From Hansfordia pulvinata (taxonomy: Eukaryota; Ascomycota; Sordariomycetes; Xylariales), in NCBI GenBank assembly GCA_006538405.1, contig BJKQ01000008.1, positions 496,001-560,000 on the forward strand: a DNA stretch of 64,000 nt. The letters run 5' to 3'. The translations under genes and the position numbers were made by a program. Under the pieces are notes generated by a model. That model was not told the DNA's origin and did no database searches. It saw only the letters and a list, made by a program, of their open reading frames with translations. Positions within the stretch are counted from its first letter, which is position 1, and each line of letters opens with the position of its first letter. Positions 1 to 64,000 of the stretch are shown piece after piece.

Positions 1-3000
1 GATGTCTGGCTGCGGTGCAGTGAATCCAGCGCATCCGAATCGCGCCGGGCGGATGTCTGCTCGCATCCTGCGAGGAAGTACTCGCATGTGTTCCAGTGTG
101 GACGGAACACGGGACAAGGGTGGAGATGGACATCGGTATCGTTGTTGTCCAGGCGCTCCCCACGTGCAAACCGGGCCGGAAAGCAAATAGGTGCAGATGC
201 AGTTGACTTCTCGCTCTGCCGCCGACGTCATCATTTACAGGTACCTCCAATGCCCAAGGTGCATAGGTAAGGTACTGCCAGTTTTGGTTGTCATCCTTGT
301 ACCTGCCTCCATCTTCACAGCCTTGGAAGGAGGTATCTACCGGAGGCAGGTAAACTTCAATAATCCCCCCCCCTCCTCCACAACCAACTCCCCGGCTTCT
401 CCAATCCCCCACGTTCGCTGCGCCTCACACAACCGCCGCCTAGCCTGGCTGAACCCCATCTCCCGTCTCTCTAGAGCCTTCATTTCCCGTGCCCTGTTCC
501 TGGGTGTTCTAGGGATCCGATTCAGCCCGCCCACCAGATCCCACGCTTCCTCGCCAGCCCACCCGGCTCTCTTCGCTCGCTCCCAGCTCCAGCTCCAGCT
601 CCAGCTCCAGCCCTGCCGTCGCTCGCCTGATAGCTATCCGCGTTATCGTGGCCGGCTCAATGGATATCGGTGTTGCCTCAGGCTGCCGTGCCAGGGATTC
701 GGCCAATTCTCTCCATGTCCGGCCGTTCCACATTCGGCATCCCGCAAATACGCCAACATGGACTGTGGGCGCCGTCAAGATCTAGCCAGTGGCGGATGAG
801 GCCGTCGCCGTGGTTTCATTTCCTGCTTGTGGTGGCCACACAACTACCTACCTACTCTTACCCAACCACGCCAACCCACTCGTTCGTACCTTGTCAGAGT
901 CTGACAAGCGTCAGGCCATAACTTGGTGCCTACGACTCGGCCGTTTCCGGACCAGCCAGGGACGCCGCTGTCGTGTTGATACTCAGCAAACAGATGCTCG
1001 CCAGCGGGGAAGCATCACGCATCTATCGACACCGAGGCACAGGCGCCCACAACGAGTACGTTGCGCGATATCACGCGACTTGACCATGCCAATTGCCGGA
1101 ATAGCCTCCCCCTCGCGCATAAGCACTATCGCGCCAGCCGCCACACCTGCCCCAGGCCCATCTCGCGACGCCGTGAGCTGGCCAGCATGCCGGCCTATAA
1201 TTAGATCCCCGGCAAACTGCAGAGAATCTCGACCTTCCCATTCCGGGCAGCTTCGGCAAGGAGGCGTTTCCGGGGTTGAAGGCGGAAACAGATCTCATCT
1301 GCAGGCAATAGGGCTCGCCGACCGGGCCTGCAGGGGCGCCCCTGGAGGACAGTCCGCCGCGGGACCGAACGGAGTGGCGACCGACTTGTTGGCCAGGGTG
1401 CCGAGTACCCCCGGGCGACTTTCGTCGAGGACGCATTTGTGAATGTCCATCTCCCGAGAGGTGACCTGCTTCTCCGCAACGTGCAGCGCCCAAGCGGCGT
1501 CCAGCGTGCCAGGAACGCAAACGCCCGGACAATGTGGAGGCCGGCTGGCGTTCATCGCGCTCGTGCCATGCTGTGCGCCTGCCTGCCCCCGGCATGTGTG
1601 TCAAAATGCGAACATGTTCGTATTTGTTTTGAGCCGGTGTCCAAAGCGTCAACTCTACACTTTATTAGCTCGCCTCTCTGTCTCCTGGGAAGCGGCCCAC
1701 GGCGACCCACTGGCCCCGCGGTTTGGCCAACGCGACCGAACGCAACAGCGAGTTAGCTTGATCATAGGCCTAACTCGTCGAGGGTGTTCAGACAGCAGAG
1801 CCGGGGGACGAGCACCGCAGCAACCGTCGATCCCATCAAACATGGCGCAGAAGACAAAGGCGGGCACAGGGGTTGACGAACCGTCGGCGAGCAGATCAGG
1901 TGGTGCGTGGTTACATTTGCAGTCAGCTTGCTCGGTGCTTGCCCCGGTCTTGGCTCAAGTGCGCGACGCGTTGGGGCCTCAGACCCGCGAAGAAAAATGA
2001 GGGCCGCGAGTGGTGCGGTAGCTTGCAACAAGAGAAGGCAGAGTAGTGCAAGACCGCGATCGAGAGGGGAGGCAAGGAGAAACCGTCGGATACAGCATGA
2101 TGCGAGAGCCATGGACCGTGGCCTCTCGTCCAGTCACACGCTACGCGTAGCATGTCGGCATGGGTTCACGGCCCTCTTCTCAGAGACAACGAGCAGTCCA
2201 TGTCGTGGTATCGCGAGTATGCTTACACCCGTGCTCCGGCATACCCTAAATGAATCTATTCCGGGCTACGGGTAGCGGGGATAAGGAGGAAAGCCGCAGT
2301 CCATACGCAGCGGCCCTGGCCAGGCTACGATACCGCCCATGGCATCCACTGCGTGGCACTGCGTGAGGAGGCTTGCTGACACGTATCGTTGCCGGTGAGC
2401 CCTGACTCTGCAAGAGTCCCTGCGGGTGTAAACTGAATGGGAGTCCCAGGCATGAGAATGCGGCACCGGGACGCCGGCGGCTCAGCATTGAAGCCGGGAA
2501 ATGGGAAGGAATGATTGAGCCCATTTATAGAGCTGCAAGATTTCGGCCCGCCCTCGCAGGCTGCATCTCCGAAGCACTATACGTTTCCATGCGCGTCGAG
2601 AGGGCTTGCCGCTTTGCGTCTTGTGCACATGCCGCGCGTAACGGAATAGGCGCTCGTGAACTCGAACCCTCTACCGTCTCTAGACGCCGCCACAATTGGC
2701 CGGAGTAGAGAAATCCGGAGCCTGAGAGATCCGCCCCATCTCTCTCCCCGGGCCAACCTCCAGTGGTCATCTCACATGCCATGCCAGTTAGGTGAGGGAG
2801 AACCACCATTGACCTTGGTGCTGATCCACACTGCGAATACCACGGGCCCCTGGCCGCTGTATTGTCCTCAGCTGCCGCCTGCGCAGATATACGAGTAGAG
2901 AAACACCGTGATCTGGCATCATCACGCGAGAACCCGAGTTCACACTGTCGGATTGTAGCGAATCACCTGCCTTCTGCGGGCTAGCAGGAATATCTAGCTC

Positions 3001-6000
3001 CTGCTTCGGCGAGAGAGAGGGCGGGGGGTTTGCTGCAAGACCCTCTCTGCATTGCGCGCTCTGCGCGCTTGATCCGTCACGGACGTGCATAACGCTGGCA
3101 TGTGTACGATGTGTACGTCTGGTGCAGGCGGGTTGTAAGGTGTAAGGGGAGGAGGTAGGTGAAGCTGCGAGTATAATCGGGGTAGGTGGATAGTTGAGGA
3201 CCTCCCCTGCCCTTGGCAATCAATTCGATCCGATCCGTGTGCCCCTGTTATTTGACGCATTGCGCCTGGGATGGAAATGAAGAATGCCATGGGCACTTGG
3301 ATACCGGAGCCGGCCAGGCCTTACTGAGTACGTATACTCGGTACGGCGCAGGCGCCGGCGCTTGTCGCGTATGGGCACGGGAGGCAGGTTGGGCCGAGTC
3401 TGGGCGCTCTCGGTGGCGCTTCACATCCAATCCCGGGATGGCATCTGCCAGGCTGGCTTAGGTACTTTGGCTTGTGTGCGAGCGTATACTTCGCCAGGTA
3501 TGAAGTACCTAGGTAGTCGGAGGATGCAGCTATGGTGGCACGCAGAGAGAGATCTCTCTTTCGCTCTCCAACATGGCTTCTTATCTGCGTAGACGGCAGC
3601 GCGTCGGACTGACGCATGCATCCCTTTATCCAAGCTGCCGAAACCTGTGCCTGTCTTGGTCTGTTGCGCAACACAAGTTCCCTGCTCTCCCGCGTTCGAA
3701 CCTAGCACGGGAACATCGCGACACGTTTCGTTCCGTTTCGACACTGCCCGCTATCAGATACGGGGGAGCTTTAAGCCGCCGTGGAGGAGGGGGGAAAGAG
3801 AAACCCACAGCGCTGGGCGGTTACGGTCTCTAGATCAGGGTGTCTTGACATGCATGGAAGAGCCTGGGTGTGCTCGTCCTCGCATTTCAGATGTATCTCT
3901 CCGATGGAAGGGGCTGTGGCCGTTGGCTGCGGCGTGGAGGGACGGGGGGACACTGTTGTCTTGTACTCGTACGCCCACGTCACGTTTCAAGGAGGAGGCA
4001 CTCACACACATCACACCACACGCCTGTCGTTTGGTACCAGAGTCACGATCTAGTACGAGTAAGCGGGCTCTCGTCTTGACGGATAACCAGCAGAGACGCT
4101 TCCCGGCGCGGACAAAGGCGAAACCCTGGTATTTAGAAGAAGGCGGGGTTTTTCTTTTCTTTTCTTTTTTGGCTGACCGCCTGCCTGGAGGCCAAGCACA
4201 GCCCTGCAGCTTACAGTGAACCATCCGCCGAGTCGCGATAATCACGGTCACCAGTAGAGCGGAGCTGCGCAGGGCGGCAGAGCTGCGTGCGTGGGTGTCC
4301 TGAACCCGAAACACAGGGGCGCGTTTCAGGAGCTGTCTGACGGTGGGGCGCCAACCCCCGGACCCGACCGACAGCCCCTGTGTGCGTGTCTGCCCCCTGC
4401 TGTCGGTCTGTCCAAACATTGCAAGTCCGTCCCCACGCGCGCCGCTTTTCGCCCTTACGGAGTACTCTGTAGGTACGTGGGTACGACGCGACAGAGCGAC
4501 TCCCGTCCCTCCTGGCACGACTGTATGATACGGTGATTACTCGATGCACTAGACAACTCACACCCCTACCTCTCTTTTGTGTCTCCCGCATCCGGCGGCT
4601 CCATCGATGTCCGTCCGTCACAAGGCAACACGGGTCACTGTGTCGTCAGTCAGGGTTGCGAAGAAGGGCGGATGGGCGCAGAGTCTGCTCATTCGGATAC
4701 CTCCTGCATCTGCATCCAGGGCCCCGGGAGAACATCAAGATCGCAAGGCAACGCGCAGGATTGGGGATGTGGTGCGAGAGCCGCGGATGGTCAACCCTAA
4801 TAAACAACCACGGAACGGCTTGCTAGTTGCATTCTCTGCAGGCATCCGCGGGAGTCTGGCCACGGCCGCGGCCGCGGGGCCCGCCACCCACCGGGCCCGG
4901 CAGCACCGCAGGCCGGCTTAGACCCCGGGCGGGCTAGGTCCCGAAGCCCCGGCACCGAAGCTGTCGGTCTCGAACGAGTTTCCTCCGCGGGCAGGAGTGT
5001 GTAACGAATGCGCAAGCTGGTCGCAGCTGAAGGGGCCGATGGATGTTCCGCCCCCGATACTGGCGAGATCTTGTCGCAAGGTAAGTATCTGAACGAACTA
5101 GGGTCTTTACTCGTGCAGTTTCGAAAAGTGTCTTTTTGCGCCTCGGCCGAAACCGCCGCGTCCAACAAGTCACGAAGCAAGCAACCAGGCAAGCAGGCGC
5201 GCGAGCCGCTGGACAAGATTCGGTTGTCTGACACGTGCCGGCAAAGCTATCGGAGACCACAGCGGCTGCGATTCGATTTAGACCCTCGTTGCACCCTCTT
5301 CTCGGTCGGGGCTTTTCGAACATTCCTCACTCTCGCGCCCCCTGGAATATCCTGGGAACAGCCCTGCAAGGCGTTTGCCAGCGGGCCGCTCGCCATCCTG
5401 ATGGATGCTTGCATGACGGCGAAGGGGGAGGGGCGCTGATCATCTACAAAACACGCTGCTGCGTAGGCGAGCAGGAGATGGAGGAGGAGAGGGCCTGTAT
5501 GTCAAGAGCGACAGCAAGCAGGGGGAAAATGAAGATCCTAGGAGCCCACACAGCCTGTCACTTCGGAAGAGGACGGGCCAGCAGGAATGTGCCGTCACAG
5601 AGAGGGGGAGGAGGGGAGGGGAGTTGAACCCAGAAAACAAGTGTCACTAACCTAGAAGGACTGCCACGTTGCGTGGCTTACGAGTACATACCTTGCTTAT
5701 GTATGAGTGAGTGCATCCATGGATGTGCTCTCAAACGCTCTTCGTCGTCGTCGTCGTCGTCAGCCGCGTGGTACCGCGAAAACGTGAAACAGCATGCGAG
5801 AAAGAAGGGTCCTGAAACAAGTGGTCCCGAAACGTCATCGGATCGGCGGACGACGGCGGCGGCGGCGGCGGCGGCGACAACCGGGTTCGGCAAGTCACTC
5901 CGTACTGCTGTCACTCCCGCCCGTCTCCATTACATCGACTCTATCATCTGTCTGATAGGAACGAGTACTCGTACGAGACTGATGGATGATGGACATTTAT

Positions 6001-8995
6001 GCGAGTGACGAGGCTGCGCAGGGGCCGGGACTGTGCCTGTACGCGTACGAGTACTCGTCGCGGTGGACGTGTTGGGGAGCACTCGCAAGATCATAGTCCC
6101 GTGGCAGTCTGGCATCCACAACTCGTATTGCGAGTCCGGGCGACAAGATCCAATATCAAGCCGTGTCCTTTTTTTAGTCGCGGCTGTTTACGAGCATGTG
6201 CTCGCACGTAGTCGAGATGGGCCCGAGCATCCCTGGAAGAGCCGCGACAGCGTCCTGCCCTTCTGTCTTTCATGCGTTTGTCTACCCACGATACCCAGAC
6301 AAGCCAGGAAATCCATACTTGTATAAACATCCCGCAGAGCCGGGCTGCTGGGGTCTGCACCCGCCTCTGCTGCAGTATTGGTCGGTCCAAGTTTTACAGT
6401 CGTCGCAACCTCACGGCAACGGAAACCCACCCCCAAAGACAGCCACGCAGTGCGAGAGGAGAGGGGCTTGGCAGACTGACGAGGGCGCCTTGACCACCGT
6501 CCGGACCCCTGACGCGCTGCCGACGGAATTAGGAGGGGGATCTCAGCGTGGCGAATGGGTGGGCGCACTCCTCTCGCGGGCGCGGTTGTCCCTCGACGTG
6601 GGAGAATCAATGGCGGTTTGCCTCTATACGAGTACCTAGGATCCGACCGATCAGCCAGTCAGCCAGATGCTTGGTCACCAAGTTGAAGCTCTTATCACGA
6701 GTATTCGCATTCACGTGTACGAACCATTAAAAGCCACCCAGGTACCGAGAGGCATCTCATCATTGACTCCAGATTTGCTTACTCGGCTCCTCCTTGCTTG
6801 CTGTCACTAGAACAGCATAGCTACCCTCTGGGGCCGTACCCGTACTCTTTCTCGTAAGCGGCGGTCCCCAAGTCATCACCGTCACGTCACGTTCCAGGCC
6901 GGGGATGGAGGGGCGGCCCTTTGCCCAGGCGCCCGGCGCGCATCCTCCTTTATTAGGTCGTTATGCGGTCGGCACACGTGGTAGTAGCGGTGGTGGTGAA
7001 TGGATTGCCATAACCATCATCATCATCATCTTCTTCAAGCAAATCAGCACCCCGTATATGCACCGTCTGGTGCCGGCGCCGTTCGCATATGCCGTCGAAC
7101 GGCGCAATTACTCAAAAAGGGGGCGGGGGAGAGGACAAAGGGGAGGGAGGATGCGGCAGTGGCAGAGAGATCGGCGGCGGGCTGGTGTCTTCCGAGCATG
7201 GCCTCGGCGGCACCACGGGCAAAGAGCCCCCAAGCAGCAGCCAGAGCTCTCTGCGGTGCGGTCGGCCTTCGCCTGGCAAGCCCGCCCGCCCCTATTTCGT
7301 TCATCGCATCCTCCAAGGGGCGCATCCATCGGGTGGCGATGTTTTGGGGGCGGCCGGCTGACAGGAGAGGCAAACGAGTACTCTGCAGACCGCAGACCGC
7401 AGACCGCAGACCGCAGACCGCAGACCGCAGACCGCAGACCGCAGATGGTGCCCCATCGGAAACTCGTACCTTATGTACTCGTAGGTATGATGGGTACCTT
7501 ACATCCTGCAACGTACGAGTATGGACGTCCTCGCCACCACCGTCGCCGCTGTAGCCACCGAATCAGGGACGTGGTTGTTTCCGAAACACTCGGGCGGGCG
7601 CGCAAGGCAACATTGATGGATACGAGTACCTCTCGCAAGGGTCGCGCACGCCGCGCGCTTGTGGAAGTTGCAAGGGACCTTTGCCATGCACGCCCGGCGA
7701 GTATCGAGTGGGATGCGCCAACGCACGGGGTCGGTTCAAATGCGTGCGAGTCCCTATTGGATGCGATGTGCAACTGTTCGATGATGCATTCCCGTCGGGC
7801 CCCTGCCAGTCGCCAGGTTAGGGCTACAAGTATGTGTACCTACCTACGGGCTACCTCCAAAGACAGTACTCGTACCCCAGGTATGAGGAGCGTGAGCAGA
7901 TCCGATGACGACTGTGTATCTGGTGATTAAGTGGGTAGAGGGCAGCGTGTTCTTGTACCTTTATGGATGCTGAGAGCGCCCGGATCTTGCATCTGCAAGT
8001 ACCTCGCTGCGTCGGGCGCGGTCTGGGGAACCTCTCGCAAAGCAAGAACGAAGTAAAAAAGCGCAGCAGGAATCTGCATGCCACCTGCACCGGACGATGC
8101 CCCATGCGGCGCCCGTCTTGTCCCTCGTCGCCCGCCGGGATAGCCCCATCTGCACCAACGTGATTGGTGAGGAGCTGGACAACCTGAAACAGCCCAAGCT
8201 GTCGAGAACCCACTCCCGCTGCGGTACACGTACTCAACGGGGGCCAGACCAGCGCTGCAGAGCCCGGGTAGCGGGTACGAGCCCATCCATGAGCCGGCCT
8301 GCCACGCCTGCGCTGGAACCAGATCAGAGTGCAGCGCCAAGATCATTGGCAGGCCAGTCCGAGCAGAGCCGGGCAGTGGAGGTCAGTGCTGGCGCATCCT
8401 GCGACGACCTGAAGCAGCTGACGCCAGGGGACGTCCATATCGAGGTAAGCACTGTAATAAGGCACCTTAGGTAGTACGAGTACCTACTCCGACGAGTACC
8501 TACAGCATGTAAGGTAGATATGGACGAGTTGTAGCCCAGGCATTGAATGCATCGTACGTGGTCCGTACCTTACATTATGGATGGTGGCATGAAAGCACGA
8601 ATTGCACGAGTACCGTGCCCCCGGTCACCCCCCGCAGATCGCTTGTCGCAGCATCTCATGCCGGCGGGCCGCAAACTGGAAAGGCAGAGAGGGATGGATA
8701 CCTGTACAATGACTGACGGGCTGCTGGGACTCTCCAGATGGAGAGCACATCTCGTGGCGTGAAAGCACACGGCGTTCGTCGTCGTGAGCCAACCGAGCAA
8801 AGAGGCATTTGATTCGGGCAAGGGCCAGACACCTGCCTGCCTATTCGTGGTCCCTTCTTTGTTAGTGGCAGCCCATCGGCGCTGTGAGACGAGACGAGAC
8901 ACGACGAGACGAGGCCGGACAGGACTGGACCGTACGGGTACTCGTACACGCGCGGATGGGTACCAGCGCCTCCAGTCCCCCAGGCCGGGTACCGG
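1..8995. other. Long gene-poor interval
   Basis: No reading frame here has the coherent composition, intron structure or recognisable motifs seen in the genes further right. The open frames are short or low in complexity and overlap each other on both strands. The interval contains many copies or near-copies of a GTACTCGTAC/GTACGAGTAC decamer, CGTCGT and CGG triplet runs near 5745-5875, and a heptamer tandem repeat near 7.4 kb. Its right end runs into the CT-rich leader of the STE11 gene. It could hold noncoding transcripts or decayed sequence, but nothing in it can be named. Confidence 0.6.
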
Positions 8996-9160
8996 GTGTA
9001 CATGGTTGTCGCCCCTCATGCCCCGTGGCCTGTGTGCCTGTGGCCTCCCTCCAGTGATGGCACCCCCAGATCGGTGGATGGTCTTGTGGAGTCGTGGTCT
9101 ACTCGATGTACGAGTACCGAACCTGCCCATACGTGGCGGCATACGGTACAGTACGAGTAC
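3963..9160. repeat. Cluster of dispersed GTACTCGTAC/GTACGAGTAC decamers
   Basis: Exact copies of GTACTCGTAC or its reverse complement start at 3963, 5965, 6045, 7866, 8474, 8938, 9108 and 9151, with many one-mismatch versions between them (for example at 4052 and 7513). Another exact copy lies at 41006, between AFI1 and CEG1. The decamer is two GTAC palindromes joined by TC or GA. I found no exact copy inside an exon annotated here. Its function is unknown; it may be a protein-binding site, a replication-associated motif or a remnant of short repeats. Confidence 0.7.
7384..7445. repeat. Heptanucleotide tandem repeat (GCAGACC)n
   Basis: About 8.7 uninterrupted copies of the 7-base unit GCAGACC can be read directly. 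The unit length is not a multiple of three, which argues against a coding role. A GTAC-rich stretch follows. Confidence 0.95.
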
Positions 9161-9949
9161 CACCTCCACGACCGTCACTCGACCATCTGTCTGCTTAGCC
9201 CGCCCGTCATTAATCCTCCTCATCCCTCTCCCCTCCCACCACCACCTCCCCTCCCCTTCTTCACTCACCTCCCCTCCCATCTCGCCGGAGGAGCCTGCGC
9301 TGCGCTTTGGTCTGTTGCTTTTCTTCCTTCTCCTAATAGTTTGGTTGGAAGAGCGGGATCCTCGTCGTGCTGTGGCATCAACGGACGACTTCGACGGGAA
9401 AAACGAGCACGACGACGACGACGACGACGACGACGACCGAGGTCCAGACGATCCAACCCGAGGCCGATTGCTCGACTCCGGCCCAACGAGACCCGGCGAC
9501 AACAAGCCCCCCCCTTTCGACGCTGCCGTGTTCCCCCGAATCGACCTTCTCAACCAACCCACCCATCCACCGCTTTCACAGCTGCGTTGCTGGTATCAAC
9601 GTCGCCCCTAAATTATACACCTAATCTGCGTCGCCCACAAGCACCTTCGCTTGTAGACTGCCGCCTCTGTTTCTGCCGCTGTGACACTGTCGCCGCTGCC
9701 GCCACCACCACCGCCTCCTCCTCTGCCGGCCCTGGACCCCACGATAATTGCCACTGGCCACCTCAACCGGACCTGCATACTGCACCCACGTTTGAGACTG
9801 CCAAGTTTCGCACTCGGGCACACGCCAGGCACGAGCCCGCCGCCGCCCCTCTCCGCCCCCATCTTCAACCCCCCTTTAAACCAACCCCAACCCGGCGCCC
9901 AGCGCTCTCAGCGTCGCTCAAACAGCGCACCTCAACGGTTCCTGTCAAC

Positions 9950-12691
9950 ATGGCCATGCTGGCCTCCAAGTCCTCCTTCCCGGCCTCGGTGGCTTCGTCC
10001 GGCTCTGCTATCCCCGGATCTTCACAGCCCTCCAACATGCCTCCCACGAGGAGAGCGCCCGCTGCGCCGGTGCCTGGCCAGCCTTTCGCCAGCCCCACAA
10101 ACTCCGAATTCAGCGACCTCGACGGCCCCGACTCAGCCAAGAACTGGTCCGAGGATCAGGTCTGCGAATACCTGCGTTCGCTCAAGTGCGGTGACTACGA
10201 GCAGCTCTTTCGCAACAACAACATCAATGGCGAGAATCTCCTCGAGATGGACAAGGAAGTCCTCAAGGAGATGGGCATCGACAAGGTTGGCGACCGCGTG
10301 CGTCTGTTTCTCGGCATCAAGAAGCTCCGCACCAAGGCTTACGCCAACCAAAAGAAGCGCAATCGGGTGAGTAACATTTGGCTACCGCAGACTGACCATT
10401 CCGCTGACAAGTTGCAGGATTCGTTTGGTGGCCTGGACATGCAGTACAACCCCTCGTCTGCCTCCCCTCGTCACCCTGGTCGCTCTGGTCCGCCCTCCGG
10501 TCGCCGTGACCCGATGGCCGCTCTCTACCCCACAATCGAGATCGCCAAAGCCTCGTCTCGGCCTTCCTCTCCCCTGCCCGGCACCGACTTGCGTGCCAGT
10601 CACCAACAACGAGCCCCCAGCAGTTACGGCAGAAACACCGCGTCCCCGGAGCCCAACATGCCCCCTCCCCGCCTGGTAAATACTCACACCCGCAACAACT
10701 CAAGTGTCGATGGTTCGCTGATGGCCGCGCTCCCACAGGGCCAAGATGTGATCCGCGTCATCTCAACCGGCGGTGTCACCAAGGTCGTCAAGGTCTCCGA
10801 GTGCCACACCTGCGAGGAGGTCATGCGCGTCACCCTGCGCAAGTTTGCCCTTCGCGAGGACCATGACCGTAACTACTGCTTCTGGGTTCTGGGTGGCGTC
10901 GAGCCCGACCCGAAACAAACCCGCCGGCTCGGCGACACTGAGCTTTGGCGCATCATCAAGGACGAGAAGCGCCCGGAAAGAAACCGCCTCATCTTGCGCC
11001 GGGTCCCTTCGGGCGAGCCTGGCAGCTCCGAGCTCGAGAGGGCCGCCGCCATCGCCATGGAGGAGGCTCAGCAGAGCCACTCGCGCGCTCTTGGCAATGT
11101 GCAAGACAAGAGGAGTCAGATGAAGGTGCAGAAGCTCCTCGGCGAAAACTGGGATCAAGGCCTCCAACAACCCCTCTCGCCAATCTCGGCTCAAGATCGT
11201 GAGCGTAACCTCAACAACGCTGCCAGAGACCTGGAGCGGCCGGCTCCTCCCACGGATCCCCGTGCCATGCCTAGGCGCAAGGGCCTGCTGCGCCAGTTTG
11301 GTGGTCTGAGACCCCCAAGCGAGCTGATCGCGTCCGACCTGGTTTCCTACTTTCCAGACCATCCGCGCGAGGAGATTGACCGCACGGCCCGCCTTTCCAT
11401 GCGCCGATCCACCCGCATGAGCCGCGTCAACAGTCGTCTGAGCGTCGCTAGCAACCTTAGCTTCGCCTCGAGTGTGATGGATGCCCCACCCATGCCCACC
11501 ATTGCTGATAGCTGGCTGCAAGGCAACGGGCAGGTGGCCAAGGTCAAGCAGAGAGACTCCCAGATGCGCCCCTACCGGGATTCCGTGTCCTCGTCCATGC
11601 TTGACACGCTGCAGGAGGAGTCGCCGATTGAGCCGAACCGCAAGTCCTACGTCTCGTTCACCGAGAGTGGCTCCGACTCCAACCCGGCCTCGCTGTCCGA
11701 GGCCGATGGCAGTGTCTCTGTGAGGCAAAGCTACTTTGACGAGAGCAGCACACAGGGCTCCGGCTCGGCCAAGGAGATCAGCTACGCCTTGGACCAGGAT
11801 GGCGAGGACGCTGACGAGGAGCTGACAAGCTTCTTGTCTGGCGAATCCTGGGATGACAACAAGTGGATGAAGGGTGCCTTGATTGGTCAGGGCTCATTTG
11901 GTGTTGTCTACCTTGCTCTGCACGCTGTCACGGGTGAGCTGCTCGCCGTGAAGCAGGTCGAAGCACCTTCGCCTGGCGCCAACAGCCAGAGCGATTCGAA
12001 GAAGAAGAGCATGATTGAGGCTCTGAAGCGTGAAATCTCCCTGCTCAGGGAGCTCCGCCACGCCAATATCGTGCAGTACCTTGGGGCCAGCTCCTCTGCT
12101 GAGCATCTCAACATTTTCCTCGAGTACGTGCCCGGAGGCTCGGTCCAGACCATGCTAAACTCGTACGGCGCGCTGCCGGAGCCCTTGGTGCGCAGTTTTG
12201 TCCGGCAGATTCTCCAAGGTCTCTCTTACCTGCACAACCGCGACATCATCCACAGAGACATCAAGGGTGCCAACATCCTGGTGGACAACAAGGGCACGAT
12301 CAAGATTTCCGACTTTGGTATCAGCAAGAAGCTCGAGGCGTCCAACATTCTCAGCGGTGCGAGCAACGCTAAGCACAGGCCTTCGCTACAGGGCTCCGTC
12401 TTCTGGATGGCTCCTGAGGTCGTGAAGCAGACGTCCTACACTCGCAAAGCCGACATCTGGTCACTTGGATGCTTGGTGGTGGAGATGATGACTGGATCGC
12501 ATCCCTTCCCTGACTGCAGTCAGCTTCAAGCCATCTTCAAGATTGGCGGCGGAAAGGCATCGCCCACCATCCCCGATAATGCCAGCGAGGAAGCCAAGCA
12601 GTTCCTGAGCCAGACGTTTGAAATCGACCACAACCTGCGACCCAGCGCCGACGAGCTCATGTTGAGCACGTTTTTGACACCGATCACTTAA
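9950..12691 (+). CDS. STE11: MAPKKK of the pheromone/filamentation pathway (Ste11 family)
   Basis: Serine/threonine kinase that phosphorylates the Ste7-type MAPKK in the mating and invasive-growth MAPK cascade. The start at 9950 sits in a good context (GTCAACATGG). A 51-nt intron (10367-10417, GTGAGT...TTGCAG) splits the frame; because it is a multiple of three with no stop, the frame stays open through it. The spliced protein is about 896 aa. A SAM domain lies at about residues 65-130 (starting NWSEDQVCEYL). A Ras-association-like domain spans about 248-336 (QDVIRVISTGGVTKVVKV). The C-terminal kinase domain, about 622-892, has the glycine loop GQGSFG, the lysine in LAVKQVE, catalytic HRDIKGAN and DFGISKK. 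This SAM-RA-kinase order is that of filamentous-fungal Ste11 proteins. The same frame is also open upstream to 8996, but that stretch is compositionally biased and probably leader. Confidence 0.95.
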   Translation: MAMLASKSSFPASVASSGSAIPGSSQPSNMPPTRRAPAAPVPGQPFASPTNSEFSDLDGPDSAKNWSEDQVCEYLRSLKCGDYEQLFRNNNINGENLLEMDKEVLKEMGIDKVGDRVRLFLGIKKLRTKAYANQKKRNRVSNIWLPQTDHSADKLQDSFGGLDMQYNPSSASPRHPGRSGPPSGRRDPMAALYPTIEIAKASSRPSSPLPGTDLRASHQQRAPSSYGRNTASPEPNMPPPRLVNTHTRNNSSVDGSLMAALPQGQDVIRVISTGGVTKVVKVSECHTCEEVMRVTLRKFALREDHDRNYCFWVLGGVEPDPKQTRRLGDTELWRIIKDEKRPERNRLILRRVPSGEPGSSELERAAAIAMEEAQQSHSRALGNVQDKRSQMKVQKLLGENWDQGLQQPLSPISAQDRERNLNNAARDLERPAPPTDPRAMPRRKGLLRQFGGLRPPSELIASDLVSYFPDHPREEIDRTARLSMRRSTRMSRVNSRLSVASNLSFASSVMDAPPMPTIADSWLQGNGQVAKVKQRDSQMRPYRDSVSSSMLDTLQEESPIEPNRKSYVSFTESGSDSNPASLSEADGSVSVRQSYFDESSTQGSGSAKEISYALDQDGEDADEELTSFLSGESWDDNKWMKGALIGQGSFGVVYLALHAVTGELLAVKQVEAPSPGANSQSDSKKKSMIEALKREISLLRELRHANIVQYLGASSSAEHLNIFLEYVPGGSVQTMLNSYGALPEPLVRSFVRQILQGLSYLHNRDIIHRDIKGANILVDNKGTIKISDFGISKKLEASNILSGASNAKHRPSLQGSVFWMAPEVVKQTSYTRKADIWSLGCLVVEMMTGSHPFPDCSQLQAIFKIGGGKASPTIPDNASEEAKQFLSQTFEIDHNLRPSADELMLSTFLTPIT

Positions 12692-13830
12692 GAGAGCTGC
12701 AGACTTCCGTCCGCCAGGAGTGAGTGTGGGGGAGATGAACCTTGCGCTGGCAATGGGATCCCCTTTCCCGTTTTTCTGGCCACCATTGGCACCGTTTCGA
12801 AATCAGCTGCGATGATGAGACTTGCGGTCAAACTCTCTCCAGGTTCGTAACTTGGTTCGGAAACGCCACACATCTCGAAAAAGAAAAAGAAAAAGAAAAC
12901 CCCACCAACATGGATGGATTCACCCTCTGAGGTGATCCATTCTATGATGCATCAGACGGCGCAGGAATTGTTTCACAATTTTTAGACACGATTTGCCGCG
13001 TCATGTTATTCCCGCGTTCTCAGACTAGACACGAGCATTTACGACACGAGTGACGGAACGCGACGATACACTGGGGTCTTGGAGGGCACACGACAATGTG
13101 CCGAGGCGTCTATGCGAGGCAGCAGACGAGAGGACGGTGGAGGGACTGAGATCGCACAGATTTCGCCTAATTACCTTCCCTCATTCTTTCGTTTACCATA
13201 ATACCCTGCTCTGTTCTCCCTTGCTGCGCGAAAACGAGGACGGGAGCTGTAATAATTTAACTCGTTGCCCCTCCACTTCCGCTGCGATGATGAAGAGCGT
13301 TCAATACGATGAGTTTAGCGATTCCAGATGCCCCCTGCGCAAGCTTCGTGACGTGTCGTGCGTGTTTGTATAGCTTGCCACCTTGTCGACCGCGCGGTCT
13401 TTGAAGTGGCGAGGACAACGGTCCATATTTCAGCATCTCATCTTGCTTACGCTGATGGCGTGGCCCTTCATGATGAGGCAGCCTTCACGACCTTGACTTG
13501 CCCTTCTGGAGCAGCAGAGATCACATTACCAGCTCGCTCCAGCGGTCATACCGCTGTCTGCTCCTCGTGTTCAAAATTCGCTTATTTCTCATGTCTCTGT
13601 GTCTTTTGGCTGGGTAGGTAGGTAGGTACATAGCTAGTGCTCATCCGCCGCGTGTGAGTCGCAGGACCGGGCGAAGTTCTGATGGGGGACTACTACGACG
13701 ACGACGACGAGGCCTGCCGGACTGAGTCGGCGGTTTCCCAGGAAGTGTCATCACTGTGGCGTTCTGCCCGGCTGACGCTGTCTGGCCGCGGCTCACTGCT
13801 CCTCCTAGGCCTCCTGCTGTCTCTCCTCTT
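12692..13830. other. Intergenic region, 3' ends of two converging genes
   Basis: The region lies between the STE11 stop and the last stop of the secreted-protein locus on the other strand. It contains an A-rich AAAAAG repeat (about 12880-12898) typical of a 3' untranslated region and a (TAGG)n run near 13611-13627. No gene is supported. Confidence 0.6.
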
Positions 13831-14032
13831 CTACTCCGCCTCCTCCCCCTCCTCCGTCTTGGCCCTCCTGGGCTGCTGGCACCTGTATGCGCCCATTCTA
13901 TGGACGCAGTTGCCCCCAGCCTCTTTGCATAGTTTTCTGTATTCAGGCAGAATATTTTTCAGGAGTTCGCGGTCGAGACTGTCGCTGAGGTGGGATGTGA
14001 AGATAGCCTGACCTGTGATTCTTCTGAGGTAA
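13831..14032 (-). CDS. Alternative terminal exon 3 of the small secreted-protein locus
   Basis: Third homologous exon. The acceptor is GTGTCCTCAG, with a CTGAC branch-like site further upstream. Its first base, T, again completes an Asn codon with the signal exon (AA|T). Exon 1 plus this exon is 282 nt, giving a 93-aa protein. The IFT-x22-C-x15-C spacing is identical to the other two. It has an additional Cys in GGNC and an acidic end (KTEEGEEAE). The distance from the common donor would make a 1,028-nt intron, long for this genome. No separate promoter or signal exon is visible in the roughly 190 nt between it and terminal exon 2. Confidence 0.58.
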
Positions 14033-14224
14033 CTGAGGACACGCGCGAGGCGGGGTCGGAGCCCCAAGGGCCGTCAGCATTCTTTTCTGATTGTGACATG
14101 TCTTTTTTTGTTTTGAGAGAAAAACAAAAGGCGAAGGAGAGGGAAAAGACAAAGGCAGGACAGGGCAGGAGGGAAAAGACAGAATAAGCCAAGGTTAAAC
14201 AGCTAGCCGTCGTTGCCCGTCGTT

Positions 14225-14435
14225 CTACTGGGCCTCGCTCTGATCGTCTCCTTGGTCTTCTTGTTTCTTTTGGCGTTTGCACCCGAGTACGTTGTGTCGC
14301 CGCTGGGGCTGGCCGTTGCAGCTCCTGCACGTCTTGGCGTACGCCGCGGGGAAATCAGGGCTCGCTCTCGCGATCTCGTAGTTGGAGAAGACCCTTGTGA
14401 AGATGGTGCGTTCGGCTTTCAAATCTCGGAGGAGG
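14225..14435 (-). CDS. Alternative terminal exon 2 of the small secreted-protein locus
   Basis: This open exon begins after a pyrimidine-rich acceptor (CCCTCCCTTAG), with a possible CTGAT branch site about 33 nt upstream. Its first base, C, completes an Asn codon when joined to the exon ending at 15061. Exon 1 (80 nt) plus this exon (211 nt) is 291 nt, an exact multiple of three, giving a 96-aa secreted protein. It keeps the layout of terminal exon 1: IFT, 22 residues, Cys, 15 residues, Cys, then a charged tail ending SEAQ-stop. It has one extra Cys (TCRSCNG). No signal-peptide exon of its own is visible between terminal exon 1 and this exon. It may be an alternatively spliced last exon, or a duplicate that has lost its first exon. 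Confidence 0.6.
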
Positions 14436-14669
14436 CTAAGGGAGGGGCGGGGAGAGAGGAGGAAAGCAAGAGGCAATCAGTATTTCTGTTTTTTGTTTTT
14501 TTTTTGAGGAAATTCTGGAGGGGGCGAGCGGTGTTTTCTCGGGGGAAGATCAAGGCAAGAGAACAGACAGACGAAAAGCAAAGTGTACGTCATGGTGGGC
14601 GGAGCGGAGTGAAGGCGCGGGAAAGGGTGAAGAAAGGGTGGGGGTTTGAGGGGAGAGCCGGCGGCGGAC

Positions 14670-15140
14670 TCAGCCGGTAAAGGGAGACCAGATGGACCAT
14701 TCCTTCTTCTCCTCGGCCTGGTCGTCTCCCCGCTCGCACGTGTAGGAGTTCGCCCGGGACACAGGCTGGCCGCCGCGGTCCCTGCATTTCTGCGCCCACC
14801 ACACCTTGAAGTCTTGGTGATGCGTTCGCATGGCTTCTTCGCTGATTCGCTCGGTGAAGATGCGACCCTCCAAGCCCAGGTTCCAAAGGTAGCTGGTCGG
14901 GGAGGGCACAGGCAGGTGAGCACACGCAGCAGGGCCGCTGCCAGTACTGCCCTCCCCTCCTTTTGCCTCCATTCTTACACGGGGGGAGGGATGGGACGAG
15001 AGAAAAGAAACGACAGACAAAATAAAGGGAAGGGGAAAAATAGAGAGATTCGGCACTCACTTTGCCTCTTCGGCGGTCAGGGCCATGGCTGGGCTCAGGA
15101 AGCTTCCCAGCAAGAGGATGAGGGGCGCGTGGAGTTGCAT
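14670..15140 (-). CDS. Small secreted protein, isoform 1 (signal exon plus terminal exon 1)
   Basis: Exon 1 (15061-15140) starts MQLHAPLILLLGSFLSPAMA, a clear signal peptide with probable cleavage after AMA. It ends in phase 2 (codon AA_) at a GTGAGT donor. Exon 2 (14670-14892) follows a 168-nt intron with acceptor GACCAG, and its first base completes an Asn codon. The predicted protein is 100 aa, about 80 aa mature, with two cysteines 15 residues apart (KCRDRGG...YTCERG) and a charged tail. A TATATAA box lies 217 nt upstream. I do not recognise the family. It could be a secreted effector-like or extracellular signalling protein, but nothing in the sequence fixes a role. Two further exons downstream are homologous to exon 2 and fit the same donor. 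Confidence 0.75.
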
Positions 15141-15356
15141 TCTTTTTTCTTTTTTCTTCTTATCCTTTATCTGTCCTATTTGATTGACGGTTTTCTGCGT
15201 CGAGTCGCGATGATGGAACACCGGGCGATGAAGGGGTATCGAAAAGGCGTCGACAGGGCACGGCGGGACAAGCAAGATGTGGATGAGACCCAAAGACGAG
15301 GTTGTTGTTTTTCTTCCTTGCGTCTGGGAGTCGAGAGAGGGGGAATTCCACGCTCG

Positions 15357-15363
15357 TTATATA
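15357..15363 (-). promoter_or_regulatory. TATA box of the small secreted-protein locus
   Basis: TATATAA on the minus strand, 217 nt upstream of the signal-exon ATG. It is the only convincing TATA element seen for the three homologous exons, which fits a single transcription unit. A (GA)n tract lies about 60 nt further upstream. Confidence 0.5.
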
Positions 15364-15418
15364 GCCACGTCGGAGCCGAGTCGCAGACATCCTCCACACC
15401 GCACGGACAGAGACACTC

Positions 15419-15421
<3 letters not shown>

Positions 15422-15457
<36 letters not shown>
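15422..15457. repeat. (GA)n microsatellite
   Basis: Uninterrupted GA dinucleotide run upstream of the secreted-protein locus. Similar runs occur at about 16126-16173, 17365-17399, 49642-49683 and 49958-49979. Confidence 0.95.
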
Positions 15458-15461
<4 letters not shown>

Positions 15462-17364
15462 CGAGATGATCATGTCAGCTGCCGGTTCTCGAATCCTCCA
15501 CCGAATCGTGTCATGGTGGCGGCGAGGGTAATACCGGCGCACAGCAGAGCGTGGCAGAGAAGGAAAAGAGCCTGTCAGAGTCAGTCGAGCCGCAGAGCAG
15601 GGGCTCCAGCGAGCAGGGGCTCCAGGCTGCTGTCAACTTCCAAGCCTCGTGTCATCACCCACAACTGGAGCTCAACACAAGTACTCGGAGAAGCATGGGA
15701 TGGGTGTGGTACTCGTGTCTGCTGAGTGGTGGCGAAGAGTCAGCATCACCACGCAAACTCTTGAGCCAAATAGATACATATGGTAACTAGGTACATAATC
15801 AAGTAAGCTGATCCGAGCCCGAGGGTGGCGCTGCTTGCCACCTGCGTCGCCCAGCAAGAAACAAAGGCGTGGCTTGACCCGGTGTTGCGACTGGGTGGTG
15901 AAACATTCAAACCCTGTTCATCCTCTCTTCTTTTCCTTCGTTATCGTCCGTCCACTTCCTGGGCCTGGCCGTGGCCATGAATCAAGGTTGTGCAAACCAG
16001 CCGCATGTCCGTCCTCTACACCACGCCCGTCCATACCAGAAAGCCCGTGCCTGAATTGCAGAGAGCCCCCTCTCTGCCATCCTCACTACCTCCCACGATG
16101 TATCCTTATGAGTAAGGTTCAACCTTGAGAGAAAGAGAGAGAGAGAGAGAGAGAGATAGTGAGAGAGTGAGAAACAGAGGAATCCACCACCATTGGACAA
16201 GTTCTGAATGCTCTCAAGAATGGGGCATAGCTTGCCACATTCTAGCCTCAGCACAGTCCCCCCCCCCCCCCCCCCCTCTTCCTTACGATTGTCTGAACAT
16301 TGTCAATATGCTTCTTCTCCTTCTCCTTCTTCCTCTTCTGCTGCTGGTGTGCGCTTACAAGATCATCAAAACGCCGAAGCTTCCACACAACCCTTCTCTC
16401 TCAGGGCTCAAGGGGGAAAAGTGAGGGAGTCGGGGTGGGGGGGAGAAGGTAAAGGCTTCGTCTTTCGCCGAGGGGGGCCACGTGCTCTAAAGAACGATTA
16501 GATCGGTGTCGATAAATGCAAGATCCCTTCAAAGAGACGATATAGAGAACGGATCCGATGAAAAGGTAACAAGAGAGACTGGCGTGTTCACCTCTCTGTG
16601 TTCTCGGGGGAAGAAAGAGGGACTATGTCTCCACATGTATACCTAGTATCTATTGTATCACAGGTTTGACTCGGTTGAGGGGGGGTTGGTCGGGGGGCCG
16701 AATCTCCCGTAGGGCCGTCGCCAAGATCTATCCAACCAGGAGACGCCCGGCTGTATTTCTCAGTGCTGGCTGGCTGGCTATCCCGAGTTTACCTGATCTG
16801 GCCCGAGGACACCCCAGAGTTCGGGCGTGGTGATTCCACGAGCACCATGCTCCAGGGTCTCCCCGCCGGCTGCGGCGCGACCCGCGTCGCAACGCCAAAA
16901 CATGAATAGCCTGGATAGGGCGACGATCAGCGGCGGGGAGCTCCCATCTCCCGCCCCCCCCGTTTCTCGACAGAACCATGTTTCGTGTACGTTGCCCCGG
17001 AGCAGGGGGCAGAGCGACGGTGCTGCGACGACGTCCGGCATCGCGCACCATCTGGATGCAGGCAGCTGGCATCTCAAGAGCCCCGCGGGCCGGCGGGTGG
17101 CAATCAGGCAGGCCCTGGGACTCGGGGTTGGTGCCCTTCCACCGCGAATCGCGAGGATTCGCCCTTGTGGTAGAACAGTTCCTGCCTTGGCCACAAGAAT
17201 CGACAGACGCGATGCATGACAGTCACCCAGTTCACGGACGGGGAGGGGGAGCATGAGAAAATCGGCGATGGAACCCAGCGGCAAATATTGGCCGCTGCCT
17301 GTCGTATTGTCTCCGGAAAGCCCCCCGCCAAAAGACAGACACCATCCGGCCGATCGGAAAATAA

Positions 17365-17399
<35 letters not shown>

Positions 17400-17655
17400 A
17401 CTTGATGCTCGCAAAACGATGATGGGCGACTCCCTGAACGCAGGAGGGAGGGGAATATAAACAGCAACGGCAAAGCGACGTGACAAAAAGGGGAACGACC
17501 AAGGGAAAAAGCTGGCTATAGCATGTACATAGGGGAGGATGAAGATGGACTCTTTGCGCTGTCCCCGGGCCCCCTATTCCGTTTCCGTTTTACCATGTGG
17601 GAAGAATACAGACAGTTGAAAGAAATCAGACTCTGGCGACATCGCGCCACCCCGT
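15458..17655. other. Intergenic region without a supported gene
   Basis: Between the upstream region of the secreted-protein locus and the 3' end of RCO1. It contains two more GA tracts, a poly-C run at about 16259-16277 and CTT-rich stretches. A 231-codon frame on the minus strand (16778-17473) runs through the GA/CT repeat and shows no recognisable motif. Confidence 0.55.
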
Positions 17656-20579
17656 TCACTCGGCCATGGAGGTGTCCGCGTCGTCGCCCTGGGCTCCAGC
17701 ACCGCTAGGGGGGGACTTCCCGGAAGACTGTGCCTGCGAGGATGCCTGCTTCTTGTCGAGGAGCGCCGCCAGCCTCGACTTGAGGGTCTCGGCCTGTGCC
17801 AGCATGGCCTGCAGAGAGGCCACGTCTGTCTCGGCCAAGTCCCCCTCGGCAATGCTGGCGGCATCGCCGGACGCCATGGCGGCAATCATGGCCGGATCGG
17901 CCTGGGACTGCAGATCTATCAGCACAAGAGTCCCCTCTCCGGGAGTGACCCGACAATGGAAGTGGGTAGGGAGGAGGTAGGGGGTTGTTAAAGGGGTTCC
18001 ATTCGGTACTTACCACCATGGCCTGCAGCAGCTGGCTCATGCCATCGCCAGAGTGAGAAAGCTGCGCCAGCGTCAGAGCGGCCTGCTCGCGCTGGACCGA
18101 CAAGACCCGCGACGGCGCTGGCGGCAAGGCGGCACGGGCCTGCTGGGCCCCCCCGCTTCTCCGAGCCTCCTCCTTTCTGCGCCTGTTCCGGCAGCTGCGA
18201 GGAGTGTTTGTCAGCTGACGGGGTTTCGTGTGGACAGACCCGACGTCGGTCGGTTCGAATTGAGAGGGGGGGGGGGGACGACGTACCGCTCGAGGAAGTC
18301 AGCCTTGATGCCCTTCTCGGAAAGGCGAAACGTGTGGCCGTAGCTGCGGGAGTACCTGAACGCCTCGTCGTCGTCGTCGTCGTCGCTCGAGTCGTCATTC
18401 TCAATCTCCACATGGCCGTTGTTCTTCATGCCGCGGGCGTAGCTGTGCTCGATCGGCTCCGAGCCCTTGATCTTGCGACGCTTGTGAGCGGGTCCGAGCT
18501 GGGCCGCTATGCCGATGGGCACGTCATCGACATGGGCCGGGCACTTCCAAGTCCTCGGGTTCACCATCACCATAATGGCCGGGTCGACACAGTCAAAGTG
18601 CCAGTTCAGGCTGCACACGGAGCACTGCGCCATCGGGCGATTGCTCGTCGTCGCCTTGTTGCACATGTGGCACAGCACGGCGCTGCCATCGGCGTTGCGC
18701 ACCCGATGGAAGTCAAACGCCTCCTCGGTCTGCTTCTTGCTCGATGGCGGTTTTCTGCAAAAAGAAAGAAAAAAGGGAATAAGTCAGCACAGTACGGGCG
18801 TCGTCGGGGTAGGCCAGGCCAGGCCTGGAGTGAGCCCCCTCTCCTGCCGGCAAAAAAGAAGGAAAAAAAAAAGGCAACCTACGCTTTGGGCTTGACTTCT
18901 TCCTCGTACTCGCCATCCGGCCCCGTCTTGACCCCCTCGAATTTGTTGCGGACATCGTCGGGCAATCGGTAGGCACGGGGGTTTTGCGGCCCCAGCGCCA
19001 GCAGCAAGCCGCCAAAGGCGGTGTTCCTCCTACCCGTGGGCAGGTCGAGCCCCAGGCGACCCCTGCAGTCGTAGCAGTACCAATCATCGGGCACCTCGTC
19101 CTCGGTGACGGGCGGGTCGACGCATTGGAAATGAAACGCCTTTGTGCATCCGTCGCAACACAGGAGCTGGCCATTCCCACTGCACGTCCAGCACAGGTCA
19201 TCGTTGTGGATCGTCTTGTCCTGGAGAGATGTGGTCAGCATAAGGGAAGCGCGGGAACAGCACAAGGCCGGGCTGTCGCGATGGCGACGACAGCAGCGGA
19301 AACAAAACGGTGCTTTTAGCTGCGACCCAAGTCTTGGAATGGAGACTTTTGGACGGTGACGGGATGGCGCGCGCACCGGGGGGATGGGGGGGACGGAGGA
19401 GGCCAGGGAAAAGCGGGATATGCCAAAGGATCGCCACTTGTGCGAGATTGCGCGTGCAATTTTAAAAGTTCTGGCCTCTTGGGTCTTGGGGTCCCAGCTT
19501 GGCGCTACGGCGCTGGCTGGCTGGCGCATCGCCCGAATGCTGCTGTGCTCCCCATTGCGCCACCGTCAGAGGCCGAGCCGAGCGGCCGCCCGTCGTCTGT
19601 CGTCTGTCGCCTAGCAGTAGCACCCCGGCATGCAATGCACCATCCATGGATGTGTCGGGTAGTGGAATCAGGAGGGGGGTTTGGGGGATGGGACGACAAG
19701 ATAAGCGACAAGAACAAGACCTCTTACCTCCTTGCTCAGTCCGACGTTGAAGTTGATGCTGATCCCCCCGACTTCGTCCACACTGCGGGGAACGCCCGCA
19801 GATGTGGTCTGCTTCTTAAGTGGCCTGGAAACATGGCATGTCAGCGTGTGTGGCCGCCCGGTCATGTGGTGCGTGCCTCGAGGCCACGGGGGCGGGAGGA
19901 GAGAAACCAAAAAAAAGAACGGAAAAGAACATCGTGACAATGCAGGCTCGTTTGCCGCCGAGCCTCAGTCGGTACCGATGCGCGACTTCACCAGCCAGTG
20001 TAGCCTGGGGCGCGGCCGTCGTCGTCTACTGCCCAGGTCCCGAACCAGCTGTGCCGACTGGGGGGTGGTGCAAGATTACTGCATCGCCACGCCACGCCGC
20101 CCAGCTCAGCCGGAACCTGGTTTCAGCCTGTCCACCCGACCGACCCGTTCCCCAACCGTCGTCGTGGCCGCCCCGTCACTTCAGCGTGGCGGGGTGATAA
20201 CCCCAACCACAGCGAAGGCGGGTGACTCGGGTGAATGAAGCGGTGCGAGAAAGGGGGTGGAGGGGGAATAATGGATTCCAATAGAAGCCGGAGAACCAGA
20301 GCGAGAGAAGACAAGAAAAAAAAAACAGATTTCAACTTACGAGGTCTTAACCCGCGGCCCGCCGCGCGTCTTCTTGCTTGATCGCAGATTGGATGGGGTG
20401 GCAGCTCGGGATGCGCGGGTCGAAGGGGGCTCGGCAGCGCCGGGAAACGACGGCGCAGTCGGCGAGATGGAATCCTCCAACTCTCCGGCGTTTCTCCTCG
20501 AGGCGCGCGTTGCGCGCGTAGAAGCGGCTGGGGTGCGTGATGTCCGGTCGTGGCCCGCGGGAGTCGTCAACGTCGTCAA

Positions 20580-20610
<31 letters not shown>

Positions 20611-22031
20611 GCCGCCGTCTGTCGAGGGCCCCTGGCCACGGACGACGGTTCGTCCTCGTCGTCACTCTCCGCATCGGTGGGCCTCCGCGAGTGGCTGGGC
20701 TCGGCCGTGTACGAGTTGGTCACGTTGCGAGCCCGCGCCTTCATGGCCTGCAGTCGTGCGTCGGTTGTCGTGGCGCTGTCCGCCTCCTGTGCGGCCGGCT
20801 TGGAAAATTTGCTGGAGAATTTGATCGTGGTCTGCTTGCGCGGGACAGCGGCGGCGGCTGCGGCGGCAGGTGCGCCGTTGGCAGCGGCGGTGCGCGCGTT
20901 CTTGGGCTTTGCACTGGCATCCGTGTCTGCTGCGCCAGCATCTGCGGGAGGACTGGGCGCGGGCGACACGCTGTCCCGGGTTTTCGCGCGCGATCTCGCT
21001 TTGGCCTTGCTGATTGGCCGAGGGGCCGCTGCAGGGATGGCCACGGGCTCTTCTGCTGCGTCAGAGTCGTCACCGCTCGAGCTCTCCACGGCCACCTCGT
21101 CGCCCGCCTCCTCGTCCTCGTCCATGAACCCGTCAAAGTCCTCGATGGCATCGTCCGGCACCGATGACAGCGACGAGATGCTGCTCATCGAGCCCGTCCG
21201 CTTGCGCTTGCCCGGCGACTTGTGAGGCGACTTGTGAGGGGATTTGTGGTTTTTGCGAGGCGACTTGTGGGCCCGCGGCGATTTATGGGGCTTCGAGGGA
21301 GACTTGGTCGTGAGCCTCGTGCGGCCGGCCTCGCCCTCGCCCTCGCCCTCGCCCGCAGCAGCCCGGTCGCTGTCGTGGTGGGCCAGGTCAGGAGGCGGAC
21401 CCTCGAGCTTGACCCTCTTGGCGGCGCGGCCGTTGGCATCGGCGGCCGGGCTGGCGACGGGGCCGACAGAGGCGCGAGCGGCGGCAGATGGGGTGCCACC
21501 ACTGGCGGTACCCGTCTTCTTCCTCTTCAGGGAGGCCATATCTGGTGTTAGCAAGTTGGCGTAAGGGGCAGGTCTGGGCTGCTTGGGGGTGGGCCGGCTG
21601 GTTGGGTCAGGGGGATCGAAGTAATCCCGAGCCTTGTTGTCCTTTGAGCCGTCCTTCTTGTACTTTTTGACGAGGCGATGGAACTCGTCCAAGGTCTCGA
21701 GGTCCGCGCGCTGGCAGAAGACGTCTTCGATCATACGAACAAAGGCCGGCTCGTGCGACCTTTGGTCGTAGAGTTCGCGCAGGGCATAAGCGGTGGGGAA
21801 ACGGTTATGGTCAAGCGCCTCCTCCACGGCCGTCTCGACAATCCTGTCGACGAGTTCTTTGTCCTCCGGCTCGCGGGCAGGGGCAGTGGCTGAGGCAGGA
21901 GTGCGGAACTGCGGAGGGGAGAGGGATGGAGGGGGCGAGGGCTTGGGAGAGGGAGTGCGCCGCGGGGCTTTGCGGCGGGATGCATTTCGCAAGCTTCCAC
22001 TACCTACGTCCGTGTTTGAGTCTCCGCCTGC

Positions 22032-22065
<34 letters not shown>

Positions 22066-22664
22066 GTGGCAGGCTCTGTCGTCGTGGGCGTGGCGGGCGG
22101 TTGTTGTTGTTGTTGTGATTGCGCGATGAGGGCCGACCTGGACCTGGATGCCTTCTTCTTGGGGACGTAATCGTCGTCTTCTTCTTGGTCGTCGTGTCTG
22201 CTGACCACCGGCGGCGGCAGCTTGGGGGTCGACACGTCGTCGCTGTCGGCCATGTCGACGTCCCGGTCGGGCTGCGTGTCGGGCGACAAGACAGGGGCAG
22301 GCTCCGGGGTCTCGGGGGCAGGAGGCGGCGGAGCGGGCTTCCTGGACTTGAGGACGATGCGCGTGGTGCGCTGCGGAGGGGCGGGGGCGGGCTCGGGGGT
22401 GTTGCTGCCGGCGTTCTTGTGCTTGCTCAGGACGGCCTTGGGCAGGGTGCCGAGGGGCGCCATGTTCTCGAGCACGCCACCGCGGATCAAGCCGGCCTCC
22501 TGAAAGCTGGCCTTGTTCTGCACCGGGGGCTCCAGCCAGCGATGCATCAAGGATCGCGACCCGTCGGCGTTCGCTCCCCTATTGAGGCCGGATGGAGAGC
22601 TCGAGAGGTGCAAGGGGCTGGAGTAGCGCGACTGGGCGCGCGAGGATCTGTGGTTGGCCGACAT
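17656..22664 (-). CDS. RCO1: PHD-finger subunit of the Rpd3S histone deacetylase complex (Rco1)
   Basis: Rco1 works with Eaf3 to direct the Rpd3S deacetylase to transcribed, H3K36-methylated chromatin. Six exons: 20341-22664, 19728-19824, 18883-19220, 18287-18754, 18014-18194 and 17656-17907. All junctions are GT-AG and in phase, giving about 1,219 aa. The N-terminus (MSANHRSS) carries a conserved segment with ENMAPLGTLPKAVL. A long disordered region follows, with polyacidic and HKSP repeats. PHD1 lies near residues 812-857 (LCWTCSGNGQLLCCDGC ... WYCYDC). A second, atypical PHD lies near 945-995 (LCHMCNKA ... HFDC ... WKCPAHV). A helical C-terminus ends DTSMAE. Introns 1 and 2 (516 and 507 nt) are long for this genome. 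An upstream in-frame ATG at 22757 is less likely because a His-run follows it. Confidence 0.9.
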
Positions 22665-25600
22665 GGCGGTGGTGATGTGATGGTGGTGGTGGTTGGGTTG
22701 GACGGATGCGCGTGTGGGCGAGTCGGAGAGGGCGGCAGAGACGAGGCCAGGGCCCAATCCGCAGTCGCTCGCGCCTCGGTGTCAGCGAGGCCGCCTCGAC
22801 GCACCTCGCACGCGCTCCCTTTTTTTCCGCCGGCGAGGGAGGGCCGGGCCGTCCGTTTTCTTTTCTGCGGTCGCGTCGGCGCGCGGCTGGGGGGAGTGGA
22901 CTGCAGCAGCGGGTTAGCAGATGGTCTGGCAGGGTGGGAGAGCCGGGGTGTACCTGTGCGGAGCGCGGTGGTGATGCCGGCGGCGGCGTGGTCGGTGACG
23001 GCGTTGGTGGTGGATTGCGGTGGTGGTGGTGGTGGTGGTGTGTGGCCGCGCGTGGTGCGTGAAGCTTGCAGCAGCGACAGCAAGCAAGCCAGGGGGGAAA
23101 GGCGGCGCGTGTTGGCGATAGATGTCCAGGGCTGTCCTGAAGCGCTTTTCTGCAGGTGCGTGTGCGGTACTCGTAGGTACGCACCTGGGCTACAGTACGG
23201 TACTTACCTGTAACCACCTAACTTAACCTACGGAGTACGGCAGCCACGAGTCGAGCGAGCCCTCCCGCCTCGGCCGTGCCTTCCTTCGAGTACGAGGCAA
23301 AAAAAACTTAAGGGGGGCGAGATTGCGAGTCCAGCAGGGGCCCTCCACAGGCTGTACAGGCCCTGACCCCTCTGGGCTGGGGGCTGCGTTCCAGGGGCTC
23401 CAGGGGGCGGGAGGCTCCAAGGTTGCCTTTCCACAGCAGCTGGTTCTTAGGGCCTCCCCCCTGAGACCTCCAGCTGACCTTCTGTGCACCACCACATCCA
23501 ATCCACCATGGGAAGGTTGGGATGGATGGATGGGGCAGCATTGACCAGGGCCCCCAAGTGCCTCATTCGTCACAGTGTCAGCCCGCCACTTTCACACTCA
23601 TCATTCAATATAACGAGTTGCTCACTCAAGAACAACAAGCCTGCCTTCCATCCTTACCCACCAGGTACTCCACGAGCTGAGGCTGCTGTGACCACAGCTG
23701 GAGGCACAGTCCCACATTGTGGTCTGCCCCCCTTTAAAGCCCACCTGGCCCAGACTTGGAATGCTGCATTCCACATCCAGGAATTCCATCTGTACCTGTG
23801 ATCTAGCATCCCATCTGATAACCACATCTGGACCCCATCTGTGAAGACTTGTGTCAAGAACTACTCTTCACTGTGACCTCAGGTTGAACACTGGCTAGCC
23901 AGGCAGCCAGAGCCAAACTTCCTATACACAGCTGCTTGTCACAAGCCAGGAAGTTGGAAGCCACCCGTCACATCAGCTCGAGTGTCTATTCTATAGGAGA
24001 AAGACTGGTGGCGTCCAAGGGAGGGGACAGCTGTAACAGGTAGGAGCTGGGCCTCAGCCAGGGTCCATAGGCCAGTCAAGGGCCAACAACGCAAAGGAGT
24101 GAATGACTGCAAGGCAAACAAGCAGCAGAACAATACGCAGCCTCCCTTCCAGCACTTTCAAAGTGGCCTGGCCTCTTTGTTTTGTTTGCAATCGAACAAG
24201 GCACATCCTGCATTAGCCATGACATATCCATCCTTTGCATCCAGCCCCCCCCCCCCCCCCCCCTCTTAACCTGCGTGGTCTAGGGCTGGCTGGCTGTTTG
24301 GTTGGTCCTCATCATCTCCCCCTCTCCAGCCTGCCTACACACACCAGGCCTCGATCGCCCACCCCACTCACCTGCCTGTCTGTTTGCCTCTCTGCCTCTC
24401 AGTCTGCCTGCATAAGGTGTGAGTGTGTTTATGCATGTTCGAGTCACGCCAGCTAGCTGACCAGCACAGCCCAGGAACCTCCCCCCCCCCCTTACTCTTA
24501 AACTTCACACAGTTCGTCTTGACGCAAGCTAAAGCCCACTGTAAGCCTGTCCGCCTGGCCCTCGGCTTGCCCTACTCTTACTTTGGCGACAAAGAAGCAG
24601 ATGCTTTCAAGGCTGGCTGAGCAGGGGAGCCTTTCACCCATGGAGGCCACATTCAGGCTCGGTTGGACACCAGCCGCTCGAGGACCAAGAGGACCAAGAG
24701 GCCGCGAAACGGGAGGCCCATCTCTGCTGCAGCCGGCCGCCTGCCCGGCCGCCTTCGACAACGAATGGCCAGCTGCACCAGCCCGTCCGACTTGCAAACT
24801 GTCAGAGGCCCGGGGAGCAGGGGAGTAGACGCGTCGTCGAGCGCGTATGGCTTCAACTGCCCAATACCAATGCAAGATCCAATACTAGCCCAGGTGAGTC
24901 TCCTCAGGCCACTCACTGCCTACCCGCCCCAGCAGGCAATACGTGGCGCTGAACCCAGTCCTCGGTGCCACGAGGAAAGCGGCTCTACAAACCGAAATAG
25001 GTTAATCGATGTGCCGCCTTCAAAGTGCAAACGGCTCATTGCTGACAGATGGCAGAGGCTGCGCAGCGACAAGGCGCGGGTCGTTGTGGAGAGAAGGCGG
25101 GGAGCTGTGATGCTCGCGGCCTTATCTCCGGGCCTTGAAATGCCTACCACGGGGGCGTTCGGGTAAATCATCGGTCGCTATCATCGGTCGCCTTCTCAGC
25201 CACCGCGGCGTTGCGCGGGTTGGGCCGCGTCCAAGCGGTCCGCTCTGTCCGAGTCTCAGGGCGCGGACCAGATGAACAAAGGCCCTCTCCCGTCTTTGTC
25301 CTCTCTTGTCACATATCATCTCGCAGCGATGCCGTCACGGGTCATGTCATGTGATGCCGTCGCGTGCACTTCTCCAACCCCGCAGGTTTCGTGGTTTGAC
25401 CTTTTGATTGGGGTCGCTGCTTTGCGCCTTTTTTTATTCCGGTATGTTGATTCGGCTGGTTCCCTGACCGTGGCTGACTATCCGTCCCCTTGCGCTTCCG
25501 CACGGCAATGACCCCTCCTGCTCGATTCTCCGCAGCTGTAGACTACCTACACATGTGCAATTGCTGATGCAGAAAGCAGCCCGCATGCCACCGAGGTCGA

Positions 25601-25856
25601 AGCCAGCATGGAAGTTTTCGATGGAGAGCATCGTGCTGCTGGTATCGGGGCGCTGCTACGACGAGCGTGCTTGCTTTCATTGGCAGCGACAACAGAATAT
25701 GCGCAAGAAGGGCCGGCTTAACCAGACCAAACTCCCATTGCCCCGAGGCGCCGTGCCGGAAACCCACCATGGCATGGAAGCAATACGCCGAGGTCCACCC
25801 GTCGTTTGCCGATGGCCCCTGTCGCCATCCACACCACGTTCTGCCGCAAAGAGCGC
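22665..25856. other. Intergenic region of skewed composition
   Basis: Upstream of RCO1 and downstream of CDB4. Roughly 23.3-24.9 kb is rich in CCAGC/CTGCC-type words, with poly-C runs at about 24246-24263 and 24481-24490. It lacks the codon structure of the neighbouring genes. No tRNA, transposase or conserved domain was recognised. Confidence 0.55.
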
Positions 25857-27515
25857 TTAAGCCTCCTTCTTGGCGGGCTTCTTCTTGTTCTTGTTGCCCT
25901 TGTTCTTGGCCAGGGGCTGCTCGAGGATCTTGAGGACCTCCTCGTCCTCAATCTTCTTGTCCGTCTTGAACTTGGTGAGATCCCACGCGGGCGCGGAGCC
26001 CACCTTGGAGATGCCGTTCTTCGTGATGGCTGCGGCGCGCGTTAGAAAGGGCCGAAAAACCTTGGGGGACGGGAATTCACGAGGTCCGCAATCGCATTTC
26101 GGGCACAAACTTACCGAGAGTGGTCAGAAGTCTGGCAACAGGCGCAGCGTCCTTGTCACCCACGACCTCGTACTGGCGCAGGACACCAGAGCGGACGCCG
26201 TCGAGGACGCCGACCTTGAACTTGGTGTCGTCGCCCTCCTCAAGCTGCCGCGTGCTGAAGGGGAAGCGGCCGAACTTGCTCTGGATGGTGGACAGTGTCT
26301 TGCGGGCATTCTGCGACTTGAGGATGTACGTGTTGGCAGTGCGGCGGTGCAGGGTGGCGCGGTTCTCGAGCGTCTTGACCTTGCCGGAGCCGAGACTCAT
26401 GCCCATCTCGACTCCCCAAACCTCACCGACCTCGGGGACGCCGTCGCCCTTGGTGCCCTCGGCGGGGGCAATGACGATCTTCTTCTTGCCCTCAATCTCG
26501 TCGTGCTCAAACATCCACGAGGTGGTGCTCTCGACGAGGTTGACCTCGTAGGCCTCGGCGACCTTTTGCAGAAGCTGGGTGATCTTGGTCTGGGTAGGGG
26601 CCTTGACAGCAGCGGCCTTGGCCTTCTCCTCGTCGGTGCCCGAGGCCAGCAGTCCTGGGGGCACCATGAGGCGCAGCAGAAGCTCGTTGGCGTAGTGGGT
26701 GGCGAGCATCAGGTCGGCGTTGCGGCCCTCGACAACATCCTGAGCCTTGTCCTTGGGCTGGGCAAGGATGGTGTCGCAAACAATGACACCGAAGCCGTCA
26801 ATCTGGGCGCCCAGCTGGATCTTGATGGCCTCACCCTCCTTGATCTCGGTGGCGGCCTCGGTGGCGTCGGAGCTGAGGGGAGTGTAGGGGGTTACGAAGG
26901 TGCTGGGCGAGACGGTGGTGGGGTGAGAAGCACCTACAGACCGCGTGAGCAAAACTTGTCAGTCGACATGTGCCGGACGAGCCCCGACGACGAGAACAGG
27001 CCAGGCCAGGTCCAGACTTACCCTTGTACTTGGTCGTGCGGTAGACCTTGGCGACCTCATCTTCAATCAGCTTGTCGCCCTGCTTGCAGATGTCGATGAT
27101 CTTGTCGCCGGCGACACACAGCTTGGTGACGGCAGCAAGGACCTTCTCGGAAATGGAGGCGGCAGTGCGGAGCTTGGTCAGGTTGTCAGGGTGGTTCATG
27201 GAGTTGTCTGCGAGAGGGAAGCTGGGTCAGCCTGGGGATCGGCACTGCGCGTCTGCGAGTGCGACTCTGGCAAGCTAACATGCTTGAGAGGAGCTGCAAT
27301 GGACCCGAGGCGCGAAATCCATCGGAATTGGACGCTGCGGCGCGGCAGGAAGCGGCGTGGTGGTGCGCGAATGGCGGCGGGGTAGTGGCTGTTGGTGATC
27401 GTCTGGGAGCTGGGACGAGGGGGAGGGGCAGATTGGCGCGGGCGGGAAGAGGAGGAGGGGACTACGAACCGACTTCCTTCTCCTGAGGCTTCTTGGTGTT
27501 CTCGTTGTCCGCCAT
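25857..27515 (-). CDS. CDB4: Curved-DNA-binding protein / Ebp1-PA2G4 homolog (M24 fold, non-peptidase)
   Basis: Member of the methionine-aminopeptidase-like family (Ebp1/PA2G4, S. pombe Cdb4), linked to ribosome biogenesis and growth control and generally without peptidase activity. Exons: 27470-27515, 27022-27207, 26115-26933 and 25857-26029. All are in phase, giving 407 aa, close to the 42-kDa family size. It starts MADNENTKKPQEKEV. The pita-bread core runs from NHPDNLTKLRTAASISEKVL through IQLGAQIDGFGVIVCDTI to FPFSTRQLEE. The C-terminus is a lysine-rich tail (NKGNKNKKKPAKKEA), as expected for nucleolar or RNA-binding family members. The first intron uses a GTTCGT donor; the others use GTAAGT. 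Confidence 0.92.
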
Positions 27516-29735
27516 GTTGAAGGTATTTGATCTCTTGGAGTGGCAGTCTGCAGTATCGTGGGGTGGCTAAAAGAGAGGGGGTGGTTCTCTTTTGCAGCTG
27601 TTTTGTTCTCCCCGATCGGTATGGGCACTGGAGGGGGGGCTTCCAGCAGCACTCTGGACGGCGACGTGGGGCGGAAACAGGCGTGTATCAACACCGGGAC
27701 CTGCTATGGAGACCGGGCTTGCTCCGGATGCTTCTTTGGCCAAAAGGTCTGGTGGAAGCTGGGGTACTTGCGACCACCGCCAAGTTCCCCATTCAAGACA
27801 GGTATTGCTTCCTGTGCGAGTACGTGGAGAAAAGTGTCGTGTGCTGCATGACGATGTTGGGCTCCACTCGAACCGGCTTGGGTCTGGTCCCGTCGCTCAT
27901 CAGCGGTAGGCGGGCAGCAGACAGGTGGGTTGATGCCCTCTGGGCTCCAGCACCGATCTTCGAGTAGGTACCTTTTTACCCGATCGCTAATAAGTCAGGT
28001 ACCTCCCAAGGTTCAAGTGGCCCATGAAATGTTTTGCCCCCGTCTTGATTTTGGTGAGGGGCCCTCCACTCGCTTCCATCCTCCGACACGACACCATCAT
28101 TGGGTCCAATCATGCCGGAGCTCTTTCTGTTCTGTGGATCGTCGGTCTCACCAGCGTGTCTTTCATCCGGCTGCCCGAATTCCCACGGATCTCCTCAAAG
28201 ACCTGATATCAGTGCGCATTGATGAGAACCCTTGCTCCCCGAAGTTTTACGCGCCGCGATGATTCTGACCATCCCAAGAAACATGATGTCCCTCCTCTTG
28301 GGCCCTGTTCGCGGCGACCGAAAGCGGCATGGTCAATACCTCGATCACGATGGCTCTTCCAGCTAATAAGTAGCATCGAAGCTCGCCTCAAGCCAAGTTG
28401 AGAAGGATACCACATCCAAGGCTTGCTGACACCTACTTGGGCCAGCTCCGTGGACATCAATCTTTGCCCTGCCCACCGACTGATGGGAGAGTAGAGCGTG
28501 TCTCCGGGACCGAGCACCTACCCACACCAACGTGCCTGACGAACTGAATTTACGCTTCTTTCCAACCCTCAGTCGTCTACGGGTGACAATCGTGGAACAC
28601 TAGCTAATGCGCCACGCTCACTTGCACGAGCACTTAAATTCTCGATACAGACGCTCTCTGAAGCGCCCGGAGCTAGTCGCCGCTCGTAAGGGCCGAGCGA
28701 CTATAGGGCTAGAGTTCAGGCAGCTGTCCCAACCTCAGATGTTTGACACGAAGTAGGGCTTACCTCGGGCACCTTAGACCAGACTTGGCTATATTGCCAT
28801 GATGTAATATTGGTATTGAGCTTCGCAAGCCAAAAGTTGGCCCTGTTCTGTTCCGGCCAATATGCAGAAACTGACGCCGCGAGAACGACCATCACTGCCT
28901 CCTACAAGCCCAGGGCTTCGAACAGATCATCCCACACGATGACCATTCCATGGCTCTTCTTCGCATCCTGCAGAACTCGGGGCGGAGTGTTACCTCCCGT
29001 TGCTTGTGGCTTGGGGGGCATTCTTCGGCCTTGTCATCCCGTTTCCTTGGAGCCTCGTGAAGGAACATCATCTTCGGCTTGTTGTTTGATAGTCGGCCTG
29101 TCCCGAGGGTCCTCATGACGGGCCATGGAAGAAAAGCCTCATTACGTCAACGTTGACTTTGTGCCGCAGGGACCGAAGCTACGTAAGCCTACAAGCAACC
29201 CTGGATTCGCTCTCAGGGGAACGAAGGCAAGCGAGTGTCCGGAGGTCGGCGCTTGTCGGCGCCGACGTGACCGCGGCCGAGTCAAGAGCCCGTCCCGTGG
29301 GGCCTAATTAGGCAATAGCTCCCGGATCAGTTTAGGGAACCCTATTCATTGCTGGGTATCTATCCGCTCGTTGAGATTCGCTGACGCACTAACGGAACGC
29401 AGCCTCATGGGTCTCTCGTACGGGCAGCTCGCACGGGCAGCTCGTAAGGACGGCTCGCTCGGGAGGCGCGATGAGCAGACTCCAATCCTGGCAACACCAT
29501 GACCGAGCTTAGGCGAATGTATCAAAAATGAGTTAGAGGCGCAAGTTGAGCAACTAGGTAGGTAAAGACATTGCCTGCATAAAAAGACCATGTTGCCGGA
29601 TGTTGGGCGACTCGGGATCCCCTCAAGACCTGACGAAGTTGAAGAATAAATCGAACCAGCAAACCGCACGCAACGCCGCCGGCCTGTCATCTCCAAAAGC
29701 CACAACCTCTTCTTCAGGACCTTTGAAACCAAACC
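27516..29735. other. Intergenic region between CDB4 and the S15-like hydrolase
   Basis: Divergent promoter region of about 2.2 kb. Short open frames on both strands have no recognisable motif, and no RNA gene was found. The last few hundred bases should contain the promoter of the hydrolase gene. Confidence 0.55.
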
Positions 29736-31636
29736 ATGGAGGCACTACGAGCACGTTTTCCGGACCTTACCTTTTTCCCTCTGAGGAAGCCGAGCGGCTT
29801 CAGGCCCGACAAGTCTACACTGCTTGCCGGACATCGCAAGACGCCCAACAGTCGAGCATTCGGGGCGGACACCGTCTTCGAGCAGGACGTCGCCGTGCGC
29901 CTGCGTGACGACACTACAATCTACACCGACGTCTTCAGGCCCCTGACTTCGGACACAGGCAAGCCAGTGCCCGCAATCATCGCGTGGAGTCCATATGGCA
30001 AACAAAACCGCAAGTACCCCCCGGCCCCGGCGGAGATATTTGCACAGAATACTAACACGGCGGATCCGCAGCGCTGCAAACGTACGACCACATGGGCCCC
30101 TTCGCCTGTGGCCTCAAGCCCGAGGAGATCTCGGGCTACCAAAAGTTCGAAGGGCCGGACCCGGCCGACTGGTGCGCGCGGGGCTACGCCATCGTCAACC
30201 CGGACGCGCGCGGGGCCGGGTTCTCGGAGGGCGACATTGCGCTCTGGGGCGACCAGGAGGCGCACGACTTGCACGACCTGATCGACTGGGTGTCACGGCA
30301 GGCTTGGTGCAGCGGGCGCGTCGCGACGGCGGGCAACTCGTGGCTAGCCATTGCGCAGATCAACGTGGCGGCGCGCGACCCGCACCCGGCGCTGAGGGCG
30401 ATTGCGCCGTGGGAGGCAGCGACGGACGGGTACCATGACTTTATGGCGCGCGGCGGCATCCCGCGCGGCGGGTTCATGCCGATGCTGTACCGGACCATGA
30501 CGGGGACGGCCGGGGCCGAGGACGGCAGCGCCATGGCGGAGCACCGCCCGCTCTACGACGACTACTGGGCGACCAAGAGGATCCCCGTCGACCGCATCGA
30601 CGTGCCCATGTACCTGACGGCCTCGTACTCGACGCTGCTGCACTCGCGCGGGTCCTTTGAGACGTTCGCCAGGGCGCGCACCCCGGACAAGTGGCTGCGG
30701 GTGCACAGCACGCAGGAGTGGTACGACCTGTACCGGCCCAAGAACGTGGACGAGCTGCAGGCCTTCTTCGACAGGTACTGCAAGGAAGAGTCCAGCGGCA
30801 GTGGCAGCGGCGGCATCAGTAACAGATGGGAGGAGACGCCGCGCCTGCGGCTGTCGCTGCTGGGCTTCGACGGCAGCGCGGCCCGCACCATCAACGAGCG
30901 CGAAGCCCCCTCGTTCCCGCTCCCGCACACGGAGCACCGCAAGTACCTGCTCAACGCGGCGGACGGCACCATGTCGTCGCCCGCCGCAGGGGGGGAGGGC
31001 GTGCCGGCCGAGCCCGCGCGGCGCGCCTACGAGGCGCACCACCTGACGGACTGCGCCGACTTTGTCGCGCGCTTCGACGAGCACACGGAGCTGGCAGGGT
31101 ACCCGCACGTGCGCCTGTGGATGTCGTGCGCCGAGCACGACGACATGGACGTGCACGTCCAGGTGCGCAAGATGGGCCGGGACGGACGGCTCCTCGAGAG
31201 CCTCAACTACCCGGTGCCTGTGCCCGGGGACCAGGTGGACGACACCAACGTCGCCAAGTTCCTGGGCTGCGACGGCATGCTGCGGGCCAGCCACCGGGTG
31301 TCGCGGATCGACGACCACGGCGACGATCCCCACCACGGCGGCCCGGGCTGCGGGTTCAGGTACGCGCACGACCGGGCAGAGAAGCTGGGGCCGTCGGCGG
31401 ACGACCAGGGAGGCGCCGTCGCGCTCGACATCCCGCTATGGCCGATCGGCATGGTCTTCGAGGCCGGCGAGGTCATGGTGCTCCGGGTCGCGGGCCACGA
31501 GCTGCGGCTGCCGGAGCTCAAGGCGCTGCGGCGCGAGGCGCCGACCGACGCCAACGTCGGGCGCCACGTGATACACACCGGCGGTCGCTGGGACAGCTAT
31601 CTCGTCGTGCCGGTCGTCGAGTCGTGGGCGGCGTGA
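29736..31636 (+). CDS. S15/CocE-like alpha/beta hydrolase (X-Pro dipeptidyl-peptidase-like)
   Basis: Two exons, 29736-30009 and 30072-31636, giving 612 aa. The intron uses a GC donor (GCAAGT) with a perfect TACTAAC branch point and a CCGCAG acceptor; the GT four bases downstream would put the frame out by one. The catalytic domain contains WSPYGKQ, NPDARGAGFSEGD (oxyanion-side strand) and the nucleophile-elbow motif TAGNSW, with Ser at about residue 181. The C-terminal beta-sandwich of the S15 family includes LWMSCAEHDDMDVHVQVRKM. At the positions where cocaine esterase has its Asp and His, this protein appears to read SYSTLLH and HSTQEW, so the full triad is not obvious. The substrate is unknown. 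No signal peptide, so probably intracellular. Confidence 0.85.
30010..30071 (+). other. GC-AG intron
   Basis: 62-nt intron starting GCAAGT and ending CGCAG, with TACTAAC at about 30050. Using the nearby GTACCC as donor leaves the downstream frame one base out, whereas GCAAGT restores it, joining GKQN to the next exon (LQTYDHMG). Confidence 0.75.
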
Positions 31637-32800
31637 GGGCGGATGTGGCGGATGTGAGGGCGCATCGCGCGTGCCGCTCCTTGTGTCTTGGTTGTTTTCT
31701 CGGGGGTTGGGGAGCAGGTGGAAGTTCAGGTCTGCGGTGCGTAAAGACATTTGGCGCTCGGTTAGAGCTGTGCGGTACTTTCTAGACATTAGTCCACATG
31801 AAATCCCGAGCATGAACATGAAATATTCCAGTGGCCACGTCAGACCTGAGGCTTACCTCTTGGACGTTGTAAACACGGAGTGCAGGTACCGATTGCACCA
31901 CGTGCACCGTTTCAACCGTACAAGACGTGGTTTAGTACCGTTGTTGACGGTGGGAGGGAACTCGGGTCAGACTCTGCAAGGTCGCGACGGGTGCGTTCAG
32001 CACACGTCCAATCGACGCGATTCCCATCCCTGCTTAGCATCAGAGATGTACTGTGGGCAGCATCACTGGAGAAGAAGTACATAAGACAACGGGCCAGGGG
32101 CCACCGTCGTGAAGTACCGATTCTCCACGAGGCCGCCATCAGCTGCTTGGTGCTACTTGCGCCGTACCTACTCGCACGGGTCCGATGGGGTGCCAAGATC
32201 CAATGGGCAGAGAGGTCCGGTACTTCGGCGTCAGCTCTCCGCTACATAGAGCTATCGCGTGCTGTGCACCCAATCGACTGGCCCGGGCTAGTACTTTAGA
32301 TGAGGGCACTTGTACCGCTGACTAGCGTTCGAGGTGCAACCTGGAAGGTGGTTGTCGCCGCGAGTCGCAGTCGCCAACCCAAGCCAATTCGCCAGTCGCG
32401 CGCGGCTGCCTCTTCTTCCACTCTCGCCTCGACCTCAAACTTGCACCTCGGAACGTCTGTCGACGCCCACGACGACCCCCTCGCCTCCGCCGCCAACACT
32501 CACCACCACCACCACCGCCACCGACATTCCTGTCGCACCCACCACATACGCGACAGACAGTCCACCCGTGGTTTCCCACCCTGTTCGCTCATTACCGCCG
32601 GATGTTTACGAGGCCCTGCTTTTGCATCCGCGCCCAGCCGTGATCGCCCAATCGACATCGACTGTCTCCCGACCCGGCCTACCCACCAGGCTCGTCATCG
32701 ACCTTTATCCCCGGGGGTGCCTCCCCGCCTCTGAGCCTCGAATACTGTCGCCCGCATTGCGTCCAGCTCCCCTGCCCGCTGCTGGTGAACGACACCTGTC
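31637..32800. other. Intergenic region and SNF5 leader
   Basis: Between the hydrolase stop and the SNF5 start. The right half is CT-rich with CCACCACCACC runs typical of a fungal promoter or 5' leader. No gene is supported. Confidence 0.55.
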
Positions 32801-35211
32801 ATGGTGTTCCAGCCAGAGGCCGACTCGGTCTCCAACCCCATCAATATGACTGCTGCCGCATCTGCCTCTGTCGATGGCCCTGCCGACTCGAACGCTTCAG
32901 CATCCAAGCCAAACTCGCCCCCGAGCCGGAACAAGCCCGATGCTTCAGGCGATGCCGACACCGCCAAGCCCTCTTCTGCTGCCGCCTCGTCATCGGGCTC
33001 AGCGCCACCACGACCCTCACATTCGCCCTCCGACACTGACATTCCCATACGCGACAAGGAGTCCTTCAGCCGCCTCCTCGTTGACCAGGCCGTTGTCCGC
33101 GACCAGATCCATTCAGCCGCCATCATCTCGGAAAAGCAGCGGCTGAACGATCACAACAAGCTCCTCTTCAACACCATCAACGACTACAAGCTCGTGCGCA
33201 ACGACTACCGCAATTGGTTCCCCCCCTCGCGCCTCTACGGCACCGGCTACAATGGCTTTGGAAACGGTCGCACCGAGCTAGGCGGTCCGGCACGCTTGCT
33301 CTACCCCTTCCAGAAGAATCGCGCCGGCAAGCGCAGCGGCGCCACGTTGAAATGGAAGCGCAAGGACATGCGCCTCCAAGCCGACTCCCACGAGGAACTC
33401 GTCCCCATCCGTCTCGACGTTGATTGGGACAAGATTAAGCTGCGCGATACCTTCACCTGGAACTTGCACGATCGCATGATCCCTCCCGAGCTCTTTGCTC
33501 ACTACCTCATCGAGGACATGGCCATCAAGCCCCCTGCTGTCGAGCCTGTCTACAACGAGATCACCCGCCAGCTGCGCGAACAGCTCAACGACTTCTATCC
33601 TTTTGTCTTCAGCGACGAGGACGCCCTGGATCCCGAGCTCCCATACTCGGCCTGGAAGAACGACGAGATGCGCATCCTCATCAAGCTGAACATCACCATC
33701 GGCCAATATACGCTCGTCGACCAGTTCGAATGGGAGATCAACAACCCGATCAACTCGCCAGAGGATTTTGCTCAGTCTATGGCCACCGATCTTGCTCTGT
33801 CCGGAGAATTTACCACCGCCATTGCTCACTGCATTCGCGAGCAGACCCAGCTCTTCACCCGGTCGCTTTACAGCGTCGGCCACCCATTCGACGGCCGTCC
33901 CGTAGACGACTCCGATCTTGTCGCCGCCTTTTTGCCCTCGCCTCTACCCTCTGTCTTCCGCCCCCAACATCAGGCCAAGGACTACGCCCCCTTCCTTTAC
34001 GAGCTTTCCGATATAGATCTCGAGAGGGAAGAGCTGACATTCTCACGCGAGCAGCGGCGGCAGAAGCGCTCCATCAACCGGCGCGGCGGTCCCACGCTCC
34101 CCGATCTCAAAGAACGCCAGCGTACTATCCGCACCCTCGTTGTTTCCGACACGTTGCCGGGTGCCGCCACCGACGTCGAGGAAAGCCGTCTTTATAAATT
34201 CGTCGCTGGCCACTCGCAAGGAACCCGCAGAACCCGCGGCGCTGGCCGCAGAGGAGAGGGCGAGATCTCAGACTCTGATGAAAGCGACGACTCCTCCCCA
34301 GATTCCCCAGCCGTCAATGCGTCTCAACTCACTGGAACTGCCCGCACTCGCGGCATGCGCGGTGCCGCCTCCGCCGCCCAGCAGCGCATGGCCCAGGTCG
34401 GCCGCTCCGAAACTCCCGAAGCCAGCATCTTATATCAAGAGACCCGCCCATCTAGGAGGGCAAACCGCGAGCAGACCAGAGAAGAAACAGAAGAGCCTCA
34501 ACAACGTTGGATCACTCTCAAAGTGCCCAAGGACAAGCTGCGCAGGATTTTGCGCCGTGATGGCCGTGCCAAGCAGGGCACGCCTGCGGGCCTGCAGACG
34601 CCGTCCCAGACACATGCGCGCGCCTTGAGCACAGCGACTTCCTCTGCCATGCCGCCTCCTTCGACACCAAACATGTCAAAGCCCGGTCCAGGCACCCCAG
34701 TTCCTGCTGGTGTGCCGCCCCAGCAAGTCGGGCGACTCGATGCACCCCCACCCCCACCTCCTGGTGGTAGCTTGCCTCCTGCCGTGAGTACTCCTGCCCT
34801 TCAGTTGTTCATGGTCTTCCAAACATGATCAGGATCACCATACTTGTATCGTTCAACCATGCTGACCATTCCCTTGCACAGCCTCCTCCGCCCGAATGGC
34901 TTGTCGAAGCTCTGGAGAACTTCAAGCGCACTGACACGTACGCCAACGATTTGTGCGAGGCCTTTATGCGCTACCAAGCTGTTGACAGCACGACAAATGC
35001 TGTCGTTGTCTTGCCCCAGACTGGCGACCCCATTCCTGATCACTTGAAGTTTTATTGGCTGCCGCGGATTCGGTGTACTGACTGCCCTGGTAAACTTTAC
35101 ACGCCTGGGCCTGGCTACTCGGCCGACAATTTCCAAGTCCATCTCAAGAACAAGATGCACAAGGAAAAAGTCGAATTGCGCCTACGCGGCGAGAAGAAAG
35201 CCGACGCCTAA
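32801..35211 (+). CDS. SNF5: SWI/SNF chromatin-remodelling subunit Snf5 (SMARCB1/INI1 family)
   Basis: Core subunit of SWI/SNF-type remodelling complexes. Two exons, 32801-34783 and 34882-35211. The 98-nt intron has a GTGAGT donor, a CTGAC branch and a TTGCACAG acceptor in phase 0. The protein is 770 aa. An N-terminal Ser/Pro-rich region precedes a conserved SANT-like stretch ([20 protein letters not shown]). The SNF5 repeat domain lies at about residues 200-405, with [11 protein letters not shown] and [18 protein letters not shown] as its two repeats. A low-complexity linker follows. Exon 2 encodes a compact C-terminal module containing a possible zinc site (RCTDC ... VHLKNKMH, Cys-x2-Cys-x18-His-x5-His). 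The start at 32801 is the first ATG of the open frame. Confidence 0.93.
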
Positions 35212-37015
35212 GAAAGCAGGAGCAGGACAGGTTACAACACCTCAATTCTGGTGGCGGTATCGATATTGCACGCCGCCAGACACCCGAGCGGGCGTCAGCT
35301 GCTAAAATGCAAGACTCGGTTGGCAGGTCCGCCGCGCGCCCTCCTGCTCCCGCTGCCGCCACTGTCGCGATCCTCGCCACCTCTTCTCAGACAGCTTTGA
35401 GCCTTGCGGTGTGAAGAGGGGAGCGGGATTTGATTCTATCGTCAGTCCGCAGCAGCCTCTGCAAATTTCGCGGCATATTCGCAGACCATCGATACAGCAA
35501 ACATGTGACGCGATTCCACGAGATAACTTGAGAATCAACGAAAGGGATGACTCATCTTCTTTGATGGCCGCTCGAATCTTGCGCCACTCAACAGTACGCC
35601 CAAATCGTCTTTCTTGGCGGCCTCAGGTCAAGGGCCGACAAATTCCGTTGAGCGTTGATTGCATGGGACCGTTTCTGGGCCTCGAGTGCGCTGCATTTCG
35701 AAAGGAAATCGCTCGCACTTGATTCAGGGTATGGAGGGGCAATGCCTGCCCGGGCTTGCTCTTAAAGAGTCCACTGAGCCTGGACGCAACTCTCAGCTAT
35801 TGGTGAAAATAGAAGGCAAGGTCCCCTGGAGAAGGAGGCTTCGGCTGGCGGCGAAGACTGCGGCGGCCGGCGAGAAGACAAGGCCCCTGTTCATATTCCA
35901 GCTTTGTACATTTTTGTCTCATGCGGCTTTGAAGACTGGGGGGAATGGAGTTCGAGCAAGATAGGGTCGTTGATATGGAAAGGTGATATCCAGATGGCCG
36001 CTTCTTTCCGGTACTCCGCGTCATCTCGCTTACTGCATTTTTGGAAAAGAAACACCTGTCTTCAAAGCATTGCGCCTGTGTCTTTTCGACTTGTCTTCCA
36101 CATCCTCATATCATGTTGAAAAGCACGGCGGGTGCAGTCTGTTGGAGACACAGCTTGGGGAACGATACGCAAGCCCGAACAGGAGGGGCTATGGGCACAG
36201 GTCGTGGGATCCGGGGGCACGGCGGGGGCGTGCGTGTACGTATTTTCGAGTGGGCTTGGGAGCTGGCAGTGGGGGAACCATGTCGATTACAGCGAGCGAC
36301 ATAGATAATCGTACAAATGACTTGGAAGCAATTAGAGTATCTCCCACGACACGGGAATTTCCTGTCGAAGAGAAGCTGTGCCACCAGATCATCGCCAGCC
36401 CCCACCCAATCTTGGAGACGCCAATGTCCCGAAAGAGGTCAACACTTCTGCGGCCCGGGCGGGCCTTGGGTGTTGTGGCTTCTCATGTCAAATACAGATC
36501 TTGGGTTTTGGTTAGACTCGCTTTGAGGACTGGACTACGGGAAAGAAGCGAGCGGTTGGCAAGAAGGGGGGGGGGGGGGGGTTGGTGGTTGGACATCACA
36601 GCCTTGGTGCACGTGAACAACGCTTCCCCTGCGATACGTCAGAGCTGAGCTCTCCGCGTGCAGAATCAAGACGTGACTCGCCAAGGGTGTGGACCAGCAT
36701 TTGCGCCCTGGCCGGAACGATGGAAATAGGCAGGGTGCCTTGGGCCACCACGTCCCACCCTCGTCTATCACGGGCAAGAGATTCACGGGTTTTGCGCGTA
36801 GACTGTTGCGGTGGGCAATTCAGGTGCTCAGGGTGGGGTTTCGTCACATTTCTCGAACCGTCGGGGGACGGAAATGGCGAGAAACCACCCCTCTTGAAAT
36901 GGGTCGATTCGAAAAGCCGCCGATACCACGCGAGCTTGCCGCCAGCATATATGACCTTCTTCTAACCCGCACGCCGCCGCCTTTCCTTCCAGGTACGAAG
37001 AGTCCTCGCCTTTTC
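35212..37015. other. Intergenic region, converging 3' ends
   Basis: SNF5 (+) and AFI1 (-) converge here across 1.8 kb. A poly-G run lies at about 36567-36580. Short frames on both strands lack motifs. Confidence 0.55.
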
Positions 37016-39801
37016 TTAACTTATCCTCCTGTCGCCCCCATTGACGCCGTCGCCAAGCCCGAGACCGAGGCCCATGGTGGAGGCCGCGGCGGCGACGGCG
37101 GCAGCAGTGGCAGCTGAAGCCGGGGCTGCCGTAGCAGCCCCGGGGGCCCCGGCCCCGCTGCTGCTCCTGGCGCGGGCCTCGGCTTCGGCCTCGCGGCGGA
37201 TGCGCTGCATGGCGAGCTTCTGGAACTGGCTGAGGCCGCGCCACCAGTGCTGGCCGGCCTCGTGGTCGGACAGGCGGTCGAGCAGCTCGGCGGTGGCGGC
37301 GCGGACGTCGCGGTCGCGGTGGAAGAGGCCGAGTGCCAGGTAGAAAAGCCCCGCATGGGATTCGGGGGCGACCGACAGCAGCAGACAGAGCTCGTCGTAC
37401 GTGTTGACGTGGCGGTGGAAGGCAAGGTACACGTCGCGCGCCTGTGCCGGGTTGAGGCGCTGCGTGCGCAGCCGGTCATGCATGTGGTGGAGGTCGAACC
37501 CCTTCAGGGGTCGTACGGTGTAGATCTGGGCGAGGTCCTGTAGGGAGAAGGTCGCAAGAGAGGAGAAAGTTTAGACGTATGTACTGAAGCAATCGGAGGT
37601 TGTTTTTTGGTTGTTCGTGGCCTGCCAAGAAATGCAAAAGGGCGGATTCGTGTAACAAGCGGGCAAAAGGAGAATGAGAAAGTGTTGTGCCATACCTGGA
37701 TGAAGCTGTAGTAGCTCCGAGTATTCCTCCAGCCCTCGATCCTGCAAACGTTGGCCGCCAACTCCTTTTGTTTGGCTGTCTCGTCCGCCCAGACATAGCC
37801 ATGGCCTGACTGGCCTGCCGTGTTGGCCTCGGCCTCGTCCCCGCCGATAAAGAGCGCGCTGGCCCCGTACACGCTTTCCTCGAAAGCAGCAGCTATGCGC
37901 GTGAACTTGACGACCCAGTCGCGCCACTTGGCGCGGATCACCCGTTCGCCGTGGCGCATGGCAATGCTCTTGAGGATGTCGTTCATGAAGACTATGTCGC
38001 CAGTGGGATCCGAGGATGTGCCGGAGGGACCGCTCCCGCTGAGCAGGTTGGTGATGGACGGGTTCTGCTGCTGGAAATAGGAGAGGCCTTCCGTCACGGG
38101 CGCAGCCTCGATCTTGGTGCTGATCTTCATGCGTCCGCTGGGCAGGTCACACAGGAGATCCCACCACTCGGGGTGCATCTCAAAGGTGGGGTTAGTAACG
38201 CCAGCAATGAAGCCTGGGACCTTGAGCAGATCGTCGATCTTGGTCAGGTCCGTGTAGGGGAAGGCGTGGCGGTTGAAGCCACGCAGGATGCCGCCCGAGG
38301 CTAGAGCGCAGGCAGCCAGAACGGCCTCGGCAACATCGCCAGAGGGCAGATTGTAGCCGAGGAATATGACACGCTTCTGGGTCAATAGCGCATTGGCGAG
38401 GACCATGATGGGGTGTGTATTAGGGCCGTGGGTGGTGAGGTGCGGGTGCTGCAGAAAGGGCTGGGGGGATTTGGTGTGAGGCTCGGAGAAGTTCTGGATG
38501 AGTTTGATGAGGGAGAAGTCGCCGACCGTCTCGGGCATGATGGCGGTGGGAACCTTGACGGGGATAGGAATGCCCTTGTACATGACCTTGGTCTCGAACT
38601 CGTGGGTGTCGCGCGGCACGGTGTACTGGCTCTTGGTCTCGAGGTGAGCCTTGGTGCCGATACGCGACACGGCGCCGACCTGCTTGGGAGGGCTCTTGCT
38701 GGCCCCGGTCGCGTCTTGAGGATCAGGGCCCGGAGCGCCAGCGGCGACCCCCGCCTCTTCGCCGCTCGCGCTGTCCTGCGCAATGCGCTCTTGTATCATG
38801 CCCTCAAACTTTTCAATGAACAGGTCTTTGTTGTCGCTGGCCTGGAGAAGGTGGCGCTCGAGAAGGCTCAGCTTGGGCATGAGCGACAGATCCATATTGT
38901 TGACGGCGTCAAAGAGAAGTTTCAGTGTCTCGGGCACCGGGGCTTTGAAGTATTCCTCCAGGGCAAGCAAGAGGAGCGGCTGGGCGAGTTGAGCTGGTTA
39001 GATGGGCTTGTGCCGGACAGCTGGCGGAGGGGGCCTGGAACCAACCTTGTAGATGTGCAAAAAGGGATGCCTCGTGCAGATGGCCATGGCCTTCACAATG
39101 GCGCCTCTCTTGACACTGCTGTCCTTTTTCGTGTATACCAGATTCAGAACATAGATGAGGGGTGCGCCCTCGCCGCCTTCGGGTTCCTCATCGGACGTGT
39201 CGCTGTCGTCCAGATCGTCGCCGTCGTCGCCGCCGTCGCCGCCGTCGTTGTCATCCAGATCGTCATCCAGATCCCCGTTATCGGCCGCATCGCCGACGGG
39301 CTCACCGGCGGCACGGGAAGCCTCGCGCTCGCGCCTCCTCCGGCGCCGGCGGCGTCTTTCTTCCTTTGCCTTGTGTGTCTCTTCATCGTCGTCCTGGTTT
39401 GTGTCCTTGTGGAGGAAGAAGATGGTCCAGTCCTGGGTGCGGGCGTGGGCCTGGTCGGGCAGCATGAGCTCGGCAAGCATGTGCTCGTCGCCGGTTATGG
39501 CGATGGGGTACTGGTGCTCCATGACGGGGCCGCGGTCAATGTCGAAAGAGGCGACGAGGATGTACTCGACGTGGTTCTCGGTGGAGCCGCGGGGGTACTG
39601 GGAGCGCAGCCTGCGCTGGGGGCGGGCGTGGGACGAGACATGGAGCCGGGAGCCGGGGTCGGCGAGAGACGAGTGGTGGGAAGAGAGGCCGGCGCGGCTG
39701 CCCAGCGAGTCGGTCTTGGACTGGGAGCTGGGGTCGGAGGCGCGACTGTTGTCGGGTAGCGGAGGCTGGGGGGAGCGGGCGGGACGATGCGCCAGCGACA
39801 T
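37016..39801 (-). CDS. AFI1: Afi1/MesA polarity protein with DENN-type SPA domain
   Basis: Afi1 docks the Arf3/Arf6-type GTPase and helps set the polarity axis in yeast; in filamentous fungi the homolog (MesA) stabilises the hyphal polarity axis. Three exons: 39046-39801, 37696-38979 and 37016-37537, all phase 0, giving 853 aa. The N-terminal Afi1 docking domain starts at [20 protein letters not shown] and contains a charged insertion ([12 protein letters not shown] and Asp-rich). The SPA/DENN part spans exon 2, with [20 protein letters not shown] and [20 protein letters not shown]. Exon 3 carries a helical HEAT-like end and an Ala-rich tail. An ATG at 39806 lies out of frame five bases before the start used here. 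The 3' end converges with SNF5. Confidence 0.9.
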
Positions 39802-41376
39802 TTCATGTGGGAGGGCAGACAGCGGGGGGGCTGTCTGGGGGCGGCGCGTGGGGAGAGAGTCGTTCTCCGCTCGGGGCGGAGGGGCGGTCGGCAGACCAGC
39901 GCAGGATGGGAGGCGACGGAGTGGGAGGCGACGGCGAGGGTGGTGAGAATGGAAACAGCAGACGGACGTGGGACGACGCGGGCGCCGGCGGGGTCGAAAC
40001 GCTACGGCGGGCAGAGCCGCAGTGGTGCGTGAAGTGGAACAGACAGGCGAGGTGGCGAAAAGGTCGGGGGGGAGAAGCAATTGGGCGGTGGTGGCTGCGT
40101 GAAAGCCGGATCAAGGCGTCGTGGGGGTAAGCTGTATTGTAATAACGGCCGAAACCAAGGTGCACCTCCTTAGGTAGGTAGGTACAGGAGGTACCAGGTA
40201 CAGTCGGGCGCAGGTGTATTGGAGAGGTGACGATAATGTAGTAGGTGGTAAGTAGGTACCTAACTCATGCATCGATTGAGTTGGGATGAGGTGAGGCTGC
40301 TGCTGTCAGTTTGGCTGGTGTCGTCTGAAGAAGCGGCGGTGACCCCGCAAACCGCCCCGGTCAAGTACCGGCCGGGGTGTCTTTCAGGGGCCACATTGCC
40401 TGCGGCTCAGGGGAGAGGATGCGACTCATCAATCCCCGAACATAGGGGGTTCCAGTGAGGTGTCGGCGGGCGGGAATGGATTGCACCTGCAAGGGGCTCG
40501 ATCTACATGCGATTTACGGTGCAGGGAGGTAATCATTACGGTATTCAACAAGTCTTAGGTATCTGGACGGACGAGGGAAGATTGAGGTAGGAGGTAGGTG
40601 ACTCGGGTGGGATTGGATCAAGCTAACAAGTCCCTCCATCACCTTCATTTGGCATGTCCCAGGTACTGAACTGAGAATGGGAGGAGAGGGGCAGGGACTA
40701 TCACAGAACGGCAATGATGATGGCCTGACCAAGATGCCCAGACCCGGACCTTGACCTGGCCTTCTTCTCACACCTCCAGCTTGAGGCCAGTGCACCGTGG
40801 GGCAGCCGAGACGGTTCGCTTCAGGAGGAGGCCCTCGAATCGGCGTGCGGACCGCGGGACGGAGACGGAGCGCCACTCATCACTCATGGAGGCCGCGCCG
40901 TCGGATACGACCTCGAGTACGAGTAACAGCTGGAGTGCGCCTGCCCTGCACCCGCAGCCCATACCAGGTACTTTGACCCCTGTCCGCCATTTCGCCACAA
41001 GACAGGTACGAGTACTCGCACACCACTCGGCGCGCGCATAGGTACGGTGCTACCATTGCGTCGTGGTTCCATCGCGACCACGATTGAAGCTTTACCTGGT
41101 ATCTTCACGCAGCCCGGCACATAGGGCTCCGCTTCACCTGCACTGCGCTGCGCAAAGTCCCCGTCGCCTGCCGCCGGCCGCTCCGCTTTCTGCGCATCTC
41201 TGAGCGACCTTTCAGAAGGCTTGATCTCTTGCTTCTGACGACCTGACCCTCTCATCAATCACCCGCCGATCCGACACACCTTCCACCCACTCTGCAGGCA
41301 CCTTGTTCTTCCTCGCTGTCGCCGACAGGCAACCCTCCCGAGACCGGCTGCCCCCACCACCATCAGCCAGCCCATC
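39802..41376. other. Divergent promoter region of AFI1 and CEG1
   Basis: Contains TAGGTAGGTACC-type repeats at about 40165-40265 and one exact GTACGAGTAC decamer at 41006. No gene is supported. Confidence 0.55.
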
Positions 41377-42543
41377 ATGTTGGAGGTCGAGCCCAACCGC
41401 ATCCAGTCGCTCGACGAGCCGGGCGTCAAGGCCACTGGCGAGCTGCTTAGGAACATGCGCCAGGAGGTCGCCCAGCTGCTCGGCCGCCACCAGACCAACT
41501 TCCCCGGCGCCCAGCCCATCAGCTTCGCCCGCAAGCACCTCGAGGAGCTGCACCGCGTCGACTTCTTTGTCTGCGAAAAGTCCGACGGCATCCGCTACCT
41601 GCTCTACATCACCGAGGACGACGCCGGCGCCGAGGCCCACTACCTCATCGACCGCAAGAACGACTACTGGTTCATCACCAACCGCTCCCTCCACTTCCCC
41701 ACCCCGCAGAGCGAGCGCGACTTCCACAAGGGCACCCTCCTGGACGGCGAGCTCGTCATGGATGACATTGGGAACGGGCGTCAGGAGCCCCGCTTCCTCA
41801 TCTTCGACTGCCTCGCCGCCGACGGCCACTCCTTTGTCAGCCGGCCCCTGACCAAGCGCCTCGGGCGCCTCGACCTCGAGATATTCCAGCCCTACCGCCA
41901 GCTTCTCAAGAGGTACCCCGAGGAGCGCGAGTTCCAGCCCTTCTTTGTCGAGATGAAGGCCATGCAGGCCTCCTACAACAACCCCGCCATCTTCGAGGAC
42001 GTCATCAAGAAGCTGCGCCACGGCAACGACGGCCTCATCTTCACCGGCTCAAACTCGGTCTACCGCCACGGGACCGACCACCAGATCCTCAAGTGGAAGG
42101 AGGCCGACGAGAACACGGTCGATTTCAAGTGGCAGCTCAACTTCCCCACGCTCGTGCCCGACGACGCGCTGCGCGCCGAGGGCGTCACCGAGCCCTTCAC
42201 CGACTGGACCGCCACGCCGTCGGTCGACCTGCTCGTGTACCACGGCGACAGCGGCCCCAGCGCCTACCAGCACTTTGGCCCCATGCACCTCGAGGACTCG
42301 GAGTGGGAGATCCTCAAGGGGCTCGGCGACCCCCTCAACGGCCGCATCGTGGAGGTCTACATGGACTCCCAGAAGCGGTGGCGCTTCTACCGCTTCCGCG
42401 ACGACAAGCACCACGGCAACCACGTGTCCGTCGTCAACTCGGTCATTGACAGCATCCGCGACGCCGTCACCAAGGAGGAGCTGATCAACGCCGCGCCCAC
42501 CATCCGCCGCAACTGGAAGGCCCGGGAGGGCAAGCCCAACTGA
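41377..42543 (+). CDS. CEG1: mRNA-capping enzyme, guanylyltransferase subunit
   Basis: Transfers GMP to the 5' diphosphate end of nascent mRNA in the nucleus. Single exon, 388 aa. The nucleotidyltransferase motifs are in order: motif I EKSDGIRY, with the GMP-accepting Lys at residue 68; motif III region LLDGELVMDD; motif IIIa RFLIFDCLA; motif IV NDGLIFTG; motif V ILKWKEADENTVDF. The C-terminal OB-fold contains GRIVEVYMDSQKRWRFYRFRDD. Length and motif spacing match yeast Ceg1-type enzymes, which lack a fused triphosphatase. A pyrimidine heptamer repeat begins 12 bases after the stop. Confidence 0.96.
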   Translation: MLEVEPNRIQSLDEPGVKATGELLRNMRQEVAQLLGRHQTNFPGAQPISFARKHLEELHRVDFFVCEKSDGIRYLLYITEDDAGAEAHYLIDRKNDYWFITNRSLHFPTPQSERDFHKGTLLDGELVMDDIGNGRQEPRFLIFDCLAADGHSFVSRPLTKRLGRLDLEIFQPYRQLLKRYPEEREFQPFFVEMKAMQASYNNPAIFEDVIKKLRHGNDGLIFTGSNSVYRHGTDHQILKWKEADENTVDFKWQLNFPTLVPDDALRAEGVTEPFTDWTATPSVDLLVYHGDSGPSAYQHFGPMHLEDSEWEILKGLGDPLNGRIVEVYMDSQKRWRFYRFRDDKHHGNHVSVVNSVIDSIRDAVTKEELINAAPTIRRNWKAREGKPN

Positions 42544-42554
42544 TCGCTGCAGAC

Positions 42555-42618
42555 TCTTTCTTTTTTCTTTTTTCTTTTTTCTTTTTTCTTTTTTCTTTTT
42601 TCTTTTTCTTTTTTCTTT
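42555..42618. repeat. (TTTTTTC)n tandem repeat in the CEG1 3' region
   Basis: About nine copies of a T6C-type heptamer just after the CEG1 stop, probably within the 3' untranslated region. On the minus strand it reads as A-rich and creates spurious lysine-rich frames. Confidence 0.9.
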
Positions 42619-43264
42619 AAGGGGGGCAAAAATTCTTCGCTTCATAACCTGGACACAGTGCTGGGAGAATCATGGCTGTGTCTGAATGGGGGCTTGCCAG
42701 AGCATTGCTTTCAGGAGACATGATCCATTCGAAGACTTTCATCGTGAGAAAGACATGAGCATTTGGATGGCGGGGGAGGGACGTGTGATTTTGGGACGTG
42801 GGGGTGCGTCGCACGGCCGACGTGTAAAGTACTTAGTCTTGGATGAATGGCGTTATTGGTGTTTTTGCTGGAGCGGCATTGCAGGAGATATCTTCATTTA
42901 TCGGCCGAGAGCACCCGAGATACCAAATGGCAGCGGACACGCGATTGACATTCCACAACCACTTGGTCGTTGATCGATCGGGTGGATTGAATTCATCTTC
43001 CTCTCTTACAGAAGCATCGCCGTGGACTATTGCATTCGCAGGACGTCAAGCTGCATTCTACGAGTTTGGTCCAGTAGCAAGCGCATCGCGGAGGAGTCGG
43101 GAGACAATAGCATCCTGCAAACCGGCACGCTGCGCTGGGGCGAGGTGAGGAGATGTCATGATTTGGTTGGAAAAACGCGCTACACTATGTACTTTACCCT
43201 TACACGGCCCTCCTCTCCTCCTGGGCCCCTTGAGGTGCCCTGCGCCCACGCTCCGAACGCGAGT

Positions 43265-44281
43265 CTATTCCTTGAGGTACTTGGCGGCGTGGGCGACGTG
43301 GTCGGCGGAGAAGGTCGAGATGAAGAAGTACGAGTGGTCGTAGTCCTGGTGACAGCGCAGTCGCGGCGTCGGTCAGTTTCAAAGAGAACCGAATAGATTG
43401 GGGGGGGTTGTCTGACCTTTTGGTAGCGAACGTTGAGCCCCTCGAGCCCGGCCTCCTTGACGGCCTTTTCCAGGTTCTCGGGCAGCAGCTGTCCCTGCTT
43501 GTAGAAGTTGTCGCCCGTGCCGACGTCGATGAGCACGTTGAAGGGGCCCTTGTGTCTGTCGTGCAGGCGCATCTGCTGTCAGCGTTGACCGCGACCGTCG
43601 TTTTCGGGCCAAGAGAGAAAAAAAGGAAACTCACCCCTTGACAAGCTCGGTAGTGTCGTGCTTCTTCCACTCCTCGCGGTCGTCGCCCAGATAGTTCTCA
43701 AAGGCCTTCTGGCCCCAGGGGCACTGGGAGGGGTTGCAGATGGGGGAGAAGGCGCTGACGCTGCGGTACTGGCCGGGGCGCTTGAGGAAGAGGGTCAGGG
43801 CGCCGTGGCCGCCCATGCTGTGCCCGGTGACGGAGCTGCGGCCCGTGTCAAGGAGGGGGCCCAGCTCGGGGTCGGCGGCGAGGGCGGCGGGCAGCTCGTC
43901 GGCGACGTAGCTCTCCATGCGGTAACCCCTGCTCCAGGGCTCGCGGAGGGCGTCGACGTAGAAGCCGGCGCCGGTGCCGAGGTCGTAGGCGTCGCCCTCG
44001 CCCGGGTGGCCGAGGCCGCGCGGGGAGGTGTCGGGCCAGACGACGGCGAGCCCGTGGGCCGAGGCCGCGGCGTGCAGGAAGCCCTTCTCGGCGCAGTTGT
44101 CCGGGGTGCAGGTCAGGCCGGACAGGAAGTAGAGGACGGGGACGCGCTGGCCCTCGTGGGCGGCCGCGGGGGGAAGGTAGACGTAGACGCTCATCGGGGT
44201 CGTGGTCTGCGCCGACTGGTGCGTCATCTTGAGCAGGCGGCCGCCCATGGTGGCGATGCGGGCTGTGATTTCAAAGGCCAT
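43265..44281 (-). CDS. S-formylglutathione hydrolase (esterase D family)
   Basis: Hydrolyses S-formylglutathione to formate and glutathione in formaldehyde detoxification; cytosolic. Three exons: 43635-44281, 43417-43555 and 43265-43345, giving 288 aa, the usual family length. The acceptor of exon 2 is GACAG at 43556-43560; the AG pairs a few bases earlier leave the frame one base out. Diagnostic motifs: LYFLSGLTCTPDNC, DTSPRG, DLGTGAGFYVDA, nucleophile GHSMGGHGAL (Ser155), AFSPICNPSQCPWG, LIDVGTGDNFYKQGQLLPEN (acid region) and DYDHSYFFISTF (catalytic His). Confidence 0.94.
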
Positions 44282-45568
44282 TTTGATCCTCGTCTTTGTC
44301 GTCCTTTTCCTATTTTTTTGCTTTTCTTTCTTTCTCTGAGGCGGGGGTTTGCGATTACAGATAGCCGTGATGAATGGTGGATGTGATGATGGTGGTGAGG
44401 GTGTTGAGGGTGTTGAGTGGGGGGTTGGTTGTCATGCACACGAGAATACGGAGGAGAGGGCGTTGCGGGCGGCGGCTCTTTCCCAGGTCATTACACGATT
44501 TATATACTACAGACCTGCGTACACACACCTGCCTGAACTACAGCTACAGCTGCTTCCCCTCACGAGGCGGCGGCGCGCGCAAAAAGGGGGGCAACGAATG
44601 CTCTGCCCGCACCAGACGGACGCGTCTGCGCCCGCCGAAGACGGGGTCGGGGTCGGGGTCGGGAGACGGGCCACGGGAAGCGAACCGATGCAGTGTCGCA
44701 ATTCTCAGTAAGGGCAGGCAAGATACTGGACCTGATAACTACATGTACCTACTCGTACATATGGGAAGGATGCTGGCACAGAACTGCTGCTGCTACCCCG
44801 CCGCAGCCAGTCCCGGCTTGACGTCAAGGGACCCCGTCCCTCGTGAATGCCGTGGCGAGTGCTCTTGGCTTGTATTGCCTACCTACCTACATCCATTAGG
44901 TACCGTCCACTGTCATCCATCCCCTCCATGAGGTATCGAGCAGGTGTGTGAGGTACCCACCTGCTTTTCTTGCCCCCGCTGGCGAAGGCCGGAAATGACG
45001 TCCATCGGATGCCGAGCTGGGTCCGGTTCGTCCCCGGATCGCGTCCCCGAGTTCCCGAGCTCGGCCCCTGCCGCCCGATTCCGTGTCTGTGCCCGTACTC
45101 GCTTGTACGTCCATCGTTCGGCTGTGATGAGTATCTGTCCCGTCCAGGCTTACAACAACATAATGGATGCTTTACCTACCACCTATATTGCCTCTCTTGT
45201 CCACATTGCACATGCTGCAGACTTTCAATAGACTGAACGGGGTAATCTGGTATTGATACAACAACACATTGAAGCCGACCTGCGATGGAGGTGGTGCCTC
45301 AATGGATCACGTGCATCAAATCATCTTCGTCTCCATCCCAGGCAGGAGCGACTTACACGCCCACGGAAATTGCATCTGGCGATGGTTCTTGCCTCGTTCA
45401 CCTGCATTTGATGATTCATCAAATCTCACGCCCTCTGGCCGTACCTATCCTAACCCAGCAGAATACTTCTTAACCACTACCGATTCCCATTTTCTCCCAT
45501 CTAATCCCCCCGGCGCAGCATCGCATCGCGACCGAAACCCCCACACTCGGCACGCCAACCCGTTTCCC
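44282..45568. other. Intergenic region
   Basis: Contains the promoter of the S-formylglutathione hydrolase gene and the 3' side of the orphan gene. GGGGTC repeats (about 44640-44665) and CCTACCTACC-type words are present. No gene is supported. Confidence 0.55.
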
Positions 45569-48500
45569 TCATTCCGAATCCATCCCGCATAGCACCCGCA
45601 CACAGTCGTCAACCCCCGTTCCAAACGTCTCCCGCGCCTTTTTCTCCACTCGAACCACCGTCTGGAAATCCAGCGTCGCCGTCCACTGGCTCTTGGCCGT
45701 CCAGTCCCCCCTCATCTTCTTCGGCTCCGTCACCGTGATGCTCTCCCCGTTGCGCCACCCAGCCCACCACCAGATCGCCGCGTCCGGCTTCACCTCCCAC
45801 GTCCAGTCGTATAGCTTCCGCACCGTGAACCCGGCCGACCTCATCGCGTGCAAGAAGTCCTTCCACGGGATGTCGGGCACCTCATCGTTCTCTTCACGCA
45901 GGAACAGCCCGGCGAGCACTCGGTAGGCCCGATGGTCAATCGGGAGCTTCCTCAGCTCCCCTTCCCAGTCCACGTTGCTCAACCACTGTTGTCCCTGGAC
46001 GCTCGTACCTCGATCATCCGCCTCCGACGCGCTGGGAGAAGCAGTGGCGGGGCGAGACAACTCGTTGCCATCGCCGCCAGGGCAGCTTTGGCTCACCACG
46101 TTGACGTAGGCCTCCCAGGTTGTTTTTGCGGACAGCTGCATGTCCCCGCCTAACAGCCTCTGCTGCTCGCGGTCATATTCATCCCAAAACGTATTCAATC
46201 TCCGCCGGCCTCTGCTCCGCACAGCACAGAAGTGGCATCTCCATGGCTCATCAAACTGGCAGTGCACTCTCTGGCCCGGCTGGAAAACCACCGGCAACAC
46301 GCGAGAGCTCATTGACAGTTCCTGTACTGGAGAACCCCAGTCCCACAATTTGATGTAGTCCTGAACACATCGGTGCGAGTAAGGCGGCGCGCTCTCTAAC
46401 CCTTCGAAACTGGGCATGAAGACTCGCAGCTGGTCTTTGCACTGTGCGAGAACGGCAAGGTGCCCGAGTCGCGACATCATCAAGTGGCTGACGTGCCCAG
46501 GGACCTCGTCTCTGTGCTTGTGCTTGGCGATCCGATGTAGCTGTCTCGGGAAGCGCTCAGTATTCAAGGGCACACCGGAATTCACCACTTTCCAAGGCTC
46601 GCCGATAGGGATGTCGTCCCAGCTGTGAGTCATCATCCACACCCAAGAGGCAATACTTGACTTCCATGGCTCTTGGGGCTCTTGGGGCTCCTGGTGCTCC
46701 TGTGGTCGGATTTTCTCCACACCCCTAACGAAGGCTGCTTTCACGAATCGGCTGAGCCGTTCGATGAGCGTGTCAATGAACTGGTAACACACGGCGAAAG
46801 CCTTGAGGAGCTTGCCCGGAACCCGGTGCTTGTTGAAGCGTTGTTGTTCCCCCGAAGCCAAGTTCTCGTCATCAGCCATTGCCTGAAGATGGATAAGGGT
46901 CTCCAGCGCTTTGTCCCAAGCCGAAACCCACAAGGTAGCATCTTGCACCAAGAGGCGCACAAGAGGGGAGCTCCAGGTGTAGTTATAGATCTCCGCCCTC
47001 CTGGACCGCCGATTGCGTGGTTGCAGTGTATAGGGCTGAAACGTGTCCAGCAATTCGACATGGCACTCCTTGAAGATGGTTCCCCAGGTCGAGAAGTAAG
47101 ACGGATCGATCTCCAAGAGTCTGAGGTGCTCAATGGCTTCTTTATGCTTGGCCGACACGAACCCAATGAGCCGACCAAGATCTAATCGATGCGCGGGGCG
47201 GTGCACCGAAAGCCGCGCTTCTCGGTCCAAGGCAGGCTCCCGGTTATCGCCTTCGTCGGAATCAGGCCACTCGAAATCGGTTCTTTCCCAGCAGGTGAAG
47301 TGCAACGGCTCTTCCAACTTCTCTTGCAGGATGAGCTCGCACATGGCCACGAGGAAGTCGTATATGCGCTCCTGCACCTGCAGGGTCAGCACGCCGAGTC
47401 TGGGCGAGATGGGCATCGTGAGCTCGGTGACGGCAGTGGGCATGTTTCCTGTGGGCAAGCGCGGCGAGGGGACAAACCTCCCATAGCTCAACTCCCCCTC
47501 CCCGACGAACGCCATGTCGCAGCCCTGCACCTCTCTCAGCTCCTCCCAGGACAGCAGCGAGATAGCCTCGATGCGCTCGGCAAAGCGGACGGCCTGAGAG
47601 TCGCGGATCGCGAAGTGGCCCGGCCCATTGGTGGACCGGTGGCGCAGGATGGTCAGGAGGGTTTCCGGGTAGCGCGAGAGGTCCTGGGCGTTGAAGTGCG
47701 GCCACAGGAAGGGCTCGTGTCGTGGCGCCGGCGGCGCCGGAGGCGAGGGGCCGCTGTCAGACAGACGACGCCGGTGCTCCCCTTCCCAGAGCGCCGTGGC
47801 CGCCCACCGCGACCTCGGCAGGCCGAAGCGGAACTGCGCCCGGGCCCCGGGGACCTCGCGGCTCGCGGCGCGGAAGTCCGGGTCCGCGTGCCGCGGCATG
47901 CGCGGCCAGACGGCCAGGAGGACGTCCCTCCGGGCGCCCGGGCCCATCGTCCGGGAGGTCCAGCGGGAGTGGATGGCGGACAGCTGGGCCGGGGTGAGGG
48001 CGCGCAGGCGGCGGGCGTTGCGGTGGATCGAGGCCGAGTGCGCGGCGGCGTAGCCGCGGATCGTCTCGGGCAGGACGGCGGTGGCGTCGCCGCAGATGGG
48101 GCAGGCTACTAGGGGCAGGACCGGAGGTATGGGCGCGCTGGGGTCCATGTTCTGGCCCGGGGCGTGCGGGCGCAGGTGCATGCGCCCCTGCTGGCAGACC
48201 CGGGCGACGGCGCGCCCCGCGTGCTCCGCCGACGCGCTCCACAGCCCGGGGGCAGGGTGTGCGGCTGCCGGCAGGGGAGCCTCCTGATGTTGGGGTCGGG
48301 CAAGGGGCCTTGCGTGGCTTGGTTGGAGTGAACGGGGGAGGACATTGCCGAGTGCCTGCCTGGTTGTGGTTCGCCGGCCGGCCTTTGGTTTCTGGACTGG
48401 CTGTGGGGTGGGCTGCTCGGGTGAACGGGGAGTGGGTTGAGTAGAGTGTGTTGGCGAGATGGTAAGGGGGTTGTCGGCGTCTTGGTGAGGGGGTGTTGGG

Positions 48501-48640
48501 GGCGAGTTTAGCAGAGCGTCTTGGTTGAGTTGGGTAGAGTGTGTGCCTAAGTTGAGAATGAGAGTGCCGGCGAGTTGAGAGGAGGAGATGCGAGGGTGAT
48601 ATGAAGAAGATGGCAGAGTGATGGCTGAGTAGAGTTGCAT
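45569..48640 (-). CDS. Large protein of unknown function, single exon
   Basis: Continuous frame of 1,023 codons with good coding character from about residue 165 onward. I do not recognise the family. Visible features: a possible zinc-binding pair near the second Met (LVACPICGDAT), a Trp-rich body with segments such as SLLSWEELREVQGC and WIWMMTHSWDD-like stretches, a CHFCAVRSRGRR motif and the C-terminal end DDCVRVLCGMDSE. There is no signal peptide or membrane segment. The start is uncertain. The first 164 residues are Pro/Thr/Gln-rich and partly encoded by a GAGTAGAGTGTGTTGG-type repeat, so translation may begin at the Met at 48148 (MDPSAPIPPVLPLVACPICG), giving about 859 aa. Confidence 0.7.
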   Translation of the reverse strand: MQLYSAITLPSSSYHPRISSSQLAGTLILNLGTHSTQLNQDALLNSPPTPPHQDADNPLTISPTHSTQPTPRSPEQPTPQPVQKPKAGRRTTTRQALGNVLPRSLQPSHARPLARPQHQEAPLPAAAHPAPGLWSASAEHAGRAVARVCQQGRMHLRPHAPGQNMDPSAPIPPVLPLVACPICGDATAVLPETIRGYAAAHSASIHRNARRLRALTPAQLSAIHSRWTSRTMGPGARRDVLLAVWPRMPRHADPDFRAASREVPGARAQFRFGLPRSRWAATALWEGEHRRRLSDSGPSPPAPPAPRHEPFLWPHFNAQDLSRYPETLLTILRHRSTNGPGHFAIRDSQAVRFAERIEAISLLSWEELREVQGCDMAFVGEGELSYGRFVPSPRLPTGNMPTAVTELTMPISPRLGVLTLQVQERIYDFLVAMCELILQEKLEEPLHFTCWERTDFEWPDSDEGDNREPALDREARLSVHRPAHRLDLGRLIGFVSAKHKEAIEHLRLLEIDPSYFSTWGTIFKECHVELLDTFQPYTLQPRNRRSRRAEIYNYTWSSPLVRLLVQDATLWVSAWDKALETLIHLQAMADDENLASGEQQRFNKHRVPGKLLKAFAVCYQFIDTLIERLSRFVKAAFVRGVEKIRPQEHQEPQEPQEPWKSSIASWVWMMTHSWDDIPIGEPWKVVNSGVPLNTERFPRQLHRIAKHKHRDEVPGHVSHLMMSRLGHLAVLAQCKDQLRVFMPSFEGLESAPPYSHRCVQDYIKLWDWGSPVQELSMSSRVLPVVFQPGQRVHCQFDEPWRCHFCAVRSRGRRRLNTFWDEYDREQQRLLGGDMQLSAKTTWEAYVNVVSQSCPGGDGNELSRPATASPSASEADDRGTSVQGQQWLSNVDWEGELRKLPIDHRAYRVLAGLFLREENDEVPDIPWKDFLHAMRSAGFTVRKLYDWTWEVKPDAAIWWWAGWRNGESITVTEPKKMRGDWTAKSQWTATLDFQTVVRVEKKARETFGTGVDDCVRVLCGMDSE

Positions 48641-50386
48641 CGAGAGTCTTCTGTAGAGTTGTCGATGATCCAGAGAGACTCGGAGGATGACTTTGAAGGG
48701 GACTCGGATGGAGGTCAGAGATGGGTCGAGGACAGAAATCGGTGGGTTCAGATAGTAGCTTCTGAAAGTGGTGACAGTCGGAACGAAGAGGTGCGTGTCA
48801 AGAGAGGGTGGCGGCGTTAAAGTACGGGATCCCTCCCCCGGGTCCGTTGGCCACGAGAAGCGTGTCTTGTCTGGCCCGAAGGGGATAAAACTTGATTCTA
48901 TCCAGTGTTCAGAATGGGCACTGAGGCATTCGGACGGACCCTTTGAACAGCCGCGCCCATGCCAGAGTGTGCCAGCTGGGATTCACTGATCAGCCAGCCA
49001 GGGGGGTTTCTGTTTACTGCTTTGCTGGAGCTGACCAGCTAGCCAGGGGGCTTGCTGTTTACTGCTTTGCTGAACATTCAACACCCTGACGGCAGCACAC
49101 ACACACACACACACACATGTTGAGTCCTCAGGGAGGGGAGTGAAGGCGCGCCGCGCCACGTTCAGGCTTGGCGTGACGGGGCGGGGCCGGGATGTTTGTG
49201 CGGAGGTCAGGTTCGGCTGTATAGTTGGACGTGGCTCGTCTGAACGGGGGGGGGGGCGTGGGGTGGGGTGGGTTGGTTTTCCGTCGTGTTTTCTTAGAAT
49301 AGGGGGTGACAGACGGGGGGAGGGGGGGGGGGGGGCTGTTCCACTCCCGGCTCTCTTGGCCTTTGCGAAATCTCGAGAGGCAGAGCCTGTTGAATGGAAG
49401 CAGCTTCGGGCTCCGGCTGCCTTTCAAGGTCATCGTCCCCCCAATCCTTCCCCTCTTCTCCTCCCGAACGGACGGGGAGTTGCCCTGGGGGCCGGGGCCG
49501 CCGTGAATGGATGCTCCCAGGTTGCGGTGGTTGCTGTGTGCCTAGGTTGTCGTGATGCAGGGACACAGTTTTGAAGTGTTGACTTCGGCCAGAGCCACGA
49601 TCTAGCGCGTCACACTGGCAAAAGGGGGCCAGGGACGCTCTGAGAGACAGACAGACAGAGAGAGAGAGAGAGAAAGAAAGAGAGGTGACAGCCAGGTGTC
49701 CAAGCGTGTCGTCTATCCGTAGGGTCTGGTTGGAGCAGTACCCAATTCGAGGCAGACACAGCCCTAGTCGAGTTGATGCGCAGGTACGCACCTGAGCTGC
49801 AATAATCGGGGTATAAGAGGGCGACGAGGTGAGAATGCCGGATGCATTGTCATGTGGAGATGCTGGGTCGCGCAGAAACAATAGCCTCGCCAGAGGGGAG
49901 TTATCGGTACTGCCGCTGCAAATTGGAGCAGGTGGCTGAACAGTCGGGCTTCTCTCAAGAGAGAGAGAGAGAGAGAGAGCGGGACTCGCGCCCATATGCC
50001 CAATGCTGAACACTTTCCTCAACAGTCTGCTGTTAAAGAAGGCACCTCTGTACAGACTGCATCTCACTTTATCACAATTTCAAGAGACCGGCGACAGTTG
50101 ATGAATCGCAGCACTGCCTGCGAGCGTGGGGCGTTTGTGATATAGGCTGCCGCTCGTTTCCGCTCGCGAACGCGACACGGGGCCCTTTCGTCTGATCACC
50201 AGGCGCCCCCTAAGCGGACAGATGTAGTAGATACATACAATACGGATATGTACAGTTATACAGTAGTTTTATGTGCTTGTGTCTCGCTTCCGAAAGCACA
50301 GGGCCAGACACGCGGCTCTGCAAACGCTGGGCATCGACGCTGGTACGAAACAGTCACCCTCTCAACATTTTCCACCTGATATCAGC
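48641..50386. other. Intergenic region with short tandem repeats
   Basis: Contains a 42-nt near-perfect tandem duplication (48986-49027 and 49031-49072), a (CA)n run at about 49098-49117, poly-G runs near 49243 and 49320, and two GA tracts. No gene is supported. Confidence 0.6.
48986..49072. repeat. 42-nt tandem duplication
   Basis: Two copies, each beginning CTGA.CAG and ending TGTTTACTGCTTTGCTG, separated by 3 nt and differing at only a few positions. Confidence 0.85.
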
Positions 50387-52472
50387 TCAGCACACCCTCA
50401 CCCCGCACACCTCGACACCCTTGAGTTGAACAACGGCGTCGCGGTCGAGGTAAATCTGCGCAAGCTGCACAGCAAACTCCCCGTCGGCAGCGCTCCACAG
50501 GTCCAGTCCCATAGCTGTGAGTGTGTCGCCGGTGATCCGGATGTCCTCGTCCTCGCTGCGTCGGCTGCCCAGCAGAGCAGCATTGTCGTCGTCATCATCA
50601 TCATCCTGCTCGTCATCTCCGTCCAGTCTTATACCATCGCCCATTCTGCTGCCGCTGCTTCCTGCCACATCCGTCAAAGTCCCCAGGATCTGTGTGGTCA
50701 AGCGGTGGAAATACGCGATGGTAGCAAGCTCGGCACGGGCCTCCTCAGTCGGGTCGTCGTGGAACATGGCGGATGGAGCCATTGAGGGGCGCCGGGCGAG
50801 GCTGGAGATGGAGGTGGACGTGGCCTCGGTGGCAGCATGAGACCCAGCTGGGGCGTTCGCATTCCGGTTGCCACGACCTCCCCCGGATGGTGCCGCTGGC
50901 GTAGACCGAGGCATACGCATCGCAGTGAGGTCCGACAGCAGGCCAGCGTCGGCGGCGGCCTCTTCAGCCTCGTCGCCGCGGGCCTGCTCCCCAGCCGAGG
51001 CCCACCACATGAACCCGTTGTAGGCGAGGGCAGTCCAGCTGAGCGGCTCCGTGACGGCATCCAACGCCTCATCAGTAACGTGGGCGCTGCCGTCCCCGCC
51101 GTGCAGGAGGGGCTGGGCCGTGGAAGCGCGCGACAAAGCCGGTGACAGGGGGGAGAGCCGGTCTGCAGCTCCTTCTGGATGCGCGCCAGGCCGGTCTTGA
51201 GAGTGCGGAAGCGGCGCAAGTCGCGCTGCGAGGCGCGTATGGGCCTGCCCTTTGGGCTCTCCACAGTCGGCCAGGCGTGAGTGCGGGCGCGGGAGGCGTG
51301 TTGAGGAGGCATGGTGATGAGCATGTCCCACAGCGTATCCTTGATGGTCAGAATGGTGTCGGTGGTGCAGGCGATCCAGCCGGTGCCAGCCTCGTCATCA
51401 CCTTCGCTGGAGGGTTCCGCATCCTGGGCCAGGAAAGGGATGTCGTGAACGCCGACAGTGAAGAGAGGGCGCAGACGAGATGGCGGAGAGCCCGGCGGAA
51501 GAGACTCGTAGGTGGAAAGAGGAATATTCGAGAGAATAGATATGTTGTACACTGGAAGCAGGTCAGCAGGCGCCAGGGACACAGCACAGGGGCAAGTAGG
51601 ACTCACCAAAATTGTTCACCTCGTGGAGTGGCGCGTGGCACGATATGAGGATGCGCTTGCGCAAGAGAGCCGCGCGGTGTATGGGGAAGATGAGGGGGCC
51701 GAAGGTGTCGAGCAGCTGCATGAGGCTCCATGCCGGGTGGAAAGAAGACAGGTGATGGTCCTGGGGAATGAGCGCGGCGCCGTCCGAGGCGGAGCGGTTG
51801 CGCTTGTGGCGGGGCTGGGGCCGTTGCGGCGTCGGGTCTTGGGATTGCTCATCGCCAGCGGCATTTTCGTCCCAGTACTGCTGGAGGATAGCGGTGTCGG
51901 CTGCGCCAGTGACTAGGCTACTGTACGGAAGCGTCAGTCCGGTCCGAAGCGAAGGGAAGGGGGGGGGGGGGGGGGGTTGGAAGAGAGACGTACGTAGCCA
52001 AGCTCTTCAAGCTTTCAGCATGCCTCCACGCCCTGCCAAGACGGCCGTAGCTAAGGGGGACGAGGACACCCACGGCGAGCATGCGGGCGTTGCGCTGGGC
52101 TTGGTCCTCGGTGGGCAGGTTGACGAAGGCGCTGAGTCCGGCGTAGCGGTCATGGACAAAGTAGACAAGGTCGTTGGGGACGGTGTGCAGGCCCGAGGGC
52201 AGCGACTTGTACTCGACGACGCCGTCGAGCGACAGGTCGGGGTCGGCGGTGCGCTTCCATGTCAGGGTGTAGCCAGCCTTGACGTCGAAGTCGATGAGGA
52301 ATAAGGCGGACAGGGGCGGCAGGTCCGGGAGGGCGGCGGCGGCCGAGGCGGAGGCCGGGCCGGACTGGGGATGAGGAGCGGGGGACGAGTCGTGGTCGGA
52401 GGTGCGGGAGGGCGAGGCGGAGGGGGGTAGGCGGACGTGGAGGTCCGGCTGGCCACGGCGGGTCGCCGCCAT
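50387..52472 (-). CDS. DENND11/LCHN-like (Anr2 family) protein, one apparent frameshift
   Basis: DENN-related protein of the Anr2/LCHN (DUF4484-type) family, probably a membrane-trafficking regulator. Exons: 51994-52472, 51607-51920 and 50387-51551. Exon 1 has ALFLIDFDVKAGYTLTWKR, VEYKSLPSGLHTV, YFVHDRYAGLSAFVNLPTE and VGVLVPLSYGRLGRAWRH. Exon 2 has FHPAWSLMQLLDTFGPLIFP. Exon 3 begins VYNISILSNIPLSTYESLPP and ends KGVEVCGVRVC. Within exon 3 the conserved frame jumps by one base at about 51145-51165, next to a run of six G/C bases: the upstream frame reads IQKELQTG and the downstream frame LSPLSPALSRAS. No intron explains this; adding one base makes the total length a multiple of three. The start could also be 52628, but that extension is a low-complexity Arg-rich stretch. 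Confidence 0.82.
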
Positions 52473-54196
52473 GGCGGGCGACGTGCGTGTCGTGGGTGGA
52501 AGCGGGCGGCGTCGGCGTCGGTGTCGGCGTCGGTGTCGGAGAGGGTGGGCTTGATTGGCGAGGGATGCGACGGCCGAGTTGGCGATGGCGTCAATGGGGA
52601 GAGGTGGAGCGGGTCCGGGGGGCTGCAATTGAGCGTCGTGCGTGGTGTGGTGTTCGGTGTCCGCTGATGAGGGGGTGCAGCAAGAGCTCGAGAGACGGGC
52701 CGCTGTCTCGAGGGGCGGGCTGCGTATGAGCCAGCAGGACGGCCGGCGAAGTCCTGTTGTCGGGAGGCTGAGGCCGAGAGCCTACCTCAGTTAGGTACTC
52801 GTGCAGGAGGACGGACTCGAGCGACGACGTGTCGTAGGAGCGGAGGGTCGTCCAATTCAAGTTGCGCCCATTCCCGCGCAGGTGAGGGAGCACGGAGGCA
52901 AGGTACCCGAGTACTCCAGTGTACGGAGCACTCCATCCAATTAGCCCGGTGATCCATCCGGGTTCCTCCAGATGGTGTCAGAACGTCCCGCCCTGCTGCA
53001 TGTGTCACACGCATACGTGTAGAAGTATGAGTACTCCGACTTCGGCACATGAGCGGGACAAACCCGCGTATAGCGACATGGCAGGTGAAGCGCGCGACAA
53101 CAGGGTCCAGGGGGACGGGCAGCACGGGCAGGAACGGCAGCGTGGCAGGCACGCAGACCAACGGGCAGGCACATGGATGTCTGCTGGCTCTAGCCCATTT
53201 TCAGACTTACTTCCCTCATCGGGCGTTCCCCAGTGTATGCGCATATCCACACTTTGATGCAGCCAATCTACTCGTACATTCATGTAGTACATCAGTACAT
53301 CAATACCTTGGGTATGATCTACTACTACCTGTGTGTCAATTCCTTCGACAAAGCCCGTCTGATATGGCTTGCTCACTTGGCTTTTCCCAGTGACAGAGTC
53401 CAGCGGCGGCCGTAGGAGAGGAGACTTCTCTCAGTGCGGCTCTGTTAAGGATCAATGAAGCGTGGAACGTCCGCTCTAGTTACCTGGTAGTTAAGTAGAC
53501 ATTGCCCCCTTCTGGGCTCCCCCGGTCGGTCACAGTGGTAGATACAGAGCAACCACCACCCTCCCGCGGCATCACCATACCTACCTCTGAGTACCTACAT
53601 CTTAACTCGTGAATAACTTATTTCATGAAGTGGTCAGGTAGGTACCCTCGCGCCCAGCAACATCTCCATCCCGTTCAACCAAGGGCCACGCCTCACCCCG
53701 CCACGCCAGCGACGAGTAATTCATCACCCAGGCATCAGTGTAGCCAGGCTGCCATTGTTGGCGTACTACCTCCCGCCCCGCCGGCTGCAACCAGGCACCC
53801 AAGCAGGCCGCGAAGCTCGACTCGTTTCTTGGCCCCCCCTTTCACTACCCGACCACGCCATGCCCGGGGCAACTAAGGTAGACACAACACCTTACTTGGC
53901 CCCGCGCGAGAAGAAATCAAGGCGACGCGAGGCCTCAGCTGCTCCGCACCACACTACACAAGGCTGCCACGCGTGCGCGGAAGGGCGACGCACGAGTAGT
54001 GGTGGGCCGGCCAAATACGTCAATGTCTAGAACGCCCCGACTATATTAGACCCAATGCGCCCCGTAGAATCGCAGCTAGGAAGACCAATCTATCATCCAC
54101 TTTCAATTCACTGCCCGCTCCTCGTTCAATGGGAGAACAGCAAGTATAGTACAAGGTGGTGGCACACACTGATACACACATCTCCCCCAAGACACC
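52473..54196. other. Divergent promoter region
   Basis: Lies between the Anr2-like gene (-) and the epimerase-like gene (+). Contains several TACTCGTAC-like and GGTACC words. No gene is supported. Confidence 0.55.
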
Positions 54197-55174
54197 ATGA
54201 AAGTCCTCGTCGTGGGCGCCAGCGGCATGATCGGCGGCGAGGCCCTGCGCCAGACCCTGGCGCGCCCCGACGTGACGGCCGTCGTCGCTCTCGTGCGCCG
54301 CCCGTTACCGCCGCAGCCCGACTCCGCCCGAACAAATGACCCCCGTCTGCGCACCGTCGTGCTGTCCGACTTTGCCGCGTGGCCCGAGGACCTGCTGCGC
54401 GAACATTCGGATGCCGTCGGAATGATCTGGTGAGCTGCTCTTCCCTGATCTGCCCTTGCCCTTTAACACGGGATTCCTGCTCGGTTCTCTCCAAGTGATT
54501 GAGTTGCAATCCCTGCCGCCTCGCATCGGACGAGGAACCGGGGCAACCGCTGACTGACACTGTCTCCTCGTCAGGGCTATGGGCTCGTACAACGGCAGCC
54601 AGGAGGCTGACCTCGATTACCCGCTCGCCTTCGTCGACAGCATGGCGCGCGTTCTTGAGGCGCGGGAGCCTCGGTCCGCACGCACCCCTTTCCGCTGCGT
54701 TCACCTGAGTGGCAAGTTTGTAAGGCAGGACCAGGAGGAAAAGCTGTGTTTCCTGGAGAAGCCACGTAAACTGAAGGTCCGTGAGCCCCCCTGAACCCCC
54801 TCCCTCTGTCATATGAACACCTTATAGGCCCCCTTCGCCGCCGCCGAAGCTGACACGTTGCGCACGGTTGGGGCGAATAGGGCCTTCTGGAGTCCCGGGC
54901 ACTGGCTTTCGCCGATGCACATGCTGAGGTCTGGCGTACAATCATCGTGCGGCCGGGCCCCGTACTCTCGCGCGGCGTCTGGGCTGGCCCCCGCAGCTTC
55001 ACTGCCGCAGTTCTGGGCGACGACATGGCCGTTCGAATCGAAGAGCTGGGCACGTACATGGCGTTCCTCGTCGCTGCAGGCGAGCAAGACAGCAGGGAAG
55101 AGGGGACCCTGATCGAGAATGGCTGCATCGTCCGCAAGGGGCGGGAGCTGCTTTCACAGCAGAAAAGCCCGTAG
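54197..55174 (+). CDS. Atypical NAD(P)-binding epimerase-like protein
   Basis: Rossmann-fold protein of the atypical short-chain dehydrogenase group (NmrA/YbjT-like). Three exons: 54197-54429, 54575-54776 and 54881-55174, giving 242 aa. It starts MKVLVVGASGMIGGEAL, with the GxxGxxG dinucleotide-binding loop. Strand-helix segments follow in the expected order: VVALVRRPLP, VVLSDFAAWPEDLL, WAMGSYN, FRCVHLSGKFVRQDQE and VWRTIIVRPGPVLSRG. The canonical Tyr-x3-Lys of classical dehydrogenases is absent. The last intron (54777-54880) uses GTCCGT as donor, CTGAC as branch site and GAATAG as acceptor. An AG further upstream (CTTATAG) would lead into a frame that lacks the conserved IIVRPGPVL segment. 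The substrate is unknown. Convergent with the regulator gene downstream. Confidence 0.82.
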
Positions 55175-55449
55175 CAAGCCTGTAGGCTCAGTGGAGCTGG
55201 CCTGGCTCCCCAACCACACTCTCCCCTCCTTTTTCTGTGTAAGGCGATGATGGCGGGCGATCGATCCTTATCCACTGGCCCTGTCGATGAAGCTACCAGA
55301 CAGCACAGACGTGTCTTGAAATCGACACCCGGATTCCCCTCGTACTGTCATTTCGTCTCGCGTGAGCTGCGCATCGGCCAATTACTGCATGTAGACAGGA
55401 TGCATGACAGGAGGAATGAAAGAGCTGCTGTGATATGTCGGAACGGACA

Positions 55450-57531
55450 TCAAACCCCCCAGCTCGATCTCCTCTGATATGCCCGAGGGCTTGAGTCTTC
55501 TGATGGAGCACGTGGCGCGGAGAAAATGAGGCTGACAAGCTGTGCGGGCGCGCCTTTGGGGTCGATGAGCGGCAGGATGGACGAGGCAAGAATATCGGCG
55601 ATGCCTGACTGTCCTGAGCACAACATGGCTGCTTCGATCGCTGGGACTTGCCACGGGTACAAACCCGGCACGTAAAAGTTGTTGGCCAGGACGGGGTTGG
55701 CGAGACTCAGCATGCTGGTCATGAGGTCGACAAACTCCTCGGCTTGCGGATCCCGCACCGAAGCTCTGCTGTATTCCTGGAACACGCCGACGCTGCGCTC
55801 GAGCAGGGCCCAGTCCGAGTCCCAACCGAGGGGAACAGTCGGGTTCAGTTGGGCTTGCTGAAACTGGACCTTGCACAGGATCAGGCAGAGCGACATCACG
55901 CAGATGTTCTGATCCATGGTTCGGCAGCGGGTGTGCGGAGTCCCGCTGTGCATCTGGCCAAAGTATCGCATCAGAGGTATGCGCGTGGCCTCGAGACATT
56001 TCTCCAGTGCCTCCATCGAGAAATGCTCGGGCGACCCGAGACCAAAGGGCAAGTACGCGTACATCTCCAACATGAAGAACCACAGCTGGGACACGAGACG
56101 ATCGATTTCCGCGCTCTCGTCCCAGGACCACCAATGCGCAGGCAAGCGTTCCTTGATCTTGAAGAGCCCCTTTTCTATCTCTTCCAGGCTCTTGGCGTCG
56201 CGGTGGAGCCCGCAGGCGTTTCTGTGCGCCACAGTCGCGGAAACCGTGCAAAGTTGGCGTTGAACGGTGGTGTCGGAGTCCTCGAACGGATCATGCCAGT
56301 TGGCGGGATCCGGGCCGAATGGCATCATGCTGATACCGGCCTGTAAGCCCATCACCAGACTGATATAGCAGTCGCCACCTACTAACGTGTACCACAGACG
56401 GCGACGGGCGGCCAGCTCAGGACTGGGAATGGTGCGTTGGGTCACAGCGAAGCTATGATGGAGGCCCTGCAACTGAGCAAGGTCCACAGCTCTCCTGAAG
56501 GTCATCCATGACTTGCGGACGGATACCTGCAAAAGCTGGACCATTCCCAGCATCAGCATGCATTCGAGCCCTTCCATCGATGCGGCTTCTTCCCGGCGTG
56601 TCAACAAGAAGTCGTCGATGTGATCGCTGAGCACGGCCGCACCACCGCGAAGGCCACCCCATTTGATCGAGCCGATTTGGAACGCCGGTGGGAGGTGCTG
56701 GCTGTACAGGGTTAGGGTTAAAAGGGTCTTGGCGATGACCATTGGCGACTGTTTCGCAATGTTCCCAACGTCCATCAGCTTGTGTGCCTCGTTGGGATCT
56801 TTATGCGCCTCCTTGGGCTTGTTGTAGCTGGCGCGGGCGTTGGAGGGGCCCCAGAGCCAGGTAATGGTCTGCGTGACAAGGAGGGTGGCGTCGTGCTGGT
56901 TCGGAAGAAGCGACACGAGCGCATCTTTGCTTGGGTCTGGCGACGTGTTGAAATCGAAACTGGGACCTGGCAGCCCGAAAGGCAGAGGCATAGAGGCCGA
57001 TGACCGATGGAGCTGGCCGGGTCAGCATCAGGATATCCGGACTGTTCTGCGCATTCGCCACGGAGCCCACCCAGCTGAGCACCTACAAGATTGTTCCATA
57101 GATCGGTAACAGGCTTTTGCTCGTTACTACTCGGATCACTTCGGCCCTCGGCCGAGCCCAGACCAGCCGCGCCGCCCATTCTTTCGTTCAGGAGCATTTC
57201 CAGCATACGTTCAATGCGAGTCAGCCGTGGCGACATGGGCATTTTCTCGAGTTGGGTTGATGGAGAGTCGTTGTGCTGTTTGTCGGCGTCGTCGGGGGCT
57301 CGGAGGGTGCAACGAATGCCCGTCTTGGTGCACTCGGCGCATGTGCTGGCATCCTCGCGGGTGAGCGAGCACTTGACTTTGCGCATGCGACCTGGTAGGG
57401 TGTCAGTCGCGCCACGGCCACGACACGGGGGCACGTATATGTAACGTCGTGCTGGGCCACCTACATTGATAGCAGCTGCGAGTATTGCGCCGCAGGCGCC
57501 GGCGTTGTGGCTCGCCATCCATTGTGGACAT
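55450..57531 (-). CDS. Zn2Cys6 transcription factor with fungal-specific regulatory domain
   Basis: Nuclear DNA-binding regulator. Exons: 57465-57531, 57087-57391 and 55450-57012, giving 644 aa. The zinc cluster is split by intron 1 and reads Cys20-x2-Cys23-x6-Cys30-x9-Cys40-x2-Cys43-x6-Cys50 (SCYQCRMRKVKCS ... CAECTKTGIRC). The middle homology region in exon 3 includes GLECMLMLGMVQLLQVS, SWMTFRRAVDLAQLQGLHH and RRRLWYTLVGGDCYISLVMG. Intron 2 has a GTAGGT donor, CTGAC branch and GGCCAG acceptor, all in phase. A second in-frame ATG at 57522 is a possible start. The gene ends about 275 bases from the epimerase-like gene, tail to tail. Its targets are unknown. Confidence 0.9.
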
Positions 57532-60139
57532 ATGTCGGATGGCGAGGACGAAGACGGCAGGCTCAGGCGGCAAGATGTGACGATGGCGGTGGAAGAGGCG
57601 TGGAGACGCGTGTGGAATCAGGGCGCAGGCCGAAGTCGAGGGTGGTTGGCAGGCAGACAGGATCAGAGAGAAGATCCAGGGTGCTGCTGATCGAGGGGTT
57701 ATGAGTGACGGCGACACGGGCGAGTCGACTGGCAACACCATATTAGCCTATGCCGACTATCTAGATTGGGTAAGGCACCAGGCTATCCGACTTGGACGAG
57801 CCAGTGAGTGGGGGGTTCACTGCGGTAGACTCTGGCGGGAGGGATTCTACGTTTTCAGAAGCGAGTCTGTATCGTCACCTCGCTGGTCGTCGCGCAGAGT
57901 GTGTATCCAGACGTCAGGTTGGCGCTCGGCCGGCCCCGGTCAGCCATGAAGGGCTTGGAGGAGGCAGGTAGGAAGCAAGCCCGAACAAGAAAAGACGACT
58001 GAGTTGTCCCACGACGATGCTGAGAATCCTGGAGAGCATTGCTGTTTAGGGGGCTGGCTACCGTACGAAACGTTGGGTTGGCCCTGCCTAGGAAGGGTGA
58101 GGGCGGGGCGAGGCGAGGCGGAAACGTGGAGAGGGCGACAGGCCATAGGCGCACGTACGAGGAGTAGGTAATCGCAGTGGGCGAGCAGGATGGCACGCAG
58201 GCCTGGGGAGGCAGGGCTGAGTCGATCGTCGAGATGGGGGTGGCGGCGATGGAGCTAGGTTATTCTTAGGGGCGCTAGACCCGACGGCAAGCTGGGGCGC
58301 TATTCATGTCACCAGGCACTCGGGCGTGCCAGGCTGGTGGTCGGTGGCTCGCTCTCCTTGATGCGGATCCATGTGAGTACTGGGCGTGCTGGGGGCCGGC
58401 GTCGTCTGTGGTGTTCGCATTCATGATTCAAAATGCATCCATTGGCGGGTGGGCGACTCCGAGGCAGGCGTGGGCCGATGCGTAGGACAATGATGAGGCA
58501 ATTGGGATGGGTGGCACGAGCGGGTGGCATTCCGCTCTCGTACGGTATATGAGGGTGGAGGGGAAACGCGAGGTGAAGTTGGAAGTGATTCCCTATCGGG
58601 AATGCCAAGTTAATAAGAGCGTCGGCCGAGATGAAGGAGAGCTTATGTACGGTAGTGCCTGCCCCCAGCTGGGCGCCCGCCGTGCCGTGCCGTGCCTGCC
58701 TGCCTGTCACGCCTGCAATTTGTGAATTCATGATCCCGACTTGGGTACATCCAATGTAATACAACATCCAACATGAACATTGAAATGTAGGTACATTTGA
58801 TGTAAACCCGTGGGCACTTCCAGGCGAGATCCTCGACCACGCGGGCTCGCGTCCATCTCCGCCTGGGCTTCAACAGAGTCAGACTTGGTCTTGAAACCGG
58901 CACACCAAATCGCCACTTGCTGTCAAACATGTAATGCAGGGGCTATGACACCAATCCTCACCAACGCATTCTTCCAGCTTCATTGCCTCAAGCCAATGCT
59001 TACCTGGGTATTACAGGGCAGGTACAGTACATGTATGGACCAGTCTCTTGGTGAACCAGTAGGCTCAAACCCCTAACCCCATCTCGACATGCGCCCCTGG
59101 CTCAGGTCGGGAGTCTACATCAACCCGTCTTATCATGTCACTACATACGGATGTACCTCGGACTGTGAACTATCCCCATTCCGCAGACGACTCTCGAACC
59201 CACGTGTTGTGTTCCTCCAGCCCTCTCCTCCCTTCTCGTCTCTCCTCTGCTCTCCTCTCGTGTCATCTCACGTCTGTCTCCATGCCCAACTAGCGCCCTA
59301 CGCTAAGGGCGAGCCGTCGGTTCCTTCGGCGCCCACGAGGCCCGCGGTCACCAGCGGCCGCCGGCCTCTAGGATCGTGCGTTCCAGGCCCGCCGCTCTGA
59401 CGGCCTGCCCCCCAAAGGCTTCGACGGGTCCTCGTCTGGGAAGCGACCCTGACACAGATCGTAATATAGTATCCGTCAAATAGCATTAAACACACTCGTA
59501 GTACTTACATGTACGGATCATGATGACCCGGGTAATGGTAGGAGTCGGAGTATATTTACATGCGATCTTGACCAAGCATCGGCGCAGCTCGAGCCCAGCA
59601 GCCTCCTCCAAAGGTTCGCCCCAAAAGAGCGTGTCTGCACCGTGAGGCATCTGCGTGATCACCACCAATTACGGTGTATCTGTGTTTCGAATCATGTTCT
59701 TGTGACATTTTCAACAGGAAAGGCTGTAGCAAGCACCTGGTGTACTCTCCTGGCCTATGAACAGGGTACATGTATACTACACAAATGTTCCAGTGTCTCG
59801 GCTGCGAGTAGACGCTCCCAGTCTCGATGCCGCACGCTTTTGCGAGTCAGGCCGGGTCCAAGCACCGCGCCACCATGGAGGCCACGCGGCAGCTCCATAA
59901 AGGCCAGGTAAGACAGTCGCCTACTTCAAAGTGGTACTGAACCGATCCCGTGACGGGCAGTGTATCACGAGTAACGGCTGTGGGCGGCCAACAGGCCACT
60001 TATAGTTGTTACTCGTCACTAAGATTGGCGACCCTGGCTCAGTCACACCCAGAACCATACGTCTGCGCCAGGTGTATAGTGCCCTGGAGACGCCGGGGTT
60101 GGTCAGCGGTGACTCCATTGGATTGGCTTAGTTAAATGT
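57532..60139. other. Intergenic region
   Basis: About 2.6 kb between the regulator's promoter and the 3' end of the transporter gene. Short frames on both strands have no recognisable motif, and no RNA gene was seen. Confidence 0.55.
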
Positions 60140-61904
60140 TCATTGGCTTTCCCGGCCATTACCGTGCCCTTCGTTATCCCCTTCCCGGCCCAGTAGGCTG
60201 CTCTCCTCGTCGGGCACGGTCGATTTGGCGGGTGGGGCCGACGCCGCCGGCTTGCCGTTCTTCTGCAGGCTGAGCCACAATGCCGAGCAGATGATCATGG
60301 CGCTGCCGAAGAGGCCCATGGGGGGCGGCGTCGTGCCCCAGAGCACGCGTTCTATGATGAGCGCAAAAACCATTTGAATGTACTGCAAGAGGGGTTAGTC
60401 GGGGGCGAGGGGGCTCAAGGATGTGGCTGCAGTGGAGCGAGAGACGTACAATGAGATTCGTCGCCCTGCCCGCCTTTTCGCGCTGCAGGCCTTCAGTCAG
60501 GAGGAATTGTAGAAGAAAGCCGGCGACGCCAATAATGACAAGCAGGCACCTGGGGAAGCCGACGGTCAGCTGGGCTCAGACATATGTTTTACTACTCTGT
60601 TTCGTTGAAAGCCCGATTCCACCCCTTTAGGATCCATTTGACGTTGCGGCGTGGGGAGCAATTGCCCACCGGCGAAGGCGGGAGAGATTGTGGCAGACAC
60701 GGAGCTGAACTTACCACTGCAGCGTGCCCTGGGGAGCACGAAGTGCAGGTCCGGGTGCACGAGGATGATGAAGGCAGAGCCGACGGCGGCCAGGACAGCA
60801 AAGTAGTTAACGCTGATTAGCGAGTGTGCCCGCTTGCCGATCACTCGGATCGTCGAGTAGGCCGTGGCGGCGCCTACTGTCCCGATGACGGCACCCACGA
60901 TGGCCAGAAGCCGCTGGGGTGACGAGGAAGGCCCCGCCGGCCCTTGCGGGCGATCGGCCATGAGGATCGCCATTCCGGCCGCCTGCCCCTCGGCGCCCTG
61001 GCCGATGGGGGCTTCGGAGCCCGGCCCAAAAATGAAGGACGGCCGGGCGACGAGGAGAACGCCGGCCAGGGCGATGATGCCGGACATGGCTTCTTGCAGC
61101 GTGTAAGGCTCCTGGGAAACCGTTAGCCGGCCGCCAGCACAAAGGGGCGGTCGAAAGGTGTCACCACATACAGCTAGCCACACATAGGCGACAATGGCCG
61201 TGAACGTCGGAACCAGGAAGGTGATGGCAGTTGCGTCGGAGATTTCGAGGTACGACAGAGAGTCTGGGTGCGGGAAATGGGTTGGTTGCGCGGTCAGCCC
61301 TGATTTGTTCTCTTTGCTTCTCGCCATGAAGCCATGGGCGCCGCGGGCCACTCACAGTAAAGTCCAAAAAGGCCGAGGAAGCCGGCCAGCCCGCGCAGCA
61401 CGAGCAGGCCCGGACACCCCGGGGACCGAGGGGGAAGTCCGGGATGCGGTGGTACCACATGTACAACATGCCGAGGACGGCGGTAAAAGCCATGCGGACA
61501 AAGATGATCTGCAGGGCGTGGAACTTGTTATCGGCGGTCTGCTCGGACAGGAGCTTGGCCGCCGTGTTCATCTGGAGGACTGGTAGTCAGTAGCCGGATC
61601 TCGTGCCGTTGAAGCTGAGCGGAGGCATCGCGAGGCCGACATACGATGGACCCAAACGTCTGGGCGGCAAAGACAAAGACGAGGCCGAGATTGCGGTCCC
61701 AGAAGCGGCACAGGCCTTGACGTAGCTTGGCCACGCGGGAGGGAGGCTGGTCTTGGGCGCCGTGTTGTGCGCCAGCATCGTCGCCCGGGTCTCGGAGTGG
61801 TAGGCCTGTGAAGATCCGGCCGCAGGCGGCAGAGCGGGACCGAGCAGCGGCGCGGCCTCGGAGCCGGGGCCGGGGCCGGAGGCGGTGGTGGTGCCGTACG
61901 ACAT
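60140..61904 (-). CDS. EamA-type drug/metabolite transporter, frame broken at three points
   Basis: Multi-pass membrane transporter of the DMT superfamily with two EamA halves. Exons: 61645-61904, 61356-61571, 61172-61263, 60715-61111, 60450-60549 and 60140-60382. Membrane segments include LGLVFVFAAQTFGSI, IIFVRMAFTAVLGMLYMWY, GLAGFLGLFGLYY, TAITFLVPTFTAIVAYVWLA, SGIIALAGVLLVARPS, VGAVIGTVGAATAYSTI, YFAVLAAVGSAFIILV, CLLVIIGVAGFLLQFLL and GLFGSAMIICSALWLSL. The likely start reads MSYGTTTASGPGPGSEAAPL. Each of exons 1, 2 and 4 needs one extra base, at or near the G/C runs at about 61784-61789, 61409-61411 and 60731-60734. With those three bases all junction phases agree and the length would be 436 aa. 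Either the assembly has lost bases or this is a pseudogene. Confidence 0.78.
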
Positions 61905-63430
61905 GTTGCTGACAACGCGTGCGATGTAGTATAGGGCGATGAACAGCAGGGGCATCCCACCCGCGGCGTGCCTTGTACGTGTGCGTGCTTGCGCGCGTGC
62001 AAGCGTGTGCGCAGGGTCGAGCACTTCTGTGATGACTGGTGGCGTTGGGCGGTCCTGTGGTCGGGCCAGACACTGCAGGTTTGCGGATTGCCGTTTATCC
62101 AAGAGGTACGCTGGTGAGGCGGCTGAAGTGACCCCCCCGTTGTGGCGCTTACGGTATGTACTCCGTACACACCGCGGGCCCCGACCGAAGAGGCTTCGTG
62201 GGGTACATCCACAAACCCGTGACCCCCGTTATGTACCGTACCGCAGTCCAGCACTGGCGGTTCGACCCGCCCGCGATCGGAGGAACCGACGAGGTGGCGA
62301 GGGATGGGGTGTGGGGCGGGCCTTTGCAACAGCGCGACCACGCACTTTGTGATCATCAACGGCCGTGATCAAATGTTTCGGCGATTCAGTCGGTGAGGCC
62401 GGGGGTTCAACGGTGTCTCGTCCGAGGTGGTCTCTGGGTTTGTACGGTCTGGCTTCCAAGTTGCGGCGTTCCCGAGAACCCCACTGCCCATTTGTGGGGG
62501 TGAAATGCCAGACCCTGACGTCGGCCTCGGATTGGCAACCTGTATCGGTTGATCGTGGGCAAGGCAGAACGACATATGGAGCAGAATGGTGAGGACTGAG
62601 GACAAGAAAAGGGCGAACTGGGGATGGTTCTGAAAGCTTCATCATGGCACGGTGAACACATTTAAGTGATCGTGCATGTCATGTCATCGAATGTTCGAAC
62701 GCACTGCCTGCAGGTAGGTTTGTACCCACCTAAGGTAACCCTGTATCGGGGTGTTTGGCTTTTGGCAGGAACGACCGTTACACGACCCCAGAGGTTTCAA
62801 ACTCGGAGAGGGCACTCGGGAACTTTACCTGTGTCCTTCGCACCAAGTTCCCGGCCACAGGTTCCCTCGAAGCCACCGAGTGGCCATGGAGCGCTCGGTC
62901 GAAACAATCACAAGGGACACAGCCAAACGCAACGCAAGCACGCCCTCACAGCTTCAGAGAGACTCGAAGTGAAGATGAATGAACCTTCTTATTCCGTGCC
63001 AGCCGTACATATGGCAGCCGGCCCTCGATCACCGCAAGCACGACAACCCCCACTCCTCTCTATGCCTACCTTGCCGAGGTAACAAGCCATTAACGCCGTT
63101 TCCACCTGAATTTCCATGCCTCAGACCCGTGCTCCTCAGCGTTGCGTGTTCTCGAAGCAGTACCGTGTCAAAATAATGCCCAACCGCCGACCAATAATAG
63201 AACTGACATGCCCTTGAGTCGTAAAGAAGAAAAAGGAAGCGGGAAAAAGAAAAGAGAATGAGAAAAGAGAACAGTCATCTCATAGGGCTCGTTCGAACAT
63301 CCCCATACATCTCCATTCGCTCAGACTCGCGTGTCGCGGCGATAGCATCCCGTTGTATCCCATGATCCGACGAGGCCACAGGCAGCGGAAAGGGGGGAGG
63401 GGAGGGAGGGACAAGACCGCCGGTCTGGCC
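61905..63430. other. Intergenic region
   Basis: Promoter side of the transporter gene and 3' side of the EF-hand gene. An A/G-rich stretch at about 63226-63270 fits a 3' untranslated region or terminator zone on the minus strand. No gene is supported. Confidence 0.55.
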
Positions 63431-64000
63431 TCAACCCTCCGACACGTCGCGCGAGTTACTCTCGTCAGACCCGCTGCCGCCAGCACCAGCACCAGCACCA
63501 GAGCCGTCGGCGCCGCCTCCGCCGCCGCCGCCGCTCCCGTTGCCGCCAACGACAGAGCCGACGAACTCGCGGTACCGGAACACGTCGCCCCGCTTGGTGG
63601 CCAGGGAGCCGGGGGCGCCGCCGGCCGCGCCGCCGGCCGCGTGGTGGGCGTGCTGGTGCTGGTGCATCATGCTGCTCTTGCTGAAGGCGCGGCGGCCGCT
63701 GAAGCCGGCGACGATCTTGTCGACCTGCGCGGGGGAGGGCGCGGGGCCGTCCCCGGGCTCGGGGCGGTGGTGAGGAGGGCGTCGCGCAGCTCGGCGACGT
63801 CGACCTGGCCGCTGTCGTCGTCGTCAAAGGCGGACAGGGCGGACAGGAGCTCGGCGGCGGGCGACATGGAGGCCAGGTGGGCGGCGATGGAGTTGAGGAA
63901 GGCGGCCAGCGCCATGGTCTGGGGCTTGCCCGGCGGGAAGAAGCGGGTCAGGTCGGCGGGGGAGGCGGGGAGGCCCAGCTGGCCCAGCATGTCGGCCACG
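63431..64000 (-). CDS. EF-hand, myosin-light-chain-like protein (partial, one apparent frameshift)
   Basis: The gene runs off the right edge of the window, so its start is missing. The visible N-terminal part reads ADMLGQLGLPASPADLTRFF and PQTMALAAFLNSIAAHL, followed by a canonical EF-hand loop (DDDDSGQVDVAE: D1, D3, S5, D9, E12). This is the layout of calmodulin-like regulatory myosin light chains in filamentous fungi. The frame then shifts by one base near a G/C run at about 63751-63764. The downstream frame continues QVDKIVAGFSGRRAFSKSS, a His/Ala/Gly-rich linker and DVFRYREFVGSVVGG, and ends with a Gly-rich tail and DVSEG-stop. No intron explains the shift. Binding partner and role are inferred only from this resemblance. 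Confidence 0.75.

Follow-up and report, generated by a model that had tools for sequence, protein, structure and literature searches.

The question raised by this locus in Hansfordia pulvinata is whether a single exon, which looks like one encoding a classical signal peptide, may be spliced to any of three homologous terminal exons lying in tandem behind it, or whether only the nearest of these is in use, or the more distant copies are transcribed separately or joined to one another. The locus occupies the minus strand of a stretch of 64,000 nucleotides (the window, positions 496001-560000 of contig 8 in a genome of 46.8 Mb and 63 contigs), where it lies tail to tail with a gene for a STE11-type kinase (Table 1). 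A preliminary description of the same DNA had proposed mutually exclusive terminal exons behind one signal exon; we have examined its coordinates, together with the coding signal, relatedness and splice sites of the exons.

Table 1. Features of the locus and its neighbour, in window coordinates, listed in the direction of transcription of the minus strand.
Feature	Coordinates	Strand	Remarks
TATA-like site	15358-15363	-	sole TATAWA match on this strand in 13600-15500
Exon 1	15061-15140	-	80 nt; encodes MQLHAPLILLLGSFLSPAMALTAEEA followed by AA, then GTGAGT
GTGAGT donor	15055-15060	-	sole GTRNGT match on this strand in 13600-15500
Intron 1 (exon 1 to exon A)	14893-15060	-	168 nt; CTCAC at 14916-14920
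Terminal exon A	14670-14892	-	223 nt; predicted 100-aa isoform; acceptor CAG
Spacer A-B	14436-14669	-	pyrimidine-rich; A-rich patch 14481-14507; CTGAT 14476-14480; acceptor TAG
Hydrophobic ATG frame	14477-14593	-	38 aa; ATG at 14593; begins MTYTLLFVCLFSC; stops in spacer A-B
Terminal exon B	14225-14435	-	211 nt; predicted 96-aa isoform; no Met codon
Spacer B-C	14033-14224	-	pyrimidine-rich; A-rich patch 14099-14116; CTGAC 14073-14077; acceptor CAG
Terminal exon C	13831-14032	-	202 nt; predicted 93-aa isoform; one Met codon, 3' of the first Cys
STE11-type MAPKKK	open frame 8888-12691	+	SAM, Ras-binding and kinase domains; convergent with the array (3' ends facing)

The exon anatomy given in the preliminary description proved correct in its coordinates. 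Exon 1 ends in AA at its donor, and the acceptors at 14892, 14435 and 14032 follow CAG, TAG and CAG, respectively, so placed that the first bases of A, B and C (C, C and T) each complete an Asn codon. Every terminal exon opens after AG in phase 2 and closes with a stop of its own, the sums with exon 1 being 303, 291 and 282 nt including stops, and the motif IFT-x22-C-x15-C is found in all three. The product of exon 1 would comprise the signal peptide MQLHAPLILLLGSFLSPAMA, with an AxA end (the cleavage site was judged by eye), then LTAEEA and two bases of the split Asn codon. The claim of a single TATA box also stands, one TATA-like site being present in 13600-15500, upstream of exon 1; the 64-kb window holds 10 TATAWA matches, with both strands counted and two palindromic sites counted twice. 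That of a single signal exon stands in part: exon 1 has the sole GTRNGT donor between 13600 and 15500, the upper limit of both the donor and the TATA searches, but a second hydrophobic ATG frame, unmentioned in that description, opens at 14593 in spacer A-B. Upstream of the gene, GA dinucleotide tracts occur at about 15422-15461 and 16127-16178 of the window.

Other splicing features are less regular. Intron 1 has CTCAC alone, with no match to the stricter branch-like pattern CTRAY, and the CTRAY matches preceding B and C are each 45 nt away from the acceptor, a rather long distance for fungi. If spliced, the introns from exon 1 to B and C would measure 625 and 1028 nt, and fungal introns of these sizes are long.

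Exons A, B and C are related beyond chance, as judged from their sequences, with B-C the weakest pair. Protein local alignment scored 84 for A-B and 59 for A-C, against maxima of 52 and 51, respectively, in 5000 shuffles; the B-C score of 44 was reached by 7 of 5000. At the DNA level the observed similarity was equalled by 2/300 (A-B), 0/300 (A-C) and 4/300 (B-C) shuffles, and protein identity among the three is 20-39%. When the window's 804 open frames of 50 aa or longer were compared by blastp at E<=1e-4, a single non-overlapping similar pair, A-B, emerged, and C was linked to neither; C is tied to the family by its similarity to A in the shuffle test, and a profile built from A, B and C matches all three by construction. 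Outside the exons, the similarity between the two spacers, and that between intron 1 and spacer B-C, were each reached by 1/300 shuffles, compared with 41/300 for intron 1 and spacer A-B, and 13, 28 and 60/300 for the stretch after C set against the three other non-exon regions. This weak likeness fits, and does not prove, tandem duplication of an acceptor together with its exon. Cassette switching by recent gene conversion was rejected: the longest identical DNA between any two exons is 9-10 nt.

The training set for the codon scores was ten open frames from the window, two of them without a known domain. The claimed frame was the best of six for all four exons, with 0-1 of 2000 shuffles as good (1/2000 for exon 1); among the terminal exons, B and C (-0.04 and -0.09) scored below A (0.20). 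An antisense gene, in the form of a 364-aa plus-strand open frame (14631-15725), was also considered and is unsupported, with a codon score of -0.21. NG86 dN/dS values were 0.71/1.07 for A-B, 0.77/2.61 for A-C and 1.12/2.00 for B-C, in which dS is near saturation and the ratios are rough. The exon frames were compared with an indel-free neutral simulation, in 4000 runs each. With 0.5 substitutions per site, 4.4% of runs for A, 7.9% for B and 11.0% for C retained an open frame, and 0, 0.075% and 0.075%, respectively, retained both the open frame and the complete motif; at 0.25 substitutions per site the ranges were 11-24% open and 0.7-1.5% open with the motif. The outcome at 0.1 substitutions per site is less telling, with 33-51% open and 11-18% keeping the motif. 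With their open frames, codon signal and motif, B and C are unlikely to be long-dead copies. Most likely, if the divergence estimate is right, both were under selection until recently, a statement that concerns their past and not the present.

How B and C could be translated narrows the choice further. Exon B lacks Met codons altogether, and in C there is none before the first Cys, so that both need an upstream start exon if the motif is to be intact. We enumerated single-intron splice models in which the reading frame is open from an ATG and the donor, in phase 2, precedes the acceptor by 45 nt or more, with 15500 as upper limit, and ranked them by a simple score based on the ascomycete donor consensus, GTRNGT. 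Qualifying models numbered 5 for A, 14 for B and 14 for C, and exon 1 with its GTGAGT was the top-scoring model for each. Because B and C need a start exon and exon 1 has the only consensus donor in 13600-15500, alternative terminal exons that share exon 1 are favoured, and we infer that splices from exon 1 to A, B and C occur. We accordingly regard as probable a single transcription unit in which the signal exon is joined to one of three mutually exclusive terminal exons.

Against this have to be set readings in which the shared use of exon 1 is partial or absent. It is possible, if unlikely, that exons 1 and A alone are expressed, and that B and C are duplicated exons which are dying or are spliced occasionally as noise. 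The intron leading to A is the shortest (168 nt) and has its branch-like site, albeit the less typical CTCAC, closer to the acceptor; A also has the highest codon score of the three, and the first acceptor is normally favoured in splicing. This account must nevertheless accommodate the retention by B and C of frame, acceptor, phase and motif at near-saturated divergence, a combination that was rare in the neutral simulation at that divergence. A different arrangement would place exon B, possibly with C behind it, in a separate transcript starting at the ATG at 14593. The frame that begins there is strongly hydrophobic, to a degree equalled by 8/1000 shuffles (exon 1, by the same measure, is less unusual, with 39/1000 as high), its ATG stands in the context CCACCATGA, a good start context by consensus, and it shares the reading frame of exon B, from which a single stop separates it. 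Yet the phase-compatible donors within it, GTACAC (after one codon) and GTTCTC, are both poor, neither spacer contains a TATA-like site, and pyrimidine-rich DNA is in any case inclined to encode Leu, Phe and Ser. Moreover, spacer B-C offers no comparable frame for C, its best being matched by 512/1000 shuffles, and a separate transcript of this kind seems to us very improbable.

We attach as little credence to a chain in which weaker donors inside A or B join the next exon in phase to yield a longer repeat protein. Donors with G at position 5 do occur, in phase 2 inside A at 14739 (GTGCGA) and 14799 (GTGGGC), and inside B at 14342 (GTACGC, its phase 2 read from the sequence), but none of the donors inside A or B matches GTRNGT, and their use would remove Cys residues that are conserved at equal spacing in all three exons.

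In the reading with three mutually exclusive terminal exons, transcription of one gene would be directed by the TATA site near 15363, and every transcript would combine the signal exon with just one of three terminal exons, tandem duplicates that end in stops of their own, and so would encode one protein. The outcome would be three small secreted proteins, alike in signal peptide and N-terminus (LTAEEAN) and distinct in their bodies. Competition between acceptors, perhaps also between poly(A) sites, may decide which exon is chosen, and the secreted isoforms may have a variable extracellular target, for example a host or competitor factor. Of the proposal in the preliminary description that the gene is switchable, the sharing of exon 1 and its signal peptide is favoured by the sequence, but a regulated choice goes beyond it. 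Several points tell against the three-exon reading: the 625- and 1028-nt introns, the distant CTRAY sites, the presence in intron 1 of CTCAC only, the lower codon scores of B and C, and a search for relatives that found none in other species.

Two further features bear on how the choice between exons might be made. A-rich patches, which are candidate poly(A) elements, occur once in each of the two spacers and 17 times in the window over both strands; since there are also two in the 5' leader and one inside exon B, and none 3' of exon C, they are not specific markers of 3' ends. When seven regions were assessed for RNA pairing with intron 1, the value for spacer B-C was reached by 1/200 shuffles, that for exon A by 7/200, that for the 5' leader by 24/200 and those for the other four regions by 69-160/200. 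Pairing between intron 1 and spacer B-C as a governor of exon choice is a lead only. The predicted partners are 14901-15060 in intron 1, which is in part purine-rich, and 14044-14222 in the pyrimidine-rich spacer B-C, on the minus strand.

In sequence, the predicted isoforms resemble no protein family in the collections searched. A Pfam scan (E<=10) gave nothing above cut-off, its only two matches being YbcO for B (E 0.061) and AAA_lid_11 for C (E 0.17), and found no serpin domain in any of the three; a sequence search of the PDB gave no significant match (best E 0.25). Whether queried with a single isoform or with an alignment of all three, the protein database yielded no homologue at E<=1 (15 and 74 candidates), a result whose weight is limited by the word filter of that search and the strong divergence of the family. 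The same database returned 416 matches to the STE11 query, with many Xylariales proteins among the 120 listed; containing so many of these, it would probably have yielded an annotated close relative, though not a diverged or unannotated one. No relative was confirmed among 109 stretches of viral contigs or 34 of prokaryote genome contigs, and in the window the three-exon profile found no further match with an E value below 0.48. Single-protein searches of the 46.8-Mb genome gave no convincing extra copy; such searches are weak, would miss strongly diverged copies and, with C as query, recovered C alone and not its sisters A and B. A minus-strand frame on contig 15 (389206-389337) matches residues 23-65 of the exon B query with 30% identity at E 0.31, apparently by chance. 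Rfam matches in 12600-16800 and tRNA predictions in the window were both nil, and a scan for bacterial promoters and terminators carries no meaning for fungal DNA.

Structure models built from the three sequences agree with one another at low overall confidence (58.5 and 61.2), and on these models the isoforms probably fold into a helix and then a beta-hairpin, with one conserved Cys near the helix end and the other in the second strand. A small, secreted, fast-diverging orphan with two Cys residues would suit the role of an effector or of an antimicrobial protein, for which the isoforms are candidates.

The surroundings of the locus point to a probable Xylariales-like ascomycete. Among the 120 listed of the 416 proteins matched by the STE11 frame, the most similar come from Hypoxylon, Biscogniauxia, Daldinia and other Xylariales, the best of those listed having 79% identity over 72% of the frame. 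Pfam gave no match for two open frames at 16.8-19.0 kb. In a scan of 20 frames, the conserved neighbours that Pfam identified at 30-57 kb of the window were an S15 peptidase, SNF5, SPA- and Afi1-domain frames and an mRNA capping enzyme, as well as an esterase, DUF4484 and a fungal transcription-factor domain.

As in the class of mutually exclusive terminal exons, a single donor exon is here followed by homologous downstream exons of the same phase, each alternative having its own stop. The closest arrangement known to us, from the parts of the report consulted, is that of PpSerpin-1 of Pteromalus puparum, in which a common part is combined with 21 alternatively spliced C-terminal exons (PMC10513286); its isoforms, which were studied experimentally, are recruited to venom and saliva, and its alternative exons have dN and dN/dS above those of the constitutive exons (PMC10513286). 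The common upstream part and the several alternative C-terminal exons are alike in the two cases, here as read from the sequence. Unlike in the insect serpins, almost the entire mature protein would be switched here, and the Pfam scan of the isoforms gave no serpin domain.

Among fungal small secreted proteins, the nearest family that we encountered, compared by description rather than by alignment, is that of the IGY proteins, which in the portion of their account consulted are small, fast-diverging and secreted, with two conserved Cys residues and a fixed gene structure (PMC4367982). Their N-terminal motif, beside the signal peptide, spans the junction of exons 1 and 2 and ends in 2-3 Glu then Ala in 53 of 79 motifs; the C-terminal motif is QMxIP (PMC4367982). 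The isoforms described here resemble them in two Cys residues, a junction-spanning N-terminus and an exon 1 ending in TAEEA, where EEA is a resemblance only. Read by eye, the three isoforms contain neither the IGY motif nor QMxIP, and at 93-100 aa from two exons they differ from the IGY proteins of M. brunnea, of which 105 of 107 have 187-268 aa and 100 of 107 have three exons, all being separate genes (PMC4367982). Homologues in other fungi are looser (three exons in 38 of 47), and alternative splicing in the family is mostly a matter of 5' or 3' site choice, plus a single skipped exon (PMC4367982).

Surveys of alternative splicing in fungi, as far as the consulted sections go, point elsewhere. 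Intron retention dominates in two isolates of C. fulvum, with 71.1% and 70.7% of events, where the event classes scored include alternative first and last and mutually exclusive exons (PMC11694984), and it dominates in M. oryzae (PMC8942408). In those sections no tandem array of homologous terminal exons is described for either species (PMC11694984, PMC8942408). A search of the open-access literature by title and opening of the abstract, with most subscription journals outside its reach, found no fungal array of alternative terminal exons with a signal peptide. The statement in the preliminary description that no such fungal family had been described agrees with this limited search, but the arrangement itself is known from the insect serpins, in the sections consulted (PMC10513286). 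What would be new is the fungal small-secreted-protein setting, for which we found no report within open-access limits; alternative terminal exons as such are known.

The usual view is that secreted proteins of fungi diversify via gene duplication. We see an even balance for and against the further proposition that this locus diversifies an orphan secreted protein by duplicating its terminal exon rather than the gene, with exclusive, perhaps regulated, choice among the copies and with nearly the whole mature protein swapped behind a common promoter, signal peptide and N-terminus. If confirmed, the exon array would be a second route to secreted-protein diversity in fungi and a compact system in which to study exclusive exon choice in a fungus. 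Gene predictors tend towards one last exon per gene, and they could, on the same condition, overlook secreted-protein isoforms.
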